A stretch of DNA of 64,000 nucleotides, taken from positions 1 through 64,000 of the forward strand of contig JADFSR010000021.1 in assembly GCA_022560615.1 (NCBI GenBank), read 5' to 3'. This document shows positions 1-64,000 of the stretch, piece after piece. The stretch's first letter is position 1, and every line of letters starts with the position of its first letter. The notes beneath the pieces were generated by a model, which had not been told where the DNA came from, did no database searches, and was given only the letters and a program-made list of their open reading frames with translations. The translations under genes and the position numbers were made by a program. The stretch comes from Gemmatimonadota bacterium (GTDB lineage: Bacteria > Gemmatimonadota > Gemmatimonadetes > Longimicrobiales > Gaopeijiaceae).

Positions 1-1976
1 GTGGGGTCGCGGTCCGGGAAGCGGCCCCGCGGATCCAGCGTGATGGACTCGATCGCGGCGCCGTCGAAGGGCAGCTCTGCCTCGAAAGTCTTGCTGCCCG
101 AGAACCACACGTCGACCGGATAGGTCACGACCAGCGTGCGGTCGTCGACTCGCTCGGCATTCGGCATCGGCGGTGGCGTCCGTCCGTCAGCGTGGAAGCG
201 CACCTGAAGCACGACGGGCGACGGCATCTGACCGTCCTGATGCACAGTGACCGTCGTGCCAGAGCCCGACGACGTGACGTTCTGGATCGATCCGTCCACC
301 GACTCGGTGGTGAAGAGCCAGTAGTACCAGAACCACCCGAGGTCCCGATCGAGTGCCCGGTTCATGAAGAACATGTAGTCCCACGGGGACGGGTGTTTGA
401 AGCGCCAGGCGTGGGCATACTCGCTCATCGCCCGCCACACCTCCTCGTCGCCGACGATACCACCGAGCATGGAAAGCATGAGCGGCGCTTTGGAGTATGC
501 CTGGAACGAGTACATCGGCCCGCCGTAGTTGGCGTTCCACATGAGCGGCGCCTCCCGCTCGTTGCCGCTCACGAAGCCGTACGACTGGCCGGCGCCGTCT
601 AGGACCGGCGGCTCGCCGCGCCGGTGCGCGCTCGAGAGCACGTTCATGTACTGGTTGAAGCCCTCGTCCATGAAGCCGTACCAGGTTTCGTTCGTCCCGA
701 CCATCATCGGCCACCACTGGTGTCCGATTTCGTGATCTTCGGCACCCAGAGCAGACCCGATGAACATGGGGTACTCCATGCCTGTGTCCGGCCCGTCCAC
801 CATCGTGAGCTGCGGGAACGAATACGGCATCCACAGCTCCGAATAAAACTGGAGCGCGTGCCTCCCCCGAGCGTCGGCGCCTACGTAGCGGCCGGCGTGC
901 CCAGGCAGGTACATCCATTGGAACGGGATCGTCTCCCCACCGGGGATGTCCACGCTCGTCGCCTCCCACACGTATTGGCTGGAGGTCGCCCAAGCGAAGT
1001 CGTTCACGTAGTCGGCGACGAAGTGCCACACGAGCCGATCTCCGTCCGCCGTCGCGGTCCCGGGCCCGAAGTCCTCGACCCCCACGATCGTCCGGGTCTC
1101 GTCAGAGCCCACGACGTGTGAGAGCCGGTCTCGGGTCTGCTCACTGAGGACATCGTCAGGATTCTGAAGAAGACCCGTCGCGCCGACCACCCAACCGGCC
1201 GGCACGTCGATAGACACGTCGAAGCGGCCGAAGTTGTTGTAGAACTCGGAGGAACCCAGGTACGGCTCGGTATCCCACCCCCGCAGGTCATCGTACTTGG
1301 CGACCCGCGGATACCACTGCGCGACCTGGAAGAGCGAGTCGCCCCAGGCCCCCATGCGGAGCCCTCGACCGCCTTCCGCTGGCGGGACCCGAAAGCTCCA
1401 CTCGATTTCGAGCGTCGCCGAAGCCTCCGCGGGAATCGGATCCCTCAAGATGATGAGCGAGGAGGTGGTGTTCAGCCCGGTCACATAGTTCATCTCAAGC
1501 TGACGTGGCGGCTGGCCAAGACGTCGCCGGGGCGGGCTGGCGGTGAGGTCGATCGGTTCTCCGTTCAGGGAGATCGAAGAGACGACCGTGCCGTCGGTGA
1601 GGTCGTTGAGCGCCCGCGAGCGCACCGCGCTGGGCGAGAAAAGGTTCTGGTCGAGCCGGAGCACGATCGAGTTCAAGGCGTCGGGGCTGTTGTTCGCGAT
1701 CTCGACGGTCTCGCGGCCGGTCACGGTGCCGCTGGACGGGTCGAGGCGAGCCTCGATCGAGTAGTCGACCTCGAGCTGCCAGTAGTTGGCGCCGGGCGCG
1801 CCAGTGGAGTCCCGGGTCCCCGCTTCGAAGGCCCTGCGAATCATGTTCGTCAGAGGGATGTCGTGCCGGATGGACCGCTCGGGCCGGGTCCAGTCGGTGG
1901 GGGTCTGCGCCGACAGCGAGGCCGATAAATTCACGCACAGGGCCGGAAGGCAGAGGGCGGTGAGGGCACGCTTCAT
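1..1976 (-). CDS. Secreted M1-family metallopeptidase (C-terminus off the window)
   Basis: The minus-strand frame is open from ATG at 1976 to the window edge, so the C-terminus is missing and at least 658 residues are present. It opens with a signal peptide (MKRALTALCLPALCVNLSAS, cleavage near SAQ). The zinc motif HEIGH (HExxH) lies at about residues 415-419, followed by the downstream segment NETWYGFMDEGFNQY that supplies the third ligand Glu; this is the gluzincin/M1 pattern. The preceding beta-rich half resembles the M1 N-terminal domain. An AAGGAGCC-like ribosome site precedes the start. Known for the family: zinc aminopeptidases cleaving N-terminal residues. Inferred: a periplasmic or extracytoplasmic peptidase used in peptide scavenging. 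The assignment is firm at family level; the substrate is unknown. Confidence 0.88.
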   Translation of the reverse strand, partial: MKRALTALCLPALCVNLSASLSAQTPTDWTRPERSIRHDIPLTNMIRRAFEAGTRDSTGAPGANYWQLEVDYSIEARLDPSSGTVTGRETVEIANNSPDALNSIVLRLDQNLFSPSAVRSRALNDLTDGTVVSSISLNGEPIDLTASPPRRRLGQPPRQLEMNYVTGLNTTSSLIILRDPIPAEASATLEIEWSFRVPPAEGGRGLRMGAWGDSLFQVAQWYPRVAKYDDLRGWDTEPYLGSSEFYNNFGRFDVSIDVPAGWVVGATGLLQNPDDVLSEQTRDRLSHVVGSDETRTIVGVEDFGPGTATADGDRLVWHFVADYVNDFAWATSSQYVWEATSVDIPGGETIPFQWMYLPGHAGRYVGADARGRHALQFYSELWMPYSFPQLTMVDGPDTGMEYPMFIGSALGAEDHEIGHQWWPMMVGTNETWYGFMDEGFNQYMNVLSSAHRRGEPPVLDGAGQSYGFVSGNEREAPLMWNANYGGPMYSFQAYSKAPLMLSMLGGIVGDEEVWRAMSEYAHAWRFKHPSPWDYMFFMNRALDRDLGWFWYYWLFTTESVDGSIQNVTSSGSGTTVTVHQDGQMPSPVVLQVRFHADGRTPPPMPNAERVDDRTLVVTYPVDVWFSGSKTFEAELPFDGAAIESITLDPRGRFPDRDP

Positions 1977-2221
1977 TGTCGAGGCTCCTTGGGGCAGCAC
2001 ATTCGTTTCCAGCGAAAAGCCTAGATCGGGCGCCCGGAGGCGACAAGGGGACGCGGAACCCCGAGACATGGCATGCCTGTTCTTGTCCGCCTTCGGCTAG
2101 GGAACCATCTTCGAACCGATTTGCGCTGTTGGGTGCTGCCGTCCCACCACGGGCTCAGGAGCTTCCCTGATCGACACTATCGGCTGCCGTCGGGACGGCT
2201 GCCGTCCGGACTCGGCGGAGC

Positions 2222-2544
2222 GATGACATCGCTCGACGATTCCGCTGCGGGGAAACTCGGAGGTCCGGCGGTCCGTGAGTTGCTGGCAATCACGCTGATC
2301 GTCTCCGCATGCAGTCGACGGAGCGAGCCTGTTCGTGTTCTTCGGTGTGTCCCTGACCATGACCTTGCTCGTCGGCCTTTTCAGCGGGATCGAGCTTCCC
2401 CTCCCGATCGACATCGGCAACGACATCGCCGATGGCGGCCGGCTCACGAATCGTGTCCTGGGCTGGGACTACATCGGTGCGCTGGTGGCCGGCGTGTCGC
2501 GGCCCACGACCAAGATCTGGAGCACGCGTCGTCCATGGAGCTAG
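2222..2544 (+). pseudogene. Decayed fragment of the membrane module of the polyamine aminopropyltransferase
   Basis: From ATG 2222 one frame reads VRELLAITLIVSACS, matching the first membrane helix of the 5696-7558 protein (VRAVLAITIVLSACS). After about 2325 the match continues in a different frame (FFGVSLTMTLLVGLFSGIEL, then TNRVLGWDYIGALVAG), matching LLFGVSLAMILLVGVLSGIE and TNRVLGWDYLGALIAG. Roughly 250 bases that separate these segments in the intact gene are missing and the frame is shifted, and homology stops near 2510. This is a truncated paralogue with an internal deletion lying directly upstream of the functional locus. It is unlikely to make a protein; it records an old duplication. 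Confidence 0.75.
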
Positions 2545-2554
2545 GCTCGTAGCC

Positions 2555-4600
2555 GTGCTCCTATATGCGCTAACCGTGTTCGTGAGCGCGTTCCTGCTCT
2601 TTCAGGTCCAGCCGCTCATCGCGCGTTACATCCTGCCCTGGTTCGGCGGTGGGCCCGCAGTGTGGACTTCGTCCATCTTGTTCTTCCAGGCGATGCTGCT
2701 GGCCGGCTACGCCTACGCGCACTTGAGCATCGTACGGCTCAGGCCTCGCGCACAGGTGGGAGTCCACCTCGCGCTCTTGGCGGCGGCGTTGACCCAGCTC
2801 CCGATCACGCCATCCGACGCGTGGAAACCGACCGCGGTTGCGCACCCCACGGCGCAGATTCTGCTCCTGCTCACCGCGAGCATCGGGTTGCCTTACCTCG
2901 TCCTGTCCTCGACGGCTCCGCTGCTCCAGGCCTGGTTCGCGCGAGCGCTTCCGGATCGCTCTCCCTATCGACTCTATGCGCTCTCCAACCTGGGTTCGCT
3001 GCTCGCGCTGGTGAGCTATCCCTTCGTCGTCGAGCCCCTACTGGCGCGGAGCACCCAGACCTTGGTGTGGTCGGCGACGTTCTGCCTTTTCGTGGTGCTC
3101 TGTGGCGCATCGGCGCTGCGGGGACTGAGGGCTGTCGGGACAGACGGAGTGGGAGCCGCCGCGCTCCCGGATCCCGACGAGCCGCCTCCAGCGGCAGGGA
3201 CGCGCGTGCTGTGGCTCGCGCTGTCCGCCTGCGCCGCCGTGCTGTTCCTGGCCGTCACCAATCAGATCACGATGGACGTGGCGGTGGTTCCGTTCCTGTG
3301 GGTGCTTCCGCTCGGACTCTATCTACTGACCTTCGTCATCGCCTTCGAGCGCGACGGCTGGTACGTGCGCTCGTGGTTCGTCGCGGCGCTGGCGCCGGCG
3401 CTCGCCTGCGCCGTGTGGTTCATGTTCCGGGGACAGGCCGCACCCATCCCCCAACAGCTCTTGGTGTACGCGGTCGTCGTGTTCATCGGATGCATGGTCT
3501 GCCACGGCGAGCTCAGTCGCCTCAAGCCGCATCCTCGATACCTGACCGGGTTCTACCTCACCGTTGCGCTTGGCGGGGCCCTGGGCGGCGCTTTCGTGGC
3601 ACTTTTGGCTCCCGTGCTCTTCAACGACCATCTCGAGCTGCATGTCGCGCTGATGGGCGTCGCCACGCTGGCGCTCGTCACAATGTTCATCGACGAGGAA
3701 TCGACGTTGGATCTCCGCCGGCACCCGGCGGCTGCCATCCTCCTGACGCTGTCGGTGGCAGGCCTTGCGCTCGCGTTGAACATTCATGCCCGTCGGGCAG
3801 GCGAGCTCGCAGTCGTGCGGTCCAGGAGCTTCTACGGCGTCCTCACCGTATACCGTCAGGCCGAGGGCAGGCCCGACGAGACTCTCTCGCTATGGCACGG
3901 CAGGACCGCACACGGCATACAGTTCACCAGCCTCGAAGGGCGCCGGCTCGCAACGAGCTTCTACGCGCCCAACAGCGGCGTGGCCCAGGCCTTTCAGCTG
4001 CTCACGCCGGACCGAGATCGCCGGATCGGGATCGTCGGAATGGGAGTCGGCACTCTGGCAACCTTCGCGCGGCCGGGGGACTATATTCGGCTCTACGAGA
4101 TCAACCCGGAGGTCCGGCGTCTGGCGGAAACACTGTTCACCTACTTGAGGGATTCGCCGGCCGAAATCGATGTCGTGATGGGCGACGCACGCCTGTCGAT
4201 GGAGCGCGACGCCCCGCAGAACTTCGACATACTAGCCTTGGACGCCTTCAGCGGCGACGCAATCCCGTTCCACCTTCTCACGAAGGAAGCGTTCGAGGCC
4301 TACGACCGTCATCTCGCGCCGGGTGGCGTCATCGCCATCCTGATCTCTACCTGGCATCTCGACTTCGAGCCCGTCGTGCGACGAGTCGCGGATCACTTGG
4401 GGCTGCATGCGATCAGGATCCGCTCGCCGGCCGGCCCGGTGCAGAACTGGGGCTCCGACTGGATGATACTGACGCGTGACCGTGAATGGCTCGACCCGGC
4501 CCGCTTCGACCACGTAGTCGCTCCGACCGAGAACACCATGGAGGGTCAGCGCCTCTGGACGGATGACTATACGAGCCTGTATCAACTTCTGAGGAAGTGA
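2555..4600 (+). CDS. Fused multi-spanning membrane / spermidine synthase-like protein
   Basis: The protein is 681 residues from GTG 2555, chosen because the first helix (LLYALTVFVSAFLLFQVQPL) starts there; an upstream in-frame ATG at 2432 would add residues lying inside the pseudogene fragment. About ten hydrophobic helices cover residues 1-430. A Rossmann domain follows with the AdoMet-site motif GMGVGT, the acidic YEINPE, GDARLSM and LDAFSGDAIPFHLLT, which is the pattern of proteins annotated 'fused MFS/spermidine synthase'. In this family the substrate is often unproven; the canonical aminopropyltransferase catalytic Asp context is altered to LDAFSGD. Being next to speD supports a polyamine-linked role, but another methyl- or aminopropyl-transfer is possible. 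Its stop is one base from the next start, so it is cotranscribed. Confidence 0.8.
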   Translation: MLLYALTVFVSAFLLFQVQPLIARYILPWFGGGPAVWTSSILFFQAMLLAGYAYAHLSIVRLRPRAQVGVHLALLAAALTQLPITPSDAWKPTAVAHPTAQILLLLTASIGLPYLVLSSTAPLLQAWFARALPDRSPYRLYALSNLGSLLALVSYPFVVEPLLARSTQTLVWSATFCLFVVLCGASALRGLRAVGTDGVGAAALPDPDEPPPAAGTRVLWLALSACAAVLFLAVTNQITMDVAVVPFLWVLPLGLYLLTFVIAFERDGWYVRSWFVAALAPALACAVWFMFRGQAAPIPQQLLVYAVVVFIGCMVCHGELSRLKPHPRYLTGFYLTVALGGALGGAFVALLAPVLFNDHLELHVALMGVATLALVTMFIDEESTLDLRRHPAAAILLTLSVAGLALALNIHARRAGELAVVRSRSFYGVLTVYRQAEGRPDETLSLWHGRTAHGIQFTSLEGRRLATSFYAPNSGVAQAFQLLTPDRDRRIGIVGMGVGTLATFARPGDYIRLYEINPEVRRLAETLFTYLRDSPAEIDVVMGDARLSMERDAPQNFDILALDAFSGDAIPFHLLTKEAFEAYDRHLAPGGVIAILISTWHLDFEPVVRRVADHLGLHAIRIRSPAGPVQNWGSDWMILTRDREWLDPARFDHVVAPTENTMEGQRLWTDDYTSLYQLLRK

Positions 4601-4601
4601 T

Positions 4602-5306
4602 TTGAGAACCTCGATACACGCCCAGACAATTTACGTTTTCGCGTTCCTCCTGGGCTTCTGCAGCATAGTATATGAGCTGCTGCTCGGGCAGTCCCTGTCG
4701 GCGTTCTTGGGCAACACCGTACTCCGGTTCAGCGTGACCATCGGTCTCTACATGCTGTCGATGGGCATCGGGGCGCTTTTGGCCGAAGGCCGCTGGCTCG
4801 AGCACGCGGCTGCCACGCTGCTCAAGGTCGAAATCCTGCTCACGGTGGTGGGCGGATTTTCGGTGATCTTCCTCTTGATCATGAACTCGGTGGGCATTCC
4901 GGACACGCTCTTCTCAGTGCTCGCGCACCTGCTCATCGTCCTGATCGGGGTCCTCACAGGCCTCGAGATCCCACTCCTCATCGAGCTACGCGGCCATGAA
5001 GTGGAAGGCTGCGAGCGCACGGTGCTCGGCGTCGACTACCTGGGCGCCTTCTGCGGCACGATCGCGTTCGCCTTTGTCTTCTACCCCCGCTTCGGCCTCA
5101 TCCCCACGACGTTCTTCGTCGGTCTTCTCAACGCTTTTGTGGGCGTCTGCCTCTACACGCAGCGATTCAAGGTGCACGAGGCCGGCCGCCGCAACTATGC
5201 CGCTCTCGTGGGGGTGCAGGCCTTTTTCTTCGTGGTTCTCGCGGTGCTCGTCCAGACCGCCAACCGTGTGAACGAGCTGTTCCTCCGCTACTACCTGGCA
5301 TCGTGA
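4602..5306 (+). CDS. Stand-alone membrane module of aminopropyltransferase family (half-size paralogue)
   Basis: The protein is 234 residues from TTG 4602, with a GAGGAAG ribosome site inside the end of the preceding gene. About six to seven hydrophobic helices are visible. Motifs IVYELLLGQSLSAFLGNTV, GLEIPLLIEL and VLGVDYLGAF align with LLYELLIAQTMSMMAGNTV, GIELPLLIQL and VLGWDYLGAL in the N-terminal half of the 5696-7558 protein. The C-terminal spermidine-synthase domain is absent: the gene ends by a clean stop 8 bases before speD. It is therefore a transporter- or scaffold-like half protein, perhaps a partner of the fused enzymes. No biochemical role is established that I know of. Confidence 0.72.
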   Translation: MRTSIHAQTIYVFAFLLGFCSIVYELLLGQSLSAFLGNTVLRFSVTIGLYMLSMGIGALLAEGRWLEHAAATLLKVEILLTVVGGFSVIFLLIMNSVGIPDTLFSVLAHLLIVLIGVLTGLEIPLLIELRGHEVEGCERTVLGVDYLGAFCGTIAFAFVFYPRFGLIPTTFFVGLLNAFVGVCLYTQRFKVHEAGRRNYAALVGVQAFFFVVLAVLVQTANRVNELFLRYYLAS

Positions 5307-5313
5307 GGCCCGC

Positions 5314-5703
5314 GTGACGACGAGAACGGACTTTGGTCAGCACTACCTCGTGGACTTCCTGAGATGTGACCCCGTGACGCTGCGATCGGTGGGTCCGACC
5401 CGCGAAATCTTCCTGCGGGCGGCCCGGGAGGCGAAAGCTATCGTGGTGGCGGAGGACTTCTATCAGTTCGAGCCCGAGGGGGTGAGCGGCGTGCTCCTCA
5501 TCGCCGAGTCACATCTGAGCGTGCATACCTGGCCGGAAGACGGGTTCGCGGCCATCGACATCTTCACGTGCGGCGAGGAGATGGACGCGGAGGTGGCGAT
5601 CGCGGTGCTGACCGTCGCCTTCCGGGCGGAGGAGACCGTCGTGAGGGTGCACACGCGTGGCCAGCTCGGCGAAAGCGAATCCGAGGAGCCCAACGTTGGC
5701 TGA
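5314..5703 (+). CDS. speD: S-adenosylmethionine decarboxylase proenzyme
   Basis: The protein is 129 residues from GTG 5314, the usual length of the bacterial class 1B enzyme. It carries the hallmark AESHLSVHTWPEDGFAAID: Ser67 would become the pyruvoyl group by self-cleavage between Glu66 and Ser67, His68 is the processing residue, and Cys86 in FTCG is the catalytic acid. The enzyme decarboxylates AdoMet to the aminopropyl donor used by spermidine synthases. It lies in a tight run between the membrane half-protein (8 bases upstream) and the aminopropyltransferase (overlapping its start), which supports a polyamine operon. The protein is cytoplasmic. The identification is very secure. Confidence 0.95.
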   Translation: MTTRTDFGQHYLVDFLRCDPVTLRSVGPTREIFLRAAREAKAIVVAEDFYQFEPEGVSGVLLIAESHLSVHTWPEDGFAAIDIFTCGEEMDAEVAIAVLTVAFRAEETVVRVHTRGQLGESESEEPNVG

Positions 5704-7558
5704 GCGACCCGGAGCGGTACGCGCCGTCCTGGCGATCACCATCGTTCTGTCTGCGTGTAGCCTCCTCTACGAGCTGCTCATTGCTCAGACGATGTCGATG
5801 ATGGCCGGAAACACGGTCGTGTGGTACAGCCTGACCGTGGGCGCTTACCTCGGAGCGTTGGGGCTTGGGGCGGTCGCGGTCAATACGAGAGCAGCGCGGA
5901 GCAGCTGGAACATGCTCTTCATCGTCGAGCTCCTTCTGAGCATCGTGGGTGCGTGCGCGGTCCTCGTGATCCAGCTCGCTCACTCTCTCTACCTGTACTT
6001 CTACGCGGGTCCGGGCGGCGGCAACATCCTTCTCCTCTTTGGCGTTTCGCTCGCGATGATCCTACTGGTCGGCGTGCTCAGCGGAATCGAGTTGCCGCTC
6101 TTGATTCAACTCGGAAAAGACGCCTCCGAGGACGGCAAGATCACGAATCGGGTCCTGGGTTGGGACTACCTGGGAGCCTTGATAGCGGGACTTCTGTTCC
6201 CGCTGGCGCTCGTACCCTTCTTCGACCTGGCGGTCATCGGTTTCGGTACGGCGCTGGTGAACCTGTCGGCGGGCGCGTACGTGCTGCACCGTTTTGTGCC
6301 CCGCAAACAGCGGTTTCGGGTGAAGACGACGCTTGCCTTGGCGTTGGGGGCGGTGCTGGTCTTCGGGATCTCGCAGGGCGGTCACATCCAGCAGTACTTC
6401 CTCAAGCGGTACTACTTCTATATCGACGCGGCCGCGATCGGCTCTCCGTTTGGCTACCTCAGCGAGCTGCCGGACATCGTGCGCGTAAGTTCCCCCTACC
6501 AAAAGATCGATCTGGTCCACGACACCTCAGTGTACGAGGGAAGCGTCCTCATCGATGCGTACTCGACGAAGTTCGCCGAAGACCCGTCGCTGCCGAGGGA
6601 CTGGTTTCTCTTCTTGAACGGGGACTTCCAGCTCAGCTCCGACTACGAGGAGATCTATCACGAGTGGTTCGCGCACGTGCCGATCATCCTGAACGGGAAA
6701 GTACCTGAGCGAGTGCTGGTCATGGGCGCGGGCGACGGCATACTGCTCCGGGAGCTCGTGAAGCACGAGGGAATCCGTAGCATCCTGCACGTCGACCTGG
6801 ACCGGACGCTGGTGGGCTTGGCGAAGGATCACCCCACGTTCACGGCCATGAATCGACGCGCTTTCGATGACCCGAGGATCCAGACGGCGTTCGGAGACGC
6901 GTTTCAAGTGATTCGGAAATCTCGGGAAACGTACGACGCGATCTATCTCGATTTCCCGTACGTAATGGACTACAACCTCTCGAAGCTGTACAGCCGGGAG
7001 TTCTTCCACTTCGTGAGGGCGCGGTTGGCCGATGGAGGCTTCGCCGTTCTGGACGCTCCAGCGCCGAACATGAGGCTGGATCCGGATCTGGAAGGGAACC
7101 TCCGGATCGAGCCTGGCGGCTACCTGGACATCTATCACAGCACCATCCGAAAGGCCGGCTTCGAGTCCATCATACCGTTTCACACCCGGCTCGAGCTCGA
7201 CAATCCGAGCGCGTACGAGGCCCTCGAGGCATGGCCCGAGACGCCCACCTTCGAGGGCGTAGAACGGGAAGATTTCCGGCAGGCCCTGCGGCGAGAGTGG
7301 ATGCTCCAGTTCATCGAACAGCACGAGAGCAACTTCGAGCAGGGCTTCATCCTGATGTGGAACGATGACCGCGATCCTACCGTGCACATGTATCGCGACC
7401 TCGGCGTCGACCTGAGCGTGCTGAACGAGCGACGGTTCGCGCTGGCGTTCCCGCCTCCGTTCTCCCGGTCGGCGGACATCGATCCGTTCAGAGTGAACTC
7501 GATTCTCCGGCCCACACTGCCCCGTCAGCGAATCTTTAGCGTGCGCAGGCCGTTTTGA
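5696..7558 (+). CDS. speE: Membrane-anchored polyamine aminopropyltransferase (spermidine synthase family)
   Basis: The protein is 620 residues from TTG 5696. This start is favoured because a GGAG box lies 8 bases upstream and the start overlaps the speD stop; GTG 5657 is an alternative. Residues 1 to about 215 hold six or seven membrane helices. The C-terminal half carries the aminopropyltransferase core: VLVMGAGDGILLRELVKHE (AdoMet site), HVDLD, GDAFQVI, and YDAIYLDFPYVMDYNLSKLY, which corresponds to the catalytic Asp loop. The family transfers the aminopropyl group from decarboxylated AdoMet to putrescine or a longer polyamine. The GGGDG motif is GAGDG here and the DxTDP loop is LDFP, so acceptor specificity may differ. 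The adjoining speD supports the assignment. Confidence 0.85.
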   Translation: MAERPGAVRAVLAITIVLSACSLLYELLIAQTMSMMAGNTVVWYSLTVGAYLGALGLGAVAVNTRAARSSWNMLFIVELLLSIVGACAVLVIQLAHSLYLYFYAGPGGGNILLLFGVSLAMILLVGVLSGIELPLLIQLGKDASEDGKITNRVLGWDYLGALIAGLLFPLALVPFFDLAVIGFGTALVNLSAGAYVLHRFVPRKQRFRVKTTLALALGAVLVFGISQGGHIQQYFLKRYYFYIDAAAIGSPFGYLSELPDIVRVSSPYQKIDLVHDTSVYEGSVLIDAYSTKFAEDPSLPRDWFLFLNGDFQLSSDYEEIYHEWFAHVPIILNGKVPERVLVMGAGDGILLRELVKHEGIRSILHVDLDRTLVGLAKDHPTFTAMNRRAFDDPRIQTAFGDAFQVIRKSRETYDAIYLDFPYVMDYNLSKLYSREFFHFVRARLADGGFAVLDAPAPNMRLDPDLEGNLRIEPGGYLDIYHSTIRKAGFESIIPFHTRLELDNPSAYEALEAWPETPTFEGVEREDFRQALRREWMLQFIEQHESNFEQGFILMWNDDRDPTVHMYRDLGVDLSVLNERRFALAFPPPFSRSADIDPFRVNSILRPTLPRQRIFSVRRPF

Positions 7559-7774
7559 TTCGAGACAGCCCGTTCGCAGCGAAGAAATTGGTGGCTAGGG
7601 CCGCACCGTCACCATATCCTTTGGACGAAATAATCTGCCGCGGCGGAGTCCGGGCGAGGACTCTCGCCGACGGTCGATACGCGGGAATGAGGTTTATCGC
7701 TCGGACCACGGGTGGCACACGGTTTGCGGATCCTCACGGTGTTTCGTCGATGCGTTGCTGGCAAGAGGTTTCGG

Positions 7775-8197
7775 ATGACCCACGCGGGCTCACCGAGCCA
7801 TTACCGCGCTGAACGAGGCGGTTTCACGCTGATCGAAGTGATCTTTGCCCTCGTGATCCTCACGGTAGGCATCTTGGCGGTGGCGACCCTCAATACTATC
7901 TCGATTTGGCAGACCCGCAGGGGTGACGACCTCACCAACTCGGCGTTCGCCGCCGCGCAGGTTCTGGATGCCGTCTCCGTGCTGCCGTTCGACTCCGTCG
8001 CCGTGGGTAACTACGTGGATACCGTGAGCTTCGGCCCAGCCAACTACATCGTGAATTGGACGGTCTCCGACATGTCGGATTCGCTTGCGACGGGAAACAG
8101 GGAGATCAAGAGAGTCCTCGTACTGAGCGGCGGAGGATTGACGCAGACGACTGCTGAACAGTACGAGCTGTTCATTTTCAAGCCCGGCGGCTCGTGA
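7775..8197 (+). CDS. pilV: Type IV pilus minor pilin, PilV-like
   Basis: The protein is 140 residues from ATG 7775, with an AGAGG box 6 bases upstream. The class III leader ends in GG before FTLIEVIFALVILTVGILAV, so cleavage is after Gly and Glu5 of the mature pilin is kept. The rest is a short beta-rich head. PilV proteins are minor pilins that prime pilus assembly at the inner membrane. It is first of four pilin-like genes, and its stop overlaps or nearly abuts the PilW-like gene. It could equally be a type II secretion pseudopilin GspI; order and size favour PilV. Confidence 0.8.
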   Translation: MTHAGSPSHYRAERGGFTLIEVIFALVILTVGILAVATLNTISIWQTRRGDDLTNSAFAAAQVLDAVSVLPFDSVAVGNYVDTVSFGPANYIVNWTVSDMSDSLATGNREIKRVLVLSGGGLTQTTAEQYELFIFKPGGS

Positions 8198-8217
8198 GAG
8201 CGTCGGGCGGAGCGAAC

Positions 8218-9210
8218 GTGACAGAGATGGACGAACGAGCCGATACTGAGTCGGGCGATGCGAAGGGCTTCACGCTGGTGGAGTTGTTGGTGGCCTTCGT
8301 CCTGTTCGCCATCGTCATGGGGTCTACCGTAAGCTTCCTGATGTCGCAGCGAGCACTGTACGACGTGCAGGCCGACCGCATGGCGCTTCAGAGGAACGTC
8401 AGGGCAGCGGTGGACCTAGTGGCGAGCGAGCTCCGTTCGATCCCGCCTGGAGGCGTCGTCAAGGGTACGCAGGACTCGGTGGTCGTGCGCTATCCAATCC
8501 GGTGGGGCCTCGTATGCGGCCACCTGAACAAGGCTGCGCCGTCGAAGAACCCCAACGACCCGCCCCCGCCCCCGGCACCCGACGCCGAAATCTACATGCC
8601 GACCATGACCGATCCGCTCTACTCAGCGGAGAACCAGACTGGCCTCGGTTTCCGCGGCGCGGACAGCGTATGGGTGTTCATCGACGACGTCGGTTCGCCG
8701 CAGCCGTGGGAGGACTCGCTCTATGTCGAGAGTACGGTCTTCTGCACCGCGGGCCCCGGCGCCAAGGTGCGTACCGACAAGTTCGACAAGGATGGCAATC
8801 TCGTAGAAGCGGGCGATACCTTGAGCCTGCAATACCGCCGGTTCATGGGCTACTACTCGTATGTGGGATCCGAAGCCTATACCGGCGCTCAGGTGATCGC
8901 TTACAGTGAAGTAACGTACCGCTTCGGCGCCTCGGTTTTCGAGCCTGGAACCCGTGCGCTCTTCCGGATCACGTCGGCCGGTGAACAGGAGTTGGCCGGT
9001 CTCTTCGACACTGATTCCGGGTTCGAGTATGTGCTGGAGAACGGCACCGTGCAGTCTGCGCTTACCAACCAATCTGAGATCGACACCCTCGTGGAGATCC
9101 GCATCAAGGCGTTTGCTACCAAGGACAACCCGTCCGGTGGGGATACCAGGACGTTGGACTACGATGCGACGGTGGGGGTGCCGTTGCGTAACCTCGGAGA
9201 GGAACAATGA
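8218..9210 (+). CDS. pilW: Type IV pilus minor pilin, PilW-like
   Basis: GTG 8218 is preferred because of the GGCGGAG box just upstream; GTG 8194 overlapping the previous stop is possible. The protein is 330 residues. The prepilin site KGFTLVELLVAFVLFAIVMG is seen near residue 20, followed by the conserved amphipathic helix (ALYDVQADRMALQRNVRAAV). A proline-rich stretch (NDPPPPPAPD) and a long beta-rich head follow. PilW is a minor pilin of the priming complex and GspJ the secretion equivalent; the length suits PilW. Its stop overlaps the next start as ATGA, indicating translational coupling. Confidence 0.78.
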   Translation: MTEMDERADTESGDAKGFTLVELLVAFVLFAIVMGSTVSFLMSQRALYDVQADRMALQRNVRAAVDLVASELRSIPPGGVVKGTQDSVVVRYPIRWGLVCGHLNKAAPSKNPNDPPPPPAPDAEIYMPTMTDPLYSAENQTGLGFRGADSVWVFIDDVGSPQPWEDSLYVESTVFCTAGPGAKVRTDKFDKDGNLVEAGDTLSLQYRRFMGYYSYVGSEAYTGAQVIAYSEVTYRFGASVFEPGTRALFRITSAGEQELAGLFDTDSGFEYVLENGTVQSALTNQSEIDTLVEIRIKAFATKDNPSGGDTRTLDYDATVGVPLRNLGEEQ

Positions 9211-10532
9211 GTACGATCCCAACGCGCCTCGAGCGTGATAGATCCAGTGAGGAGGGGAGCGCGCTGGTGTCAGCGGTCTTGATCCTCATGCTGCTCACAG
9301 TCCTCGCTTCGGGCGGCTACTGGGTGTCCCGAGGCGAGATGAGCGCGGCACAGGGGTTCTCCCAGAGCGTCCGCGCCCTGTACATGGCCGAGTCCGGGCT
9401 GGCGCTCTACTTCGCGGCAAATCCGACGCCGAACGCGGACTCGATGGTCTTCGAGTTCTACCCGGACCTTTGCGCGGACACGCTCGTCTATACCGACTCA
9501 ACGGCGGTTGCGGAGTGCTACGCTGACGCAGACGACGAGGAAGAGGACTTGCTTGAGGAGCTCGAGCTCGACCCACCGCCGTCGCAATCGTTCGCGCTCA
9601 CGAATGCCAACGTCTACGTCACTTCGGACTTCGTGATGAGCAACGGGCAGACACCGATCTATAGGGTGAGGTCAGAGGCGAGGGTGGAGGACGTCGAGGG
9701 TGCCGGCTTGCAGACGATTCGCGCCATCGACACTTACGCTGTGCTCGCGCCGCCCTTCGATATCACATCGGTCTTCGCAGCCTCCGGCGGCGTCGACTTC
9801 GGAGGAGACGACGGACACTACCACTTCGACAGCAAGGCGAAGCAGGGGAAGAACGGCGGCTGTGGCTCCGAGTTGGTCCTTCCGAACATACAGATTCCGT
9901 CCGGTCAGTTCGACCTCCCCCTACCCGACGCTGACTGTCCTGCCGGCGAGAATTGCCCGTATAAGTGGCACATGAAGGGCGACGGTCTGGAGGTCGACAG
10001 CACGGCTGCCACGGGCACCGGAATCCTAGCGGGCATGGGTATCGACTGGAGCGACTTCCTCGACAACTCGTACTTTGCCGGCGTCTCGGACGTCATTGCC
10101 TTCGACGACTCCGTTGACTTCATGGATTATTTCCAGTCGGCCAATGCCGATACCTTCAAGGGGGCGTCTTCCTGGCCCATAACTCGGTTTACGGGAGACC
10201 TCACTACGGACGATCGGGTCAAAGGGTATGGCCTGCTCATCGTGAACGGGGACGTGCTTGTAAGCAACGACAAGCTCGAATGGACGGGCCTCATCCTGGT
10301 GGGTGGCACGATCACCACGATCGGTGCCGCACACATCCACGTGAAGGGCGCCGCCGTAGCGGGGTTGGGCTGCACGGAAACGGAGCGTTCTAGCGGGGCC
10401 TGCCGGAGTGTGCTCGACGGCGACCACAGCGACATGAAGTACCGGCCGTGCGAGATCAGCCAGGCCTGGAGCCGCCTCAGTCACCTTCAGCCTATGAGTG
10501 ACCTCTTCCGTGAGGTCAGCCCGGAGAACTGA
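9207..10532 (+). CDS. PilX-like pilus assembly protein with large C-terminal domain
   Basis: The protein is 441 residues from ATG 9207. The N-terminus EEGSALVSAVLILMLLTVLA is the PilX_N style (no Glu5, no FTLIE), followed by ALYMAESGLALYFAAN, a classic PilX/T4P signature in which the AE-GL helix packs the pilus core. An acidic cluster (DADDEEEDLLEELELD, residues about 109-124) and a beta-rich domain of repeated Gly/Asp segments follow. At least seven Cys are present, suggesting disulphides outside the cytoplasm. It is coupled to the PilW-like gene by a 4-base overlap. The C-terminal domain, far larger than in classical PilX, may be the adhesive or structural head. Confidence 0.7.
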   Translation: MSTIPTRLERDRSSEEGSALVSAVLILMLLTVLASGGYWVSRGEMSAAQGFSQSVRALYMAESGLALYFAANPTPNADSMVFEFYPDLCADTLVYTDSTAVAECYADADDEEEDLLEELELDPPPSQSFALTNANVYVTSDFVMSNGQTPIYRVRSEARVEDVEGAGLQTIRAIDTYAVLAPPFDITSVFAASGGVDFGGDDGHYHFDSKAKQGKNGGCGSELVLPNIQIPSGQFDLPLPDADCPAGENCPYKWHMKGDGLEVDSTAATGTGILAGMGIDWSDFLDNSYFAGVSDVIAFDDSVDFMDYFQSANADTFKGASSWPITRFTGDLTTDDRVKGYGLLIVNGDVLVSNDKLEWTGLILVGGTITTIGAAHIHVKGAAVAGLGCTETERSSGACRSVLDGDHSDMKYRPCEISQAWSRLSHLQPMSDLFREVSPEN

Positions 10533-10823
10533 TGGAGCGGAGCTCCGCGTCTTCGGCCGGCAGCGTTGAGGATCCGCGTCCGGAGCCCTCGGAAGCTACG
10601 GCTTCGGCCGGAAAGTGGGCGGGTAGTGGCGGACACTTTGGCTGAATCGGCCATCTTGTCTGTATGTGAAGCGGTTCAAGACCGCGCCACTTCTATCTCT
10701 TGTGGTTGAAGGTCAACCATTTTCAAGATCGTAGGCGAACCGGCACAGGATCTGCTATGATCCTGGGCGAAAGTCGAGCCGAGCGGGCATCGAATCGAAC
10801 ACCGTGAAAGCAAGAGCATCGAC
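10533..10823 (+). other. Intergenic spacer inside the pilin cluster
   Basis: These 291 bases between the PilX-like and FimT-like genes show no credible reading frame. Two near-identical CTTCGGCCGG segments occur near 10553 and 10603. A perfect short palindrome, GGTTGA-AGG-TCAACC, sits at 10704-10718, about 105 bases before the FimT/GspH GTG start, in a place where a promoter or operator would be expected. No strong rho-independent terminator is evident after the PilX-like gene. Confidence 0.4.
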
Positions 10824-11318
10824 GTGAGCGAGATCCCACAGCGACGCGAGAGCCGGACGAGTTCGGCGGGCTTCTCACTGATCGAGCTCGTTATAGTGCT
10901 CACGATCATCGGTGTGATGGTTGGGATCGCGGGCGGCCAGTATACCGAGTACCGGGATCGGACCGTACCGGAGCGAGCCGCGCGCGTCGTGGGCAGCTAC
11001 GTTACGCTCACCAGATCATACGCCATCCAGCGGCGGACCCCGGTCACGTTGGTCATAGATCCTACGAACCGGAGCATCATGATCCGCAGCGAGACGGACA
11101 CGCTCCGCATCGTGCCGCTCGGCTTGGGAACCGACTTCGAGCTGAATGGACTCGACTCGAACATCGACGGCGACAGTCTCACCTTCAATGGCCGGGGTTT
11201 GTGCAGCGTGTGCGGGGTGGATGGGAACGGCATCACGCTTACAAGTCGCGGGACGACCTACATCGTCACGTTCAACGCGCTCGGGCGGTGGAAGAGAACC
11301 AAGGTGGTCGACAGCTAA
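10824..11318 (+). CDS. Pseudopilin/pilin, GspH/FimT family
   Basis: The protein is 164 residues from GTG 10824. The leader ends SAG before FSLIELVIVLTIIGVMVGIA, with Glu5 present, then the RAARVVGSYVTLTRSYAIQR helix and a beta-rich head containing PVTLVIDP, as in GspH/FimT. These proteins are minor (pseudo)pilins of type IV pili or type II secretion. It stands 290 bases from the PilX-like gene, so it may have its own promoter. A pair of close Cys (LCSVCG) in the head could form a disulphide or metal site. Confidence 0.78.
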   Translation: MSEIPQRRESRTSSAGFSLIELVIVLTIIGVMVGIAGGQYTEYRDRTVPERAARVVGSYVTLTRSYAIQRRTPVTLVIDPTNRSIMIRSETDTLRIVPLGLGTDFELNGLDSNIDGDSLTFNGRGLCSVCGVDGNGITLTSRGTTYIVTFNALGRWKRTKVVDS

Positions 11319-11360
11319 TGGCCTCCCGCGCGGGCGCACACCCGTGGCCTGCGTGACCGA

Positions 11361-12794
11361 CTACCGTCCTAACCGCAGGTTCCCCTTCCACCAGTCGGCC
11401 TCGGCCTCGCTCTTCGGCCCCATCTCGCCACGCACGGAGTCGAAGAGCGCGCCGGGATCGTACACCTTCCCCGACCGGATCACATAAATCGCGTTGCGCG
11501 TGTCCGTGATCGTGGTCAGCGGGTCCCCTCGAACGATGAGCAGGTCGGCGTACTTGCCCGCCTCCACCGTGCCGAGTCGAGCGTCCACGCCGAAGGCGCG
11601 CGCGGAATTGATCGTGCCGAAGCGTAGTGCGGCCGCGTTCGGAATCCCTGCGAGCACGAAGGCGTGCAGCTCACGGTGCACGCCAAAGCCGCTCCACCAC
11701 TCCCCCCAGCTGGGGTGGTCGGTACCGAGCGAGATGTTGTCGCCACCGCCGGCATCGAAGAAGAGCTTGATGGTCCGACGCTTCATGTGATAGATGCGCT
11801 CGAACTGGTCGACTGGGGCGCGGGGTAGGCGCGCTTCTACTTCGGCCCGCGCGTAGGGCGTAAGGAAGCCCCGCTCGTCTTCCCAATAGTCGTAGACCTC
11901 GGCCTCCTTGCCGGCGTAGTAGTCATACGCTGTGAGCGTGGCATCGAAGTAGGCGCCCTGCTCCACGAACAACCTGGCCTGCGCTTCGAGCTGCGCGCGC
12001 GTCGTCGGGTCATCGAGGTCGAACGCTTCGAGCGACGCATATGCCGACTGACTGCCCAGGAACGCGTCCCCACCCATGAAGTGCTCGATGCGATCGATAC
12101 CCATCAGGATCGCGTCGCGTGGATTCACGCTGTTGCGGACCCCCGAGTCGAGGTGGCCGGTGACCGTGATGCCGTGCTCGTGTCCGACCTCGATCAGGAC
12201 CTGAAGCTGAGCGGGCCGGATACCCTTGGCCTTGAAGCCACGCACGCCGTTCAGAGCCCAGTACGTGGCTTCCTTCCGAATCGAGTCGAGGGTCATCGCC
12301 TCGTGACTCCACCCGGGTCGAGCGGAACCCCAGTACGGCCCGGAGCTGTAGATTCGAGGCCCTGGAATCTCGCCCGACGCCACCCGCTCACGACCCCTGC
12401 GCGCCTCGGCCGGATCGACCTCGCCCGCCGGGAACGTCGACGTCACGCCGTTGGCCAGGAAGAGCACCGGGTTCACCGTGTACTCGTCGACGCGACCCTC
12501 TGCGAACAGATCCACGGCGTAGTGCGCGTGGAGGTCGAAGAGGCCCGGCATGATGAAAGAATCATCCCCGAGCGTGATCGCGTCGGCCCCGCTCCCCGTA
12601 GGATCGATCTCACCGACCCGCAAGATCGTGCCGTTCCGAACGAGGATGCCGGGATTGGGGCGTGACGCGTCGCTCGTGCCGTCCCAGAGCACTCCGCCCA
12701 GGAGGACGAGGTCGCCTTCTTGGGGCAGGATCTGGGCACCCGCGTGGGGCACCATCAGGAGCGTCATGGCGATGCCGAGAAGGGTCCGACGCAT
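11361..12794 (-). CDS. Secreted amidohydrolase (imidazolonepropionase-like)
   Basis: The protein is 477 residues from ATG 12794, which gives a clear signal peptide (MRRTLLGIAMTLLMVPHAGA, then QILP). Upstream in-frame codons would destroy it. The amidohydrolase fold is shown by an N-terminal beta sandwich (VLWDGTS...), the metal motif DLHAHYAV (HxH), the later metal region TGHLDSG, IDRIEHFMGGD, and LGTDHPSWGEW with the metal Asp. The C-terminus has the usual GTVEAGKYADLLIVRGDPL motif. Members hydrolyse amide or ester bonds in cyclic or peptide substrates, many as secreted dipeptidase-like enzymes. The gene is convergent with the FimT-like gene. The exact substrate is unknown. Confidence 0.85.
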   Translation of the reverse strand: MRRTLLGIAMTLLMVPHAGAQILPQEGDLVLLGGVLWDGTSDASRPNPGILVRNGTILRVGEIDPTGSGADAITLGDDSFIMPGLFDLHAHYAVDLFAEGRVDEYTVNPVLFLANGVTSTFPAGEVDPAEARRGRERVASGEIPGPRIYSSGPYWGSARPGWSHEAMTLDSIRKEATYWALNGVRGFKAKGIRPAQLQVLIEVGHEHGITVTGHLDSGVRNSVNPRDAILMGIDRIEHFMGGDAFLGSQSAYASLEAFDLDDPTTRAQLEAQARLFVEQGAYFDATLTAYDYYAGKEAEVYDYWEDERGFLTPYARAEVEARLPRAPVDQFERIYHMKRRTIKLFFDAGGGDNISLGTDHPSWGEWWSGFGVHRELHAFVLAGIPNAAALRFGTINSARAFGVDARLGTVEAGKYADLLIVRGDPLTTITDTRNAIYVIRSGKVYDPGALFDSVRGEMGPKSEAEADWWKGNLRLGR

Positions 12795-12869
12795 GGGTGT
12801 TTCAGTGTGGAGGCTGCGGTGAATGCCGCTAAGGCTTACCATTTGGAGTATACCCGAACCCGAGGCACC

Positions 12870-13112
12870 ATGCCGTATTACGAATACCACTGCGAAACGA
12901 ACAAGCAGACGATCGAAGTGCGCCACGGAATGGACGAGCGCCTCGAGAGCTGGGGTGAGCTGGCCGAACGCGCCGGCGTGGACGCCGGGACTACGCCGGC
13001 CGATACTCCTGTCGACAAGCTGATCAGCGCTCCCGTACCGCTCGCCGGGTCCAACCAGGACACCAGTTTCCAGGGCTGCGGCTCTGGCTGCGCCTGCGTG
13101 CCGCAGGCGTAG
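12870..13112 (+). CDS. Small FmdB-like protein lacking the N-terminal zinc knuckle
   Basis: The protein is 80 residues from ATG 12870. The start MPYYEYHCETNKQTIEVRHG resembles FmdB-type zinc ribbon proteins (MPTYEYRCxxCG...), but the second Cys of the first CxxC is an Asn. The C-terminus instead has a Cys-rich tail, FQGCGSGCACVPQA, with three closely spaced Cys. Family members are small cytoplasmic putative regulatory proteins of poorly defined function. The tail could bind metal or be redox-active; this is inference. It is transcribed divergently from the amidohydrolase. Confidence 0.55.
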   Translation: MPYYEYHCETNKQTIEVRHGMDERLESWGELAERAGVDAGTTPADTPVDKLISAPVPLAGSNQDTSFQGCGSGCACVPQA

Positions 13113-13433
13113 CTGCCCTCCCCTCTACCCGGCTTGTGGCGACGGGCCGCTATAGCTGCTTCGCCCATCTGTTACACGTAAGGATTGAACTCGTGCGTGT
13201 AGGTCCGGTTGTCAGTTCGGGGCCATTGACACGTCTCCCGAACGCGTGTTTCGCGACACGTCCTGGGCATTATGGTGTCGACAACGACACGTCGAGAAAA
13301 CGTGTTGCCAATTACCAGTTTTGACGACATGTGGTATCCGGCATGGTTTCGCGGGGCGACATCGGAGCCGAAGCACCCGCGGAGGCTTTCTTGGCCGATC
13401 TAAGACTCGGGCCGCATCATCGGCTATTGGGGC
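13113..13433 (+). other. Gene-free stretch with GACACGTC repeats and eroded merB 5' end
   Basis: No intact gene is visible. The octamer GACACGTC occurs three times, at 13228, 13255 and 13286 (spacing 27 and 31 bases), mixed with related CGTGTT halves (AACGCGTGTT, AACGTGTT). This clustered arrangement resembles operator or iteron boxes. From about 13343 to 13433 the DNA appears to hold the broken start of the MerB-like gene: APAEAFLADL in one frame and DSGRIIGYWG in another, separated by a TAA at 13401. Confidence 0.35.
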
Positions 13434-13889
13434 TTGGCGCTTGGAGAAACACCTCACGAGTTCGAGGTAGAGGGGCGTACGCTCTATACGTGGTGCGCGT
13501 GGGACACGCTCTTCCTTCCGGAGCTGATCGGGAAGGACGCGACCGTGCGGTCACGGTCAGCAGTCACGGGTGAACTGATCACTCTGGAGGTGACTGCCGA
13601 TGGGGCGACCTCGCCGAGCCCGGATGTCGTCGTGTCGTTCGTCGATCCGGAGGTGTGCGACGTCGAGGGCAACCAGATCATCTCGTCTTTCTGCCATCAC
13701 ATCCTGTTCCTGTCGTCGCGAGAGGAAGGGGAGGCGTGGGTGACCGAACAGGGAGACGGCACCTACCTGCTGTCGCTGCAGGAGGCGTTCGAGCTCGGCC
13801 GTACGTGCAACGCGCTTCGGTACGGAAGTGCCCTGGCCAGCGAGAGCACGGCCACAGCGTTCCTTGCCGCCAATTGCTCGGCTCCGTAG
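13434..13889 (+). CDS. MerB-like organomercurial lyase domain, N-terminally truncated
   Basis: The frame gives 151 residues from TTG 13434, but family-like sequence (GRIIGYWG) begins earlier, directly after an in-frame TAA at 13401. The motifs match the alkylmercury lyase catalytic domain: TPHEFEVEGRTLYTWCAWD places a Cys and an Asp three residues apart (Cys96/Asp99 in classical MerB), and SSFCHHILFLSSREEGEAW supplies the third catalytic Cys (Cys159). MerB is about 210 residues with an N-terminal winged-helix region, which is missing here. The gene is either a pseudogene or a shortened variant. No merA, merR or merT is nearby, so a mercury operon is not supported. MerB family membership is likely; activity is uncertain. 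Confidence 0.6.
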   Translation: MALGETPHEFEVEGRTLYTWCAWDTLFLPELIGKDATVRSRSAVTGELITLEVTADGATSPSPDVVVSFVDPEVCDVEGNQIISSFCHHILFLSSREEGEAWVTEQGDGTYLLSLQEAFELGRTCNALRYGSALASESTATAFLAANCSAP

Positions 13890-13975
13890 TGTCGGTCTTC
13901 CCGTCCGCGGGCCAAGATTGAGGCCTTGCCCACGAACGTGTGGAGTCGGTGGACGGCAGATGTAGAGGTGCAGGC

Positions 13976-15019
13976 ATGTATGGAATTGATCAACCCGCTC
14001 GCTTCACCCGTCGTGAAGCGATCCAGCTGCTCGGCGGCGCGGCCGGCCTCGGAATGGTGGCCGGCTGTGTGGATTCCGGCGACCAGGCTGCGGCGCCCGC
14101 CGCGATCATCCGGACCGTACTGGGCGACATCAGTCCCGATGCCATCATCGGGGTGACGCTGTTCCATGAGCACTTGTCGATCCGAATGTCCGATCGGCCC
14201 GCCGCGACCGACGACGTCGACTACGTCGTCCGCGAGATCCGGACGGCAGCCGAAGAAGGCGTCGGCTGCATCGTCGATGGCGGGCACTCGGACCTACGGA
14301 GGGACCTCGACGCGCTGCTTCGAGTGGCCGACGAGACCGACGTGCACGTCGTGGCGTCCGGCGGCTACTACATGGAGCGGTTCTATCCGCCCGAGATCGC
14401 GACGAAGAGCGAGGATCAGATCGCGGAGGACCTGACCGCCGAGGCCGACCGTGATCGGCTCGGCGCGTTCGGTGAGATCGGCCAGAGCTCGAACGCCTCG
14501 GAGATGACCCCGAACGAGCTGAAAGTGTTTCGCGCGGTCGGCAAAGCCCACGTCGCCACGGGACTCCCGGTCTTCACCCACAACGCCTACGGCACCGGCG
14601 AGAACGTGAGACCGGACGCCGGCCTCACACAGCTCGACGTCCTCGAATCGATGGGCGTCAGCCCAGGCCACATCGCGATCGGGCACGCATGCTGTCTCGA
14701 CGACCCCTCGGCGAGCGTGCTGATCGAGATCGCCGAGCGCGGCGCGTTTGTCGGCTTCGACCGGGTGACCGGAGGGCGGGTCGACGACCCGCAGAAGGTC
14801 GAGACCATCATGGCGTTCCTGGAAGCCGGGCACGCCGACAAGCTGCTGATCTCGTCCGATTTCACGGGCCGTCGGTCCGAAGCGCGCCCGGGGTACGGCA
14901 ACTCGATCACGGTCTTCGCCCCGCTGCTGCGTGAGGCGGGGATCGACGAGGACGTGGTGTGGGCGATCCAGCGCGATAACCCGCGCCGCTTTCTGGCCTT
15001 CGTGCCTCGCACAGGCTGA
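13976..15019 (+). CDS. Exported phosphotriesterase-family hydrolase
   Basis: The protein is 347 residues from ATG 13976, after which a twin-arginine-like signal (TRREAIQLLGG) and a lipobox-like VAGC at residue 31 are visible, so it is probably exported and perhaps lipidated. The PTE metal ligands are in place: HEH at 64-66, His202 in FTHNA, His237 in GHAC, and Asp295 in SSDF. The bridging carboxylated Lys is replaced by Glu167 (AFGEIGQ), as in some PTE homology proteins. The family includes lactonases and promiscuous phosphotriesterases. It may be cotranscribed with the following reductase. The natural substrate is unknown. Confidence 0.82.
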   Translation: MYGIDQPARFTRREAIQLLGGAAGLGMVAGCVDSGDQAAAPAAIIRTVLGDISPDAIIGVTLFHEHLSIRMSDRPAATDDVDYVVREIRTAAEEGVGCIVDGGHSDLRRDLDALLRVADETDVHVVASGGYYMERFYPPEIATKSEDQIAEDLTAEADRDRLGAFGEIGQSSNASEMTPNELKVFRAVGKAHVATGLPVFTHNAYGTGENVRPDAGLTQLDVLESMGVSPGHIAIGHACCLDDPSASVLIEIAERGAFVGFDRVTGGRVDDPQKVETIMAFLEAGHADKLLISSDFTGRRSEARPGYGNSITVFAPLLREAGIDEDVVWAIQRDNPRRFLAFVPRTG

Positions 15020-15062
15020 TACTGTCCGGGGCCAAGAAGTGCGGCCGGAGCCGCACCGAGGC

Positions 15063-15986
15063 GTGAGGATCGTCGTCGTCGGTGCTGGCGGCCTGGGCAG
15101 CTACGTCGGAGCGCTGCTCGCGCGGGCCGACCACCACGTGACCTTGGTGGCTCGCGGCGAACACCTCTCGGCGATCCGCCGCAGCGGTCTCCACGTGCAC
15201 ACGGTGGCCGGCGACTTCGACGTACAGCCCGAGTGCGCCGCTTCGGCGCTCGAGCTGCCGGGTGCCGACCTTACGTTCGTGACCGTGAAGGCCTTCTCGC
15301 TCGATGACGTCGCGGACCAGGTCGCGCATCTCGCACGAGCCGGCTCGATCGTCGTGCCTCTCCTGAACGGAGTCACCGCCGGTGAGAGACTGGTGGAGCG
15401 CGGAGTGGCAAGTGACCGGCTGGTGGAAGGCATCGCCTACATGACGGCTTTTGTGACGGAGCCCGGACGCGTCGAGCGCAGGGCGGAACATCACCGCCTG
15501 GTAGTAGGATCGTCGACCGGGAGCGACCCGGCCGCGATCAGCTTGATCGCGGAGGCTTTCCACGGCACCGGGGTCGAGATCGTGGCCTCGGAGGATATCG
15601 CCGCCGAGCTGTGGATGAAGATGGCTGTCGTGTGCGCACTGTGTGTACTCTGTGGGCTGACCGGGAAGTCGATGGGCCCGATCCGGACGCACCGACTCGG
15701 GGCCGACCTGCAGAAGCGGGCGATCGCCGAGGTCACGTCCGTGGCGCGCGCACGAGCTGTCGAGCTACCTCGAGATGCCGAGCTGACGGTCGGCGCAGCG
15801 CTGGACGCATTCCCTCCGGACTTCGTTCCCAGCGTGATCCACGACCTGCGCAGCGGCCGACCGACGGAAATGGAGGAGCTGGGCGGAGCGATTGTCCGCT
15901 TGGCGCGCGAAACAGGTGTCGACGTGCCCCTACACGAAGCCGCGACCTGTGCGGTTCAGCTCGCGGAGCCGGAGTCGGCCCGGTAG
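15063..15986 (+). CDS. Ketopantoate reductase-like (ApbA/PanE family) oxidoreductase
   Basis: The protein is 307 residues from GTG 15063. The N-terminus RIVVVGAGGLGSYVGALLAR is the NAD(P)-binding motif right at the start. VTVKAF, PLLNGVT with the conserved Asn, the ELWMKMA segment with the catalytic Lys, and LRSGRPTEMEELGG are typical of ApbA/PanE. The classical enzyme reduces 2-dehydropantoate in pantothenate synthesis, but this family has many side branches and no other pan genes are here. It is cytoplasmic and lies 43 bases behind the PTE-like gene. Confidence 0.83.
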   Translation: MRIVVVGAGGLGSYVGALLARADHHVTLVARGEHLSAIRRSGLHVHTVAGDFDVQPECAASALELPGADLTFVTVKAFSLDDVADQVAHLARAGSIVVPLLNGVTAGERLVERGVASDRLVEGIAYMTAFVTEPGRVERRAEHHRLVVGSSTGSDPAAISLIAEAFHGTGVEIVASEDIAAELWMKMAVVCALCVLCGLTGKSMGPIRTHRLGADLQKRAIAEVTSVARARAVELPRDAELTVGAALDAFPPDFVPSVIHDLRSGRPTEMEELGGAIVRLARETGVDVPLHEAATCAVQLAEPESAR

Positions 15987-15995
15987 TCCTTTCCG

Positions 15996-16068
15996 ATCCT
16001 GAACGAAGGCGCCATCTTAGTTCAGCTTGTGCGATAAACTGAATCAAGAGGAAAGGCTCGTTCAGGAT
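15996..16068 (+). promoter_or_regulatory. Inverted repeat covering the fic promoter, ribosome site and start
   Basis: ATCCTGAACGA at 15996-16006 is the exact reverse complement of TCGTTCAGGAT at 16058-16068. The right arm runs into the fic ATG at 16067, with the ribosome site AGAGGAAAGG just inside the loop. Within the loop TTCAG (16021-16025) and CTGAA (16038-16042) form a second, smaller symmetric pair. It could be an operator for autoregulation or an mRNA hairpin hiding the start codon. Confidence 0.5.
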
Positions 16069-17266
16069 GCGCGGAACACTCGTCACCAAGGTCTGGGAGT
16101 GGGACCCCACGCTCTACGCGCCGCCGAGGTACCGGAAGGCCTGTAAGTACGAGGCGTTCATCCCCGATGCGTTGACCGGTTTCGAGTTCGAAGTGACCTC
16201 CGGGGTCGCTGGTGTCGTGTCTGACGCGGAGCAGGCGATCATGACCCTCAACGCGAGCGCTCGGCCCGCCCTCGCGCCCATGGCCCGCCTGCTGCTCCGC
16301 ACGGAATCGATCGCATCATCGAAGGTGGAGGGTATGCAGGTAGGGATACGTCAACTCGCCCGTGCCGAGTCGAAGCTCGAGACCGGAGGGAAGGCCTCGT
16401 CCACGATCTTAGAAGTACTTGGGAACATCGATGCCATGCAGCTGGCGGTTGATGAAGCGGCTACCGTCGAGCAGATCGGTGTCGAACACCTTACAGAGAT
16501 CCATGGCAAGCTGATGGCCAATTCCCCCAATTCGCGGGTCGCAGGCGTCGTCCGCAGGGATCAGAACTGGATCGGCGGGAATGACTACAATCCCTGCGGC
16601 GCCGACTTCGTCCCGCCGCCGGCGGAGCACGTCGATTCCTTGCTCCGTGATCTTTGTGAGGCCACTGGGGACGACTCGCTTCCTCCCCTCGTTCAGGCCG
16701 CAATGGTTCATGCGCAATTCGAGACAATCCATCCGTTCGATGACGGGAACGGGCGCACCGGCCGTGCGCTCATCCACGTAGTGCTCCGTCGCCGCGGCAT
16801 CGCGACCTCATACGTCCCTCCCATCAGCGTCGTTCTGGCAACACAACGAGAACGCTATATCCGAGGCCTGGCCGGATTCAGATCTGGCGAGGTCGGTGCG
16901 TGGATTGAACAGTTCGCCGCTGCGGCGGCGCGTGCGGCGAGACTGGCAGCTGACTACCTCGAGGCGGTGACCGAGCTGATGGATGAGTGGCGCTGCCAGC
17001 TAGCCGAAGGCCCAGCGCCGAGGTCCGACGCCGCCGCGTGGGCAGTGATCGACGTCTTACCCGCGCATCCCGTCATCACCGCACCGGTTGCCGCTGCCGT
17101 GACGGGGCGATCCAAAGCCGCGATCCACCAAGCCATTCGGCAACTCACGGACTGTGGCGTTCTAGTGGCGCTCTCCGAGTCCAAGCGTAATCGCTCATGG
17201 GAGGCGGTTGGCCTTCTGGATCTCCTAGAGAGTCTGGAATCGGGCAGGGCACCCGACAGAGTTTGA
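16067..17266 (+). CDS. Fic-domain AMP-transferase with internal inhibitory helix
   Basis: The protein is 399 residues from ATG 16067. The Fic motif HPFDDGNGRTGR begins at His222, with all catalytic residues. The N-terminal inhibitory motif (S/T)xxxE(G/N) is present as SSKVEG (Ser84, Glu88, Gly89), so it is a self-inhibited class II Fic protein. The C-terminal 100 residues look like a winged-helix region (AAVTGRSKAAIHQAIRQLTD). Fic enzymes transfer AMP from ATP to a Ser, Thr or Tyr of a target protein. The partner is unknown. The gene is followed 28 bases later by a DUF4143 ATPase gene. An inverted repeat over the start suggests autoregulation. Confidence 0.9.
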   Translation: MRGTLVTKVWEWDPTLYAPPRYRKACKYEAFIPDALTGFEFEVTSGVAGVVSDAEQAIMTLNASARPALAPMARLLLRTESIASSKVEGMQVGIRQLARAESKLETGGKASSTILEVLGNIDAMQLAVDEAATVEQIGVEHLTEIHGKLMANSPNSRVAGVVRRDQNWIGGNDYNPCGADFVPPPAEHVDSLLRDLCEATGDDSLPPLVQAAMVHAQFETIHPFDDGNGRTGRALIHVVLRRRGIATSYVPPISVVLATQRERYIRGLAGFRSGEVGAWIEQFAAAAARAARLAADYLEAVTELMDEWRCQLAEGPAPRSDAAAWAVIDVLPAHPVITAPVAAAVTGRSKAAIHQAIRQLTDCGVLVALSESKRNRSWEAVGLLDLLESLESGRAPDRV

Positions 17267-17294
17267 CGGCCCGGGGACGAGCGCTTGTGTCCTC

Positions 17295-18423
17295 TTGGGC
17301 TTGATTGTGCAGATTGGCCCGCGACAGTCTGGGAAGACGACACTGTGCCGAGCCACGTTTCCGGACCTGCCCTACGTCTCGTTGGAACCGCTCGACGTCC
17401 GGGACTTCGCGGTCCACGACCCGAGAGGCTTCCTGAGCGAGTACGAGGACGGCGCTGTCATCGACGAGGTGCAGCGGGCTCCGGCACTCTTCTCGTATCT
17501 CCAGGAGGCCGTGGACGCGGATCCTACACCGGGGCGGTTCATCCTCACCGGCTCGCAGCACTTTGGGCTGACCGACGCGATCACCCAGTCGCTCGCAGGC
17601 CGAGTTGGGCAACTCCACCTGCTCCCGTTGAGCCTAGACGAGGTGCGCCGCTTTCCGTCCCGGCCATCAGATCTTTGGGATACGCTTTTCACGGGGGGGA
17701 TACCCGCGGATCCACGATCGCAGCCTGGTGCCATCGCAGTGGCTGGGGGACTATGCGACTACCTATGTGCAGAGGGACGTTCGACAGGTCCTGAACGTCA
17801 CCGACCTGGAATCGTTCGCCACGTCCCTGAGGCTGCTCGCCGCGCGCACCGGCCAGACGGTCAACCTTTCGAGCCTCGGTGCCGACGCAGGCGTGACACA
17901 CAATACCGCGCGCTCCTGGATCTCAGTCCTCGAAGCGAGCTTCGTCGTCTTCCGAACGCCGCGATGGCAGCGCAATCTCCGGAAGCGAGCGGTGAAGGCT
18001 CCGAAGCTCCACTTCGTGGATTCCGGCCTCGCATGCTGGCTGCTGGGCATCCGAGAGCCGGAGCAGATTCGACTCCATCCGCTGCGCGGAGCGATCTTCG
18101 AGAGTTGGGTCGCGTCGGAGATTCTCAAGGCCCGGTCGCACGCAGCCAAGCCCGCTGATCTCTTTCATCTGCGCGAAGACCGCGGCGCCGAGGTGGACTT
18201 GATCGTCGAAGCGGGCAACACCGTCCGCGCGGTCGAAGCCAAGTCCGGGGCAACGGTGGCGGAAGACTTCCTCGAGCGGCTGATCGCGTTCGGCGACGCC
18301 TTGCGGGAGCGGCATCAGCACCTGCAGGCGGAGCTGTCTCTGGTACACGGGGGGACGCAGCGTGGGCGTCGCAACGATGTGCGTCTCATCCCGTGGCAGG
18401 AGATTCAAGACTTCGAGTGGTGA
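17295..18423 (+). pseudogene. AAA_14/DUF4143 ATPase, frameshifted at a run of seven G
   Basis: Frame 1 from TTG 17295 gives the ATPase half: IGPRQSGKTTL (Walker A), AVIDEVQRAPALFSYLQ (Walker B) and LTGSQHFGL (sensor). It fails at about 17693-17699. The second frame then continues YPRIHDRSLVPSQWLGDYAT and the DUF4143 half (ARSWISVLEASFVVFRTPRW, PKLHFVDSGLACWLL, AVEAKSG) to 18423. Dropping one G from the seven-G run joins them as FTGGYPRIHD, the expected family sequence, so this is one gene of about 375 residues with a +1 indel. It may be a true lesion or a consensus error. The first 20 or so residues usual before Walker A are also missing. Function in this family is poorly defined. Confidence 0.8.
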
Positions 18424-18468
18424 GAGCCGTACTTGCCCACACTCCAACCCTCGATAGACTTCCGCCCC

Positions 18469-19983
18469 ATGTCTGACCGCACCTCGTTCGAAGTCATCGT
18501 GCTCGGAGGCGGTCCCGCCGGCACCGCGGCGGCCACGCTGCTTGCCCGCCGGAGCCACGAGGTGGTGCTCGTCCGTCCCGCTTCCCATCCGGCCGGGAAG
18601 CTCGCCGAATCGATTCCGCCGTCCGCGCGGCGACTGCTCTCCGAGCTGGAGGTGCTCGAGGCTGTGGAGGCGGCCGGCTTCTATGCGAACACCGGCAACA
18701 CCGTGTGGTGGGCGGACGCCGACGCGCGCGGCGAGCGATTCGGGACTAAAGAGCCCGGTTTCCACGTGGACCGAGTCGGCCTCGAGCGCGTACTGGTCGC
18801 GGCCGCGGAATCGTGCGGCGTCCGCCTGCTGCTCGGCATGCTGGCCCGCGCGGCGGTGCAGAGCGAGGACGGATGGAGTGTCACTTGTGAGGGCGCCAAC
18901 GGCGAAACCCTCGAGCTGCGCGCCCCGTGGCTCATCGACGCCACGGGTCGGCACGGGCTGCTCGCCCGCGACGTGCGCGAGCCGGACCGTTCCACGACCA
19001 CGCTGGCGTTGCTCCGCAGATTCCGGCGCCCGGGAGGCTGGGGGGATGAAGTGCTCGGCCAGACGCTCATCGAGAGCTACGAGGACGGATGGGGATGGTC
19101 GGTGCCGCTCTCGTCCGAGACCCGATGCGTGACCGCGATGATCGATCAGCGCCACGCGGAGCTGTCGGGCGTCGATGTCGGCGCGATGCTGGAGACGGAG
19201 CTGGCCAAGACGCGGCATCTCGGCGCGTTGCTCGAGGGCGCGACTCCGGAGGACGAGGGCTGGGCGTGCCCGGCGTCGCTCTACTGCGCGTCCCAGTATG
19301 CACGGCCGGGTCTCGTCCTCGCCGGCGACGCGGGGTCTTGCATCGACCCCCTCTCCTCGTACGGAGTGAAGAAGGCGCTGGCGTCGGGATGGCTCGCGGG
19401 GGTCACGGCGCACACGGCGCTCATCGACCCGCCGATGACGGAGGTCGCTGTCGACTTCTTCGACACCCGTGAACGCGAGGTCTACCGGAGCTACCGTCGG
19501 CGCGCCGCCGAATTCTTCGAGGAAGCGGCTGCCGCATACGGACATATATACTGGGCGACGCGCGCCCAAGCCGCGCGTACCGCCGGCGGAGAGAGAGACG
19601 GCCTCGACGTCGATCGGCTCGAGGCCCTCGACGGACCGCCGGTGTCGGAGCAAGACGTGCGCACGGCCTTCGAGCGAATCCGCGCCCGGGAGTCACTCGG
19701 TGCGGTCCGCGGCTCGACGGTTCGGCCGATCGAGAGAGCTGCGATCGCCCACCAGAGGATCGTGCTCGAACAGCACTTGGCAACCGACCAGCACCCAGAG
19801 GGCATCCGCTTCCTGAGGAGCGTGGATCTGCGCACGATGAGCGAACTGGCGCCTGAGCACGACCAGGTCCCCGAGCTGTGGAGCGCCTACAACGGAGTCG
19901 AAGCACCCGTGCCGCTCCCGGACTTTTTGACCGCGCTCGCCACTGCGTTCGCCGCAGGTCTGCTCGAGCATCGGAAGGATTGA
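18469..19983 (+). CDS. qhpG: QHNDH maturation flavin monooxygenase QhpG
   Basis: The protein is 504 residues from ATG 18469. It has the FAD dinucleotide fold FEVIVLGGGPAGTAAATLL at residues 7-25, the LVLAGDAGSCIDPLSSYGVK segment typical of flavin monooxygenases and halogenases, and overall similarity to tryptophan-halogenase-like hydroxylases. In the known QHNDH system QhpG hydroxylates the precursor tryptophan of QhpC to build the tryptophylquinone. Placement immediately before qhpA (its TGA overlaps the qhpA ATG) in a full qhp operon is the main reason for the assignment. It should act in the cytoplasm on crosslinked QhpC before export. Confidence 0.85.
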   Translation: MSDRTSFEVIVLGGGPAGTAAATLLARRSHEVVLVRPASHPAGKLAESIPPSARRLLSELEVLEAVEAAGFYANTGNTVWWADADARGERFGTKEPGFHVDRVGLERVLVAAAESCGVRLLLGMLARAAVQSEDGWSVTCEGANGETLELRAPWLIDATGRHGLLARDVREPDRSTTTLALLRRFRRPGGWGDEVLGQTLIESYEDGWGWSVPLSSETRCVTAMIDQRHAELSGVDVGAMLETELAKTRHLGALLEGATPEDEGWACPASLYCASQYARPGLVLAGDAGSCIDPLSSYGVKKALASGWLAGVTAHTALIDPPMTEVAVDFFDTREREVYRSYRRRAAEFFEEAAAAYGHIYWATRAQAARTAGGERDGLDVDRLEALDGPPVSEQDVRTAFERIRARESLGAVRGSTVRPIERAAIAHQRIVLEQHLATDQHPEGIRFLRSVDLRTMSELAPEHDQVPELWSAYNGVEAPVPLPDFLTALATAFAAGLLEHRKD

Positions 19984-21752
19984 TGCGCGCAACCCTGGCG
20001 GATCGTCGGTCAGCCTCCCAGGATGATCGGGTCACCGTTCCCAAACACCCCACCCGCCTGATGGTGTCTGCCAAACGCATCGCTCTTGCAGTCGCTGGCC
20101 TAGCGGTCTCTCTCGCATGGACTGCCTCACCGGCGTTCGCGCAGGAAGACGAAGACGAAGAGGGGTATGCGATCACGAGCCAAGTCGTAATCGAGAGCTG
20201 CCAACGGTGTCATGCCGTCCACGACGAGGGGCGCATGACCCGGATCTCGTATCTACGCAAGACGCCCGAAGGCTGGCAGACGTCGATCCGCAGGATGGTG
20301 GCGCTGCACGACGTAGGGCTGACGCCCACAGCGGCGCGGGAGATCGTGCGCTACCTCTCGGACCGGCAGGGCATCGCTCCCGAAGAGTTGCGCCCTGCCC
20401 TCTTCGAGGTGGAGCGACGCCTGACCGACCACGATTACGAGGGTGACTCGGGCGTCGAGTTCACGTGCATCCAATGTCATTCCATGGGGCGCGTGATGAC
20501 GCAACGCCGCACGAAGGACGAGTGGGGACTGCTGATCGCGACGCACCGCGCACTCTATCCGCTGGTGGACCGCTTTCAGTTCAGGCGCCGCGGCCCAGCC
20601 CCGACCGAGCCAGGTCCGGATGGACGTCCGCCGGACGGACGCCACCCGATGGACAGGGCGATCGATCACCTCTCGAGCGTCTATCCGCTCGAGACCACGG
20701 AGTGGTCCGCGTGGTCTGCGACGATGCGTCCGCCCCGACTGGCGGGCACATGGGCGCTCTCCGGCTACGAGCCTGGCAAGGGCCCGATCTACGGAACGGT
20801 GACCATCTCGGCGAACCCGGACGACGACGCGGCCTTCACGACAACGGCGTCCTACATGTACGCCGAAAGCGGTGACGCCGTGGAGCGCTCCGGGCAGGCG
20901 TTGGTCTACACCGGATACCAGTGGCGCGGGCGCTCGAACCCGGGCGCGGACTCGGAGCTGCGCGAGGTCATGTTCGTGGAACGGGATCAGCGCGAGATGT
21001 CGGGCCGCTGGTTCACGGGCGCGTACGATGAGATCGGCCCGGACGTGAAGCTGCGGCGTGTGGGCGGTGAAGCGATCATTACCGGGGTATACCCGAAGGC
21101 GGTGGCGCGCGGGGAGCCGGTCGAGGTTCGTGTATTCGGCGGGGGGCTGACCGCCGGATCTGTAGCGGGCCTCGATTTCGGCTCTGGCGTCACCGTCGTC
21201 TCCGTGAGTGGCCCGAATGACGGCGCGTTGCGCGTGAGCCTCACCGTCGCGGACGACGCCCAGATCGGCGCGCGCGATCTCTTCGCCTTCGGTGCATTTC
21301 TCGAGGGCGCGCTCGTCGTTCATGACGGCGTGGACCGCATCGCGGTGACCCCGGAGACGGGCATGGCCCGAGTGGGCGGAGGCAACTTCCCGAAGGGATA
21401 CCAGACCTATGAGGCGATCGGCTTCGACGACGGACCGGACGGCGAGCCCGAGACCGACGACGACCTGAACCTCGGTCGCGTAGACGTGTCCTGGTCCGTG
21501 GAAGAATACGCCGCGACGTTCGGAGACGACGACGTCGCTTTCATCGGCTCGATGGGCCAGGACGGGACGTTCGTTCCGGCGATCGACGGGCCGAATCCCG
21601 ACCGTGTGGGCAGTCGTAACAACGTCGGCGACGCGTGGGTGATCGCGACCCATAGGACGACGGAGGGAGCAGAGTTGCGCGCTCGTGCGCACCTGCTGGT
21701 GACAGTTCCGCTCTACATGCGCTTTGAACCTTGGAAGGAGGTCTCCCGATGA
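19983..21752 (+). CDS. qhpA: Quinohemoprotein amine dehydrogenase alpha subunit (diheme)
   Basis: The protein is 589 residues from ATG 19983, chosen for the GGAAGG box and overlap with the qhpG stop; ATG 20061 is possible and gives a shorter signal. The signal peptide spans residues 27-54 (VSAKRIALAVAGLAV, cleavage AFAQ). Two heme c sites are seen: CQRCH at 73-77 and CIQCH at 162-166, both with CxxCH. The C-terminal beta-rich domains follow (about residues 225-589). In the enzyme the hemes carry electrons from the quinone cofactor of QhpC to external acceptors in the periplasm. The neighbours qhpD, qhpC and qhpB confirm the subunit identity. Confidence 0.93.
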   Translation: MRATLADRRSASQDDRVTVPKHPTRLMVSAKRIALAVAGLAVSLAWTASPAFAQEDEDEEGYAITSQVVIESCQRCHAVHDEGRMTRISYLRKTPEGWQTSIRRMVALHDVGLTPTAAREIVRYLSDRQGIAPEELRPALFEVERRLTDHDYEGDSGVEFTCIQCHSMGRVMTQRRTKDEWGLLIATHRALYPLVDRFQFRRRGPAPTEPGPDGRPPDGRHPMDRAIDHLSSVYPLETTEWSAWSATMRPPRLAGTWALSGYEPGKGPIYGTVTISANPDDDAAFTTTASYMYAESGDAVERSGQALVYTGYQWRGRSNPGADSELREVMFVERDQREMSGRWFTGAYDEIGPDVKLRRVGGEAIITGVYPKAVARGEPVEVRVFGGGLTAGSVAGLDFGSGVTVVSVSGPNDGALRVSLTVADDAQIGARDLFAFGAFLEGALVVHDGVDRIAVTPETGMARVGGGNFPKGYQTYEAIGFDDGPDGEPETDDDLNLGRVDVSWSVEEYAATFGDDDVAFIGSMGQDGTFVPAIDGPNPDRVGSRNNVGDAWVIATHRTTEGAELRARAHLLVTVPLYMRFEPWKEVSR

Positions 21753-23200
21753 ACCCACCCGTGACGACCGCGTCGGAAACCATCGCGCTGCGCGAATTCC
21801 ACGCCTTCGAGGCGCACGGTGCTCGCTTCCTCTACATGGTGCCGTCCGCGGGCATCTTCCGGATGGATGGTCCGTCGGTAGCGATCCTCGACGCGCTCGA
21901 GGGCGGACCACGAGGCGCCGAGTCGCTGATCGAAGAGCTCTCGAGCGACTACTCGATCGAGCAAATCGTGGAGACGATCGAGGAGCTCACCGAGATCCGA
22001 GCGATCGGAGACGTGGACGCGCCCAAGCAGCAAGTACCGAACGACCTACCGCCGGCCGGCTTCCCGCTCACGACGATAGTCCTCAACGTGACCAACAAGT
22101 GCAACTTGGCGTGCACCTACTGCTACGAGTACGGCGAGGACAAGATCGTCGATACCAAGTACGGTGACGCACCCAAGTTCATGAGCGAGCGGACGGCCGA
22201 AGAGAGCGTCGAGTTCCTGCTCAAGGAGTCGCGCGGCCAGGAGGTCGCGCACCTGACGTTCTTCGGGGGAGAAACGCTGCTCAACTTCCCGGTGCTGCAG
22301 AAGACCGTCGCCTACGCGCGCCGGCGCGCAGCGGAGGAAGGCAAGCGCATCGAGTTCTCTCTGACGACCAACGCCACGCTGCTCCGCCCCGAAATCATCG
22401 AGTGGCTCGCCGACAACCAGATCGGCGTGACGATCTCGATCGACGGCCCGAAGGAGGTGCAGGACGGGCTACGCGTCTTCCACAACGGCAAGGGCACGTA
22501 CGATGTGATACAGCCGAAGATCAAAGAGCTCCTGCGCGTACACCGGAGCCGGCCGATCGGAGCGCGGGTCACGCTCACGCAGAAGAACATGGACGTGCTC
22601 GAGATCTTCCGTCATCTCACGGAGGACATGGGCTTCTGGGAGGTCGGTCTCGCACCGGTGACTTCCCAGGACGAGCGGGACTATGCGATCACGCCCGAAG
22701 GCAAGGATTCGATGCTCGGCCAATTCGAGATCCTCGCCCAGGAGTGGCTCCAGTGCGCGCTCCGTGACGAGCACCACGGCTTTTCGAACGTGAAGGATAC
22801 GCTCGAGGAGATCCACAAGGGCGTGAGCAAGGCGTACGGATGTGGCGCGGGGCTCGGCTTGATGGGGGTGTCGACCGACGGCAACGTCGCGCTGTGCCAC
22901 CGCTTCGCGGGCTCACCCGAGCACACCATCGGCTCGGTCACCGAAGGCATCGATCGCGATGTGCAGAACAAGTTCTTGCGAGACCACCACATCGCCTCGA
23001 AGACCGACTGTCACACTTGCTGGGCACGTCCGATCTGCTCAGGCGGATGTTATCACGAAGCTCACGTTCAGTACGGTGAGTCGACGCACCCGAACCTGCA
23101 CTACTGCACCTGGGTTCGTAGCTGGACGCACATGTGCCTGGAGATCTACGGAGCGTTGGCCGAGAAGAACCCGAAGTTCCTGGAGCGTTTCGATGCATAG
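21749..23200 (+). CDS. qhpD: Radical SAM thioether-bond maturase QhpD
   Basis: The protein is 483 residues from ATG 21749, with GGAGGT at 21737-21742, overlapping qhpA by ATGA. The radical SAM cluster motif is CNLACTYC (Cys118, 122, 125). The C-terminal region has the SPASM-like Cys set: KAYGCGAGLGLMGVSTDGNV, ALCHRFAG, DCHTCWARPICSGGCYHEAH and HYCTW, enough for auxiliary Fe-S clusters. The known QhpD installs three Cys-Asp/Glu thioether crosslinks in QhpC. The gene sits directly before qhpC. The N-terminal 100 residues are a probable peptide-recognition element. It is cytoplasmic. Confidence 0.94.
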   Translation: MNPPVTTASETIALREFHAFEAHGARFLYMVPSAGIFRMDGPSVAILDALEGGPRGAESLIEELSSDYSIEQIVETIEELTEIRAIGDVDAPKQQVPNDLPPAGFPLTTIVLNVTNKCNLACTYCYEYGEDKIVDTKYGDAPKFMSERTAEESVEFLLKESRGQEVAHLTFFGGETLLNFPVLQKTVAYARRRAAEEGKRIEFSLTTNATLLRPEIIEWLADNQIGVTISIDGPKEVQDGLRVFHNGKGTYDVIQPKIKELLRVHRSRPIGARVTLTQKNMDVLEIFRHLTEDMGFWEVGLAPVTSQDERDYAITPEGKDSMLGQFEILAQEWLQCALRDEHHGFSNVKDTLEEIHKGVSKAYGCGAGLGLMGVSTDGNVALCHRFAGSPEHTIGSVTEGIDRDVQNKFLRDHHIASKTDCHTCWARPICSGGCYHEAHVQYGESTHPNLHYCTWVRSWTHMCLEIYGALAEKNPKFLERFDA

Positions 23201-23227
23201 AAGGGTGATCGGAAAGGGAGGCGACGA

Positions 23228-23593
23228 GTGAAGCACCTGAAAGGCATCAACCAGAAAGCCGCTCGCATCGAGGCGTACGTTGCGTACGAGGCTGAAGAAG
23301 CGAGGGTAGCCGAGCTCGACGTGGTCGCGCTCGAGAGCAGACCGCCACACGAAGAAGATGGGCCGCACTTCCCGCTGGGATGCTCGCTGGTCTTCTTCCC
23401 CGGCTGGGAAGCGGATCGGCAGGGCGGGACCGCGGGTCTGTGCCAGCCGGTGGAGCGCGACCTCTTCGACTGTCACTTGAATTGCTTCTGGCCGGCGCAC
23501 GTGCCCGACCAGCTCAATCACGCGCCAGACTGGACCGGCAAGTGCGCTTCTGCCCAGAAGGACTGGCGGACGCTCGATCTCATCTTCCCCTAG
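23228..23593 (+). CDS. qhpC: QHNDH gamma subunit, CTQ-bearing crosslinked peptide
   Basis: The protein is 121 residues from GTG 23228 with GGGAGG 6 bases upstream. The core from PLGCSLVFFPGW to DWRTLDLIF matches the known gamma subunit. With an offset of 45 from published numbering, all crosslink residues fall at identical spacing: Cys52-Glu61, Cys72-Asp78 and Cys86-Asp94 for the thioethers, and Cys82 with Trp88 for cysteine tryptophylquinone. The leader is therefore about 45 residues, longer than the 28 known for Paracoccus, and acidic (EAEEARVAEL). One extra Cys106 has no assigned partner. The precursor is modified by QhpD and QhpG and cut by QhpE, and the product forms the catalytic site. 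Confidence 0.95.
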   Translation: MKHLKGINQKAARIEAYVAYEAEEARVAELDVVALESRPPHEEDGPHFPLGCSLVFFPGWEADRQGGTAGLCQPVERDLFDCHLNCFWPAHVPDQLNHAPDWTGKCASAQKDWRTLDLIFP

Positions 23594-23612
23594 CCGCCGG
23601 CGAGTCCCTGAT

Positions 23613-24707
23613 ATGATGCGTTCGCTCATCCGAAGCGCTGCGGCGCTCGTCCTGATGGCGGCTGTGGGAGTGGCCGCCCTCGAGGCCCAGGCCAACGCCC
23701 GCTGGTACATCGCCACGTACAGCAACCACCTGCTGGTGTGGGACGAGGCGAGCGAAAAGGTCGTCGACCGGATCGAGGTGAGCAACTTCATCCCGACCGA
23801 CATCGTGGTGAACGAGAAGAAGGACCGTCTGTACGTGATGGAGGCGAGTTCGCAGAAGGTCGAAGTCGTGGACCTCGGGACGAACCAGGTCATCGACGAG
23901 TTCACGCTCTCCGAGGGCAACGTGGCCGTGCGCATCGGCAGCTTCGCGCCGCATCCGTCGGACGAGCGGGCCGTGTTGTTCGTGAAGCGCTATACCAAGC
24001 ACAGCGATCGCTACGAGGTGGAAGGGCCGTTCATCCTCGAGTACGACCTGATCACCAAGACGGTGAGCGACACGATCCCGTGGCCGGACGGCGAAGAGCG
24101 TGAGAACGTCAGCTTCCGGTACTCACCCGACGGCAAGACGCTCTACCTCTTCACGGACGACATCATCGCCCTCGACGCCGAGACCTTCGAGGAAGTCGAT
24201 CGTTGGGAGATCTCCCAGGCACTCGAACCCGGCCTCGGTCGGCCGAGCTTCGGAGTGACCCCAGGCACGTATGATCAGGACGGTGTCGTGACGAGCCTCT
24301 TCCGCATGACCGACCCGGCGCAGAACCGACGCATGATGGGCATCGCGCGCGTGCGGCTCTCCGAGAAGGAAGTCGACTTCTACACGCTCGGCACCAACGA
24401 GCCCGTCGGCCGCTTCAGCGTCGCCCCGGGCGGCGAGAAGGCGTTCGGCCTGTTCGCGGAGATCGGCCGTTACGAGTTCTGGGAATTCGACCTCGTGAAC
24501 CGGCGCGTCGCGCAGCGCGTCCCCTTCGCGGGCCGACCCCGCATGGGACTGCAAGTGAGCGCGGACGGACAGAAACTGTACATTCACGTCGCCGGAAACA
24601 CGATCGACATTTACGACTCGAGCACATTCGAGTATTTGCGCACGGTCAGCTTCGACGAAGACATGACCGGTGTGGCGGTGATTCCCCAAGGAGGCAGCAC
24701 ACCATGA
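23613..24707 (+). CDS. qhpB: QHNDH beta subunit, beta-propeller
   Basis: The protein is 364 residues from ATG 23613. A signal peptide (MMRSLIRSAAALVLMAAVGV, then ALEAQ) precedes the repeated blade sequence: RWYIATYSNHLLVWDEASEK, LYVMEASSQKVEVVDLG, PDGKTLYLFTDDIIALDAET and QKLYIHVAGNTIDIYDSST. The pattern is that of the seven-bladed propeller of the QHNDH beta subunit, which packs against the CTQ pocket. The gene is 19 bases behind qhpC and overlaps the next start by ATGA. It is periplasmic. The position and size are as in the family. Confidence 0.92.
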   Translation: MMRSLIRSAAALVLMAAVGVAALEAQANARWYIATYSNHLLVWDEASEKVVDRIEVSNFIPTDIVVNEKKDRLYVMEASSQKVEVVDLGTNQVIDEFTLSEGNVAVRIGSFAPHPSDERAVLFVKRYTKHSDRYEVEGPFILEYDLITKTVSDTIPWPDGEERENVSFRYSPDGKTLYLFTDDIIALDAETFEEVDRWEISQALEPGLGRPSFGVTPGTYDQDGVVTSLFRMTDPAQNRRMMGIARVRLSEKEVDFYTLGTNEPVGRFSVAPGGEKAFGLFAEIGRYEFWEFDLVNRRVAQRVPFAGRPRMGLQVSADGQKLYIHVAGNTIDIYDSSTFEYLRTVSFDEDMTGVAVIPQGGSTP

Positions 24708-25078
24708 AACGCTTCGCCATGTCGTTCACCCTCGTCTTGGTGGTCGCGGCATGCTCGTCAGGGCCGCCGGAGCCGCCACCGCCCCCTCCGTTCACCCCGG
24801 CTGGCGTCTTCGACATCACCATCGACGCGATGGGCACCGAGATGGCTGGCTCGATGACGATCGAGGGCATGGACGGCGCCTACACGGGCAGTCTCACAAC
24901 CGACCTCGGTACTGTCGCGCTCACGGATTTCGCCGTGGACGGCATGGAAGTCACATTCGCCGGGACCATGCCCCAGTTCTCGATCGAGTTTACGCTGACC
25001 TTCGAGGGTGACGGGTTCACTGGTGCTTTGGACTTGGGCGACATCGGCACCGGCTCGATCACGGGAGTGAAGCGGTAG
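24704..25078 (+). CDS. Small proline-linker lipoprotein inside the qhp operon
   Basis: The protein is 124 residues from ATG 24704, which overlaps the qhpB stop, so the two are translationally coupled. The signal peptide ends at a lipobox (VAAC17) and is followed by a poly-proline linker (GPPEPPPPPPF). The remainder, about 95 residues, alternates Gly, Asp, Thr and hydrophobic residues in repeated strands (MAGSMTIEGM, AYTGSLTTDLG, MEVTFAGTMP, GFTGALDLGD), suggesting a small beta-barrel-like fold. I do not recognise the family. It has no counterpart among the characterised qhp genes I know. A periplasmic membrane-anchored accessory of the enzyme is an inference from position. Confidence 0.75.
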   Translation: MKRFAMSFTLVLVVAACSSGPPEPPPPPPFTPAGVFDITIDAMGTEMAGSMTIEGMDGAYTGSLTTDLGTVALTDFAVDGMEVTFAGTMPQFSIEFTLTFEGDGFTGALDLGDIGTGSITGVKR

Positions 25079-25103
25079 GACACATCCACGCCCCTGTCGT
25101 GAC

Positions 25104-26837
25104 GTGACGCTGCTCGACCCTCACTTCAAGCGTGCCTTGGCGTTCGTGCGCCCCTACGCGGCGCCTCTGGTACCGGTCGTCCTGCTCTCGCTGGCGGGGA
25201 CCGCGCTCAACCTGGTGCTTCCGTATCTGTCGAAGGTGCTCGTCGACGATGCGCTGATCGCACAGGACTTCGGCACGCTCACGCGCATCGTCGGCCTGTT
25301 CGTCGGGGTCACGGTGCTCTCGTTCGGCATGAACGTGCTGAGCGGCATGCGCTACATGAGGGTGTCCGCCGACATCCTCTTCGACATGAGGCTGCACCTG
25401 TATCGGCATCTGCAACGTCTGTCGCCTCGCTTTTACGCCAAGACGCCTCTGGGCGACGTAGTCTCGCGCATCAACGGGGACATCAGCGAGATCCAGCGCG
25501 TGACCACGGAGGCTGCACTCTCCTGGTTCGGTCAGGTGGTCGCGCTGATCGGCACCGTGGGCATGCTGATCTATCTCGACGTTCGGCTCTTCATGGTAGG
25601 GCTCATCGCGCTTCCGCCCGCGCTCTTCGCGCTCGTGCGCTACCGCAGACAGCTCGAGGACCGGGTACGAGAGCTGAGAGAACGCAGTGCCGACATCGGC
25701 ACGTTCCTGATCGAGACGCTGCAGGGCATGCGCACCGTGGTCGGCGCCAACGCGCAGGAGCGAGAGGTCACGAAGTTCCGGGGGAAGAACTATTCGTTCG
25801 TCGACGCGCTGCTCTCCATGCGACTCTTCACGTACCTCGCGGGTGGGTTGCCGGGCCTCATGCTTTCGGTGGGCACGGGCGCGGTGTTCCTGTATGGAGG
25901 CTACCGCGTCATCAATGGAGCGACGACGCTCGGTACGTTCATCGCGTTCATGGCGTACCAGATGCGCCTCATGTCGCCCATCCAGGGGCTGATGGGGCTG
26001 TACTCCAACCTCGCCACGGCGCGCGCGTCGCTCGTGCGCGTGCACGATCTGCTCGACACACCCGCGGAGGTGACCGAGCCCGACGAACCCGTGGCGCTGA
26101 CGGAGTGCGAGGGAGCGGTCGCGCTCGAGGGTGTGCGCTTCGGGTTCGGCAGGGGTGGTGAGGTGCTGGCGGGCATCGACCTGAAGATCCCTGCCGGCCA
26201 AGTCGTCGCCCTGGTGGGCGCGAGCGGCAGCGGCAAGTCGACGATCGCGGATCTACTCTCTCGGCAGCTCGACCCGGAAGAGGGGCGAGTGCTGCTCGAC
26301 GGCCACGATCTGCGGTCCTTGGCGCTGCAGGACGTTCGGCGGCAAGTGGCGGTCGTTGAGCACGCTCCGTTCATCTTCCACGCCACGGTTGCCGAGAACG
26401 TTCGCTACGCACGCCCGGACGCGACAGACGCGGAGATCGACGAGGCGATCGAAGCCGCGGGTCTGTCCGACCTGGTTGCGCACATGCCTGACGGTACCGA
26501 GACCGTGGTAGGCGAACGCGGAAGCCAACTGTCGGCCGGCGAACGCCAGCGACTCGCCATCGCGCGCGCGTTCCTCGCCGACCCCGCGGTGCTGATCTTC
26601 GATGAAGCCACCGGGGCACTCGATCCGGCCTCCGAGGCCGTGGTGCTCGCGGGCTACGACAAGCTCATGCGCGGTCGTACCACGGTGGTGATCACACACC
26701 GTATCGACCTGGCGAGACAGGCGGACAGGGTTGTCGTCATCGAGGACGGCAAGGTCGCCGAAGACGGTCCGCCCAGTGTTCTCGAGGCGGAGGGGCGGGC
26801 GTTTCGCGATGTCTTCCTGGACGTGCTGACCAGATGA
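25104..26837 (+). CDS. qhpF: ABC exporter QhpF
   Basis: The protein is 577 residues from GTG 25104. Six membrane helices (residues 15-300; for example VPVVLLSLAGTALNLVLPYL) form an ABC exporter membrane domain. The nucleotide-binding domain has Walker A GASGSGKST near 372, the Q-loop region, signature LSAGERQRLAIARAF near 475, Walker B VLIFDEATGALD, and the switch ITHR. It is a half transporter of the exporter type. In the known system QhpF exports the modified QhpC to the periplasm. Its position in the operon supports that job. It functions as a dimer in the inner membrane. Confidence 0.9.
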   Translation: MTLLDPHFKRALAFVRPYAAPLVPVVLLSLAGTALNLVLPYLSKVLVDDALIAQDFGTLTRIVGLFVGVTVLSFGMNVLSGMRYMRVSADILFDMRLHLYRHLQRLSPRFYAKTPLGDVVSRINGDISEIQRVTTEAALSWFGQVVALIGTVGMLIYLDVRLFMVGLIALPPALFALVRYRRQLEDRVRELRERSADIGTFLIETLQGMRTVVGANAQEREVTKFRGKNYSFVDALLSMRLFTYLAGGLPGLMLSVGTGAVFLYGGYRVINGATTLGTFIAFMAYQMRLMSPIQGLMGLYSNLATARASLVRVHDLLDTPAEVTEPDEPVALTECEGAVALEGVRFGFGRGGEVLAGIDLKIPAGQVVALVGASGSGKSTIADLLSRQLDPEEGRVLLDGHDLRSLALQDVRRQVAVVEHAPFIFHATVAENVRYARPDATDAEIDEAIEAAGLSDLVAHMPDGTETVVGERGSQLSAGERQRLAIARAFLADPAVLIFDEATGALDPASEAVVLAGYDKLMRGRTTVVITHRIDLARQADRVVVIEDGKVAEDGPPSVLEAEGRAFRDVFLDVLTR

Positions 26838-26910
26838 GTGCGTCGCCGCACCACGAAGACCGTCGGCGGGTGGCCCGAGCGGAAGCTGTTGGAGTCGGCC
26901 CCCTCCGACG

Positions 26911-27600
26911 ATGACTGACGCCCCCGTCACCGTCGCGATCGTCGACAGCGGCGTCAACGTACCTCACCCCCATTTGCCGGGAGTCGCGGGCGGGGTGTTC
27001 ATCGACCTGCATGGCAAGGAGCACGAGGACTATACGGACGGTTTGGGTCACGGCACCGCTGTCGCCTCCGCGATCCACGAGAAGGCGCCGGCTGCCGAGA
27101 TCTACGCCGTGAAGGTCTTCGAAGACGCGCTCGCGACCACTGTTCCTACGCTGGTGCGCGCGATCGACTGGGCGTCCGAGCGCGGTGTCCGACTCGTGAA
27201 CCTGAGCCTGGGCACGCCGAACGACTTTCGTGCCGACGAGCTGGTGCCGGCCGTCGAGCGCTCGATCGAGCGGGGAACGATTATCGTCTCCGCGCACGAG
27301 CACGAGGGACAACCCATGTACCCCGGGTGCCTGGAGGGCGTCGTGGGCGTGATGCTGTCCTGGGATCAACCCAGAGAGAGGGTAGCGACGGTCGTTCTCG
27401 AGTCCGGCGGCTCTGCGCTCGTCGCGTCGGGCTACCCACGCCCGATCCCGGGCGTGCCGCCCGAGCGCAATCTCAACGGAATCAGCTTCGCGGTCGCGAA
27501 CGCCACCGGAGCGCTCGCCGCGGCCCTCGCCGGAAGCCCCGGGCGGCGATCGGCCGAAGCCGCGATGGATGCGCTCCGGAGTGAGGGGGAACGGGTCTGA
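26911..27600 (+). CDS. qhpE: Subtilisin-like leader protease QhpE
   Basis: The protein is 229 residues from ATG 26911. The subtilase triad is complete: Asp12 in AIVDSG, His47 in GLGHGT and Ser192 in NGISFA. It lacks a signal peptide and prodomain, so it is a compact cytoplasmic form, as expected for QhpE, which removes the QhpC leader after crosslinking. The usual oxyanion Asn region reads VSAHEHEG. It lies 73 bases after qhpF; a 26-codon frame (MSASPHHEDRRRVARA...) starting at the qhpF ATGA overlap ends on the qhpE start and may only couple translation. It is the final gene of the operon. Confidence 0.88.
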   Translation: MTDAPVTVAIVDSGVNVPHPHLPGVAGGVFIDLHGKEHEDYTDGLGHGTAVASAIHEKAPAAEIYAVKVFEDALATTVPTLVRAIDWASERGVRLVNLSLGTPNDFRADELVPAVERSIERGTIIVSAHEHEGQPMYPGCLEGVVGVMLSWDQPRERVATVVLESGGSALVASGYPRPIPGVPPERNLNGISFAVANATGALAAALAGSPGRRSAEAAMDALRSEGERV

Positions 27601-27625
27601 CGCCGACACTACCGGCGCTTGGAGA

Positions 27626-28540
27626 TCAGGGGCACTCTGAGATCACCGTGACGCCGTTCGCCTCCAGCATCGCGATATCCTCGCAGCGCACGTTCGTCCC
27701 GGTGAGATAAACCGTGGCGTTTCTCCCAAGCCCCGCGTTGTCGATCAAGGGCTGGATATCAGTAAGCGCGTTGTTGTTGTCGAGCACAAGGGTAGTCAGG
27801 AACGTCAGCCCAGTCAGCGGGCCGACATCCGAAATCGAGGTCCCATCGAGGCCGAGGACCGCGAGCGTCGTGAGGCCACTCAGAGGAGAGAGCTCGGCGA
27901 CGGAGTTTTCGCCTAGGTCGAGCAGGTTGAGGTCGGTCAGCCCACTCAGCGGGGTGAGGTTGGTAATCGAGTTGTTGAAGAGGACCAAGCGAAGCATGCC
28001 AGTGATCCCGGCCAACGGGCTGATGTCGCTTATCGAGTTGTGATCCAGGCCGAGGACCTGCAGACCAGTGAGGCCGCCAAGCGGGCTGACGTCGCTGACC
28101 GAATTCCGACTGAGAGTGAGGCCGATGAGGCTGGACAGCCCGCTCAGCGCGCTGATGTCCGTGATGGAGTTTTCGCGTAGGTCGAGGAGCTCGAGGCCGG
28201 TGAGCCCACTCAGCGCGCTGATATCGGAGATCGAGTTGCCGGCGAGAAGCAGCTCATCGAGGCCGGTGAGATTCTGCGCCCCCGCCAGGCTCGTGATCCC
28301 GCCATCGTTGGCGGGCAGGGACTCGAGAGAGGTGACGAGCTCGCACGTGAGCGCGCCGCCGCTGGCGAGCCCCAGAGCGGTCCGCACCTTGGCTTCGAGA
28401 CCGGGGTCCGCGAATGCCGCGACCGCGTTCTCCTGACTGCCGCAGAGTTCCTCGGGGCCGAGAAGTGGCCCGGTGGAGTCACTACACCCTGGAGTGGAGA
28501 GCAGCAGCCCGGTCACCAGCACACGCGACCCGCGCTTCAT
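27626..28540 (-). CDS. Secreted leucine-rich-repeat lipoprotein (internalin-like)
   Basis: The protein is 304 residues from ATG 28540, which gives a lipoprotein signal (VLVTGLLLSTPGC) after MKRGSR. Then come an N-terminal cap (residues about 30-85) and eight 22-residue repeats with the pattern LSGLTGLELLDLRENSITDI, ending with a capping segment (NVRCEDIAMLEANGVTVISE). This is the SDS22/internalin type LRR architecture, often used for protein-protein binding at the cell surface. The start overlaps the stop of the upstream lipoprotein gene by 4 bases, so both are in one operon. Confidence 0.82.
   Translation of the reverse strand: MKRGSRVLVTGLLLSTPGCSDSTGPLLGPEELCGSQENAVAAFADPGLEAKVRTALGLASGGALTCELVTSLESLPANDGGITSLAGAQNLTGLDELLLAGNSISDISALSGLTGLELLDLRENSITDISALSGLSSLIGLTLSRNSVSDVSPLGGLTGLQVLGLDHNSISDISPLAGITGMLRLVLFNNSITNLTPLSGLTDLNLLDLGENSVAELSPLSGLTTLAVLGLDGTSISDVGPLTGLTFLTTLVLDNNNALTDIQPLIDNAGLGRNATVYLTGTNVRCEDIAMLEANGVTVISECP
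27735..28275. repeat. 66-base periodic DNA repeats encoding the LRR array
   Basis: The DNA across this interval repeats with a 66-base period (22 codons), for example variants of GGTGAGCCCACTCAGCG and CCGCTCAGCGC on the plus strand. It codes for the tandem leucine-rich repeats of the adjacent gene. Neighbouring copies are similar but not identical, so expansion and contraction by recombination is plausible. Confidence 0.65.
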
Positions 28541-29004
28541 CGAAACAGTCCCCACACGAGTTGAAGCCCACCCCAATGCAGCAGGGCCAGCCCCTTTGGT
28601 AGCCCGGGTTCCACCGTCGACCCTCCCCGCGAGCCGCCGGCCGCCCTGGCCCATCCGACCGAGACGGCCGCGATAGTCGCGATCAGGGCGATCGTTCTCA
28701 CCGGGCTGAACCGCGCCACTTCGAGCGAGCGCACATCCCCCGATAGGACGCCGAGCCTGGGAGGCACAAACGTGGCGCCGGCTGCGGGCGCTTCGGACGA
28801 GACGATCGAGTCGTTGATGATCAGCGGATGTTTCAAGGTGATCGTGGCTCCCCCGGAGACCGTGACCCGCACCGAGGAGGGCCGCTGCTCGGCGATCAGT
28901 CTCTCCGGGCTGACCGTCGCAGGCTGCCACGTCCTACATCCGGCGAGCAGTCCCAAAAGGATTACGGTCAGCAACGGGCGCGCCGCGGAAACCCTGACAC
29001 TCAT
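28537..29004 (-). CDS. Lipoprotein of unknown function with central membrane helix
   Basis: The protein is 155 residues from ATG 29004. The signal peptide ends in a lipobox (GLLAGC) near residue 22. A beta-rich segment follows (SSVRVTVSGGATITLKHPLI), then a hydrophobic stretch (TIALIATIAAVSVGWARAAG) and a short C-terminal tail. I do not recognise it. Similar small proteins with a 'TVSGG...I' surface domain occur beside secreted proteins, but no function can be given. It is the first gene of a two-gene operon with the LRR lipoprotein (4-base overlap). Confidence 0.65.
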   Translation of the reverse strand: MSVRVSAARPLLTVILLGLLAGCRTWQPATVSPERLIAEQRPSSVRVTVSGGATITLKHPLIINDSIVSSEAPAAGATFVPPRLGVLSGDVRSLEVARFSPVRTIALIATIAAVSVGWARAAGGSRGGSTVEPGLPKGLALLHWGGLQLVWGLFR

Positions 29005-29145
29005 GCCTAGATCGCCTTTCTGTGGTGAAGCGCGACTGCCGTTCAGCACGCAGTGCGTCGCAGGGACCCTCGACGAGCGAACATGCCGAGGTCGCGCGTG
29101 TATCGTAAGCTACAGTACGTCTTCCCGAGGTGCACTGGGGCTATC

Positions 29146-29601
29146 ATGCGCTGCTCGATCTGTGGCAGGCCTGGACTTTTCGTCGCGGGCCTCGCCGTCG
29201 CGGTTTCGACCGCCGCTTGTAGTAGCGCCATGACGAACTCGCCCAGCCCGTTCTCCGACAGGCCGACTACCGTAGAACTCGAGGACGAACCGTGGTCGCC
29301 CGACGAGATCGGCCACGCTGAGATCGTGAGCCGTGGGGACAACTATCACACCGCGATGGAGTTGATCCGACGCCTACGCCCCGGTTGGCTTCGTGCCCGC
29401 GGCCAGAATTCTTTCACCGATGCGAGCGCGAGGTATCCCGTCGTCTATCTCGACGAGATCCGCCATGGGGCGTTGAGTACGCTCCACGGGATTCCCTCCA
29501 GTCAGATCCTGAGTATGCGGTTCGTCGGTACAGCCGATGCAACGACCCGCTGGGGCACTGGACACCCAGCGGGGGTCATCAACATCGCGACCGGACGCTG
29601 A
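29146..29601 (+). CDS. Lipoprotein with TonB-receptor plug-like C-terminus
   Basis: The protein is 151 residues from ATG 29146. The signal peptide ends in STAAC (lipobox near residue 25). The C-terminal half (YPVVYLDEIRHGALSTLHG... SQILSMRFVGTADATTRWG... AGVINIAT) follows the plug-domain pattern of TonB receptors (YxDG...I..I.VL.G..A...YG...GVI.I.T) without a barrel. A free-standing plug-like lipoprotein is unusual. Its role is unknown. A good hairpin terminator follows at 29639. It is divergent from the lipoprotein/LRR operon. Confidence 0.7.
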   Translation: MRCSICGRPGLFVAGLAVAVSTAACSSAMTNSPSPFSDRPTTVELEDEPWSPDEIGHAEIVSRGDNYHTAMELIRRLRPGWLRARGQNSFTDASARYPVVYLDEIRHGALSTLHGIPSSQILSMRFVGTADATTRWGTGHPAGVINIATGR

Positions 29602-29638
29602 TCGGGCCGTCCGGTCTTCTCACTAACTGAACACGAAA

Positions 29639-29677
29639 TCGGAGGCGGACCGCGAGCGGCCCGCCTCCGACTCTTTC
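29639..29677. terminator. Hairpin terminator between convergent genes
   Basis: TCGGAGGCGG at 29639-29648 pairs exactly with CCGCCTCCGA at 29661-29670, a 10-bp GC-rich stem with a 12-base loop, followed by CTCTTTC. It lies between the convergent plug-like lipoprotein gene and the susD-like gene and could serve both. Confidence 0.7.
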
Positions 29678-29712
29678 GGGGAACGACGGCTTCCCCGCTG
29701 TCCAGGCCTCGA

Positions 29713-30987
29713 TCAACCTCCGCCGATGTTCACGTTGTTCTGGAACTCGGTGGCCGGAAGATCGAAGCATATCTGACTCCCGTACGCGCCTCCGAAGCCG
29801 TCGTCCGTCCCGGTCGCCGGGAAGAGCGGAATGTTGAGGCGCTTGAGGTCCTGAAGGTGGTGCCCCTCCAGGAACATCTCGGCCGAGCGCTCGTAGACGA
29901 TCTGGTCCATGAGCTCTGCCGTGTTGAGGCCGCCCGAGTACGCCGGCAGCCCCACCGCGGCATGCAGCGCGTCGAAGATGGCCACCGCGTTCGCGAAGTC
30001 ACCGGACTCGATAGCGGCCTCGGCGATGATGAGCTGTGCTTCCTCCCAGCTCGCCATCTCGACCGGCGAACTGGCGTCGGGGTACTTGTCCGCCGTCCAG
30101 ATCGCGATGCCGGTCTGGGGGTTGGTGGTCCCCTCGTCCGTCACAGCCACCCGTGGATCGGGCACTCCGTCGTACGAGAAGTTCCTGTACGGCTCCGCGA
30201 CCGTCACGTTCTCGTCATCGATATTGAACTCCCACTGCTTGTTACGCGTGACGCTCTCGGCGTTGGAGTAGGCCAGCTCGAACGAGAAGCCAGCCGGCAC
30301 CGCTGAGGCAGTCGTCGCGGCTGCCGCTTTCTGGCCCAGATTGAGCTGCGCCCTCGCCTTGCCGACCCGGGCGGCGTTGAGGATGTCACCCGCCGCGCCC
30401 GCGGCAATCGCCTGGTCGAAGCGCTGAATGGCGAGATTGAAAGCGTCCGTCGGGGTCTGCTCCGGCCCCTCGTCGAACGCGACGGAGCACATGGATTCAC
30501 CGAAGAGCGTGTACGTAAACCCGGCGTACATCGCCACTTCGGCCTCGAACTCCGCCTTGTCCGGAACGTCGGCGACATCCCAGCCAGCCAAGAGCCCGAG
30601 TGTCAGGTCGGCGAGCCAACGCGTTCTGGAGAGTGGCTTATAGATCGCCGGTTGATTGCTCCCGCAGTCGGCGCTCGCGTACTGAGACCCGTATCCGCTC
30701 GTGTCGTGCACCCGCTGATCCCAGATGTTCAGGACCGAGTTGTTCGAGGCGTCCCTCCACTCGTTCCCGGTAAGGGCGCTCGCGGTCGCATAGTAGGTCA
30801 ACGTGCACCGGAATTCGTTGGCCACGCTGGCCACGAGGAGCGCGGCCGCCGCCGGATTCTCGAGGTCGCTCGCCACGACCCTCGAAGGAGCTTCAACCGT
30901 GAGAAGGTCGTCGAGCGCGTCGCACGCACCCATGAAGACCGTCAAGGAGAGCACGAGGGCAGGGATCGTCATCGATCTTTTCGTCAT
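29713..30987 (-). CDS. SusD/RagB-family outer-membrane lipoprotein
   Basis: The protein is 424 residues from ATG 30987. The signal peptide ends with the lipobox MGAC. The C-terminal family sequence (NAVAIFDALHAAVGLPAYSG... DQIVYERSAEMFLEGHHLQD... LNIPLFP) is the SusD C-terminal pattern, where the ERxxElxxEgxRxxDlkR motif appears as ERSAEMFLEGHHLQDLKR. SusD proteins are surface lids that bind glycans or peptides and hand them to the paired SusC transporter. The susC-like gene is 11 bases upstream, so they form one operon. Substrate unknown. Confidence 0.86.
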   Translation of the reverse strand: MTKRSMTIPALVLSLTVFMGACDALDDLLTVEAPSRVVASDLENPAAAALLVASVANEFRCTLTYYATASALTGNEWRDASNNSVLNIWDQRVHDTSGYGSQYASADCGSNQPAIYKPLSRTRWLADLTLGLLAGWDVADVPDKAEFEAEVAMYAGFTYTLFGESMCSVAFDEGPEQTPTDAFNLAIQRFDQAIAAGAAGDILNAARVGKARAQLNLGQKAAAATTASAVPAGFSFELAYSNAESVTRNKQWEFNIDDENVTVAEPYRNFSYDGVPDPRVAVTDEGTTNPQTGIAIWTADKYPDASSPVEMASWEEAQLIIAEAAIESGDFANAVAIFDALHAAVGLPAYSGGLNTAELMDQIVYERSAEMFLEGHHLQDLKRLNIPLFPATGTDDGFGGAYGSQICFDLPATEFQNNVNIGGG

Positions 30988-30998
30988 GATCTAGCCTC

Positions 30999-33944
30999 CT
31001 ACATGCCCAGGCGGACGGTGAGTGTGATCGAGGTCAGCGGCGGGATGCCGGAATCCTCTTGCGGTTCCCGGTTTCCGCTGAAGGTATTGCTTGGATCGAT
31101 AACCTCCGGATCGTGGTGCGGCCACTCTTGCCAGTTGGTCCAGAGCATGCCGAGGTTGCGAGTCGCGAGACTCAGGGTCCCTCGGGTCGACCCGAGCTTC
31201 TGCACCCACTCGTCCGGCATCCGGTACGTGAGTGAGAGTTCCCTAAACCGGACGAACGACGCCTTGTTGACCCAAAGTGCGAACTCGCCGCTGGCGCCGA
31301 ATTGGGCCTCGGCAACTGTATTGATGTCGTGCTCGCGCGGGAAGAGGTTGACTCTCGTCTGCTGGAACGCGGCGTACCTCCACCAGCCCTGCAGATCGTA
31401 CTTCGTCTGGCCGATCTTACCCTGGACGAGCGCGTCGATCGTGAGGCGATCGCCGATGTTGAACGACGACCCGAACGACAGCTCGTAATTCGGATCTGGA
31501 TGTCCCTGGTAGATCCACGCGGACGGGGTGCATTCGACCGGCTGCCCGCCGCCGTTGTCACAACGCATGGTGTCGCGATTGATCTGATCCGAGCCGTCTA
31601 CGTACTCGGCGAAGATCACCTTCGGGGCGAAGAGCGAGCCCACCGGGTAGCCCTCCTGGTGTCGCGTCGTCCATCCGAGCTGCAGGAAGCCGTCGAGGCC
31701 AAGCTCCTCGATCCGGTTCCTGTTCGTGCTCCCGTTGAAATTGATCGTCCAGCCGAACGCCTGCGTGTCGATCACGCGGGCGTTCAGGGCGAGCTCGACG
31801 CCTCGGTTGTTGATCCGTCCGATGTTCACGAACTTCTGAGCAGTGAAGCCGGTCGAGGGAGCGATGTTGCGCCCCACGATCGCGTCCTTCGTGGTCTGGT
31901 CGTAGTACGTGAAGTCCACGGAGACACGGTCATCGAATAACCTCGCGTCGAAGCCGACCTCGATCTCGACACCCCGCTCCGGACCGAGTTGGCTGTTACC
32001 GGGTGAGAGGGGACGCAACGTCGCCTTCCCAGACGGCGAGGCCCGAGTGGTGAAGCTGCGGAGGGCGTCGAAAGCATCCGGCTGCTGACCCGATTCACCG
32101 TAGGCGGCGCGAAGCCGGAACGAGTTGACGAAGTCCAAGCCCCAGAAGTTCTCTTCGCTGACCACCCACGACGCGCTGAGCTTCGGGTAGTAGACGAGGT
32201 CGAAGTCCTCACCGAACGAGCTGTTGTCGTCGGCGCGGATCGCACCGGTCACGAAGAGTCGGTCGTTCCAGCCGATCTGCTGCTGCAGGTACACGCCGAC
32301 CGTATTGTTCTCGACGACGTTGTCGGAGCCCGTGCGCAGGCCAGCGGCACTGACGCTCGCCAAGCCGATCGCAGGGAAGCGTCGGCCGTTCGCTACCACT
32401 TGCTTGATCGACTTCGTATAGACCTGGAAGCCCGCCGAGGTCGTGGACCGGAGGCTCTGCGACACGTCTCGCGTGGCCGACGTGGCGTAGTCGAAGGTGC
32501 TGTAGATCACCGACTCGCGATTCACCCTCTTGCCGCCGAGGGCGGTATTCGTTCCGTAGAACTGCGCCGACTCGGGACTCAGGAAGTTGTCCAACTGGTC
32601 TTCCAGCTGGTCGGTGACGTCCAGGCCGAACGTGAGTCTTTGTGTGAACCAGTCGGTAGGCGTGTGCGTCGCCGTGACGCCCGCTGTCATGCGGTTCGCC
32701 TCGTGAAGATCGAGGTCCTTCTCGATCCGGGACTCCGGCGTCGCTCTGCGGTAGCCGCGCCGCGCGTCACCGGCTCCAAGCCGGGTTGGGTCAGCATACA
32801 CCGCCTCCTCGTATGGAAAGTCGGAGGGGAGACGGAGACGTGTGAGTCCGATACCCGCGTTCACTGAGATCGTCAGGTCGTCGTTCGGCTGCGCTCTGAC
32901 GTTGACCCGGCCGTTGTACTTCTTCGCCCAGCTGTTCAGTGTCACGCCGTCTTCGGAGGAAGCGGAACCGGCGATGAAGTACTGGAAGACATCCGTGCCA
33001 CCGGACACGTCGATTCCGTAGTACTGCGTGCGGGCGTTCCGGAAAATCAGGTCCGACTCCGCCTGGTTCTCCAAGATGTTGAGCGACTCGATCTGACCGC
33101 TGCTCGGATTCACGCCCCAGTTGGTGGGCGTGTGTCCGGCAGGATCCCGGAACCACTGCGAACCTTGTCGCAGCGTGAAGTTCCACTGGGCTTCCCCGAT
33201 ACCGCCCGACTTCGTCTTGATGTTGATCACGCCGTTGGCGGCCTCGGTGCCGTACAGCGTCGCCGCTGCGGGCCCCTTGATCACCTCGATGCTCTCGATC
33301 ATCGCCGGGTCGAGGTCGTCGATCCGGGAAACGTCCCGGCCGCCGCTCTCCATGCGGTTGTTGACGCGAATACCGTCGATGTAGATGAGTGGTCCGTCGT
33401 TCACGAGCCGCATCGTCGAGCTGCCGCGGATCTTGATCGTGGATGCGGTGCCGGCGTCACCTGAGCCCTGCTGCACGACGACTCCGGCCAGGCGACCCCG
33501 CAGAAGGTCCGAGACGTTGGTGATCGGCTGAAGCTCCGCGACCCGTGCGTCGAGCACCGCGACGGAGTTACCGATCTCGCGTACTCGGCTCGCTGCCGCT
33601 GTGCCCGTCACGACGAGTGCGTCCAGCTCGAGCGCTTGCTGACTGAGGAAGACGTTCTGAACCACGGTCTGTCCGGCACCGACGGTCACCGTGACGGACT
33701 CCGTCCGGTAGCCGAGAGACTGCACGGTTAGCGTGTGTGTGCCGACGGGCACACTCACGAGGAGATACTCACCGTTGCTCCGCGTGAGGACGCCAAGCTC
33801 CAGGCCCTCCAAAAAGACCTGCGCCGATTCGATCGGGTTTCCGGTGGCCTGGTCCCGCACAGCGCCTGTGATCGATTGAGCTTCCAGAAGGTTCGGCGAT
33901 GCCAGAACCAGCACCGCAAAAGCAAACAACGCACGTAATTTCAT
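30999..33944 (-). CDS. SusC/RagA-family TonB-dependent receptor
   Basis: The protein is 981 residues from ATG 33944, placed 7 codons inside a longer frame because AGGGGAGG lies just upstream. Signal peptide (RALFAFAVLVLASPNLLEAQ), then a CarboxypepD_reg-like domain (ITGAVRDQATGNPIESAQVF), a plug domain (LRGRLAGVVVQQGSGDAGTA, IYIDGIRVNN, IEVIKGPAAATLYG, GVINIKTK) and a long beta barrel ending with ...PLTSITLTVRLGM. This is a TonB-dependent importer of the SusC class with its own SusD partner. The type is common in Gemmatimonadota. Location: outer membrane. Confidence 0.92.
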   Translation of the reverse strand: MKLRALFAFAVLVLASPNLLEAQSITGAVRDQATGNPIESAQVFLEGLELGVLTRSNGEYLLVSVPVGTHTLTVQSLGYRTESVTVTVGAGQTVVQNVFLSQQALELDALVVTGTAAASRVREIGNSVAVLDARVAELQPITNVSDLLRGRLAGVVVQQGSGDAGTASTIKIRGSSTMRLVNDGPLIYIDGIRVNNRMESGGRDVSRIDDLDPAMIESIEVIKGPAAATLYGTEAANGVINIKTKSGGIGEAQWNFTLRQGSQWFRDPAGHTPTNWGVNPSSGQIESLNILENQAESDLIFRNARTQYYGIDVSGGTDVFQYFIAGSASSEDGVTLNSWAKKYNGRVNVRAQPNDDLTISVNAGIGLTRLRLPSDFPYEEAVYADPTRLGAGDARRGYRRATPESRIEKDLDLHEANRMTAGVTATHTPTDWFTQRLTFGLDVTDQLEDQLDNFLSPESAQFYGTNTALGGKRVNRESVIYSTFDYATSATRDVSQSLRSTTSAGFQVYTKSIKQVVANGRRFPAIGLASVSAAGLRTGSDNVVENNTVGVYLQQQIGWNDRLFVTGAIRADDNSSFGEDFDLVYYPKLSASWVVSEENFWGLDFVNSFRLRAAYGESGQQPDAFDALRSFTTRASPSGKATLRPLSPGNSQLGPERGVEIEVGFDARLFDDRVSVDFTYYDQTTKDAIVGRNIAPSTGFTAQKFVNIGRINNRGVELALNARVIDTQAFGWTINFNGSTNRNRIEELGLDGFLQLGWTTRHQEGYPVGSLFAPKVIFAEYVDGSDQINRDTMRCDNGGGQPVECTPSAWIYQGHPDPNYELSFGSSFNIGDRLTIDALVQGKIGQTKYDLQGWWRYAAFQQTRVNLFPREHDINTVAEAQFGASGEFALWVNKASFVRFRELSLTYRMPDEWVQKLGSTRGTLSLATRNLGMLWTNWQEWPHHDPEVIDPSNTFSGNREPQEDSGIPPLTSITLTVRLGM

Positions 33945-34223
33945 CTCATCCTCCCCTTGCGACATGACGAGTCGGTTCCCGACCCTTGCGCAACGTACGG
34001 TTGGGCCCGTCTAACCAACAGAGCACATCGCGTACCGAACGCCCGCCGACGTTTCGGTTCCTCTCCCTCAGGGCGGCCGGGGGCCTCGGATTCAGCTGGG
34101 CCGCCTCGTGGACGGCCATTGCATCGTAGGCACCATCGGCCAAGACGGAGGCACAAAGGCCGATCGAGCACGGAGTGTGGGTGGATCCGCTAGAGCGGTG
34201 GGTGGAGGGGACTCTGGCGATGA

Positions 34224-36704
<2,481 letters not shown>

Positions 36705-36750
36705 GAAGGACCTCGCAGGCGACTTCGGGAACGGGAGCTAGGAGGACAAC

Positions 36751-37167
36751 ATGAGGTGGTGGCGCCAGGGCGGCGAGGGGCTGTCCGTCTTCTCCACAGG
36801 CCCCCGCAAGGAGGAAAGTGTGCTCCTGCCTGCGCACGGCACGGCGAGCGAGGAGGAAAACGAGCGACTTCTTCAGGCGATGGATGAGGTCGCGGCCGTG
36901 ATTGCCAAAACGCCGTTCCGATCGGTCCGCAGCGTGGCGCTCCGTGAGGACTGGCCCGAGAGACGGTCCGTGGCCGAGGCACGGATTCGGGACTTCGTGC
37001 GACAGGAGACCGCTGCTGGTCGCCGCGTCATCGTGGTCCCGATGAGGCTCTCGGGATTCGGGGGCCCTACGCTGAGGTCCTGGCGGGCCTCGTGTACACG
37101 CCGAGCGAGGGCCTACTGCCACACCGTGCCGTATCCACTTGGCTTCGACGTACCGCTTCCCGAGTGA
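36751..37167 (+). pseudogene. CbiX-like chelatase-type protein, frameshifted
   Basis: Frame 1 from ATG 36751 (GGAGG box 5 bases upstream) gives VLLPAHGTASEEENERLLQA, then RVIVVPMRLSGFG, as in CbiX-type proteins (the LLxxHG motif holds the metal-binding His). At the five-G run 37060-37064 the family-like sequence moves to another frame: GPYAEVLAGLVYTPSEGLLP, then HRAVSTWLR. The annotated frame instead ends in an unrelated tail (TLRSWRASCTRR...) at 37167. A 2-base insertion or 1-base deletion there explains it. The 3' end overlaps the convergent TPR-like gene. A broken or misread member of the sirohydrochlorin cobaltochelatase-like family is likely; no cobalamin genes are near. Confidence 0.6.
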
Positions 37168-37796
37168 TCTGCGGCAGTGGTTGGGACGATCCGAAAGAGC
37201 ATCTCGCGGGCGTTGGTTTGCCACCCGTCCTCGATCTTGTACTCCTGGAGGAAACGCTCCAGATAATCCTTTGCCCGAGGCGCGTCGCCCGCTTCGAAGC
37301 GCGCGGTCCCCGCGTGGTAGAGCGCCATGTAGTGATTGGGCCAGAATTCCACAACGAGCTCCATGAGGGGACCCGCGGCAACGTCATCACCCGCATCTGC
37401 TGCGGGGTGTCCGACCGCGAAGACGACCCTCGCACCCTTCCACTGATCTTCGGCGGACAGCGTGAGCAGTCGCGCGCGCGCGTCATCCGTCCGGCCGGCG
37501 AGGGCCAGACACGCGGCCTCGTGCATCGTCCCTTCTGCGCCCTCGGGCGCAGGGGACCACGCGAGGCGGGTCATGACGTCGACCGGGTTGCAGAAGGGGC
37601 GCATCGAGGTCAACCACTCTTCCGAGGTCACGGATCCGGTAGCTGCCAGATCGCCGCTCGGATCGGGCGACGAGCGCACCAGAGTCGGTCGGTTGTCCGG
37701 GGAGGGCCCCGCACCTGAGAAGACAACGGCCGAAAAGCCGGAAAACGCGAACGCCGCGATCGCCCAAATCAAAATGACGCTGCTCTTGTCGCGCAC
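37113..37796 (-). CDS. Membrane-anchored tetratricopeptide-like protein
   Basis: The protein is 227 residues from GTG 37796, chosen for the GGAGG box (CGAAGGAGGCAAAAA). One N-terminal membrane helix (SVILIWAIAAFAFSGFSAVV) precedes a linker rich in Pro and Ser and about two helix-turn-helix repeat pairs (MHEAACLALAGRTDDARARL, ALYHAGTARFEAGDAPRAKD, YLERFLQEY) that look like TPR motifs. Proteins of this sort act as scaffolds. Function unknown. Its 3' end overlaps the CbiX-like gene on the other strand. Confidence 0.7.
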   Translation of the reverse strand: MRDKSSVILIWAIAAFAFSGFSAVVFSGAGPSPDNRPTLVRSSPDPSGDLAATGSVTSEEWLTSMRPFCNPVDVMTRLAWSPAPEGAEGTMHEAACLALAGRTDDARARLLTLSAEDQWKGARVVFAVGHPAADAGDDVAAGPLMELVVEFWPNHYMALYHAGTARFEAGDAPRAKDYLERFLQEYKIEDGWQTNAREMLFRIVPTTAADHSGSGTSKPSGYGTVWQ

Positions 37797-37951
37797 TTTT
37801 TGCCTCCTTCGACACTCGTTTCCGGTCCACGTACGCACTGAACCGACATGAGGGGCTTTGCACGGGTACGCCCCCAATAAGTGGCGAATAAATGGCAAAG
37901 CTCATGCCAAATCAGGACATCGAGCTCCCGAAAGCGGCCGGAGCGCTGCGC

Positions 37952-38341
37952 CTACGCCTCGAGGTAGCCGTCCACCTTCGCCGCCATCAGCGGGTCCCGC
38001 CCAAACTGGTTGGGCCCTCGCGTGCCCTTGGCGAAGAGCAGAATCGCGCCCATGTAGATGTTCACGAGCGGAATGAGCAGCAGCCACCAGTGCCACCCGG
38101 GCCGGTCGAGGTCGTGCAGCCGCTTGACCGTTACCGCGACTCCTGCCCAGATACCGCCGATCATCACACCGGCGAGAGGGAGAACGAACAAGGGAGTGCC
38201 GGTCGTCACCATCATCACTATGAAGACCACCGCGAGCGTGAACATCACGAGGTCGTCCAGCAGGATGTGCCAGAAGTACCAAGCACGGTTGGCACGTCCT
38301 TCGAAGGAGAAGAGGTCCAGTAGATTGTCCATCGGAGTCAC
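37952..38341 (-). CDS. DUF805 inner-membrane protein
   Basis: The protein is 129 residues from ATG 38341, or 126 from ATG 38332. It follows the DUF805 pattern: FSFEGRANRAWYFWHILL at the start, three to four membrane helices, and VKRLHDLDRPGWHWWLLLIP with the RLHD motif, ending in KGTRGPNQFGRDP. DUF805 proteins are small membrane proteins of unknown function. Lies 29 bases behind the DUF218 gene and may be part of the same transcript. Confidence 0.88.
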   Translation of the reverse strand: MTPMDNLLDLFSFEGRANRAWYFWHILLDDLVMFTLAVVFIVMMVTTGTPLFVLPLAGVMIGGIWAGVAVTVKRLHDLDRPGWHWWLLLIPLVNIYMGAILLFAKGTRGPNQFGRDPLMAAKVDGYLEA

Positions 38342-38370
38342 TCACAAGTGTCGGCCGCGCAAGCCCTCTG

Positions 38371-39042
38371 CTACCAAGGTTGTACGCGGGATCCCATCCA
38401 AGCGTTCACTAGGCCCATCAGCTCCTTGGCCACGTAAGCGATGTCGTTCGACCGACGCCACCACCGGGCCCCGTCATACGGGTCCCGCGTAGCGGGCTGG
38501 ACTATCACGCCAGCACTGTTCCCCGCCAGCCGCCTCCACAGCGTGCGCACACGCCGAGTGTGGAACTTGGAGGTGACGATGATCACGCGCTCCCCTCCGG
38601 TTTGTGAGAGCCTTTTCGAGATCTCACGCACCTCGTCAGCCGTGTTGCGCACGGCTCTGGGAATCACATGGATCACGTCGGTCGGCACGCCCATCGCCTC
38701 CAGGATCCGACGATTGTCGTCGGCGTCGACAAAGAGCTCGACCCCGAGCGGCGCAGCCGCAGCCTCGTCTCGGGGGTCCCGGTTCAGCGTCAGCCATACC
38801 TCCGGGGCCCAACCCTGGTTGTACAGGTCGGCCCCTTCCATGGCGCGAAACGGCACCTCACCGCTCAGCACGACAATAGCGGCCGATGGCGCCGGCTCGT
38901 CGCGCACGACCAGCCAGCTCCCGACGCGCATGAAGGCGACGCCACCCAGCAACAGGACCAGCGCCAGCGACGCCCCGGCGTACCACCACCGCCGGCTCCT
39001 CATCGGTCTCTTCTCGTCCGCTTCCATGTCTGAGGAGGACAT
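38371..39042 (-). CDS. YdcF/DUF218-family membrane-anchored protein
   Basis: The protein is 223 residues from ATG 39042. One membrane helix (GASLALVLLLGGVAFMRVG) is followed by the DUF218 domain: AIVVLSGEVPFRAMEGADLY, RNTADEVREISKRL and VIIVTSKFHTRRVRTLWRRL (the SxxxH motif). The family (SanA/YdcF/ElyC) is linked to envelope functions and to nucleotide- or lipid-like ligand binding, with no established reaction here. The start overlaps the end of the preceding AKR-RidA gene, so it is coupled. Confidence 0.84.
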   Translation of the reverse strand: MSSSDMEADEKRPMRSRRWWYAGASLALVLLLGGVAFMRVGSWLVVRDEPAPSAAIVVLSGEVPFRAMEGADLYNQGWAPEVWLTLNRDPRDEAAAAPLGVELFVDADDNRRILEAMGVPTDVIHVIPRAVRNTADEVREISKRLSQTGGERVIIVTSKFHTRRVRTLWRRLAGNSAGVIVQPATRDPYDGARWWRRSNDIAYVAKELMGLVNAWMGSRVQPW

Positions 39043-39049
39043 CGCGCCC

Positions 39050-40507
39050 TCAATCATCGTCAACAATCGCCTCGGCTTCCATCTCTACCAAGTACCCGTC
39101 CCCGATGAGACCAGCGTTCACCAACGTGTTGGCGGGCCTGATCTGGGAGAAACGTGCGCCGTGCGCACGCGCCACGGGGTCCCAGACGGCCGGGTCGTGG
39201 ATATAGATTCGCGTCCGCACGACGTCTTCGAGCCGACCCCCGAGCGAGAGAATCGCGCCCTCGATCTTGTCGATCACGAAATGGGTTTGGCTGGCCGCAT
39301 CCGAGCCGCCGATCAACCTGTCGCGATGCGTGGCGGTCGTGCCGGATACGAGTATCCGGTCCCCTTTTCTCACCGCACGACTGAAGCCGGCCACATCCTC
39401 CCAGACGGTGCCGCTCGATGCCCTCCTGCGACCCTCCGACTCGGCTTCGGTTGGGTACGGCGGGGGGAAGTCATCGAAGTGGTCGCTCAGGTCTCCGGCC
39501 GCGGTCAAGATCGGTGGCCTGCGGTATTCGTCGCCGCAGTCCCCATGGATGGCGTCGAGTTCACCGAGCGCCGAAGTAATCGCGTCGGACCCCTCTTCGT
39601 CGAGCGTGAAGTCGAAGAGTGCGAGATTGTCGTCGACGTGCTCGCTGCGACCCAGGCGAGCCCCGACGATGATGCCCGCCACGGCCGGTGCATCCAGGAT
39701 GTATCGGCACGCCACGTTCGCCACGGAGACGTCCAGGCGTGCGGCCACGCGCGCGACCGTCGAGAGAACGGACTGGAACTTCCCCCAGCCCCCGGCGGCA
39801 TCGATGAAGCGCTTGTACTTCATCTGCGACCAGGTCTCGAGCGCCTCCAAGCTGGGCTCCGGTGCGCCCAACCACCGCTCGGTGAAGAAGCCTCCCGCGA
39901 CGGTACCGAATGCCAGCAGGTGGACGCCGTGCTCCAGACAAAACTCGGTCATGGCGCCGAGCGCTCGCTGGTCGAGAAGCGAGTAGCTGACCTGATTCGA
40001 CACGATCTCGATGCCGCTCTCCACAAGCATGCGTAGATGGACGGTGTCAGTGTTGGTCAGACCCAGATGGCGGATCAGCCCCTCGTCTTTCAGAGCCTGC
40101 AGCTCGAAGATGCAGTCGAGCCAGCCTGGGTCCGCGTAGCTCCATGCGTGGAACTGAAGCAGGTCGAGCTGTTGCCGGCCCATGCGCTGACATGCGAGCT
40201 CGACCGCGCCTCGCACGCTGTCCTTGGTGACGGGACCCGGCTTGGGCACCCACTTGGTGAGCAGCTGTGAGGCATCGGGCCGCTGCTGCTCGTACCGCCC
40301 AGCGATCAGCTCCGACGAACCGTAGTGGTCGGCCATGTCGAAGGTCGTGAGTCCGGCCCTGACGTAGCGGTCCATTTCCCGGGCGGCGGCGTCGAGGTCC
40401 GTTTCGAGTCCGTCGCGCTCCATATCGGCGACTTGCCAGAGGCCCGTGAGGACGCGGGAGATCTGCAAACCGGGCGCGAGCTCGAACCGCTCCACCGTCG
40501 CACTCAT
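39050..40507 (-). CDS. Aldo/keto reductase fused to a RidA domain
   Basis: The protein is 485 residues from ATG 40507. Residues 1 to about 330 are an aldo/keto reductase: GLTTFDMADHYGSSE (catalytic Asp and Tyr), LTKWVP (Lys), LLQFHAW (His), and the NADP-binding C-terminal IIVGARLGRSEHVDDNLALF. Residues about 355-485 are a RidA/YjgF domain: AVRKGDRILVSGTTATHRD, LEDVVRTRIYIHDPAVWDPV and ANTLVNAGLIGDGYLVEME. RidA hydrolyses reactive enamine/imine intermediates; an AKR would reduce a carbonyl. The fusion suggests sequential action on a shared metabolite. It is coupled to the permease upstream (4-base overlap). Confidence 0.85.
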   Translation of the reverse strand: MSATVERFELAPGLQISRVLTGLWQVADMERDGLETDLDAAAREMDRYVRAGLTTFDMADHYGSSELIAGRYEQQRPDASQLLTKWVPKPGPVTKDSVRGAVELACQRMGRQQLDLLQFHAWSYADPGWLDCIFELQALKDEGLIRHLGLTNTDTVHLRMLVESGIEIVSNQVSYSLLDQRALGAMTEFCLEHGVHLLAFGTVAGGFFTERWLGAPEPSLEALETWSQMKYKRFIDAAGGWGKFQSVLSTVARVAARLDVSVANVACRYILDAPAVAGIIVGARLGRSEHVDDNLALFDFTLDEEGSDAITSALGELDAIHGDCGDEYRRPPILTAAGDLSDHFDDFPPPYPTEAESEGRRRASSGTVWEDVAGFSRAVRKGDRILVSGTTATHRDRLIGGSDAASQTHFVIDKIEGAILSLGGRLEDVVRTRIYIHDPAVWDPVARAHGARFSQIRPANTLVNAGLIGDGYLVEMEAEAIVDDD

Positions 40508-42000
40508 TCGCTTGGAAGCGTTTGGAAGAGCGCCCGCGTATCGACTCCGCTCTTCTTCAGGCCGCTCACCTCACGTGCATAGATCAAGGATGCGATGCCG
40601 AGCACGATCAGCCAGAGCGGCGTCGAGTGGAAGTACCACGCGTCCAGCTCGGCCGTGAGATCCTTCCGCACGTGCACAACCAAGAAGACAAGCAACAGCG
40701 CGATGCCGGCGGCGGCCAGCGGTACCTGAAGCCTCCGTGACGGGAGAACGGTCACGTCGGCCGCCAGCCGCGGATTGATCCTCGGAAGCCACAACACCGC
40801 CATGCACATCACCATGAAGTTCACGAGCATCGAGGTGACGAGGATGTCCACGCCGAGAAAGAAGTCACCTGCGAAGTGACTGCCGAGGATGCTCGCGGAA
40901 GCCATCAGCCCGCTGAGCACCAGCGCCACCGTAGGCGTATGCCACTCCTCGTGGACCCTGGCCACCGCCTTTGGAAAGACGCCGTCCTCCGCCCACGCGA
41001 ACATGAGGCGCGACACTGCGAGAAGCATCGCCGGCAAGTCATTGACGAGGGCGACCGCGGCGCCCATGACGATGAGCACGGTCCAGGTCGGCGAGAGCAC
41101 ATAGCCGAGCAGGCCCGGTGCCGTGAGATCCTGGTTCAGCGCTCGCTCCGCCACGAACTGCCACGGCACCGTGTGGTACACCGCCGCCGTGAAGAGCAGA
41201 TAGAAGGTGCCAACGGTCACCACCGAGACCCCGATCGCGAGCGGGAGGGAACGCCCAGGGTTCTTGGCCTCTCCCCCCGCTTGAGCGATCGAGTCGAATC
41301 CGATGAAGCTCGAGAAGAGGATCGCGGAGGCCGCCAGGAAGCTCGTCCAACTGAACGCGGCAGGCACGGCATCGGGGACCGCCACGCCTTCGCTCGCGAG
41401 AAGCCCGGCGGCGAAGTCGCCTTGGTCGAACAGGAAGCCTGCGACGATCACGACCCCGCCCAGTACGAACATCAAGAACATTAGCGGTACCAGAATCCGC
41501 TCGTAGAGCTGAAGCCCGCGCATGTTGATGGCGACTGAGGTCCACAGGAAAGCGAGCGCCAAGCCGACTCGGACCGGGCCGGTGTCCAGGAGCGCGGCAA
41601 TCCCGTCGATGCCGAGGGCCGAGAAAACGTCGCGGATGAACGGGATCAGCAGGTAGGAGACGACGCCGATAGCGATAGAGAGCCCGAACCATTGTGAGAA
41701 GCTCGCGACGAAGCCCAGGTACGGGTGCAGGCCCCTGCTGGCGTAGATGTAGCTTCCCCCCGCCCGGGGCATCGCGGACGCCAGGATCGCATACGCGAGT
41801 GCTGCGAGAATCGCGGGCACAGCCGCGAAGAGGTACGCCGGCAGCACATAGGGACCGATTCCCGGCACGTTTCTCAGCAGCATGAACGGGACGACGTTGA
41901 TCGCCGCCCCGAGCATCGAGCAGATCCCGGTCGCCGCCAGGCCCATGAAGCCGAGCTGGCGGGCGAGTCCGGTGGAAGGCGCAGACCCGCCGTCGGTCAT
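40504..42000 (-). CDS. APC-family amino acid/amine permease
   Basis: The protein is 498 residues from ATG 42000, with about 12 membrane helices. The first helices carry LGFMGLAATGICSMLGAAIN and PRAGGSYIYASRGLHPYLGF, which match the APC superfamily glycine-rich substrate helix and PxxGGxYxY motif. It imports or exchanges an amino acid or amine. It is linked by 4-base overlaps to the RND gene upstream and the AKR-RidA gene downstream, so all three are probably used together. Confidence 0.88.
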   Translation of the reverse strand: MTDGGSAPSTGLARQLGFMGLAATGICSMLGAAINVVPFMLLRNVPGIGPYVLPAYLFAAVPAILAALAYAILASAMPRAGGSYIYASRGLHPYLGFVASFSQWFGLSIAIGVVSYLLIPFIRDVFSALGIDGIAALLDTGPVRVGLALAFLWTSVAINMRGLQLYERILVPLMFLMFVLGGVVIVAGFLFDQGDFAAGLLASEGVAVPDAVPAAFSWTSFLAASAILFSSFIGFDSIAQAGGEAKNPGRSLPLAIGVSVVTVGTFYLLFTAAVYHTVPWQFVAERALNQDLTAPGLLGYVLSPTWTVLIVMGAAVALVNDLPAMLLAVSRLMFAWAEDGVFPKAVARVHEEWHTPTVALVLSGLMASASILGSHFAGDFFLGVDILVTSMLVNFMVMCMAVLWLPRINPRLAADVTVLPSRRLQVPLAAAGIALLLVFLVVHVRKDLTAELDAWYFHSTPLWLIVLGIASLIYAREVSGLKKSGVDTRALFQTLPSE

Positions 42001-44096
42001 GCAGCCGTCGCTTGTGCTTCACCAGCAGCGGGCCGCGAAACGAGCCGCGGCAGCACCACGAGCGCCATCGTCGCGGCCGTGACCGTGCCCAGGATGACCG
42101 CAAGGCCGAACCTCTGCGTGGGCGGGAACGAAGACAGCACAAAGATGCCGAAGCCTGCACAGATGATGCCCGTCGCTCCGAGCACCGGCGCACGAATCTG
42201 GCTCAACGCCGCGGCCCACGGTGCCTCTACGCCCGCGCCTGATAGCCGTCGGACCCGGACGACGAGGTGGATCATCGAGTCGACGCCCATCGCGAGGGCG
42301 ACGTTCGCCGCGGGTGAGGTGATGATGTCGACCGCGATGCCGAAGTGGCCGAACGTGCCCAGCACCACCAGCGGGATTCCGGCCAGGCAGAGCCACATAC
42401 GCGCGGTCGTCGCGAGGGAGCGCGACACCACCATCGCGACGCCGAGGAAGAGCAGCAGCAGCCCTCCGATCCCGACCTTGAGGCTCGACGCGATCAGCTT
42501 GCCGAGCTGAGCCTGCAGGTCGTACAGCCCCCCCACCAGTACCGGCTCCAGCCCCGCCTCTCGGGTATGCGAGCGCAACCGGTCGATGACCGCGTCACGT
42601 GAGGGCTCATCGACCGACTCGCGCATGCGCAGGAAGAAGTGGCCCTCGTCACGCTCGGCGGACACATACCCCAGGCCGACCGATCCGAGCTGCGGATTCG
42701 AGGCCAAATCGAGCAGGACCTGCAAGCTCATGAAGCGGGCGAGTGGCAGCGTGCGCGCGTGCTCGAGCAGCACCGAGGGCCCCAGCACGACCCCGACGGC
42801 CGAGTCCGCCTCGAGCGCCGCCTGCATGGCCTGCATCTTCTGAAACACAAGGTCGGAATCGAGGCGGCCGCCCTCCGAGTCGCGGAAGATGATGTCCAGC
42901 GTGCTGCTGCCACCGTCCGCATCGATGCGCTCGAGTCCATCGCGCAGCTCGGTCCCTTGCGCGAAGTACGTCAGAAGGCCGGGATCGGTATCAAGCCGGA
43001 ACGTGCCGACACCCAGGACGACTACGATCGCGGCGGCTACCCCCACCACCACCTTACTCCCGGCGGGAGAACCGAGTTTGGCGACGCGCTCCCGACGCTC
43101 CCTGACCGACGCCCATCGACCGAGGAAAGCGGGGTACACCGAGTAGGCGACCGCGATCGCCGTCAGCGTCCCGATCGCGCCCGCGATGCCGAGCTCCCGA
43201 AGCGGCTTTGCGGTCGCGATGAGCAGACTCAGGAAGCCCAGCAGCGTGGTCGTCATGCTCCAGAACGAACTCTCTAGCGTGGCGTGGATCCCCTGGCGCA
43301 GCGCCTCGACTCTATCGGTCTCGGCCTGGCTCACACGCAACCAATTCGCGGTCAGGAATACCACATGGGAAAGCGTGAGCACGAAGACGATCGTGACGAG
43401 GTTCGCGGTGAGCAGACCGATCCCGACGCCGAGCGCCTGCGTGATCATCAGCGTAACGCTGACTGCCACGAAGCATGTCGTCAGCGTGCCCACGACGATG
43501 GCCACGTCGCGGTAGATCAACGCGATCAGAACTCCGAAGACGAGCGCCGCGGCGAGGCTGAAGACCACGAGATCACGGAACAGATTCCTACGGATCAACT
43601 CTACGATGACCGGGACGCCCGACATCACGATGTCGAGGTCAGGACCGTCATGATTCGCGATCAGCTCCTCGAGCCTGGGGAGGAGGATCTCCGGATCGGC
43701 GTCGTCGACTACCAAAATGATGTTCGTCGCGCTCGAGTCCGGCGTGAGCAGCACTCGGCTGAACAGGGGAGAGCTCGGATCGTCCGTCGTGATGCTGTAC
43801 GCACCGGAGATGCCGTCGATGGCCAAGAACGCGTCGGTGAGGCCCTCGATGCGATCTTCGTAGGCGTCGGGGTCGCCGCTCAGATCCGCCACCCGAACGA
43901 CGATCTGCGAGCCGGAGCCGTATCGCTCGCTGATCTGTTGCGACGCTTGAAGCTGTGGGTCGTCCTCGGCGAAGAAGAAGTCGCCCTCGACCTCGGGGGA
44001 CAGGTCGACGAAAGCCCACACACCGAGAAGACCGACCACGGCCAGCGCCAACGCGACCCACGGGGCGGCGGCGGCCGTCCAAGTACGGGGGAACAT
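41997..44096 (-). CDS. RND-superfamily (MMPL-like) membrane protein
   Basis: The protein is 699 residues from ATG 44096. It has the two-fold RND layout: TM1 (PWVALALAVVGLLGVWAFVD), a large periplasmic loop (about residues 35-185), TMs 2-6 (SLAAALVFGVLIALIYRDVA, LLTANLVTIVFVLTLSHVVF), then a second repeat ending LAVILGTVTAATMALVVLPR. It resembles HpnN/MMPL-type exporters that move lipids or other large molecules; it lacks the length of drug-efflux RND pumps. First gene of an operon with an APC permease and the AKR-RidA fusion, in divergent arrangement with 44161. Confidence 0.85.
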   Translation of the reverse strand: MFPRTWTAAAAPWVALALAVVGLLGVWAFVDLSPEVEGDFFFAEDDPQLQASQQISERYGSGSQIVVRVADLSGDPDAYEDRIEGLTDAFLAIDGISGAYSITTDDPSSPLFSRVLLTPDSSATNIILVVDDADPEILLPRLEELIANHDGPDLDIVMSGVPVIVELIRRNLFRDLVVFSLAAALVFGVLIALIYRDVAIVVGTLTTCFVAVSVTLMITQALGVGIGLLTANLVTIVFVLTLSHVVFLTANWLRVSQAETDRVEALRQGIHATLESSFWSMTTTLLGFLSLLIATAKPLRELGIAGAIGTLTAIAVAYSVYPAFLGRWASVRERRERVAKLGSPAGSKVVVGVAAAIVVVLGVGTFRLDTDPGLLTYFAQGTELRDGLERIDADGGSSTLDIIFRDSEGGRLDSDLVFQKMQAMQAALEADSAVGVVLGPSVLLEHARTLPLARFMSLQVLLDLASNPQLGSVGLGYVSAERDEGHFFLRMRESVDEPSRDAVIDRLRSHTREAGLEPVLVGGLYDLQAQLGKLIASSLKVGIGGLLLLFLGVAMVVSRSLATTARMWLCLAGIPLVVLGTFGHFGIAVDIITSPAANVALAMGVDSMIHLVVRVRRLSGAGVEAPWAAALSQIRAPVLGATGIICAGFGIFVLSSFPPTQRFGLAVILGTVTAATMALVVLPRLVSRPAAGEAQATAA

Positions 44097-44160
44097 CCGG
44101 TCAGCTCCGAGGTCGTAGGGGAATCGGCAATCGCCAGTAAGCTTTCATCCGGAGGTCGGC

Positions 44161-44637
44161 GTGTCTCGTCGCGTTTTGGGGTTGGGCCTGGTACTGCTGC
44201 TCCTGGGAGCAGTTCCGAATGTACGCGCTCAGGAGGCTGAGGTCTCGGCTGCGGTGACCGCGACCCTCGCAGCTTGGGCGGACGGCGAGTACGAAACGTT
44301 CGTCGGCTTCTATCACCCCGACGCGCGCGGATTCTTCCTGGACGGTGGCGCGCTCATACAAGGCTTCAGTGCGCCGGCGCTGGAGGCGATGGCCCAAGCC
44401 GGTTTCCAAGTGGACGTCGAAGTGCGCGATCTCGACGTGCAGATGTACGGATCGATGGCTGTGTCGGTCGCCTACTTCGAAGGCGCGCTCACGCTACCGG
44501 GTGGCCTGGTGCTCGAGGGAACGTGGCGCTATTCGGAGACACGCGTCGAGACGGACGACGGCTGGAAGGTCGTACAGTTCCACATGTCCCCGCAGCAGTC
44601 AGGGACGGGTGGCATCCCTTCTGGGACGGGAGACTAG
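44161..44637 (+). CDS. Secreted SnoaL/DUF4440-like protein
   Basis: The protein is 158 residues from GTG 44161, with GGAGGT 5 bases upstream. A signal peptide (RVLGLGLVLLLLGAVPNVRA, then QEAE) precedes an NTF2-like fold: AVTATLAAWADGEYETFVGF, the central GALIQGFSAPALEAMAQAGF, and the C-terminal strand RVETDDGWKVVQFHMSP, which is the usual ending. Proteins of this group have a small conical pocket that may bind or turn over a ligand. Here it is periplasmic. Function unknown. The gene is 39 bases ahead of the CehA-type gene and may be in its operon. Confidence 0.75.
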   Translation: MSRRVLGLGLVLLLLGAVPNVRAQEAEVSAAVTATLAAWADGEYETFVGFYHPDARGFFLDGGALIQGFSAPALEAMAQAGFQVDVEVRDLDVQMYGSMAVSVAYFEGALTLPGGLVLEGTWRYSETRVETDDGWKVVQFHMSPQQSGTGGIPSGTGD

Positions 44638-44676
44638 CGCAGCTTGCCGGTCCTACTCACCGCCCGGGAGGCCCTC

Positions 44677-47214
44677 TTGCTGCGACGACTTCGTCCGACC
44701 CTGAACGTCGTGCTAGCCGTTTTCGCGCTGTCGCCGCTTCTACTGGACGCGCAAGAGCGATTCGGCGGCTATCGCGGGGCCCGCATGGGCGGCGCCTACA
44801 TGCAGAACTTCTATCTGCCGCCCGCTCCGAGCTCGAGCCCGTGGTACCCGAGCTGGCATCCCGACGGTGAACACGTCGCGATTGCGATGCAGGGCTCGAT
44901 CTGGAGCGTGGAGATCGCCACGGGTCTCGCGGTCGAGTTGGTGTCGGGTCCGAAATACTATTCGTCGCCGAACTACTCCCCGGACGGGAGCTGGCTCGTC
45001 TATACCGCCGATGACCATGGGCGCTCGATCCAACTGGAGGTGCTCGACGTCGCGACCGGCGAGACGCGGGCCCTGACCGATGACGCCCAGGTGTACGCCG
45101 ACCCCAAGTTCAGCCCCGACGGCAGCCGCATCGCCTACGTATCGACCGAGCCGGCCGGCTTCTTCAACGTCTACCTGCGCGGGTTCGACCGTGGGAGCTG
45201 GACAGGAGACGCCGTCGCGGTCACCCAGGACAACGACTTCGGACGTGATCGGCTCTACTTCGGGCCACAGGACATCCACATCACGCCGGCGTGGTTCCCG
45301 GACGGTGAGCAGCTTCTGCTCGTTTCGAACCGCGACGTGCCCCTCGGTAGCGGAAACGTGTTTCGCGTTCCCGCGAGGGCGAACGGCTTCGCGGACCGAG
45401 AGACGGTGCTCGTCGAGCAGACGCTCTATAGGGCGCACCCCGACGTCTCGATCGACGGACGACGCTTCGTCTTCTCTTCGACGCGCGCGACCGCCGACCA
45501 GTTCAACAACCTCTACGTTCAGCCCACGGTGGGTGGCGAGCCGTACAAGCTGACATTCTTCGAGCACGACGCCTTCCACCCGCGGTGGTCACCGGACGGC
45601 GAGTGGATCGCCTACATCGACAATCGGGACGGGCTCCCCCAGCTCAAGTTGCTCGAGACGTACGGCGGCAAGATCGTCGACGTCGACATCACGGGTCGAC
45701 GCTGGAAGAAAGCGATCGGCACGCTGCGCGTGAGGACCGTCGATGCGGACGGTCTGACCGGCTCGCGCATCCATCTCACCGCGTCTGACGGGAAGTTCTA
45801 CGCACCGACGACGGAGTACGCGCGCATCGCTCCGCGGCTCGGGCAGTGGGCGTTCCACCACGGGGGGTCGTTCGAGGTCCAGCTCCCGGTCGGCGACGTG
45901 CAGATCGCTGCGGTGAAGGGCTTCGAGCATGAGCCCGCGCTCACGACCGTCGAGATCGTCGCCGGAGAGACCACCCAATTGACGCTCCGACTCCGCGAAG
46001 TCGTGGACATGGCGGAGAAGGGTTGGTTCAACGCCTCGACGCACGTGCACATGAACTACGGCGGCAATCTGCACAACACCCTCGAGAACCTGATGATGAT
46101 GTCCGAGGCGGAGGACCAGGACCTCGTGCTCGAGCAGATCGCGAACAAGGACAACCGCATCTTGGACCATCAGTTCTTCGTGCCGGGTGGGGGGCCACAT
46201 CCGCTGTCGCGGCCTGACCGTGTACTCGTGGTCGGCCAGGAGTACCGCCCTCCGTTCTACGGCCATGTCTTCATGTACGGAATGCGCGAGCACCTCATCT
46301 CACCCTTCACGACCGGGTACGAAGGAACGGCGATCGAGAGCCTCTATCCGTCGAATACCGACATGCTCAGGAAGGCTAAGGAACAGGGCGCTTGGACCGG
46401 ATACGTGCACTCGTTCTACAACGGAGACCCGCTGGAGGGAAACCTCGGCGGCGCCAAAGGCTTCATGGTCGACGCGGCGCTCGCCACTACTGACGCGATC
46501 GAGTGGTCCACGTCCCAGGACGGGTATCCCCCTCTCTACGCGGTCTGGAACAACGGACTGCGCGTCACCGTCGTGGGGGGCGAGGATTCGATCAGCGATC
46601 TGCAGCAGACACCGCTCGTCGCGTCTGTGCGCACGTACGTGAAGACCGCCGACGGGGAGCTCTCGATGCGAGGGTGGTTCGAGGCCATGGCGAACGGGCA
46701 CGCGTTCATGACGACAGGCCCACTAGTCGAGTTCGAGGTCGACGGCCGAATCTCCGGCGAGCAGGTCGACATCTCCGCCGGCAGCGAAGTGACGGTCCGC
46801 TTCACCGTTACGTCGATCGCGCCGCTCGAGCGTGCAGAGCTGATCTACAACGGAGAGATCGTCGCGACCGCCAATTTCACCGGCGACCGGAAGTCGCTCG
46901 ACTTCCAGCGGAGCTTTCGCCCGGAGCGCTCCGGCTGGTACCACGTGCGCGTGATGGGCGCGCCGGGGGAACAGTTTCCGTTCGACATCGCATACGCGCT
47001 CGCGCTCACGAACCCCGTCTGGGTCCTCGTGGACGGCGCTCCAGTACGCTCGGTCGAAGCCGCCGATTACTCGATCGCATGGATCGACAAGCTCGAAGCG
47101 ATGGCCGAGCAGTGGACGGGATGGCGCTCGCAGCCCGAGAAGGACCACGTATATGCGCAGTTCGAAGAGGCGCGAGAGGTCTACAGGCGGTTCAAGGCCG
47201 AGGCGGGCGGATGA
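44677..47214 (+). CDS. Secreted WD40-like propeller fused to CehA/McbA-type metallohydrolase
   Basis: The protein is 845 residues from TTG 44677 (GGGAG box at 44666), which gives a clean signal peptide (RPTLNVVLAVFALSPLLLDA, then QERF). Residues 40-330 are a TolB/WD40-like propeller (PSWHPDGEHVAIAM, NYSPDGSWLVYTAD, KFSPDGSRIAYVST, RWSPDGEWIAYIDN). From about residue 450 a CehA/McbA-like PHP metallohydrolase follows (GWFNASTHVHMNYGGNLHNT with the metal HVH, RVLVVGQEYRP, ANGHAFMTTGPLVEF), ending in a beta domain. Related hydrolases act on carbamates and amides, but this propeller-containing branch is uncharacterised to my knowledge. It is periplasmic. Confidence 0.82.
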   Translation: MLRRLRPTLNVVLAVFALSPLLLDAQERFGGYRGARMGGAYMQNFYLPPAPSSSPWYPSWHPDGEHVAIAMQGSIWSVEIATGLAVELVSGPKYYSSPNYSPDGSWLVYTADDHGRSIQLEVLDVATGETRALTDDAQVYADPKFSPDGSRIAYVSTEPAGFFNVYLRGFDRGSWTGDAVAVTQDNDFGRDRLYFGPQDIHITPAWFPDGEQLLLVSNRDVPLGSGNVFRVPARANGFADRETVLVEQTLYRAHPDVSIDGRRFVFSSTRATADQFNNLYVQPTVGGEPYKLTFFEHDAFHPRWSPDGEWIAYIDNRDGLPQLKLLETYGGKIVDVDITGRRWKKAIGTLRVRTVDADGLTGSRIHLTASDGKFYAPTTEYARIAPRLGQWAFHHGGSFEVQLPVGDVQIAAVKGFEHEPALTTVEIVAGETTQLTLRLREVVDMAEKGWFNASTHVHMNYGGNLHNTLENLMMMSEAEDQDLVLEQIANKDNRILDHQFFVPGGGPHPLSRPDRVLVVGQEYRPPFYGHVFMYGMREHLISPFTTGYEGTAIESLYPSNTDMLRKAKEQGAWTGYVHSFYNGDPLEGNLGGAKGFMVDAALATTDAIEWSTSQDGYPPLYAVWNNGLRVTVVGGEDSISDLQQTPLVASVRTYVKTADGELSMRGWFEAMANGHAFMTTGPLVEFEVDGRISGEQVDISAGSEVTVRFTVTSIAPLERAELIYNGEIVATANFTGDRKSLDFQRSFRPERSGWYHVRVMGAPGEQFPFDIAYALALTNPVWVLVDGAPVRSVEAADYSIAWIDKLEAMAEQWTGWRSQPEKDHVYAQFEEAREVYRRFKAEAGG

Positions 47215-47230
47215 AGACGCGCCTGGCGGC

Positions 47231-47569
47231 TTACAGCCCGAAGAACATCGCCACGAGGAAATTCATCAGGCCGAGCGCGAGCGCAGCCCACAGCGCCGAC
47301 GGGAAGTCGTCGACCTCGAAGCCGTCCACGAAGGCGGCTGCAAGCATGATCATGAGCGCGTTCACGACGAACACGAACAGGCCCAGCGTGATGACCGTGA
47401 TCGGCAGCGTGAGCTTGATCAGGATCGGACGGACGAACGCGTTGGCAAGTCCGAGTCCAAGCGCGCCGAATACAGCGGCCTTCCCATCCCGTACCTCGAT
47501 CCCGTCGACCAGCCGCCCTACGACGTAGAGCAGCGCCGCACTTACCAGCGTGTGGACAATGAATCCCAC
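47231..47569 (-). CDS. Phage-holin-family-4-type membrane protein (YvlD-like)
   Basis: The protein is 112 residues from ATG 47569. Four membrane helices (FIVHTLVSAALLYVVGRLVD, LGLANAFVRPILIKLTLPIT, VITLGLFVFVVNALMIMLAA, LWAALALGLMNFLVAMFFGL) and the NAFVRPIL...PITVITLGLF motif identify the superfamily IV holin-like/YvlD group. Despite the name, chromosomal members are not lysis proteins and no phage is visible here. Convergent with the CehA-type gene. Confidence 0.88.
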   Translation of the reverse strand: MGFIVHTLVSAALLYVVGRLVDGIEVRDGKAAVFGALGLGLANAFVRPILIKLTLPITVITLGLFVFVVNALMIMLAAAFVDGFEVDDFPSALWAALALGLMNFLVAMFFGL

Positions 47570-47734
47570 GTTTTCACCCTCTCAGCTATGAGCCACGTCC
47601 GGGGACCCGAGTACCTACGACCGAGTCCCCTGCACTCTTAGACTTAGACGAGGAAAAGGCCAAAATCGTTTCCTCGGGATGTGAAACCCATCGGCGTGGG
47701 TGCGGTACTGCCGACGAAGCACTCGGGCGCTGAC

Positions 47735-48382
47735 CTAGTCCCCGGCGTCTTTGGCGTCCTCAGCCACCCGCGGCGCACCGCTTTGTATTGCGGCCTGGAG
47801 GCATGCCGAAGCCAGCAGGTCGTCGTCTGCGATCACGTCAGGAGAGCCGCCGGACGCGGTCCAGCCGCGCACCTCTCTTGCCTGGTCGGCCCGGTCGAGC
47901 GCGTCGAGACCGTCAGCGACCGCTTCGAGGAACTCCGACTGCGGCGCCACGCGAGCCATCGCGAAGAGCTGGTCGCCCGCGAGAGACTGCATTTCGACCC
48001 GGATCGCGCCGTCAATGTAGTCGCGGAGGTGCATGACCGCCGTCGCCATGTGGCGCGCGCCGAGATCCAACCACAAGAGCGTACGGATAGTACGTACCGC
48101 CTCGGGATGAACCCGGATGAGCTTGTTCGCTACGCCCCTAGCCGCCTCGCGCTGCTCGTCCTTGAGAAAAGCATCGATCGCGCGCCCGTAGTAGACCACC
48201 GCGCGCTGCTTGTCCCCGCCCCGCAGGGCGAAGTCTCCGGCTTTGTTGAGCGGTGTACCTCTATAGCCCGCGGGAGCGTCTTCCGCCGCCCGCTCCAACT
48301 TTGCCAGACTGTCGTCCAGAGTCATCGCCCCCGGCCTGGGAGCAGACTCCTTGGATCCGAACAGACGCGACAGTAAAGACAT
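47735..48382 (-). CDS. Cytoplasmic helical-repeat protein of unknown function
   Basis: The protein is 215 residues from ATG 48382. It starts MSLLSRLFGSKESAPRPG and then forms helical pairs (AGDFALRGGDKQRAVVYYGR, AIDAFLKDEQREAARGVANK, LIRVHPEAVRTIRTLLWLDL) that resemble TPR-like repeats; the C-terminus is acidic. No signal or membrane segment. I recognise no family beyond TPR-like. The upstream neighbour is an FKBP lipoprotein gene ending 30 bases away on the same strand, so they may share a transcript. Confidence 0.68.
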   Translation of the reverse strand: MSLLSRLFGSKESAPRPGAMTLDDSLAKLERAAEDAPAGYRGTPLNKAGDFALRGGDKQRAVVYYGRAIDAFLKDEQREAARGVANKLIRVHPEAVRTIRTLLWLDLGARHMATAVMHLRDYIDGAIRVEMQSLAGDQLFAMARVAPQSEFLEAVADGLDALDRADQAREVRGWTASGGSPDVIADDDLLASACLQAAIQSGAPRVAEDAKDAGD

Positions 48383-48412
48383 ACCGGTGAGGGGTGGTGT
48401 GGATTCCAAAGA

Positions 48413-48892
48413 CTACTTGCCGTCGATGATCTCCAACAGCTCGATCTCGAAGACGAGGGTTTGGTTCGGCCCGATCAACTCGCTGCGACGCTGGGGACCA
48501 TACGCGAGATCTCCCGGGAGGACCACCCGATAGTGGCTGCCGGCGGGCATTAGCATCAACGCCTCGTTGAAGCCTGGGACCAACTGCCCTACCGCAAACA
48601 CGACCGGCTCACCGTCGTAGGACGAATCGAACTCTCGCCCGTCCGGTAGCGTGCCTCGATAGTGCAGCTGGACGCTCTGGCCCATGGTGGGCGCGGGACC
48701 GGCGCCCGCCCGAAGCACTTCATACTGCAACCCACTCTCGGTTGTGACGACGTCGGCCTTCGCGCCGTTCTCCGCGAGGTACGCAGCTCCGGCCTCAGCC
48801 GACTCGTAATCGCCCACGGCACCTCCCGAGCCGCCACAGGCCGCGACCACGATCGCCGTACCGAGCAACATCAAACCCTGCCGAATTCGCAT
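48413..48892 (-). CDS. FKBP-type peptidyl-prolyl isomerase lipoprotein
   Basis: The protein is 159 residues from ATG 48892. The signal ends in a lipobox (VVAACGGSG). FKBP motifs follow: TTESGLQYEVLRAGAGPAPT, SVQLHYRGTLPDGREFDSSY, VVFAVGQLVPGFNEALMLMP, AGSHYRVVLPGDLAYG and QTLVFEIELLEI, including the active-site Tyr, Phe/Asp and Ile/Val residues. It would speed proline isomerisation during folding of exported proteins, held at the membrane by its lipid anchor. Confidence 0.9.
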   Translation of the reverse strand: MRIRQGLMLLGTAIVVAACGGSGGAVGDYESAEAGAAYLAENGAKADVVTTESGLQYEVLRAGAGPAPTMGQSVQLHYRGTLPDGREFDSSYDGEPVVFAVGQLVPGFNEALMLMPAGSHYRVVLPGDLAYGPQRRSELIGPNQTLVFEIELLEIIDGK

Positions 48893-48989
48893 CACGCTTC
48901 CGTCTTGTTAGTGAGCCCGAAGCTAACGCGAGAGCCTGAACCACCCAACGTCGTTTGCACGCCGCGACCCCGTCACAGCCCAAGCAGGT

Positions 48990-49185
48990 TCGACTGCAAC
49001 TTCACCAGCCCTCGGTCGCCGGTCCAGAGATCGAGCTCGGGGCCTCGTGTATTTGGAGACGATCCGAGTCACTCGATCCGCAGTGGGCGTAACCAGGAGG
49101 CGCATCCCGAGGGCGCCCGGGTCGTCTCGTAGCACACCCACCTGCGGTGGGGAGCCACAGATCGGGCACGTCAGTCGGAGCGATG
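48990..49185 (-). pseudogene. Remnant of an FdhE-type zinc-ribbon protein
   Basis: Within the roughly 400 bases before the acyl-CoA synthetase gene, the minus strand keeps pieces of FdhE (formate dehydrogenase accessory protein): LTCPICGSPPQVGVLRDDPG, then GALGMRLLV in one frame, and HCGSSDSDRLQIHEAPS in another, with the stretch holding the second Cys pair missing between them; VAVEPAWAV further on recalls the next conserved segment. No single frame is intact. It is a decayed fragment with internal deletion. No formate dehydrogenase is in the window. The remainder of 48893-49290 shows nothing else. Confidence 0.4.
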
Positions 49186-49290
49186 GGGCACCGCCCGAGC
49201 CAGCCCCGTCGCCATGTTGGTCGGAACCGCCAACTCCGGCCGTGCGAATCGGCACGGCACCAACCATTATGGCAGGCGAGGAGGTTGGCG

Positions 49291-50907
49291 ATGCCGAGCA
49301 TGACCGACGACAGCAACCCTCGGGCGAGCTTCAAAATCGACGTGCCCGCGGAGTTCAACTTCACCCGTGACGTCGTCGACGACTGGGCGAATAGGGAGCC
49401 CGAGCGACTCGCACTCATCGCGGTGGAACCGGACGGGCGCACCGTGCACCAGTACACGTTCGGCGAGCTTGCGGCGCTGGCGAACCGCGCCGCCCACGTG
49501 CTGCGGACGCGAGGGGTCGCCAAGGGCGACCACGTCTTCGTGCAACTGCCCCGGGTCGTCGACTGGTACTCGGCGCTGCTCGGCGCGTTCAAGATCGGTG
49601 CGGTCCCGATGCCGGGAACGACGCAGCTCATGGCCAAGGACCAGGCGTATCGAATCAACCGGGCCGGCGCTTCGGTCGTCATCGTCGATGAGGAAGGCGC
49701 CGAGAGACTCGACCGGGTTCGTGCGGACTGCCCGTCGCTGCGGAGTCTTTTCGTCGTCGGAAGCTCGCGGGATGGATGGACCGATTGGCAGCAGGCACTC
49801 TCGGAGGCGCCCGCCGAGCCCGCCGAAGCCGCCCGGACGATGATCGACGACCCGCTCCTGCTCTATTTCACATCGGGAACTACCGGTCAGCCGAAGATGG
49901 TCCAGCACGTGCAGTCGTATGCGCTCGCCCACGAGATCACGGCGCGGTTCTGGCAGGACCTTGGCCCCGATGACATCCATTGGACGGTGTCCGACACCGG
50001 ATGGGCCAAGGCAGCGTGGGGCAAGCTGTTCGGGCAGTGGATCGTCGGCTCCACGGTGGTGATGTGGAACATCGTCGGCAAGCCGGACCTGGCGCGCATG
50101 CTCGAGTTGATCGGGGAGCTCCGGGTGACGTCGTTTTGCGCACCCCCGACGATCTATCGGGCGTTCACCCAGCTCGACCTCTCGGGCTTCGACTGGTCGT
50201 CGCTGCGCCACTGCACGGCGGCGGGTGAACCGTTGAACCCGGAGGTCATCCAGCTGTGGCAGCAGGCGACGGGCACGACTCCCTACGACGGATACGGCCA
50301 GACCGAGTCGGTGTGTCTGGTGGCGAACCATCCCTCCGAGCTGGTCAAACCGGGCTCGATGGGGCGCCCTGCGCCGGGGATGGCGGTCGACGTGATCGAC
50401 GACGACGGTCGGGTGCTGGACGACCACCAAGAAGGCCATATCGCCGTGCGCACCGACGAGTGGCCGATCGGGCTGTTCCGAGGCTACTGGAAGGACCCCG
50501 AGCTGACTGCGGAGGTGTTCCGCCACGGCTGGTACTACACCGGCGATCGTGGCCGGCGTGACGAAGACGGCTACATCTGGTTCGTCGGGCGCGCGGACGA
50601 CGTGATCCTTTCGGCCGCCTATCGCATCGGCCCGTTCGAGGTCGAGTCGGCGCTCATCGAGCATCCCGCCGTCGCCGAGGCCGCGGTAGTGGGCAAACCG
50701 GACCGGGCACGGGGCCAGATCGTCAAGGCGTACATCATCCTCGCCCCGGGCTACCAAGGATCAGACCAGTTGACAGATGAGATCCAGGCGCACGTCAAGT
50801 CGGTGACGGCACCCTACAAGTATCCCCGCGAGATCGAATACGTCACCGAGTTGCCGAAGACCATCTCGGGCAAGATCCGCCGCGTTGAGCTCAGGGGTGC
50901 CGACTGA
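49291..50907 (+). CDS. Acyl-CoA synthetase (ACSM/medium-chain type, AMP-forming)
   Basis: The protein is 538 residues from ATG 49291 with GGCGAGGAGG upstream. AMP-binding motifs are all seen: LLLYFTSGTTGQPKMVQH, FCAPPTIYRAFTQ, RHCTAAGEPLNPEV, YDGYGQTESV, YYTGDRGRRDEDGYIWFVGR, ADDVILSAAYRIGPFEVES and LPKTISGKIRRVEL with the catalytic Lys. The GYGQTE motif and length are typical of medium-chain acyl-CoA synthetases. It activates a carboxylate to its CoA thioester with ATP. It overlaps by 17 bases the convergent DUF3857 pseudogene. Confidence 0.9.
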   Translation: MPSMTDDSNPRASFKIDVPAEFNFTRDVVDDWANREPERLALIAVEPDGRTVHQYTFGELAALANRAAHVLRTRGVAKGDHVFVQLPRVVDWYSALLGAFKIGAVPMPGTTQLMAKDQAYRINRAGASVVIVDEEGAERLDRVRADCPSLRSLFVVGSSRDGWTDWQQALSEAPAEPAEAARTMIDDPLLLYFTSGTTGQPKMVQHVQSYALAHEITARFWQDLGPDDIHWTVSDTGWAKAAWGKLFGQWIVGSTVVMWNIVGKPDLARMLELIGELRVTSFCAPPTIYRAFTQLDLSGFDWSSLRHCTAAGEPLNPEVIQLWQQATGTTPYDGYGQTESVCLVANHPSELVKPGSMGRPAPGMAVDVIDDDGRVLDDHQEGHIAVRTDEWPIGLFRGYWKDPELTAEVFRHGWYYTGDRGRRDEDGYIWFVGRADDVILSAAYRIGPFEVESALIEHPAVAEAAVVGKPDRARGQIVKAYIILAPGYQGSDQLTDEIQAHVKSVTAPYKYPREIEYVTELPKTISGKIRRVELRGAD

Positions 50908-53218
50908 CCTGTGGAACGAGTACGACGTACTCTACATCGTCATCGTACATGGTCCGGAACCACTCAACGAGATCTACAGATCGCTCTGGCGGGAGGATGC
51001 CGTGTGTGCCGCGCAGGAGCCGCCGGATGACTAGTTCTAGTTCTCGACCCTCCTGGGCATAGGTCGACTCGTAGTGGCCAAAGTCACTGATCGCTCGTAC
51101 GTCGTCGGGTAGGTCGGCGATCCACCCTTCGGGAAGCTGAATGCGATACTCGGTGTAGTGCTCTCGGCGACCGAAGACCTTCTCCGCGTCGATAGGGAAT
51201 CGGCGGTCGTTCGTCTCCTCCAGGCGCGCGATGAGTTCGGCTGACCCGGAGCGAGGCAATCTGAGAGGAAGCATCCATCCCCCAGGGATCTCTCCAAGCA
51301 CATCTTCCGCCTGGACATGCGCCCAGAGCCTGGGCACGACGGCGAGATCGCGACCATCGAAGAGCTCCAGTGAATCGACATCGGCCTCGTCGAACACCCT
51401 ACGACCGATACCCCTCCTCACACTCGCCCGCTGCTGGGTGGTGAAGTCGCGAGCGAACTCGGCCCTAATGCGGTACTGGATCGCGCCAGTCACGACCTCC
51501 GTGTAGGTCCCCTCGAAATGACCATTCTCGGATAGTGAACCGTGAATGACGATCGACGATCTGTTCTTCGACGCATCGGTCCTCGGGAACTCGAAGACCT
51601 CCGCCGTCCCGTCGTCTCTCAGCAGAACACCCGTTCGGCCCTGGTGAGCTCCGAAGATCTCTCCGTACGGGGATACTGGAACCGTAAGATCGAGATACAG
51701 CCACTCATCCGCTGGCTTGATGGCAGCGATCATGTGGTTGAATTGGCTGATGGATGGCATGTCCGGTCGGACTCTTCCGCCGTTTCGCACCACGACAGGG
51801 TATCCTTCCACACCCAGGTGACGCGCCACCGCCAGGAACAAGGTCGTCTTGTCCTTACAGTCTCCCACTCCAGTCGCGAGCACCTCCGACGCGGCGCGGG
51901 GCTGGTATCCTCCGAGACCCAGCGAGATGGAGGCATACCGGATGTCCTGGGCGACCCACCGATGCACGGCTCGGAGGGAGTCACTGAGAGTGGTCGATCC
52001 TGCTAGGACCTCCGTCAGCTTTTCTTCCAGTTCCGGGCCGACTTCGTAGCGAGTCTGGGTCAGCCCCCAATACCATTGGGCGATGTCACCCCACTGAAGG
52101 TCGCCGGAGATGACAATCCGTTGGGGTACCGAACTAGTGTCCGAGGAGAACGGTTCCGATTCGAACGCCTCGATGTCCTCGTACACCCACTCGTAAATGA
52201 GCCGATCGCCCTCCTCATGGACGGACGGTGGAGCTGGGAGGTTTTCCTCACGAATCCGAAGGTCCAGCCCTGATGGAAAGTCCACCACGAGTCGGGAGAG
52301 GCCGATCGGCCCTAGCAGCCCGTGGTAGAAGTACAGCGGGCCGCGTTACGGTGCCACGGCTCCAGGGGGGAACCCGCGCCGTAGGCGTGGGTCGCGGGGC
52401 GACGACGCCATAGCCGTCGCTACGGCTAGGCGCGCCAACGACGGAGATGGGGCCGTGCCACCGTAACCCACACACTGTAAAGTCATGGCACACTTGGTGT
52501 TGGGCGCAGGGGGGTCGCGGCCCAATAGGTCGTCTCTCCTCCTCGGACCACCGCCTTCGGCGGCGGTGCCCGCTACGGCTACGACTCGTCGTCCTTCCTA
52601 TTCTTGAACTCGCGAGACCCCTGCGCGCGGCCCACTGTACTTCTACCACGGGCTGCTAGACCGTTGACGGTCCAGCTCAACCATGAGTCGCCAGGGAGCG
52701 GTGGATCGAGTAGGCGAATCGTGTATTGCAGATCTACGATCCTGCCTACTGTCAGATCTCCCAAAGAGGCTCGCACCCTCTTACGCTCTGAGTAGACAGG
52801 CGCGTTCAGAGCGATTGGCTCGTCGACCTCCTGGACGTGGACGGGCTCCGCACTGATTACGGTACCGTCAGCTGTCACGACCCGGGCCCACTCCAAGTCG
52901 AACTCCTCGCGCGACGGATCATAAGCGAACGAGAGCTCTGCGGCCCGGTTGACCGCGCCCTCCTTCAGGATTTGACGGACGATCCTGATCCGTCGGACGC
53001 CAGTACCGTCTGCCTCGATCTGGAAGAACCCGTCCTCCAATAGCACGTAATCGGATTCATCGGGAAACGCGGTTGAGTCGACCGCTCGCGCCATAGATCT
53101 CGAGGTCTGCAGCCGTGATGGGAGGTGGTGCCTGGGCAGCCAGCGATGCTGCTGCCAGGACCGACGTCCATGCGATGGTCGCCCACCATCCAGGAGAGCA
53201 ACAGGATCCAACATTCAT
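50891..53218 (-). pseudogene. DUF3857/transglutaminase-like secreted protein interrupted by a MITE
   Basis: The 3' part (52288 back to 50891) is the transglutaminase-like half: RAVHRWVAQDIRYASISLGL, VGDCKDKTTLFLAVARHLGV (active Cys), QFNHMIAAIKPADEWLYLDL (His, Asp). The 5' part (about 53094 back to 52660) is the DUF3857 half (FFQIEADGTGVRRIRIVRQI, LPGDSWLSWTVNG). Between them lies a 340-bp element; deleting it plus one CTAG copy gives NGLGPIGLSRLVVDFPSG in one frame. A second lesion near 53060-53095 separates the signal peptide from ATG 53218 (strong GGCGGAGGAG box; TSVLAAASLAAQAPPPIT) from the DUF3857 frame. Intact length would be near 660 residues. The gene is probably dead. Confidence 0.85.
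52316..52655. mobile_element. 340-bp MITE-like element with 30-bp terminal inverted repeats and CTAG duplication
   Basis: The ends are 30-bp inverted repeats (52316-52345 and 52626-52655), 29 of 30 identical, beginning CAGCCCGTGG. CTAG at 52312-52315 and 52656-52659 flanks it as a 4-bp target duplication. Inside, 52346-52363 and 52449-52466 form a second near-perfect inverted repeat (16 of 18), and TAGCCGT-CGCT-ACGGCTA is a further hairpin; GCCTTCGGC makes another. No protein is encoded. The CTAG site fits the YTAR target taste of IS5-like transposases, which might mobilise it. It splits the DUF3857 gene at residue Gly-Leu. Confidence 0.85.
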
Positions 53219-53311
53219 GGCACTCCTCCGCCAAGCATCTCTGCAACACCCGAACCATTTCGCAACCTTGCCACCCTTGCCGTCATTCTACAACAGATCT
53301 ACGCTCGTTGG

Positions 53312-54547
53312 ATGAGAATGCTCACACATCCCCTCAGCGAGCGAGCGCGCCGCGCCGGCGCGGTTCTTCTGGCTGGCATCGTCGGGCTCGTCAGTAGCTG
53401 CGCGGACGGCGGCTCGAGCGGGCAGGGCGCCGATGGCATGGAGGTGGTGAACATCGGCTACATCGGGCCCCTGAGTGGCGGCGCCGCCTACTACGGTAGG
53501 AACGTCCAGCGAGGCATCATGATGGCTGCCGACGAAATCGCCGAGGCGGGCGGCTTCGAGGTCGACGGCCGCCGGGTCCGGTTCGAGATCGTTTCGCTGG
53601 ACGACCGATACCTCCCCTACGAGACCGCCACAGCCGCGCGTAGGCTGCTCCAACAGAGCCAGACCCCGGTCATCCTGGTGCCGCACGCGGGTGGCATTCG
53701 TGTCCTCCAGGAGATGAACACGCGGGAGCCGAAGTTTCTATTGGCCGCCTATAGCAGCGAACCAAGCATTCTGGAGGCCGAAAATCCGTTGACACTCATG
53801 CTTCCTCCGCGCTTCGACGGTTATCAGCAACCGTTCGTGGAGGTCATGATGGCGCGCTTCGGCGCACGGTTGGGGCTCCTCCCGACGACCACCGCATACG
53901 GCCGGGCATGGACCGAGGCGGTCTCCGCGGAGTGGTCGCGCCAGGGCGGTACGGTGGGCCGTGACAACGGTGTGAACTACAACACCACGACGGACTTCAC
54001 GGGCGCAGTGAACCGGGCATTGGCCGACGACCCCGACGTCCTCTTCGTCGGGGGTCCCTCCCAGCCCACCGCGCTCGTGATCAGGGCGGCTCGGGAGCAA
54101 GGCTTCGAAGGCGGCTTCCTCATCATGGACCAGGCCAAATTCATGGAGATGCTGGACATCGTCCCCATGGAACACCTCGAAGGAGCCATCGGAGTCTATC
54201 CGCAGGAGATCTACCCGACGGCCGGCGCTCCTCTCTTCACAGAGCGCTACTATGCGCGTTTCGGGGAGGACTTTCAGTCTCCGACCAGCGAGGTCGCGAT
54301 CACCTACCAGGGCCTCCACCTGATCGCCCACGCCATGAAGCTCGCAGGGACGACCACGGACCCCGAAGCGATCCGGGCCCACGCGGGCGAAGCGGCACGG
54401 ACCCTCCCCGACGAGCTCCGCATCTTCGACATGGATGGAGTTACCGAGGAGGGTCACCTCACCCGAGCGGTTTTCGCGGCCCACATCGTGGACGGAGAGT
54501 TCGTCGCAATACGGATCCCGGCCCCCAGCGGCGCACCGATACATTAG
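53312..54547 (+). CDS. livJ: Liv-type ABC transporter substrate-binding lipoprotein
   Basis: The protein is 411 residues from ATG 53312 (Met-Arg-Met; second Met possible). The signal ends near GLVSSCADGG, a lipobox. The periplasmic-binding fold of the LivJ/type I family is shown by VVNIGYIGPLSGGAAYYGRN, ADEIAEAGGFEVDGRRVRF, TATAARRLLQQSQTPVILVP, FTGAVNRALADDPDVLFVGG and AITYQGLHLIAHAMKLAGTT. It binds a small ligand (amino acid, amide or an acid) and hands it to the downstream permeases. The ligand is unknown. Confidence 0.88.
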   Translation: MRMLTHPLSERARRAGAVLLAGIVGLVSSCADGGSSGQGADGMEVVNIGYIGPLSGGAAYYGRNVQRGIMMAADEIAEAGGFEVDGRRVRFEIVSLDDRYLPYETATAARRLLQQSQTPVILVPHAGGIRVLQEMNTREPKFLLAAYSSEPSILEAENPLTLMLPPRFDGYQQPFVEVMMARFGARLGLLPTTTAYGRAWTEAVSAEWSRQGGTVGRDNGVNYNTTTDFTGAVNRALADDPDVLFVGGPSQPTALVIRAAREQGFEGGFLIMDQAKFMEMLDIVPMEHLEGAIGVYPQEIYPTAGAPLFTERYYARFGEDFQSPTSEVAITYQGLHLIAHAMKLAGTTTDPEAIRAHAGEAARTLPDELRIFDMDGVTEEGHLTRAVFAAHIVDGEFVAIRIPAPSGAPIH

Positions 54548-54555
54548 AAGGCTGA

Positions 54556-54610
54556 TCGGTTGACCCTCTTCGTTCAGCCCGCGCCTGTCGGTTGACCCTC
54601 TTCGTTCAGC
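54556..54610 (+). repeat. 32-bp tandem duplication over the livH start
   Basis: A 23-bp identical segment (TCGGTTGACCCTCTTCGTTC plus AGC) occurs at 54556-54578 and again at 54588-54610, offset by 32 bases. Each copy holds TTGACCCTCTTC, which is the livH start (TTG 54592 in the second copy). The first copy opens an 11-codon frame ending TGA at 54593-54595. Confidence 0.85.
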
Positions 54611-55452
54611 AGTTCGTGAACGGGATCGCGCTGGGCAGCGTGTACAGTCTCGTCGCGCTCGGCCTGACACTCGTGTACGGCGTGCTCAAGGTGCCCAACT
54701 TCGCGCACGGCGCACTGTACATGGCCGGCGCCTACGTCACCTATGTGATGCTGACGTCGTTCGGGACCTCCTACATCGTCGCAATGACCATCTCCGTGGC
54801 GGTGCTGGCGGTGTTGGGAGGGAGCATGGAGCTGCTCGTCTTTCGCAGGCTGGAAGGGAAGTCCCCCGTGCATGCGATGATCGCGGCGCTGGGACTGCTC
54901 TTCTTCATGGAAGGCACGGCGGACGTCATCTGGGGTCCCGACTTCCGACAGGTGCCCACGCCTTTCGACGGCGTCGTCACCCTCCTGGGTGTCAACATCA
55001 CCGAACAGCGGATCCTGGTCATCGTGGCGGCGATCGTGACGATGGTCGCGCTTTATCTGCTGCTCAAACGGACCCTCGTGGGGATGAGCATCGAGGCCAT
55101 GGCGCAGGACCGGGAGGGCGCGCTTCTCGTCGGCATCGACACGCGTCGGGTCGCGATGCTCACGTTCGCCATCTCGGGGGTTCTGGCGGCTGTCGCCGGA
55201 TCCTTGATCGCGCCGCTCTTGTTGGTGTTTCCCAGCATGGGCGAGCTCATCATTCTGAAGGCGTTCGTCATCGTCATCCTGGGAGGCATGGGAAGCGTTC
55301 CCGGAGCGATTCTCGGGGGGTACCTGCTCGCTTTGGCAGAGGTCATGGCCGGGACGTACGTCTCGTTCGCCTTTTCGGAGCTGATCGCCTTCGCGCTGCT
55401 GGTCCTGGTCCTCGTGATCCGCCCGACGGGCCTGTTCGAGAAGGGGGTGTGA
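54592..55452 (+). CDS. livH: Liv-type ABC permease LivH
   Basis: The protein is 286 residues from TTG 54592. About eight membrane helices and the LivH hallmarks are visible: NGIALGSVYSLVALGLTLVY, VPNFAHGALYMAGAYVTYVM, the cytoplasmic loop with MAQDREGALLVGIDTRRVAM, and FVIVILGGMGSVPGAILGGY, where the EAA-like loop contacts the ATPases. It forms the channel with LivM. The start lies inside a 32-bp duplicated segment, and the following livM starts 4 bases after its stop. Confidence 0.9.
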   Translation: MTLFVQQFVNGIALGSVYSLVALGLTLVYGVLKVPNFAHGALYMAGAYVTYVMLTSFGTSYIVAMTISVAVLAVLGGSMELLVFRRLEGKSPVHAMIAALGLLFFMEGTADVIWGPDFRQVPTPFDGVVTLLGVNITEQRILVIVAAIVTMVALYLLLKRTLVGMSIEAMAQDREGALLVGIDTRRVAMLTFAISGVLAAVAGSLIAPLLLVFPSMGELIILKAFVIVILGGMGSVPGAILGGYLLALAEVMAGTYVSFAFSELIAFALLVLVLVIRPTGLFEKGV

Positions 55453-55455
55453 GGC

Positions 55456-56403
55456 GTGTCCTCCCATCGCGCCCGGGGTGTCTCGCTCTCGTTCCTGCTA
55501 CTGGCCGCGATACTTTTTCCGCTGGTCGTGGACAACCCGTATCTCGTCAGCGTGGTGGTGACGGCCTACGTGACGGCGATCGCGGTGTATGGGCTGAATG
55601 TGCTTCTCGGCTACACCGGGCAGCTCTCTCTCGCGCAGGGGGGGTTCTTCGGCGTTGGCGGTTATACCGCCGGCATCCTGATGGCCTCGCACGGGGTCTC
55701 TTTCTGGATGGCTCTCCCAGCGGCGGTGGCGGTGACCTCCGTGCTCGGATACCTGATCGGATTGGCCGCGCTACGCACGCGCGGCGACTACTTCGCGATC
55801 TTCACCCTCGCGGTGGGCGTGATGATCGTCATCGTCATCGAGCGCTGGGAGGACGTCACGGGCGGGACCGACGGACTCATCGGAATTCCGCCACCCTCCA
55901 GCATCGGCCCCCTCCACTTCGATTCACTCACCGCCCAGTACTATCTCGTGCTCTTCTTTCTCGTCCTCACGATCTACGTGGTTTGGAGCCTGGTGAATTC
56001 TCTCGTGGGACGCACGTTCGTTGCGGTCCGCAATAGTGAGGATCTGGCTCGGGCGGTGGGCATCGACGCGGGGAGGACGCATCAGGTCTCCTTCGTCATC
56101 TCGGCCGCGCTGGCCGGCCTTGGCGGGGCCCTCTACGCGGTCTTCCTCGGATACATCGGTCCGGCCATGGGCGGCGTTCAGATGACCTTCATGATGCTCG
56201 TCTATCTCATGATAGGCGGGGTGGCCTCGCTCGCCGGTCCCCTGCTCGGCACCCTCCTGGTGACCGGCCTCATGCAGGCCCTGCAAGCGTTCGCACAGTA
56301 TCAGATGATGGCGCTCGGACCGATCCTCGTGGTCGTGATCATCTTCTTCCCCACCGGCCTCGCCGGGCTGGCCAAGCGCCTCCTCGAACGCTGGACGCGA
56401 TGA
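55456..56403 (+). CDS. livM: Liv-type ABC permease LivM
   Basis: The protein is 315 residues from GTG 55456 with about nine membrane helices. Hallmarks: YGLNVLLGYTGQLSLAQGGF, GVGGYTAGILMASHG, ALRTRGDYFAIFTLAVGVMI, AVRNSEDLARAVGIDAGRTH and GGVASLAGPLLGTLLVTGLM. It pairs with LivH in the inner membrane. The stop overlaps the livG start by ATGA. Confidence 0.9.
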   Translation: MSSHRARGVSLSFLLLAAILFPLVVDNPYLVSVVVTAYVTAIAVYGLNVLLGYTGQLSLAQGGFFGVGGYTAGILMASHGVSFWMALPAAVAVTSVLGYLIGLAALRTRGDYFAIFTLAVGVMIVIVIERWEDVTGGTDGLIGIPPPSSIGPLHFDSLTAQYYLVLFFLVLTIYVVWSLVNSLVGRTFVAVRNSEDLARAVGIDAGRTHQVSFVISAALAGLGGALYAVFLGYIGPAMGGVQMTFMMLVYLMIGGVASLAGPLLGTLLVTGLMQALQAFAQYQMMALGPILVVVIIFFPTGLAGLAKRLLERWTR

Positions 56404-57173
56404 CCACCATGTTGCTTCGCGTGGAACGGCTGGGAATGAGCTTCGGTGGGCTGAAGGCCGTGAATGACGTCGACCTCGACGTGCCGGCGGGAGAGATCAC
56501 GGCCGTGATCGGACCCAACGGTGCCGGCAAGTCGACCTTCTTCAACCTGGTGAGCGGTTTCTGCACACCGACCACGGGTCGCATCGCTCTAAACGGAGTC
56601 GACGTCACCGGGCTCGCCCCCCACCGGATGGCCCGCCTCGGTGTGGCCCGCACCTTTCAGACGACGAAGCTCTTCCCTGAAGCCGAGGTGCTGGACAACG
56701 TCATCGTGGGCCGACGGCAGCACACGAAGAGCAACGTGCTCGACGCGATTTTGCGCACCAAGCGCCTTCGCGTCGAGGCCGACGAGTGCCGCGAGAGGGC
56801 CAGGGAGGCGCTGGAGTTCGCGGGCGTGCTGCACCTCGAGTCCCTACCGGTGGGGAGCATCCCCCAGGAGGCCCGAAAGCGGGTCGCCATTGCCCTGGCG
56901 CTCGTGGCCGAGCCGCGACTGCTCCTGCTGGATGAGCCCGCGGCGGGGATCAACGAAGAGGAGACGAGCGGGCTCACTTCGCTCATCCGCAAGGTGGTGG
57001 AGAGCGGAGTCGCCGTCTGCCTGGTCGAGCACAAAATGCGCATGGTCATGGACCTCTCAGACCGGATCGTCGTCCTCAATCAGGGGAAGAAGATCGCGGA
57101 GGGCACGCCGGAAGAGATTCGAAAGGACCCCACAGTCATCGACGCATACCTGGGCGGGAGCAGCCATGCTTGA
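56400..57173 (+). CDS. livG: Liv-type ABC ATPase LivG
   Basis: The protein is 257 residues from ATG 56400. Walker A is GPNGAGKST, the Q-loop region follows, the signature is degenerate (IPQEARKRVAIALALVAEPR instead of LSGGQ), Walker B is LLLLDEPAAGIN, and the switch is LVEHKMR. This degenerate signature in LivG is normal for many members (the form LPYGxQRRLE is usual), but PQEARKR is more diverged. It powers import with LivF. Ends 6 bases before the livF start codon. Confidence 0.88.
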   Translation: MTTMLLRVERLGMSFGGLKAVNDVDLDVPAGEITAVIGPNGAGKSTFFNLVSGFCTPTTGRIALNGVDVTGLAPHRMARLGVARTFQTTKLFPEAEVLDNVIVGRRQHTKSNVLDAILRTKRLRVEADECRERAREALEFAGVLHLESLPVGSIPQEARKRVAIALALVAEPRLLLLDEPAAGINEEETSGLTSLIRKVVESGVAVCLVEHKMRMVMDLSDRIVVLNQGKKIAEGTPEEIRKDPTVIDAYLGGSSHA

Positions 57174-57178
57174 TCTCC

Positions 57179-57886
57179 ATGCTTGAACTCAAAGGGGTCA
57201 GCGTCCAGTTCGGCTCGTTCCTGGCCCTGCGGCAGGTGACCGTTTCGGTTCGGGAAGGAGAGATCGTGGTACTGCTCGGCGCCAACGGTGCCGGAAAGAG
57301 CACCCTATTTCGGGCCATCAGCGGTCTCGAACGGCCCTCTGAGGGCACGATCCACTTCGACGGTCGGGACCTTACCCGTATGCCGGCCCATCGAATCGTG
57401 CGCGAGGGCGTGGCGCAGGCGCCTGAGGGAAAGCACCTGTTCATTGAGGCTTCAGTGCGAAAGAACCTCCTCCTGGGCGCCTACGTGAGGCGCGGGGAGC
57501 CGGCCGCGGTTCAGGAGTCCATGAATGAGGTCTTCGACCTCTTTCCCATGCTGCGAACGAAGGCTGGCGATGCCGCGGGCACACTGAGTGGCGGCCAGCA
57601 ACAGATGCTGTCGATCGGGCGTGCTTTGATGGCTCGTCCGCGGCTCCTCCTTCTCGACGAGCCGTCTCTCGGCCTGGCCCCTCTCGTGGTCGAACAGGTC
57701 TTCGAAGCGATCCTGGAGATCAATCGGCGCGGCACCACCGTTTTCCTCGCGGAACAAAACGCCCATGCCGCGTTGAAGGTGGCACAAAGGGGCTACGTGA
57801 TCGAAAGTGGGACCGTGGCGATGGAGGGGGACCGAGACACCCTGGTCGACAATCCTGAGGTGCGCCGGGCCTACATCGGCGTCTAA
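57179..57886 (+). CDS. livF: Liv-type ABC ATPase LivF
   Basis: The protein is 235 residues from ATG 57179. Walker [10 protein letters not shown], signature [20 protein letters not shown], Walker [13 protein letters not shown], and switch LAEQNAH are complete. The LivF-specific [20 protein letters not shown] segment (VPEGR/K form) is present. The DNA around the junction with livG repeats CCATGCTTGA at 57164-57173 and 57177-57186, a small duplication of the gene end/start. It is followed 14 bases later by the dehalogenase gene. Confidence 0.9.
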
Positions 57887-57900
57887 TAACGCAACCCGCA

Positions 57901-58743
57901 ATGAAAACGATCCCGGTACTCGATTCACACATGGCGTATGTCGAGGTTGGAACGGGAGAAGCGATCGTATTCCTGCACGGTAACCCGACGTCGTCGTATC
58001 TCTGGCGCAACGTCATCCCCCACGTGGAGTCTATGGGTCGCTGCCTCGCGCCGGACCTCATAGGAATGGGGCGCTCAGGGCCGGCGGCAGGTGGGCAGTA
58101 TCGCTTCGCCGACCACCGACGCTACCTCGACGCATGGCTCGAAGCGGTGGGTGCCACCAGCGGCGTGACCTTCGTGCTCCACGACTGGGGCTCGGGGCTC
58201 GGCTTCGACTGGGCGCGGCGGCATGCCGACGCGGTCCGCGGAATCGCCTACATGGAAGCGCTCGTGCAGCCGGTAACGTGGGACGCGTGGCCCGAAGCGG
58301 CCCGAGGCATCTTCCAGGCGATGCGCTCGCCGGCGGGTGAGGAGATCGTGCTCGAGAAGAACGTCTTCGTGGAGCGAATCCTGCCGAGCGCCGTGCTCCG
58401 GGAGCTGTCCGAAGAGGAGATGGCAGAGTATCGCCGGCCCTATTTGGAACCTGGTGAGTGCCGGCGCCCGACACTCACATGGCCGCGGGAGATTCCCATC
58501 GACGGTGAGCCCCGTGAAATGGTCGAGGTCGTGCAGGGATATGCCGACTGGCTTTCCGAGAGTGACGTGCCGAAGCTCTTCATCAACTGTGACCCGGGCT
58601 CGATCCTCGTCGGTCCGCAGCGGGAGTTCGCGAGAAGCTGGCCCAACCAGCGCGAGGTCACCGTGAAGGGCAGCCACTTCGTTCAGGAGGACTCGCCCGA
58701 CGAGATTGGTCAGGCGATCGCCGCTTGGCTCCCCACGATCTGA
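57901..58743 (+). CDS. dhaA: Haloalkane dehalogenase
   Basis: The protein is 280 residues from ATG 57901, within the usual family length. The alpha/beta hydrolase core has [20 protein letters not shown], the nucleophile Asp95 in HDWGS with Trp96, the catalytic acid Glu119 in YMEA, and catalytic His259 in [15 protein letters not shown]. Halide-binding Asn28 and Trp96 fit the HLD-II group (DhaA/LinB). It removes halide from haloalkanes giving an alcohol. It sits directly after livF, so uptake and dehalogenation may be linked. Confidence 0.9.
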
Positions 58744-58750
58744 CGATGAC

Positions 58751-60298
58751 ATGAACGGCGCGCGCAGCCTGCTGAAGACGCTGATCGCCAGCGGCGTCGA
58801 CGTATGCTTCGCGAACCCCGGCACTTCGGAAATGCACTTCGTTGCGGCTCTGGACGCGGAGGAGGACATGCGCGCCGTCCTGGGGCTCTTCGAGGGGGTC
58901 GTCACCGGCGCGGCCGACGGCTACGCGCGCATGACCGGAAAGCCCGCTTGCACGCTTCTCCATCTGGGGCCGGGCCTCGGCAACGGCCTCGCCAATCTGC
59001 ACAACGCCCGGCGGGCGCAGGTGCCCCTCGTGAACATCGTCGGCGAGCACGCCACGTACCACCGCCATCTGGATGCTCCTCTCACGTCCGACATCGAGAG
59101 CATCGCGGCGGGCGTGTCGGGCTGGATTCACGTCGCTGAGGACGCGCAAAGTGTGGCCGCAGACGGGGCGCGCGCCGTAGCGGCGAGCTACGGACCTCCC
59201 GGTCAGGTGGCCACGCTGATCCTCCCGGCTGATACCGCCTGGGAGTCGCCCGGCGTCCCTGCCGATCCAATCACGCCCTGCTCGCCGGCGCTGCCGAGCG
59301 CGGAGCGCGTGGAGGAAATCGCACGCACGCTACACGCGGCAGGCGACAGCGCCGCGCTATTGATGAACGGATCGGCGCTCTCTGAAGAAGGCGTTGCGCT
59401 CGCCGGCCAGATCGCCGCCGCGACGGGTGCTCGACTCTTCCGGGACACCTTCGTCGGCCGCGTGACCCGGGGGGCTGGGCGACGTCACGTGTCCCGGCTT
59501 CCGTACTTCGGCGACCAGGTCGTCGAGGTCCTCGACGGCATTCAACATCTGGTGACGGTGGGGACCAAACCACCGGTGTCCTTCTTCGCCTACCCCGGCA
59601 AGCCCGGTGAACTCACCCCCGACGGATGCTCCGTTCACTGCCTCGCCGATCCCTCCGAGGACGGCCGGGGCGCGCTTGCGGCGCTCGTGGATGCTCTGGA
59701 TGCGGGTAAGACCCCGCCCGCCATTGAGGCAGAGCAGCGCCCGCCGCTGCCGACCGGTGCCCTTACGCCGACGGCCATCGCACAGGCGTTGGCGCATCTG
59801 CTTCCCGACCACGCCATCGTGATGAGCGAGGCATCGACCGCCGGGCGTCCGATCTACAGCGCGATTCGCGGTTCGGGGCCACACGACTGGCTCGACCTCA
59901 CCGGCGGTGCTATCGGGCAGGGTATGCCGGCAGCCACCGGAGCTGCCGTCGCGTGCCCCGATCGGAAGGTGATCTCGCTGGAAGCGGACGGAAGCGGCAT
60001 GTACACCCTCCAGGCGCTCTGGACCCAAGCCAGGGAAGAGTTGGACGTCACGACCATCATCTTCTCCAATCGTAGGTATGCCATCCTGGAGATGGAGTAC
60101 CAGCGCGTCGGAGTGGGCGACCCGTCCCCCAGGGCCAAGAGCCTCTTCGACCTGTCGCGACCGGAGCTGGACTGGGTGCAGCTCGCCCGGGGATTGGGCG
60201 TGGACGGCGCCCGAGCGACCACCGCGGACGAGTTCGGCCGCGAGCTGGCGCACGGTTTGAGCGAGATCGGTCCGTACCTGATCGAAGCGGTGCTCTGA
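58751..60298 (+). CDS. Thiamine-diphosphate-dependent enzyme (acetolactate synthase-like)
   Basis: The protein is 515 residues from ATG 58751. ThDP features: FANPGTSEMHFVAALD, the activating Glu in LGLFEGVVTGAADGYARM, central FAD/nucleotide-like domain, and the C-terminal ThDP-Mg motif SLEADGSGMYTLQALWTQAR ending FSNRRYAILEME. It resembles the acetolactate synthase/benzoylformate decarboxylase group. No acetolactate synthase small subunit is nearby, so a decarboxylase or carboligase acting on a 2-oxo acid is more likely. Cotranscribed with dhaA (7-base gap). Confidence 0.82.
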   Translation: MNGARSLLKTLIASGVDVCFANPGTSEMHFVAALDAEEDMRAVLGLFEGVVTGAADGYARMTGKPACTLLHLGPGLGNGLANLHNARRAQVPLVNIVGEHATYHRHLDAPLTSDIESIAAGVSGWIHVAEDAQSVAADGARAVAASYGPPGQVATLILPADTAWESPGVPADPITPCSPALPSAERVEEIARTLHAAGDSAALLMNGSALSEEGVALAGQIAAATGARLFRDTFVGRVTRGAGRRHVSRLPYFGDQVVEVLDGIQHLVTVGTKPPVSFFAYPGKPGELTPDGCSVHCLADPSEDGRGALAALVDALDAGKTPPAIEAEQRPPLPTGALTPTAIAQALAHLLPDHAIVMSEASTAGRPIYSAIRGSGPHDWLDLTGGAIGQGMPAATGAAVACPDRKVISLEADGSGMYTLQALWTQAREELDVTTIIFSNRRYAILEMEYQRVGVGDPSPRAKSLFDLSRPELDWVQLARGLGVDGARATTADEFGRELAHGLSEIGPYLIEAVL

Positions 60299-60442
60299 CG
60301 CTGGGCTCGGCCCCGGGCGCTCACCAGAGCACCTCCGCTTCTTCATCTATCTCGTGCATACGTATATCTCATGCCGTCTTATACGTATGCGGAGGCTCGC
60401 CCCACCAACCCCTGGATGTACCAAAGGCTCGAGGAGGAAGGC

Positions 60443-60874
60443 TCACGCTTGCAGAGGATTCGTCCAACGAAGGAGACGGAACCGGGCAAAGTCGGAGTCG
60501 GTTGAGTTGAGCTCGGCCCCGTGCTCGATGGCCACCGCGGCGAGGTGTGCGTCCGTCGTCAGATTGCCCAGGGTCCCCGCTTCGTCCAAGAGATCCCTCA
60601 GGAGCCGCCAATGCTCCTCTCCGGGATTCAGCACCATGACAGATGGCTGGGCAAGCCATCCGTCCACGACACCAAGGGCGTGAGCGGCATCCAATGGCCG
60701 AGGGAAAACGCGAGAACTGGTCGATATCCGCAGGAACCCGAGGATTACGACCCAAGGAAAGGCGATCGGCTCGTCCGCGGAAAGTGCACCCTCCAGCCAG
60801 GACTTGGCCGCAGCGTGGCGGGGGCTGTCTCGATTGACCGCGTACAGCAGAATGTTGACGTCGACGACCTTCAC
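60443..60874 (-). CDS. vapC: VapC-type PIN toxin
   Basis: The protein is 143 residues from GTG 60874. The start KVVDVNILLYAVNRDSPRHA is typical of this PIN subgroup, with metal-binding Asp in VVDVN, Glu in the LRIST helix region, and TTDAHLAAVAIEHGAELNST near the end. It should be an RNA-cutting toxin held by the upstream antitoxin. The antitoxin stop is 5 bases before its start. Confidence 0.9.
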   Translation of the reverse strand: MKVVDVNILLYAVNRDSPRHAAAKSWLEGALSADEPIAFPWVVILGFLRISTSSRVFPRPLDAAHALGVVDGWLAQPSVMVLNPGEEHWRLLRDLLDEAGTLGNLTTDAHLAAVAIEHGAELNSTDSDFARFRLLRWTNPLQA

Positions 60875-60879
60875 ACCGG

Positions 60880-61137
60880 CTACTTCCTCAGCGCCAACTT
60901 CCGCGCGATCTCCTCGTCTTCGAGGGAGTCCGCAAGGGCGAGCGCCTTGTCGAGCGGTCGGAGCGGCGCGCCCATGGCGAAGGTGGCGCAAACGTAGGCG
61001 CCTGTCTTCTCGGGCGTCGCAGCCAGGCCGAGACGGAGCACCCGGTTCAGGAGTTCCTTGAAGGGGATGCCCTGAGCATGCGCCTGGTCACGAAGGCGCT
61101 TGAGCACATGTGTCTGAATATCGACTGTCGTACGCAT
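60880..61137 (-). CDS. vapB: VapB-type ribbon-helix-helix antitoxin
   Basis: The protein is 85 residues from ATG 61137. The N-terminus MRTTVDIQTHVLKRLRDQAH matches a ribbon-helix-helix DNA-binding unit, with FKELLNRVLRLGL following; the C-terminal part (LADSLEDEEIARKLALRK) binds the toxin. It should repress its own promoter at the palindrome 61156-61176. Cotranscribed with vapC (5-base gap). Confidence 0.88.
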   Translation of the reverse strand: MRTTVDIQTHVLKRLRDQAHAQGIPFKELLNRVLRLGLAATPEKTGAYVCATFAMGAPLRPLDKALALADSLEDEEIARKLALRK

Positions 61138-61155
61138 GTGTGATGCTAGTGCATC

Positions 61156-61176
61156 ATACGTTTGATGTCAACGTAT
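61156..61176. promoter_or_regulatory. vapB: Probable vapBC operator
   Basis: ATACGTT (61156-61162) and AACGTAT (61170-61176) are exact reverse complements, 7 bp with a 7-base spacer (TGATGTC), just upstream of the vapB start on the minus strand. A second weak symmetric pair, GATGC-TAGT-GCATC, lies at 61142-61155. The stretch is AT-rich against a GC-rich background, as expected for an antitoxin-controlled promoter. Confidence 0.7.
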
Positions 61177-61225
61177 CATATCGGCCGGATCACGGATGCG
61201 AAGACGAACATCCGTCCAGTCCCGC

Positions 61226-62254
61226 CTACGCGCGTGACGGCACCTGGATCAGATACGGCTCGAGCCCCTTCAGGTTGTGCTCGATCTCCGCGATCTGCAC
61301 CGGAGAAAGTGAGAAGTCGCGGCCCCTCTGCGCTCTCGTCTTGAAGATGCCCCTTCGCTGGAGCAGGTAGCGGCCGGCCCCGGGGATCTCCTGCTCGCAA
61401 GTCAGCATCACCAGCAGCTTGCCGTGAATGTCCCGCACCTCGTCCCAGTCGCCAGCTCGGGAGGCCGTCCACATCCGTACGAAGACCTCCGCGTACATCG
61501 ACATTCCACTCACCAACCCATCCACGCCCAGGCGCAGATCGTACGCGAAATAGCGCCCCCGCATCGCGGAGTACACCCGCTGGATCTGCGGCTGCCCGAC
61601 GAGAGCTGAGATGCGCTCGAAGACGGGCTGGGACTCCTCCTTTACGTAACCGAGATGGGGATATCGCTTCGCGAGCTCGAGGATCAGCTCGGTCTCGAAC
61701 TCGACCCCGGCCAGGTTGGGAGTCGTCTGGATCATGACGGGCCGCGAGGTGACCTCCGCCAGAGCGCTGTAGTACTCCCGGTAGTCGTCCAGCGAGCTCC
61801 CCACCTTCGGCGGCATCGCGATCATCATGTCAGGCGCGAGTGTCTCGGCGAAGGTGGCCAGCTCCACCAGCTCCGGTGTCGAGTCCTGCTGCACGCCCAG
61901 CACGAGGGTCATCGACCGGCGCTGGTTGGCTCGGGCGAGAACCTCCATCCCGCGCATGATCTCTGCGGTCGTCAGTCTCGGGTAGTCGCTCGAGTTCTGT
62001 GGCCAAACGAGCCCGTGCACCCCCGCGTGCTCGAGCCATTCCACCTGGAAAGCCAAGTCGTCGTAGTCGACCGCGCCCGAGTCGGTATAAGGAGTCGACA
62101 GGATGACGAAGATGCCGCGCATGTCTTCAGCTCGGACGGCGCGTCCTCCATCAGTGGGAGCCGCGGACAACTGGCGACGCCCGATCAACTGCGATCCGAC
62201 CACCGCGGATCCCATGAGCTTGAGACTGTCGCGACGCGTGTAGGTCTCCCTCAT
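61226..62254 (-). CDS. Exported dihydrodipicolinate synthase-family protein
   Basis: The protein is 342 residues from ATG 62254. A twin-arginine signal (YTRRDSLKLMGSAVVGSQLI) starts it. The DapA/NAL barrel is recognised by GIFVILSTPYTDSGAVDYDD, GVHGLVWPQNSSDYPRLTTA (GxxG(T/S)xGE region altered), and LGYVKEE with Schiff-base Lys205. The usual YxxP Tyr motif reads IQTTPN, so the proton-relay Tyr is missing. A DapA-family enzyme in the periplasm is odd; it probably acts as an aldolase or lyase on an unknown compound, not in lysine synthesis. Confidence 0.8.
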   Translation of the reverse strand: MRETYTRRDSLKLMGSAVVGSQLIGRRQLSAAPTDGGRAVRAEDMRGIFVILSTPYTDSGAVDYDDLAFQVEWLEHAGVHGLVWPQNSSDYPRLTTAEIMRGMEVLARANQRRSMTLVLGVQQDSTPELVELATFAETLAPDMMIAMPPKVGSSLDDYREYYSALAEVTSRPVMIQTTPNLAGVEFETELILELAKRYPHLGYVKEESQPVFERISALVGQPQIQRVYSAMRGRYFAYDLRLGVDGLVSGMSMYAEVFVRMWTASRAGDWDEVRDIHGKLLVMLTCEQEIPGAGRYLLQRRGIFKTRAQRGRDFSLSPVQIAEIEHNLKGLEPYLIQVPSRA

Positions 62255-62493
62255 TGCACGGTCCCCCTGATGCGCAAACCGCATGCGCGAAATGGACACG
62301 ACCCCATCTCCACGGACCGGGATCCAGGATCAGGGTAACTGCGCCAGGCCCGCTCGTGCCATCCCAGCAGGGTGATCGGTAAGGGGGGCGGGCCCCGTGG
62401 CGCCCGAATCGCTTCCGTGCTTCTCGGCGCGGGTATGATTAGGATTGCGTGACCCTTCGGACCCACCCCCACTGCACAGCGAGGAAGAGCGCC

Positions 62494-64000
62494 TTGTCCG
62501 CCGCTACGTCCGTACGGGAATTCGCTCGAGTGATGGTCGCCAACCGGGGCGAGATCGCCATTCGGGTCTTCCGGGCGTGTACCGAGCTCGGGAAGCGGAC
62601 CGTGGCCGTATACAGCGAAGAGGATTCCCTGGCCCTCCACCGCTACAAGGCCGACGAGGCGTACCTACTCCCGTCCGAAGTCGGGCCGGTCGAGGCCTAC
62701 CTCGACATGGACGCGATCGTCTCGCTGGCGGTGGCGAAGGAAGTCGACGCCATCCATCCGGGCTACGGCTTCCTGGCCGAGAACGCCCACTTCGCTCGGC
62801 GGTGCGCCGAACAGGGCATCGTGTTCATCGGTCCCTCCCCGCATCAGCTCGACCTGTTCGGCGACAAGATTCGCGCTCGGGAACTGGCACAAAGCGCGGG
62901 CGTTCCGGTGGTGCCAGGCACCGCAGAGGCGGTGGCGGACGAGGACGCCCTGGCATTCGCCGATGAGTCCGGATACCCCGTCATGGTGAAGGCCGTTTCG
63001 GGAGGGGGCGGCCGAGGGATGCGCGTCGCTCGAGACGCCGAAGAGCTCCAGCGGGTCCTGGCGGTTGCGCGGCGCGAGGCCACGACCGCGTTCGGGAGTG
63101 GGGACATCTACATCGAGAAGCTGGTCCGAAACCCCCGCCACATCGAGGTTCAGATCCTGGCTGACGGGCACGGTCGCGTGGAGCATCTCTGGGAGAGGGA
63201 CTGCTCGATCCAGCGTCGCCACCAAAAGGTGGTGGAGACTGCCCCGGCACGAGGGCTGGATCCCGAGATCCGCCAGAGGATCTGCGGCTCGGCGAGAGAC
63301 TTGATGATCCACGCCGGCTATCAGGGCGCAGGAACGGTCGAGTTCCTGCTGGAACCGGAGGGCGACTTCTACTTCATCGAAGTGAACGCCCGGATCCAGG
63401 TGGAGCACACGGTCACCGAGCTCGTGACGGGCATCGATCTGGTCCAATCCCAGATCCGGGTGGCCGAGGGGCACACGCTTGCGGCAATAGGGATTCCCGA
63501 CGTGATCCCCGAGCCCCACGGCTACGCCATCGAGTGCCGAGTGACCACCGAGGACCCGGAACACGACTTCCTGCCCGACAGCGGAAGAATCACCCACTAC
63601 CGCTCACCGGGCGGATTCGGCGTACGCCTCGATGGCGCCACGGCGTTCACGGGAGCGCACGTGAGCCCTCACTACGACTCCCTCTTGGTGAAGGTGTGCA
63701 CGCACGCCACACGATTCGAGGATGCCATCCGCAAGATGCACCGCGCGCTCATGGAGTTTCGGATCCGGGGTCTCAAGACGAACATCCGATTCCTGGAAAA
63801 CGTGGTGACGCATCCCGAGTTCGAAGCCGGTAGAACGCACACGGGCTTTATCGTAGCACATCCGGAACTTCTGGATTTCCGTCCCAGAAAAGACAGAGGA
63901 ACCCGCCTGCTTCGTTACCTCGGCCATATCGCCGTGAACGGTCAGGTCGAGGGTCCCAGGGACCGGGAAAAGAGCCGGGCCAGGCCTGATTTTCGGGCGC
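62494..64000 (+). CDS. pyc: Pyruvate carboxylase, N-terminal part (runs off the window)
   Basis: The frame is open from TTG 62494 (GAGGAAG box at 62481) to the window end; GTG 62449 is an in-frame alternative. It starts RVMVANRGEIAIRVFRACTE and carries the biotin-carboxylase domain: ATP-grasp loop VKAVSGGGGRGMRVA, VQILADGHGRVEHLWERDCS, IEVNARIQVEHTVTE and SPHYDSLLVKV. After it comes GTRLLRYLGHIAVNG, the linker typical of pyruvate carboxylase rather than of acetyl-CoA carboxylase. It makes oxaloacetate from pyruvate, bicarbonate and ATP. The carboxyltransferase and biotin domains are beyond 64000. Confidence 0.88.
   Translation, partial: MSAATSVREFARVMVANRGEIAIRVFRACTELGKRTVAVYSEEDSLALHRYKADEAYLLPSEVGPVEAYLDMDAIVSLAVAKEVDAIHPGYGFLAENAHFARRCAEQGIVFIGPSPHQLDLFGDKIRARELAQSAGVPVVPGTAEAVADEDALAFADESGYPVMVKAVSGGGGRGMRVARDAEELQRVLAVARREATTAFGSGDIYIEKLVRNPRHIEVQILADGHGRVEHLWERDCSIQRRHQKVVETAPARGLDPEIRQRICGSARDLMIHAGYQGAGTVEFLLEPEGDFYFIEVNARIQVEHTVTELVTGIDLVQSQIRVAEGHTLAAIGIPDVIPEPHGYAIECRVTTEDPEHDFLPDSGRITHYRSPGGFGVRLDGATAFTGAHVSPHYDSLLVKVCTHATRFEDAIRKMHRALMEFRIRGLKTNIRFLENVVTHPEFEAGRTHTGFIVAHPELLDFRPRKDRGTRLLRYLGHIAVNGQVEGPRDREKSRARPDFRA

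Follow-up and report, generated by a model that had tools for sequence, protein, structure and literature searches.

Eight open reading frames on the + strand, in the order qhpG-A-D-C-B-(lipoprotein)-F-E, span positions 18469-27600 of the window, the whole 64,000-nucleotide stretch of DNA analysed here, which is part of a 4.5-Mb genome. The open reading frames and family matches confirm the complete eight-gene order on one strand that a sequence-only reading had assigned to a quinohemoprotein amine dehydrogenase (QHNDH) operon, and, since the same set and order of genes recurs in dozens of genomes, the arrangement is not due to chance. The stop/start overlaps noted in that reading are present at three of the seven junctions (G/A, 1 nt; A/D, 4 nt; B/lipoprotein, 4 nt), the other four being gaps of 27, 19, 25 and 73 nt. 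GC3 is uniform across the operon genes (0.80-0.87). In the following list, 'type 2' is the name coined in this analysis for the Gemmatimonadota/Acidobacteriota branch.

18469..19983, + strand: qhpG, predicted FAD-dependent peptidyl-tryptophan dihydroxylase (best NCBIfam family NF049967)
19983..21752, + strand: qhpA, predicted alpha subunit with two c-type hemes and four domains (TIGR03908, Pfam, PDB)
21749..23200, + strand: qhpD, radical SAM/SPASM maturase, predicted to form Cys-Asp/Glu thioethers (TIGR03906, CxxxCxxC, SPASM cysteines)
23135..23137, + strand: codon of QhpD Cys463, Cys in all type-2 and Gly in proteobacterial QhpD
23228..23593, + strand: qhpC, GTG start, predicted gamma precursor with a leader of about 45 residues and the CTQ core (NF037958, PF08992)
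23381..23509, + strand: codons of the known crosslink residues of QhpC (Cys52-Glu61, Cys72-Asp78, Cys86-Asp94 and the CTQ pair Cys82-Trp88)
23543..23545, + strand: codon of QhpC Cys106 (mature 61), the fifth core cysteine
23613..24707, + strand: qhpB, predicted beta subunit, beta-propeller, signal peptide, no cysteine (TIGR03907 below cut-off, AF2, Foldseek)
24704..25078, + strand: small lipoprotein with lipobox Cys17, accessory and lineage-specific
25104..26837, + strand: qhpF, GTG start, ABC exporter with membrane domain and ATPase, predicted for the modified gamma subunit (PF00664, PF00005)
26911..27600, + strand: qhpE, predicted subtilisin-like leader protease, triad Asp12/His47/Ser192 (NF049966, PF00082)

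QhpA matches TIGR03908 with 452 bits, above the cut-off, contains four Pfam alpha-subunit domains, retrieves 1jmx_A in a PDB search (4.6e-70) and carries CxxCH motifs at residues 73 and 162; judged from its sequence, it is the alpha subunit of a QHNDH, having all four domains of that subunit and predicted to bind two hemes c. Its signal peptide is preceded by a long N-terminus, and an alternative ATG lies at position 20061. QhpC scores 117.5 bits with NF037958 (cut-off 50) and also matches PF08992. Its residues 50-121 align without gaps to 1jmx_G and 1jju_C, in agreement with the spacing of crosslink residues proposed earlier, and the four pairs listed above correspond, in that order, to mature positions 7-16, 27-33, 41-49 and 37-43. 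These crosslink and CTQ residues are invariant in 81 type-2 and 10 proteobacterial cores, barring one unread X, and QhpC is predicted to hold the three Cys-Glu/Asp pairs and the CTQ pair of a QHNDH gamma subunit. QhpB reaches 64.7 bits with TIGR03907, far under the cut-off of 223. Its AF2 model has a pLDDT of 92.9, and the best Foldseek matches are 1jju_B (2.8e-21) and 1jmx_B (7.6e-20, TM 0.80). Despite the sub-cut-off sequence score, this confident model, its structural matches and the kept operon place indicate that QhpB, as modelled, is a QHNDH-type beta-propeller.

Among the maturation proteins, QhpD scores 557 bits with TIGR03906 (cut-off 453), PapB being the second-best NCBIfam family. 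It carries CNLACTYC (CxxxCxxC) at residue 118, and its SPASM cysteines 365, 383, 421, 424, 430, 434 and 453 are kept in 82/82 type-2 and 4/4 proteobacterial rows, which is as expected for the predicted QhpD radical SAM maturase of a QHNDH system. QhpE scores 160.1 bits with NF049966, slightly below the cut-off of 165, matches PF00082 and has D12, H47 and S192; QhpF has a Walker A motif at residue 372 and occupies the same operon place in relatives. Together they would supply the predicted QhpE protease and QhpF exporter of such a system. The heme motifs of QhpA, the radical SAM cysteines of QhpD and the QhpE triad, all read from the letters beforehand, are thus present. For QhpG, NF049967 is the best NCBIfam family at 213.7 bits, below its cut-off of 240, and the operon position fits; GGGPAG occurs at residue 13, and the search against PDB gave 7ctq ('Peptidyl tryptophan dihydroxylase') at 4.5e-10, with halogenases scoring higher. 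Points against a QHNDH reading are the scores of QhpG and QhpE, slightly below the NCBIfam cut-offs, and of QhpB, far below, as well as the closer pairwise similarity of QhpG to halogenases than to the solved QhpG.

The phylum set around the window's genome includes contigs of the MAGs UBA1120, Palauibacter and 'Longimicrobiales', and in the QhpD tree the Gemmatimonadota rows form one clade (97), separate from the proteobacterial clade (100). The Gemmatimonadota host suggested earlier is upheld on both counts: the contig is not assigned to Proteobacteria, and the proposed phylogeny, run on QhpD, gave no place inside a recent proteobacterial clade. QhpD, by its tree, and QhpC, by its fifth cysteine, both fall outside the proteobacterial clade. 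The operon is native to the Gemmatimonadota and long resident in the phylum. There is next to no likelihood that it was newly acquired from Proteobacteria or that the contig is proteobacterial: some MAGs with near relatives are named proteobacterial (L044, L092, L115), but the QhpD tree and genome assignment disagree with such an origin, GC3 is even in all genes, the QhpD of L044 is identical to that of the Gemmatimonadota MAG L046, L092 falls in the Gemmatimonadota set, and L115 in a phylum set holding Acidobacteria contigs. The QhpD tree rules out a recent proteobacterial transfer, and where near relatives are labelled as proteobacterial or cyanobacterial, this was traced to MAG naming or binning.

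The rarity implied by the sequence-only reading was not borne out. Among the genomes sampled, QhpC is present in 62/298 from Gemmatimonadota, 21/297 from Acidobacteriota and 7/398 from Pseudomonadota, the operon being far commoner in the sampled Gemmatimonadota than in the Pseudomonadota; QHNDH genes occur in more than 1300 species of bacteria and vary in their order (PMC7876137), and Gram-positive carriers exist (PMC8172795). The gene order of the window is frequent in Gemmatimonadota and Acidobacteriota. As far as can be judged from sequence comparison, the operon is an ordinary representative of a system already known and belongs to a deep and separate Gemmatimonadota/Acidobacteriota branch. 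In the trees of QhpA and QhpB, an orphan cluster (L185) takes a place between the type-2 and proteobacterial branches.

The closest characterised system is qhpADCBFEGR of Paracoccus denitrificans and Pseudomonas putida (PDB 1jju, 1pby, 1jmx, 1jmz; QhpG 7ctq), with which the window shares the three subunits, four biogenesis genes (qhpG as a predicted one), the residues of all four thioether pairs, both predicted hemes, the cysteines of the radical SAM and SPASM motifs, the exporter and the triad of the protease. In contrast to it, the window has G first, no adjacent AraC gene and an extra lipoprotein gene, a QhpC leader of about 45 rather than 28 residues, Cys106 and Asp81 in QhpC, and Cys463 instead of Gly in QhpD. 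Identity to these proteins is 18-19% for QhpB (structure alignment) and 36-39% for QhpD. Other type-2 operons (L036-L115) usually read G-A-D-C-B-F-E, with QhpD 59-84% identical to that of the window, the fifth cysteine and Cys463, and some clusters are interrupted by further genes, including ankyrin-repeat genes. Only in the window's genus, in G226 and in the close relatives L036-L038 and L040 does a lipoprotein gene separate B from F. It is missing from most type-2 operons and has homologues elsewhere in genomes without qhp linkage, which rules it out as a core component and marks it as a lineage extra. A plasmid of the alphaproteobacterium Novosphingobium sp. RL4 (NZ_CP141945.1, L116) carries type-2 QhpC (Cys61) and QhpD (Cys463; 48.7% identical to the window) in the order A-D-C-B-F-E, with no full QhpG within 10 kb. 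The PapB family and SCIFF maturases (e.g. 5wgg) are SPASM radical SAM proteins like QhpD, and PapB likewise makes Cys-Asp thioethers (PMC8172795), but their substrates are small peptides, without CTQ or QHNDH subunits.

A further point against is that no gene for an electron acceptor, an aldehyde dehydrogenase or a regulator could be recognised next to the operon. A promoter scan found no site. The AraC-type regulator is indeed missing near the operon, with no HTH_18 match on the window's contig; the further claim that control must differ goes beyond this, as a regulator may lie elsewhere, and the genome has four HTH_18 matches above the cut-off, all on other contigs. Two proteobacterial qhp operons that were examined lie close to sigma-54 activator genes.

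With gene content, order, residues, beta fold, lineage and long residence in the phylum established here, we are confident that the window carries a complete operon for a periplasmic CTQ quinohemoprotein amine dehydrogenase of the Gemmatimonadota/Acidobacteriota branch. Every chemical step, the substrate and regulation are inferred, the mechanism by homology to the characterised system (PMC7876137; PMC8172795). By this analogy, QhpC would be made with a leader and bound by QhpD, which would form three Cys-to-Asp/Glu thioethers; QhpG would put two oxygens on Trp88, QhpE would remove the leader and QhpF export the product. CTQ (Cys82-Trp88) would be completed in the periplasm, probably using the QhpA hemes, and gamma would assemble with the alpha subunit, bearing two hemes c, and with the beta propeller. 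Primary amines would then be converted into aldehyde and ammonia, the electrons passing via the hemes to a carrier outside the operon.

The sequence-only reading made no mention of a fifth cysteine in the QhpC core. All 81 distinct type-2 cores, spanning two phyla, have cysteine at the place of Cys106, whereas mature position 61 is Ala or Val in 16/16 distinct proteobacterial cores. No conserved partner cysteine was found in alpha or beta of the type-2 rows: QhpB lacks cysteine in 67 of 76, and QhpA has the four heme cysteines alone in 68 of 72. Within type 2, 36 of the 72 core columns of QhpC are invariant, and four other core positions are equally branch-specific. The AF2 model of QhpC (pLDDT 53) is too low to give more than a hint of helix at residues 102-111 of the window protein, which include Cys106. 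In QhpD, Cys463 is likewise found in every type-2 protein as opposed to the proteobacterial Gly, but, because Cys also stands at this place in L209 and L205, two related radical SAM proteins that are not Qhp proteins, it is probably ancestral and the Gly a loss. A correlated gain of Cys106 and Cys463 is thereby weakened as proof of a new crosslink, as it is by the whole contrast being one tree branch.

Most likely, Cys106 is a constrained branch-specific residue with a structural role. We favour, with some reserve, a buried or otherwise structural thiol that belongs to branch-specific core packing and forms no crosslink, as Cys106 replaces a small residue of the proteobacterial gamma subunits and the equally branch-specific core positions imply no special chemistry; a lone periplasmic thiol that none of 81 sequences replaces by Ala, Ser or Val would, however, be unusual. 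That QhpD makes a fourth Cys-to-Asp/Glu thioether from Cys106, giving a mature gamma subunit with five thioethers instead of four, appears unlikely. The invariance of Cys106 in two phyla and its want of a pairing cysteine would suit such a bond, and PapB, which is homologous to QhpD, installs six Cys-Asp thioethers in a single peptide (PMC8172795). Candidate acceptors are Asp112 (C-x5-D spacing, as in mature Cys27-Asp33), invariant in type 2 and Asn in the proteobacterial L180-L182, and Asp117 and Asp81, both nearly branch-specific. Yet invariance alone is weak where it is shared by half of the core columns, and the contrast between the two branches amounts to a single evolutionary event. In the low-confidence model, moreover, Cys106 lies in a helix, whose geometry suits a bond from i to i+6 poorly. 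Asp81 is ruled out as a necessary partner by L121, which keeps Cys106 with Gly at mature 36. It is doubtful, finally, that Cys106 binds outside the complex, whether to another protein through a disulfide, to a metal or to a partner in electron transfer: alpha and beta offer no conserved partner and the electron carrier of the type-2 enzyme is not encoded in the operon, but the lipoprotein, the operon's only other exported protein, has the lipobox cysteine alone and is absent from most type-2 operons.

Cys106 bears on the number of bonds that a single radical SAM enzyme can form within one protein; if a fourth thioether were formed, a branch in two phyla would make a more crosslinked quinone subunit than any solved. 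The structures and mechanism of QHNDH biogenesis found in the literature all come from the Paracoccus and Pseudomonas enzymes, and the literature that could be searched held no biochemical work on any type-2 enzyme. Given the frequency and deep branching of type 2, enzymes of this unstudied kind may carry out much of the CTQ-dependent amine oxidation in nature.

The complete quinohemoprotein amine dehydrogenase (QHNDH) operon reported by the sequence-only reading was found at the same place, as eight consecutive genes:

18469-27600, + strand: qhpG, qhpA, qhpD, qhpC, qhpB, a small lipoprotein gene, qhpF and qhpE

The stop/start overlaps said to run along it were overstated: only three of its seven junctions have one. 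The alpha subunit QhpA, the gamma subunit QhpC and the radical SAM maturase QhpD scored above curated cut-offs (Pfam and NCBIfam), while QhpG (213.7 versus 240), QhpE (160.1 versus 165) and, by far, the beta subunit QhpB (64.7 versus 223) fell below those of NCBIfam. Its sequence has diverged strongly, but the beta subunit is present: a structure predicted from an alignment of 50 sequences (pLDDT 92.9 on average) had as its best PDB matches the beta chains of the two solved QHNDHs (1jju_B, 2.8e-21; 1jmx_B, 7.6e-20, TM 0.80), at 18-19% identity. Directly upstream of qhpG, an AAA_14/DUF4143 ATPase gene (17295-18423) is broken across two frames (AAA_14 from 17295, DUF4143 at 17728-18423), either as a pseudogene or through a sequencing error.

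Residues 50-121 of QhpC aligned without gaps to 1jmx_G and 1jju_C, and all gamma-subunit residues named in the literature (Cys7-Glu16, Cys27-Asp33, Cys41-Asp49 and Cys37-Trp43; PMC8172795) were found at an offset of 45, bearing out the earlier claim of a full crosslink set. QhpA carries two CxxCH motifs, QhpD a CxxxCxxC motif plus seven SPASM cysteines, and QhpE has Asp12/His47/Ser192. By analogy with the known system (PMC7876137), QhpD and QhpG would act in the cytoplasm on QhpC still bearing its leader, which QhpE would remove; QhpF would export the product, and the cysteine-tryptophan quinone (CTQ) would be finished and the alpha-beta-gamma enzyme assembled in the periplasm, there to oxidise primary amines. 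We infer all of this chemistry from homology. The AraC-type regulator (HTH_18) reported missing from the window is absent from the whole contig; local regulators vary anyway, since sigma-54 activator genes lie near two proteobacterial operons in place of the AraC-type gene.

The window comes from a 4.5-Mb genome (99% complete), and the phylum set centred on that genome includes contigs of MAGs named UBA1120, UWMA-0308, Palauibacter and 'Longimicrobiales'. When 93 QhpD proteins were placed in one tree, the seven from Proteobacteria made up one side of a long branch (support 100), and the 50 Gemmatimonadota rows a single clade (97) nested among Acidobacteriota, with the window's QhpD in a 15-row clade (99). 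This upholds the proposed Gemmatimonadota host, and the operon is native and old in that phylum. Relatives titled Rhodospirillaceae, Cyanobacteria, Gammaproteobacteria and Woeseiaceae (L044, L088, L092 and L115), whose titles conflict with the tree or phylum set, are naming or binning cases; the QhpD of L044 is identical to that of the Gemmatimonadota locus L046.

QhpC occurred in 62/298 sampled Gemmatimonadota genomes, 21/297 Acidobacteriota (phylum name based on contigs in common with Acidobacteria MAGs) and 7/398 Pseudomonadota (phylum inferred from proteobacterial-type matches; one a probable misbin, G300), as well as in 7/318 and 1/293 genomes from two class-level sets centred on proteobacterial carriers, with the centre genomes counted. 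Given these counts and the usual G-A-D-C-B-F-E order in Gemmatimonadota and Acidobacteriota, the operon's presence here is unsurprising; the rarity implied earlier is unsupported, more than 1300 species being known to carry it in variable order (PMC7876137).

Some Gemmatimonadota MAGs encode long ankyrin-repeat proteins within or next to qhp clusters (L077:6623-9802, L084:3149-6271), and there the distance from D to C is also larger. Of the three QhpC genes in the Bryobacterales palsa_89 genome, one lies in an A-C-B cluster (L185:12551-15520) whose lineage belongs to neither main branch in the trees of A and of B; D, E, F and G genes were not found on its 20-kb contig. Elsewhere, plasmids of Bradyrhizobium septentrionale (L207:625-4235) and Rhizobium sp. 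CB3171 (L208:360-4034) encode radical SAM proteins 32-36% identical to the window's QhpD, between genes for a LodA_C-like protein (PF18417; 2.9e-5 in L207, slightly below cut-off; motif CSPWQNDYRECACYYWAASRPDYV) and for a flavoprotein carrying the annotation tryptophan 7-halogenase. These are possibly LodA-like CTQ systems with a radical SAM maturase; a 2015 survey of LodA-like genes says nothing of radical SAM. On a Nostoc plasmid (L209:1396-4209), a QhpD-like radical SAM gene adjoins a ferritin-like (PF12902) gene, possibly another protein-modifying pair.

In contrast to the characterised enzymes, the Gemmatimonadota/Acidobacteriota branch (here called type 2), together with one Novosphingobium plasmid, is set apart at specific positions. 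Within the QhpC core (72 positions), five residues show no or almost no variation across the branch and never stand at these places in the proteobacterial set: Gly70, Val75, Arg77, Asp81 and Cys106 (Arg77 and Asp81 with one exception each). All 81 distinct branch cores have Cys at position 106 (mature 61), and all 16 distinct proteobacterial ones have Ala or Val there. QhpD has 22 such positions including one cysteine, Cys463, which is Gly in every readable proteobacterial QhpD; no branch-specific cysteine was found in QhpA, B, E, F or G. Because QhpB lacks any cysteine in 67/76 branch rows and QhpA has only its four heme cysteines in 68/72, Cys106 has no conserved disulfide partner within the secreted complex. 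A fourth thioether, formed by QhpD at Cys106, would account for this lone invariant cysteine; the C-x5-D spacing seen in Cys27-Asp33 recurs between Cys106 and Asp112, and PapB, which is homologous to QhpD, places six Cys-Asp bonds in a single peptide (PMC8172795). Nevertheless, we consider such a bond unlikely: half of the core (36/72 positions) never varies within the branch in any case, a poor QhpC model hints at a helix around Cys106, and the entire contrast reflects a single split in the tree. It also counts against the bond that Cys463 is probably ancestral, since a Cys is found at that place too in radical SAM relatives from Nostoc (L209) and Bryobacterales (L205).

The Novosphingobium sp. 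RL4 operon (L116), without annotation in PLSDB, lies on a 1.8-Mb plasmid, and this type 2 lineage has thus reached Alphaproteobacteria. The qhp operon described here belongs to a known system and is set apart by its deep branch and by the fifth core cysteine of QhpC.
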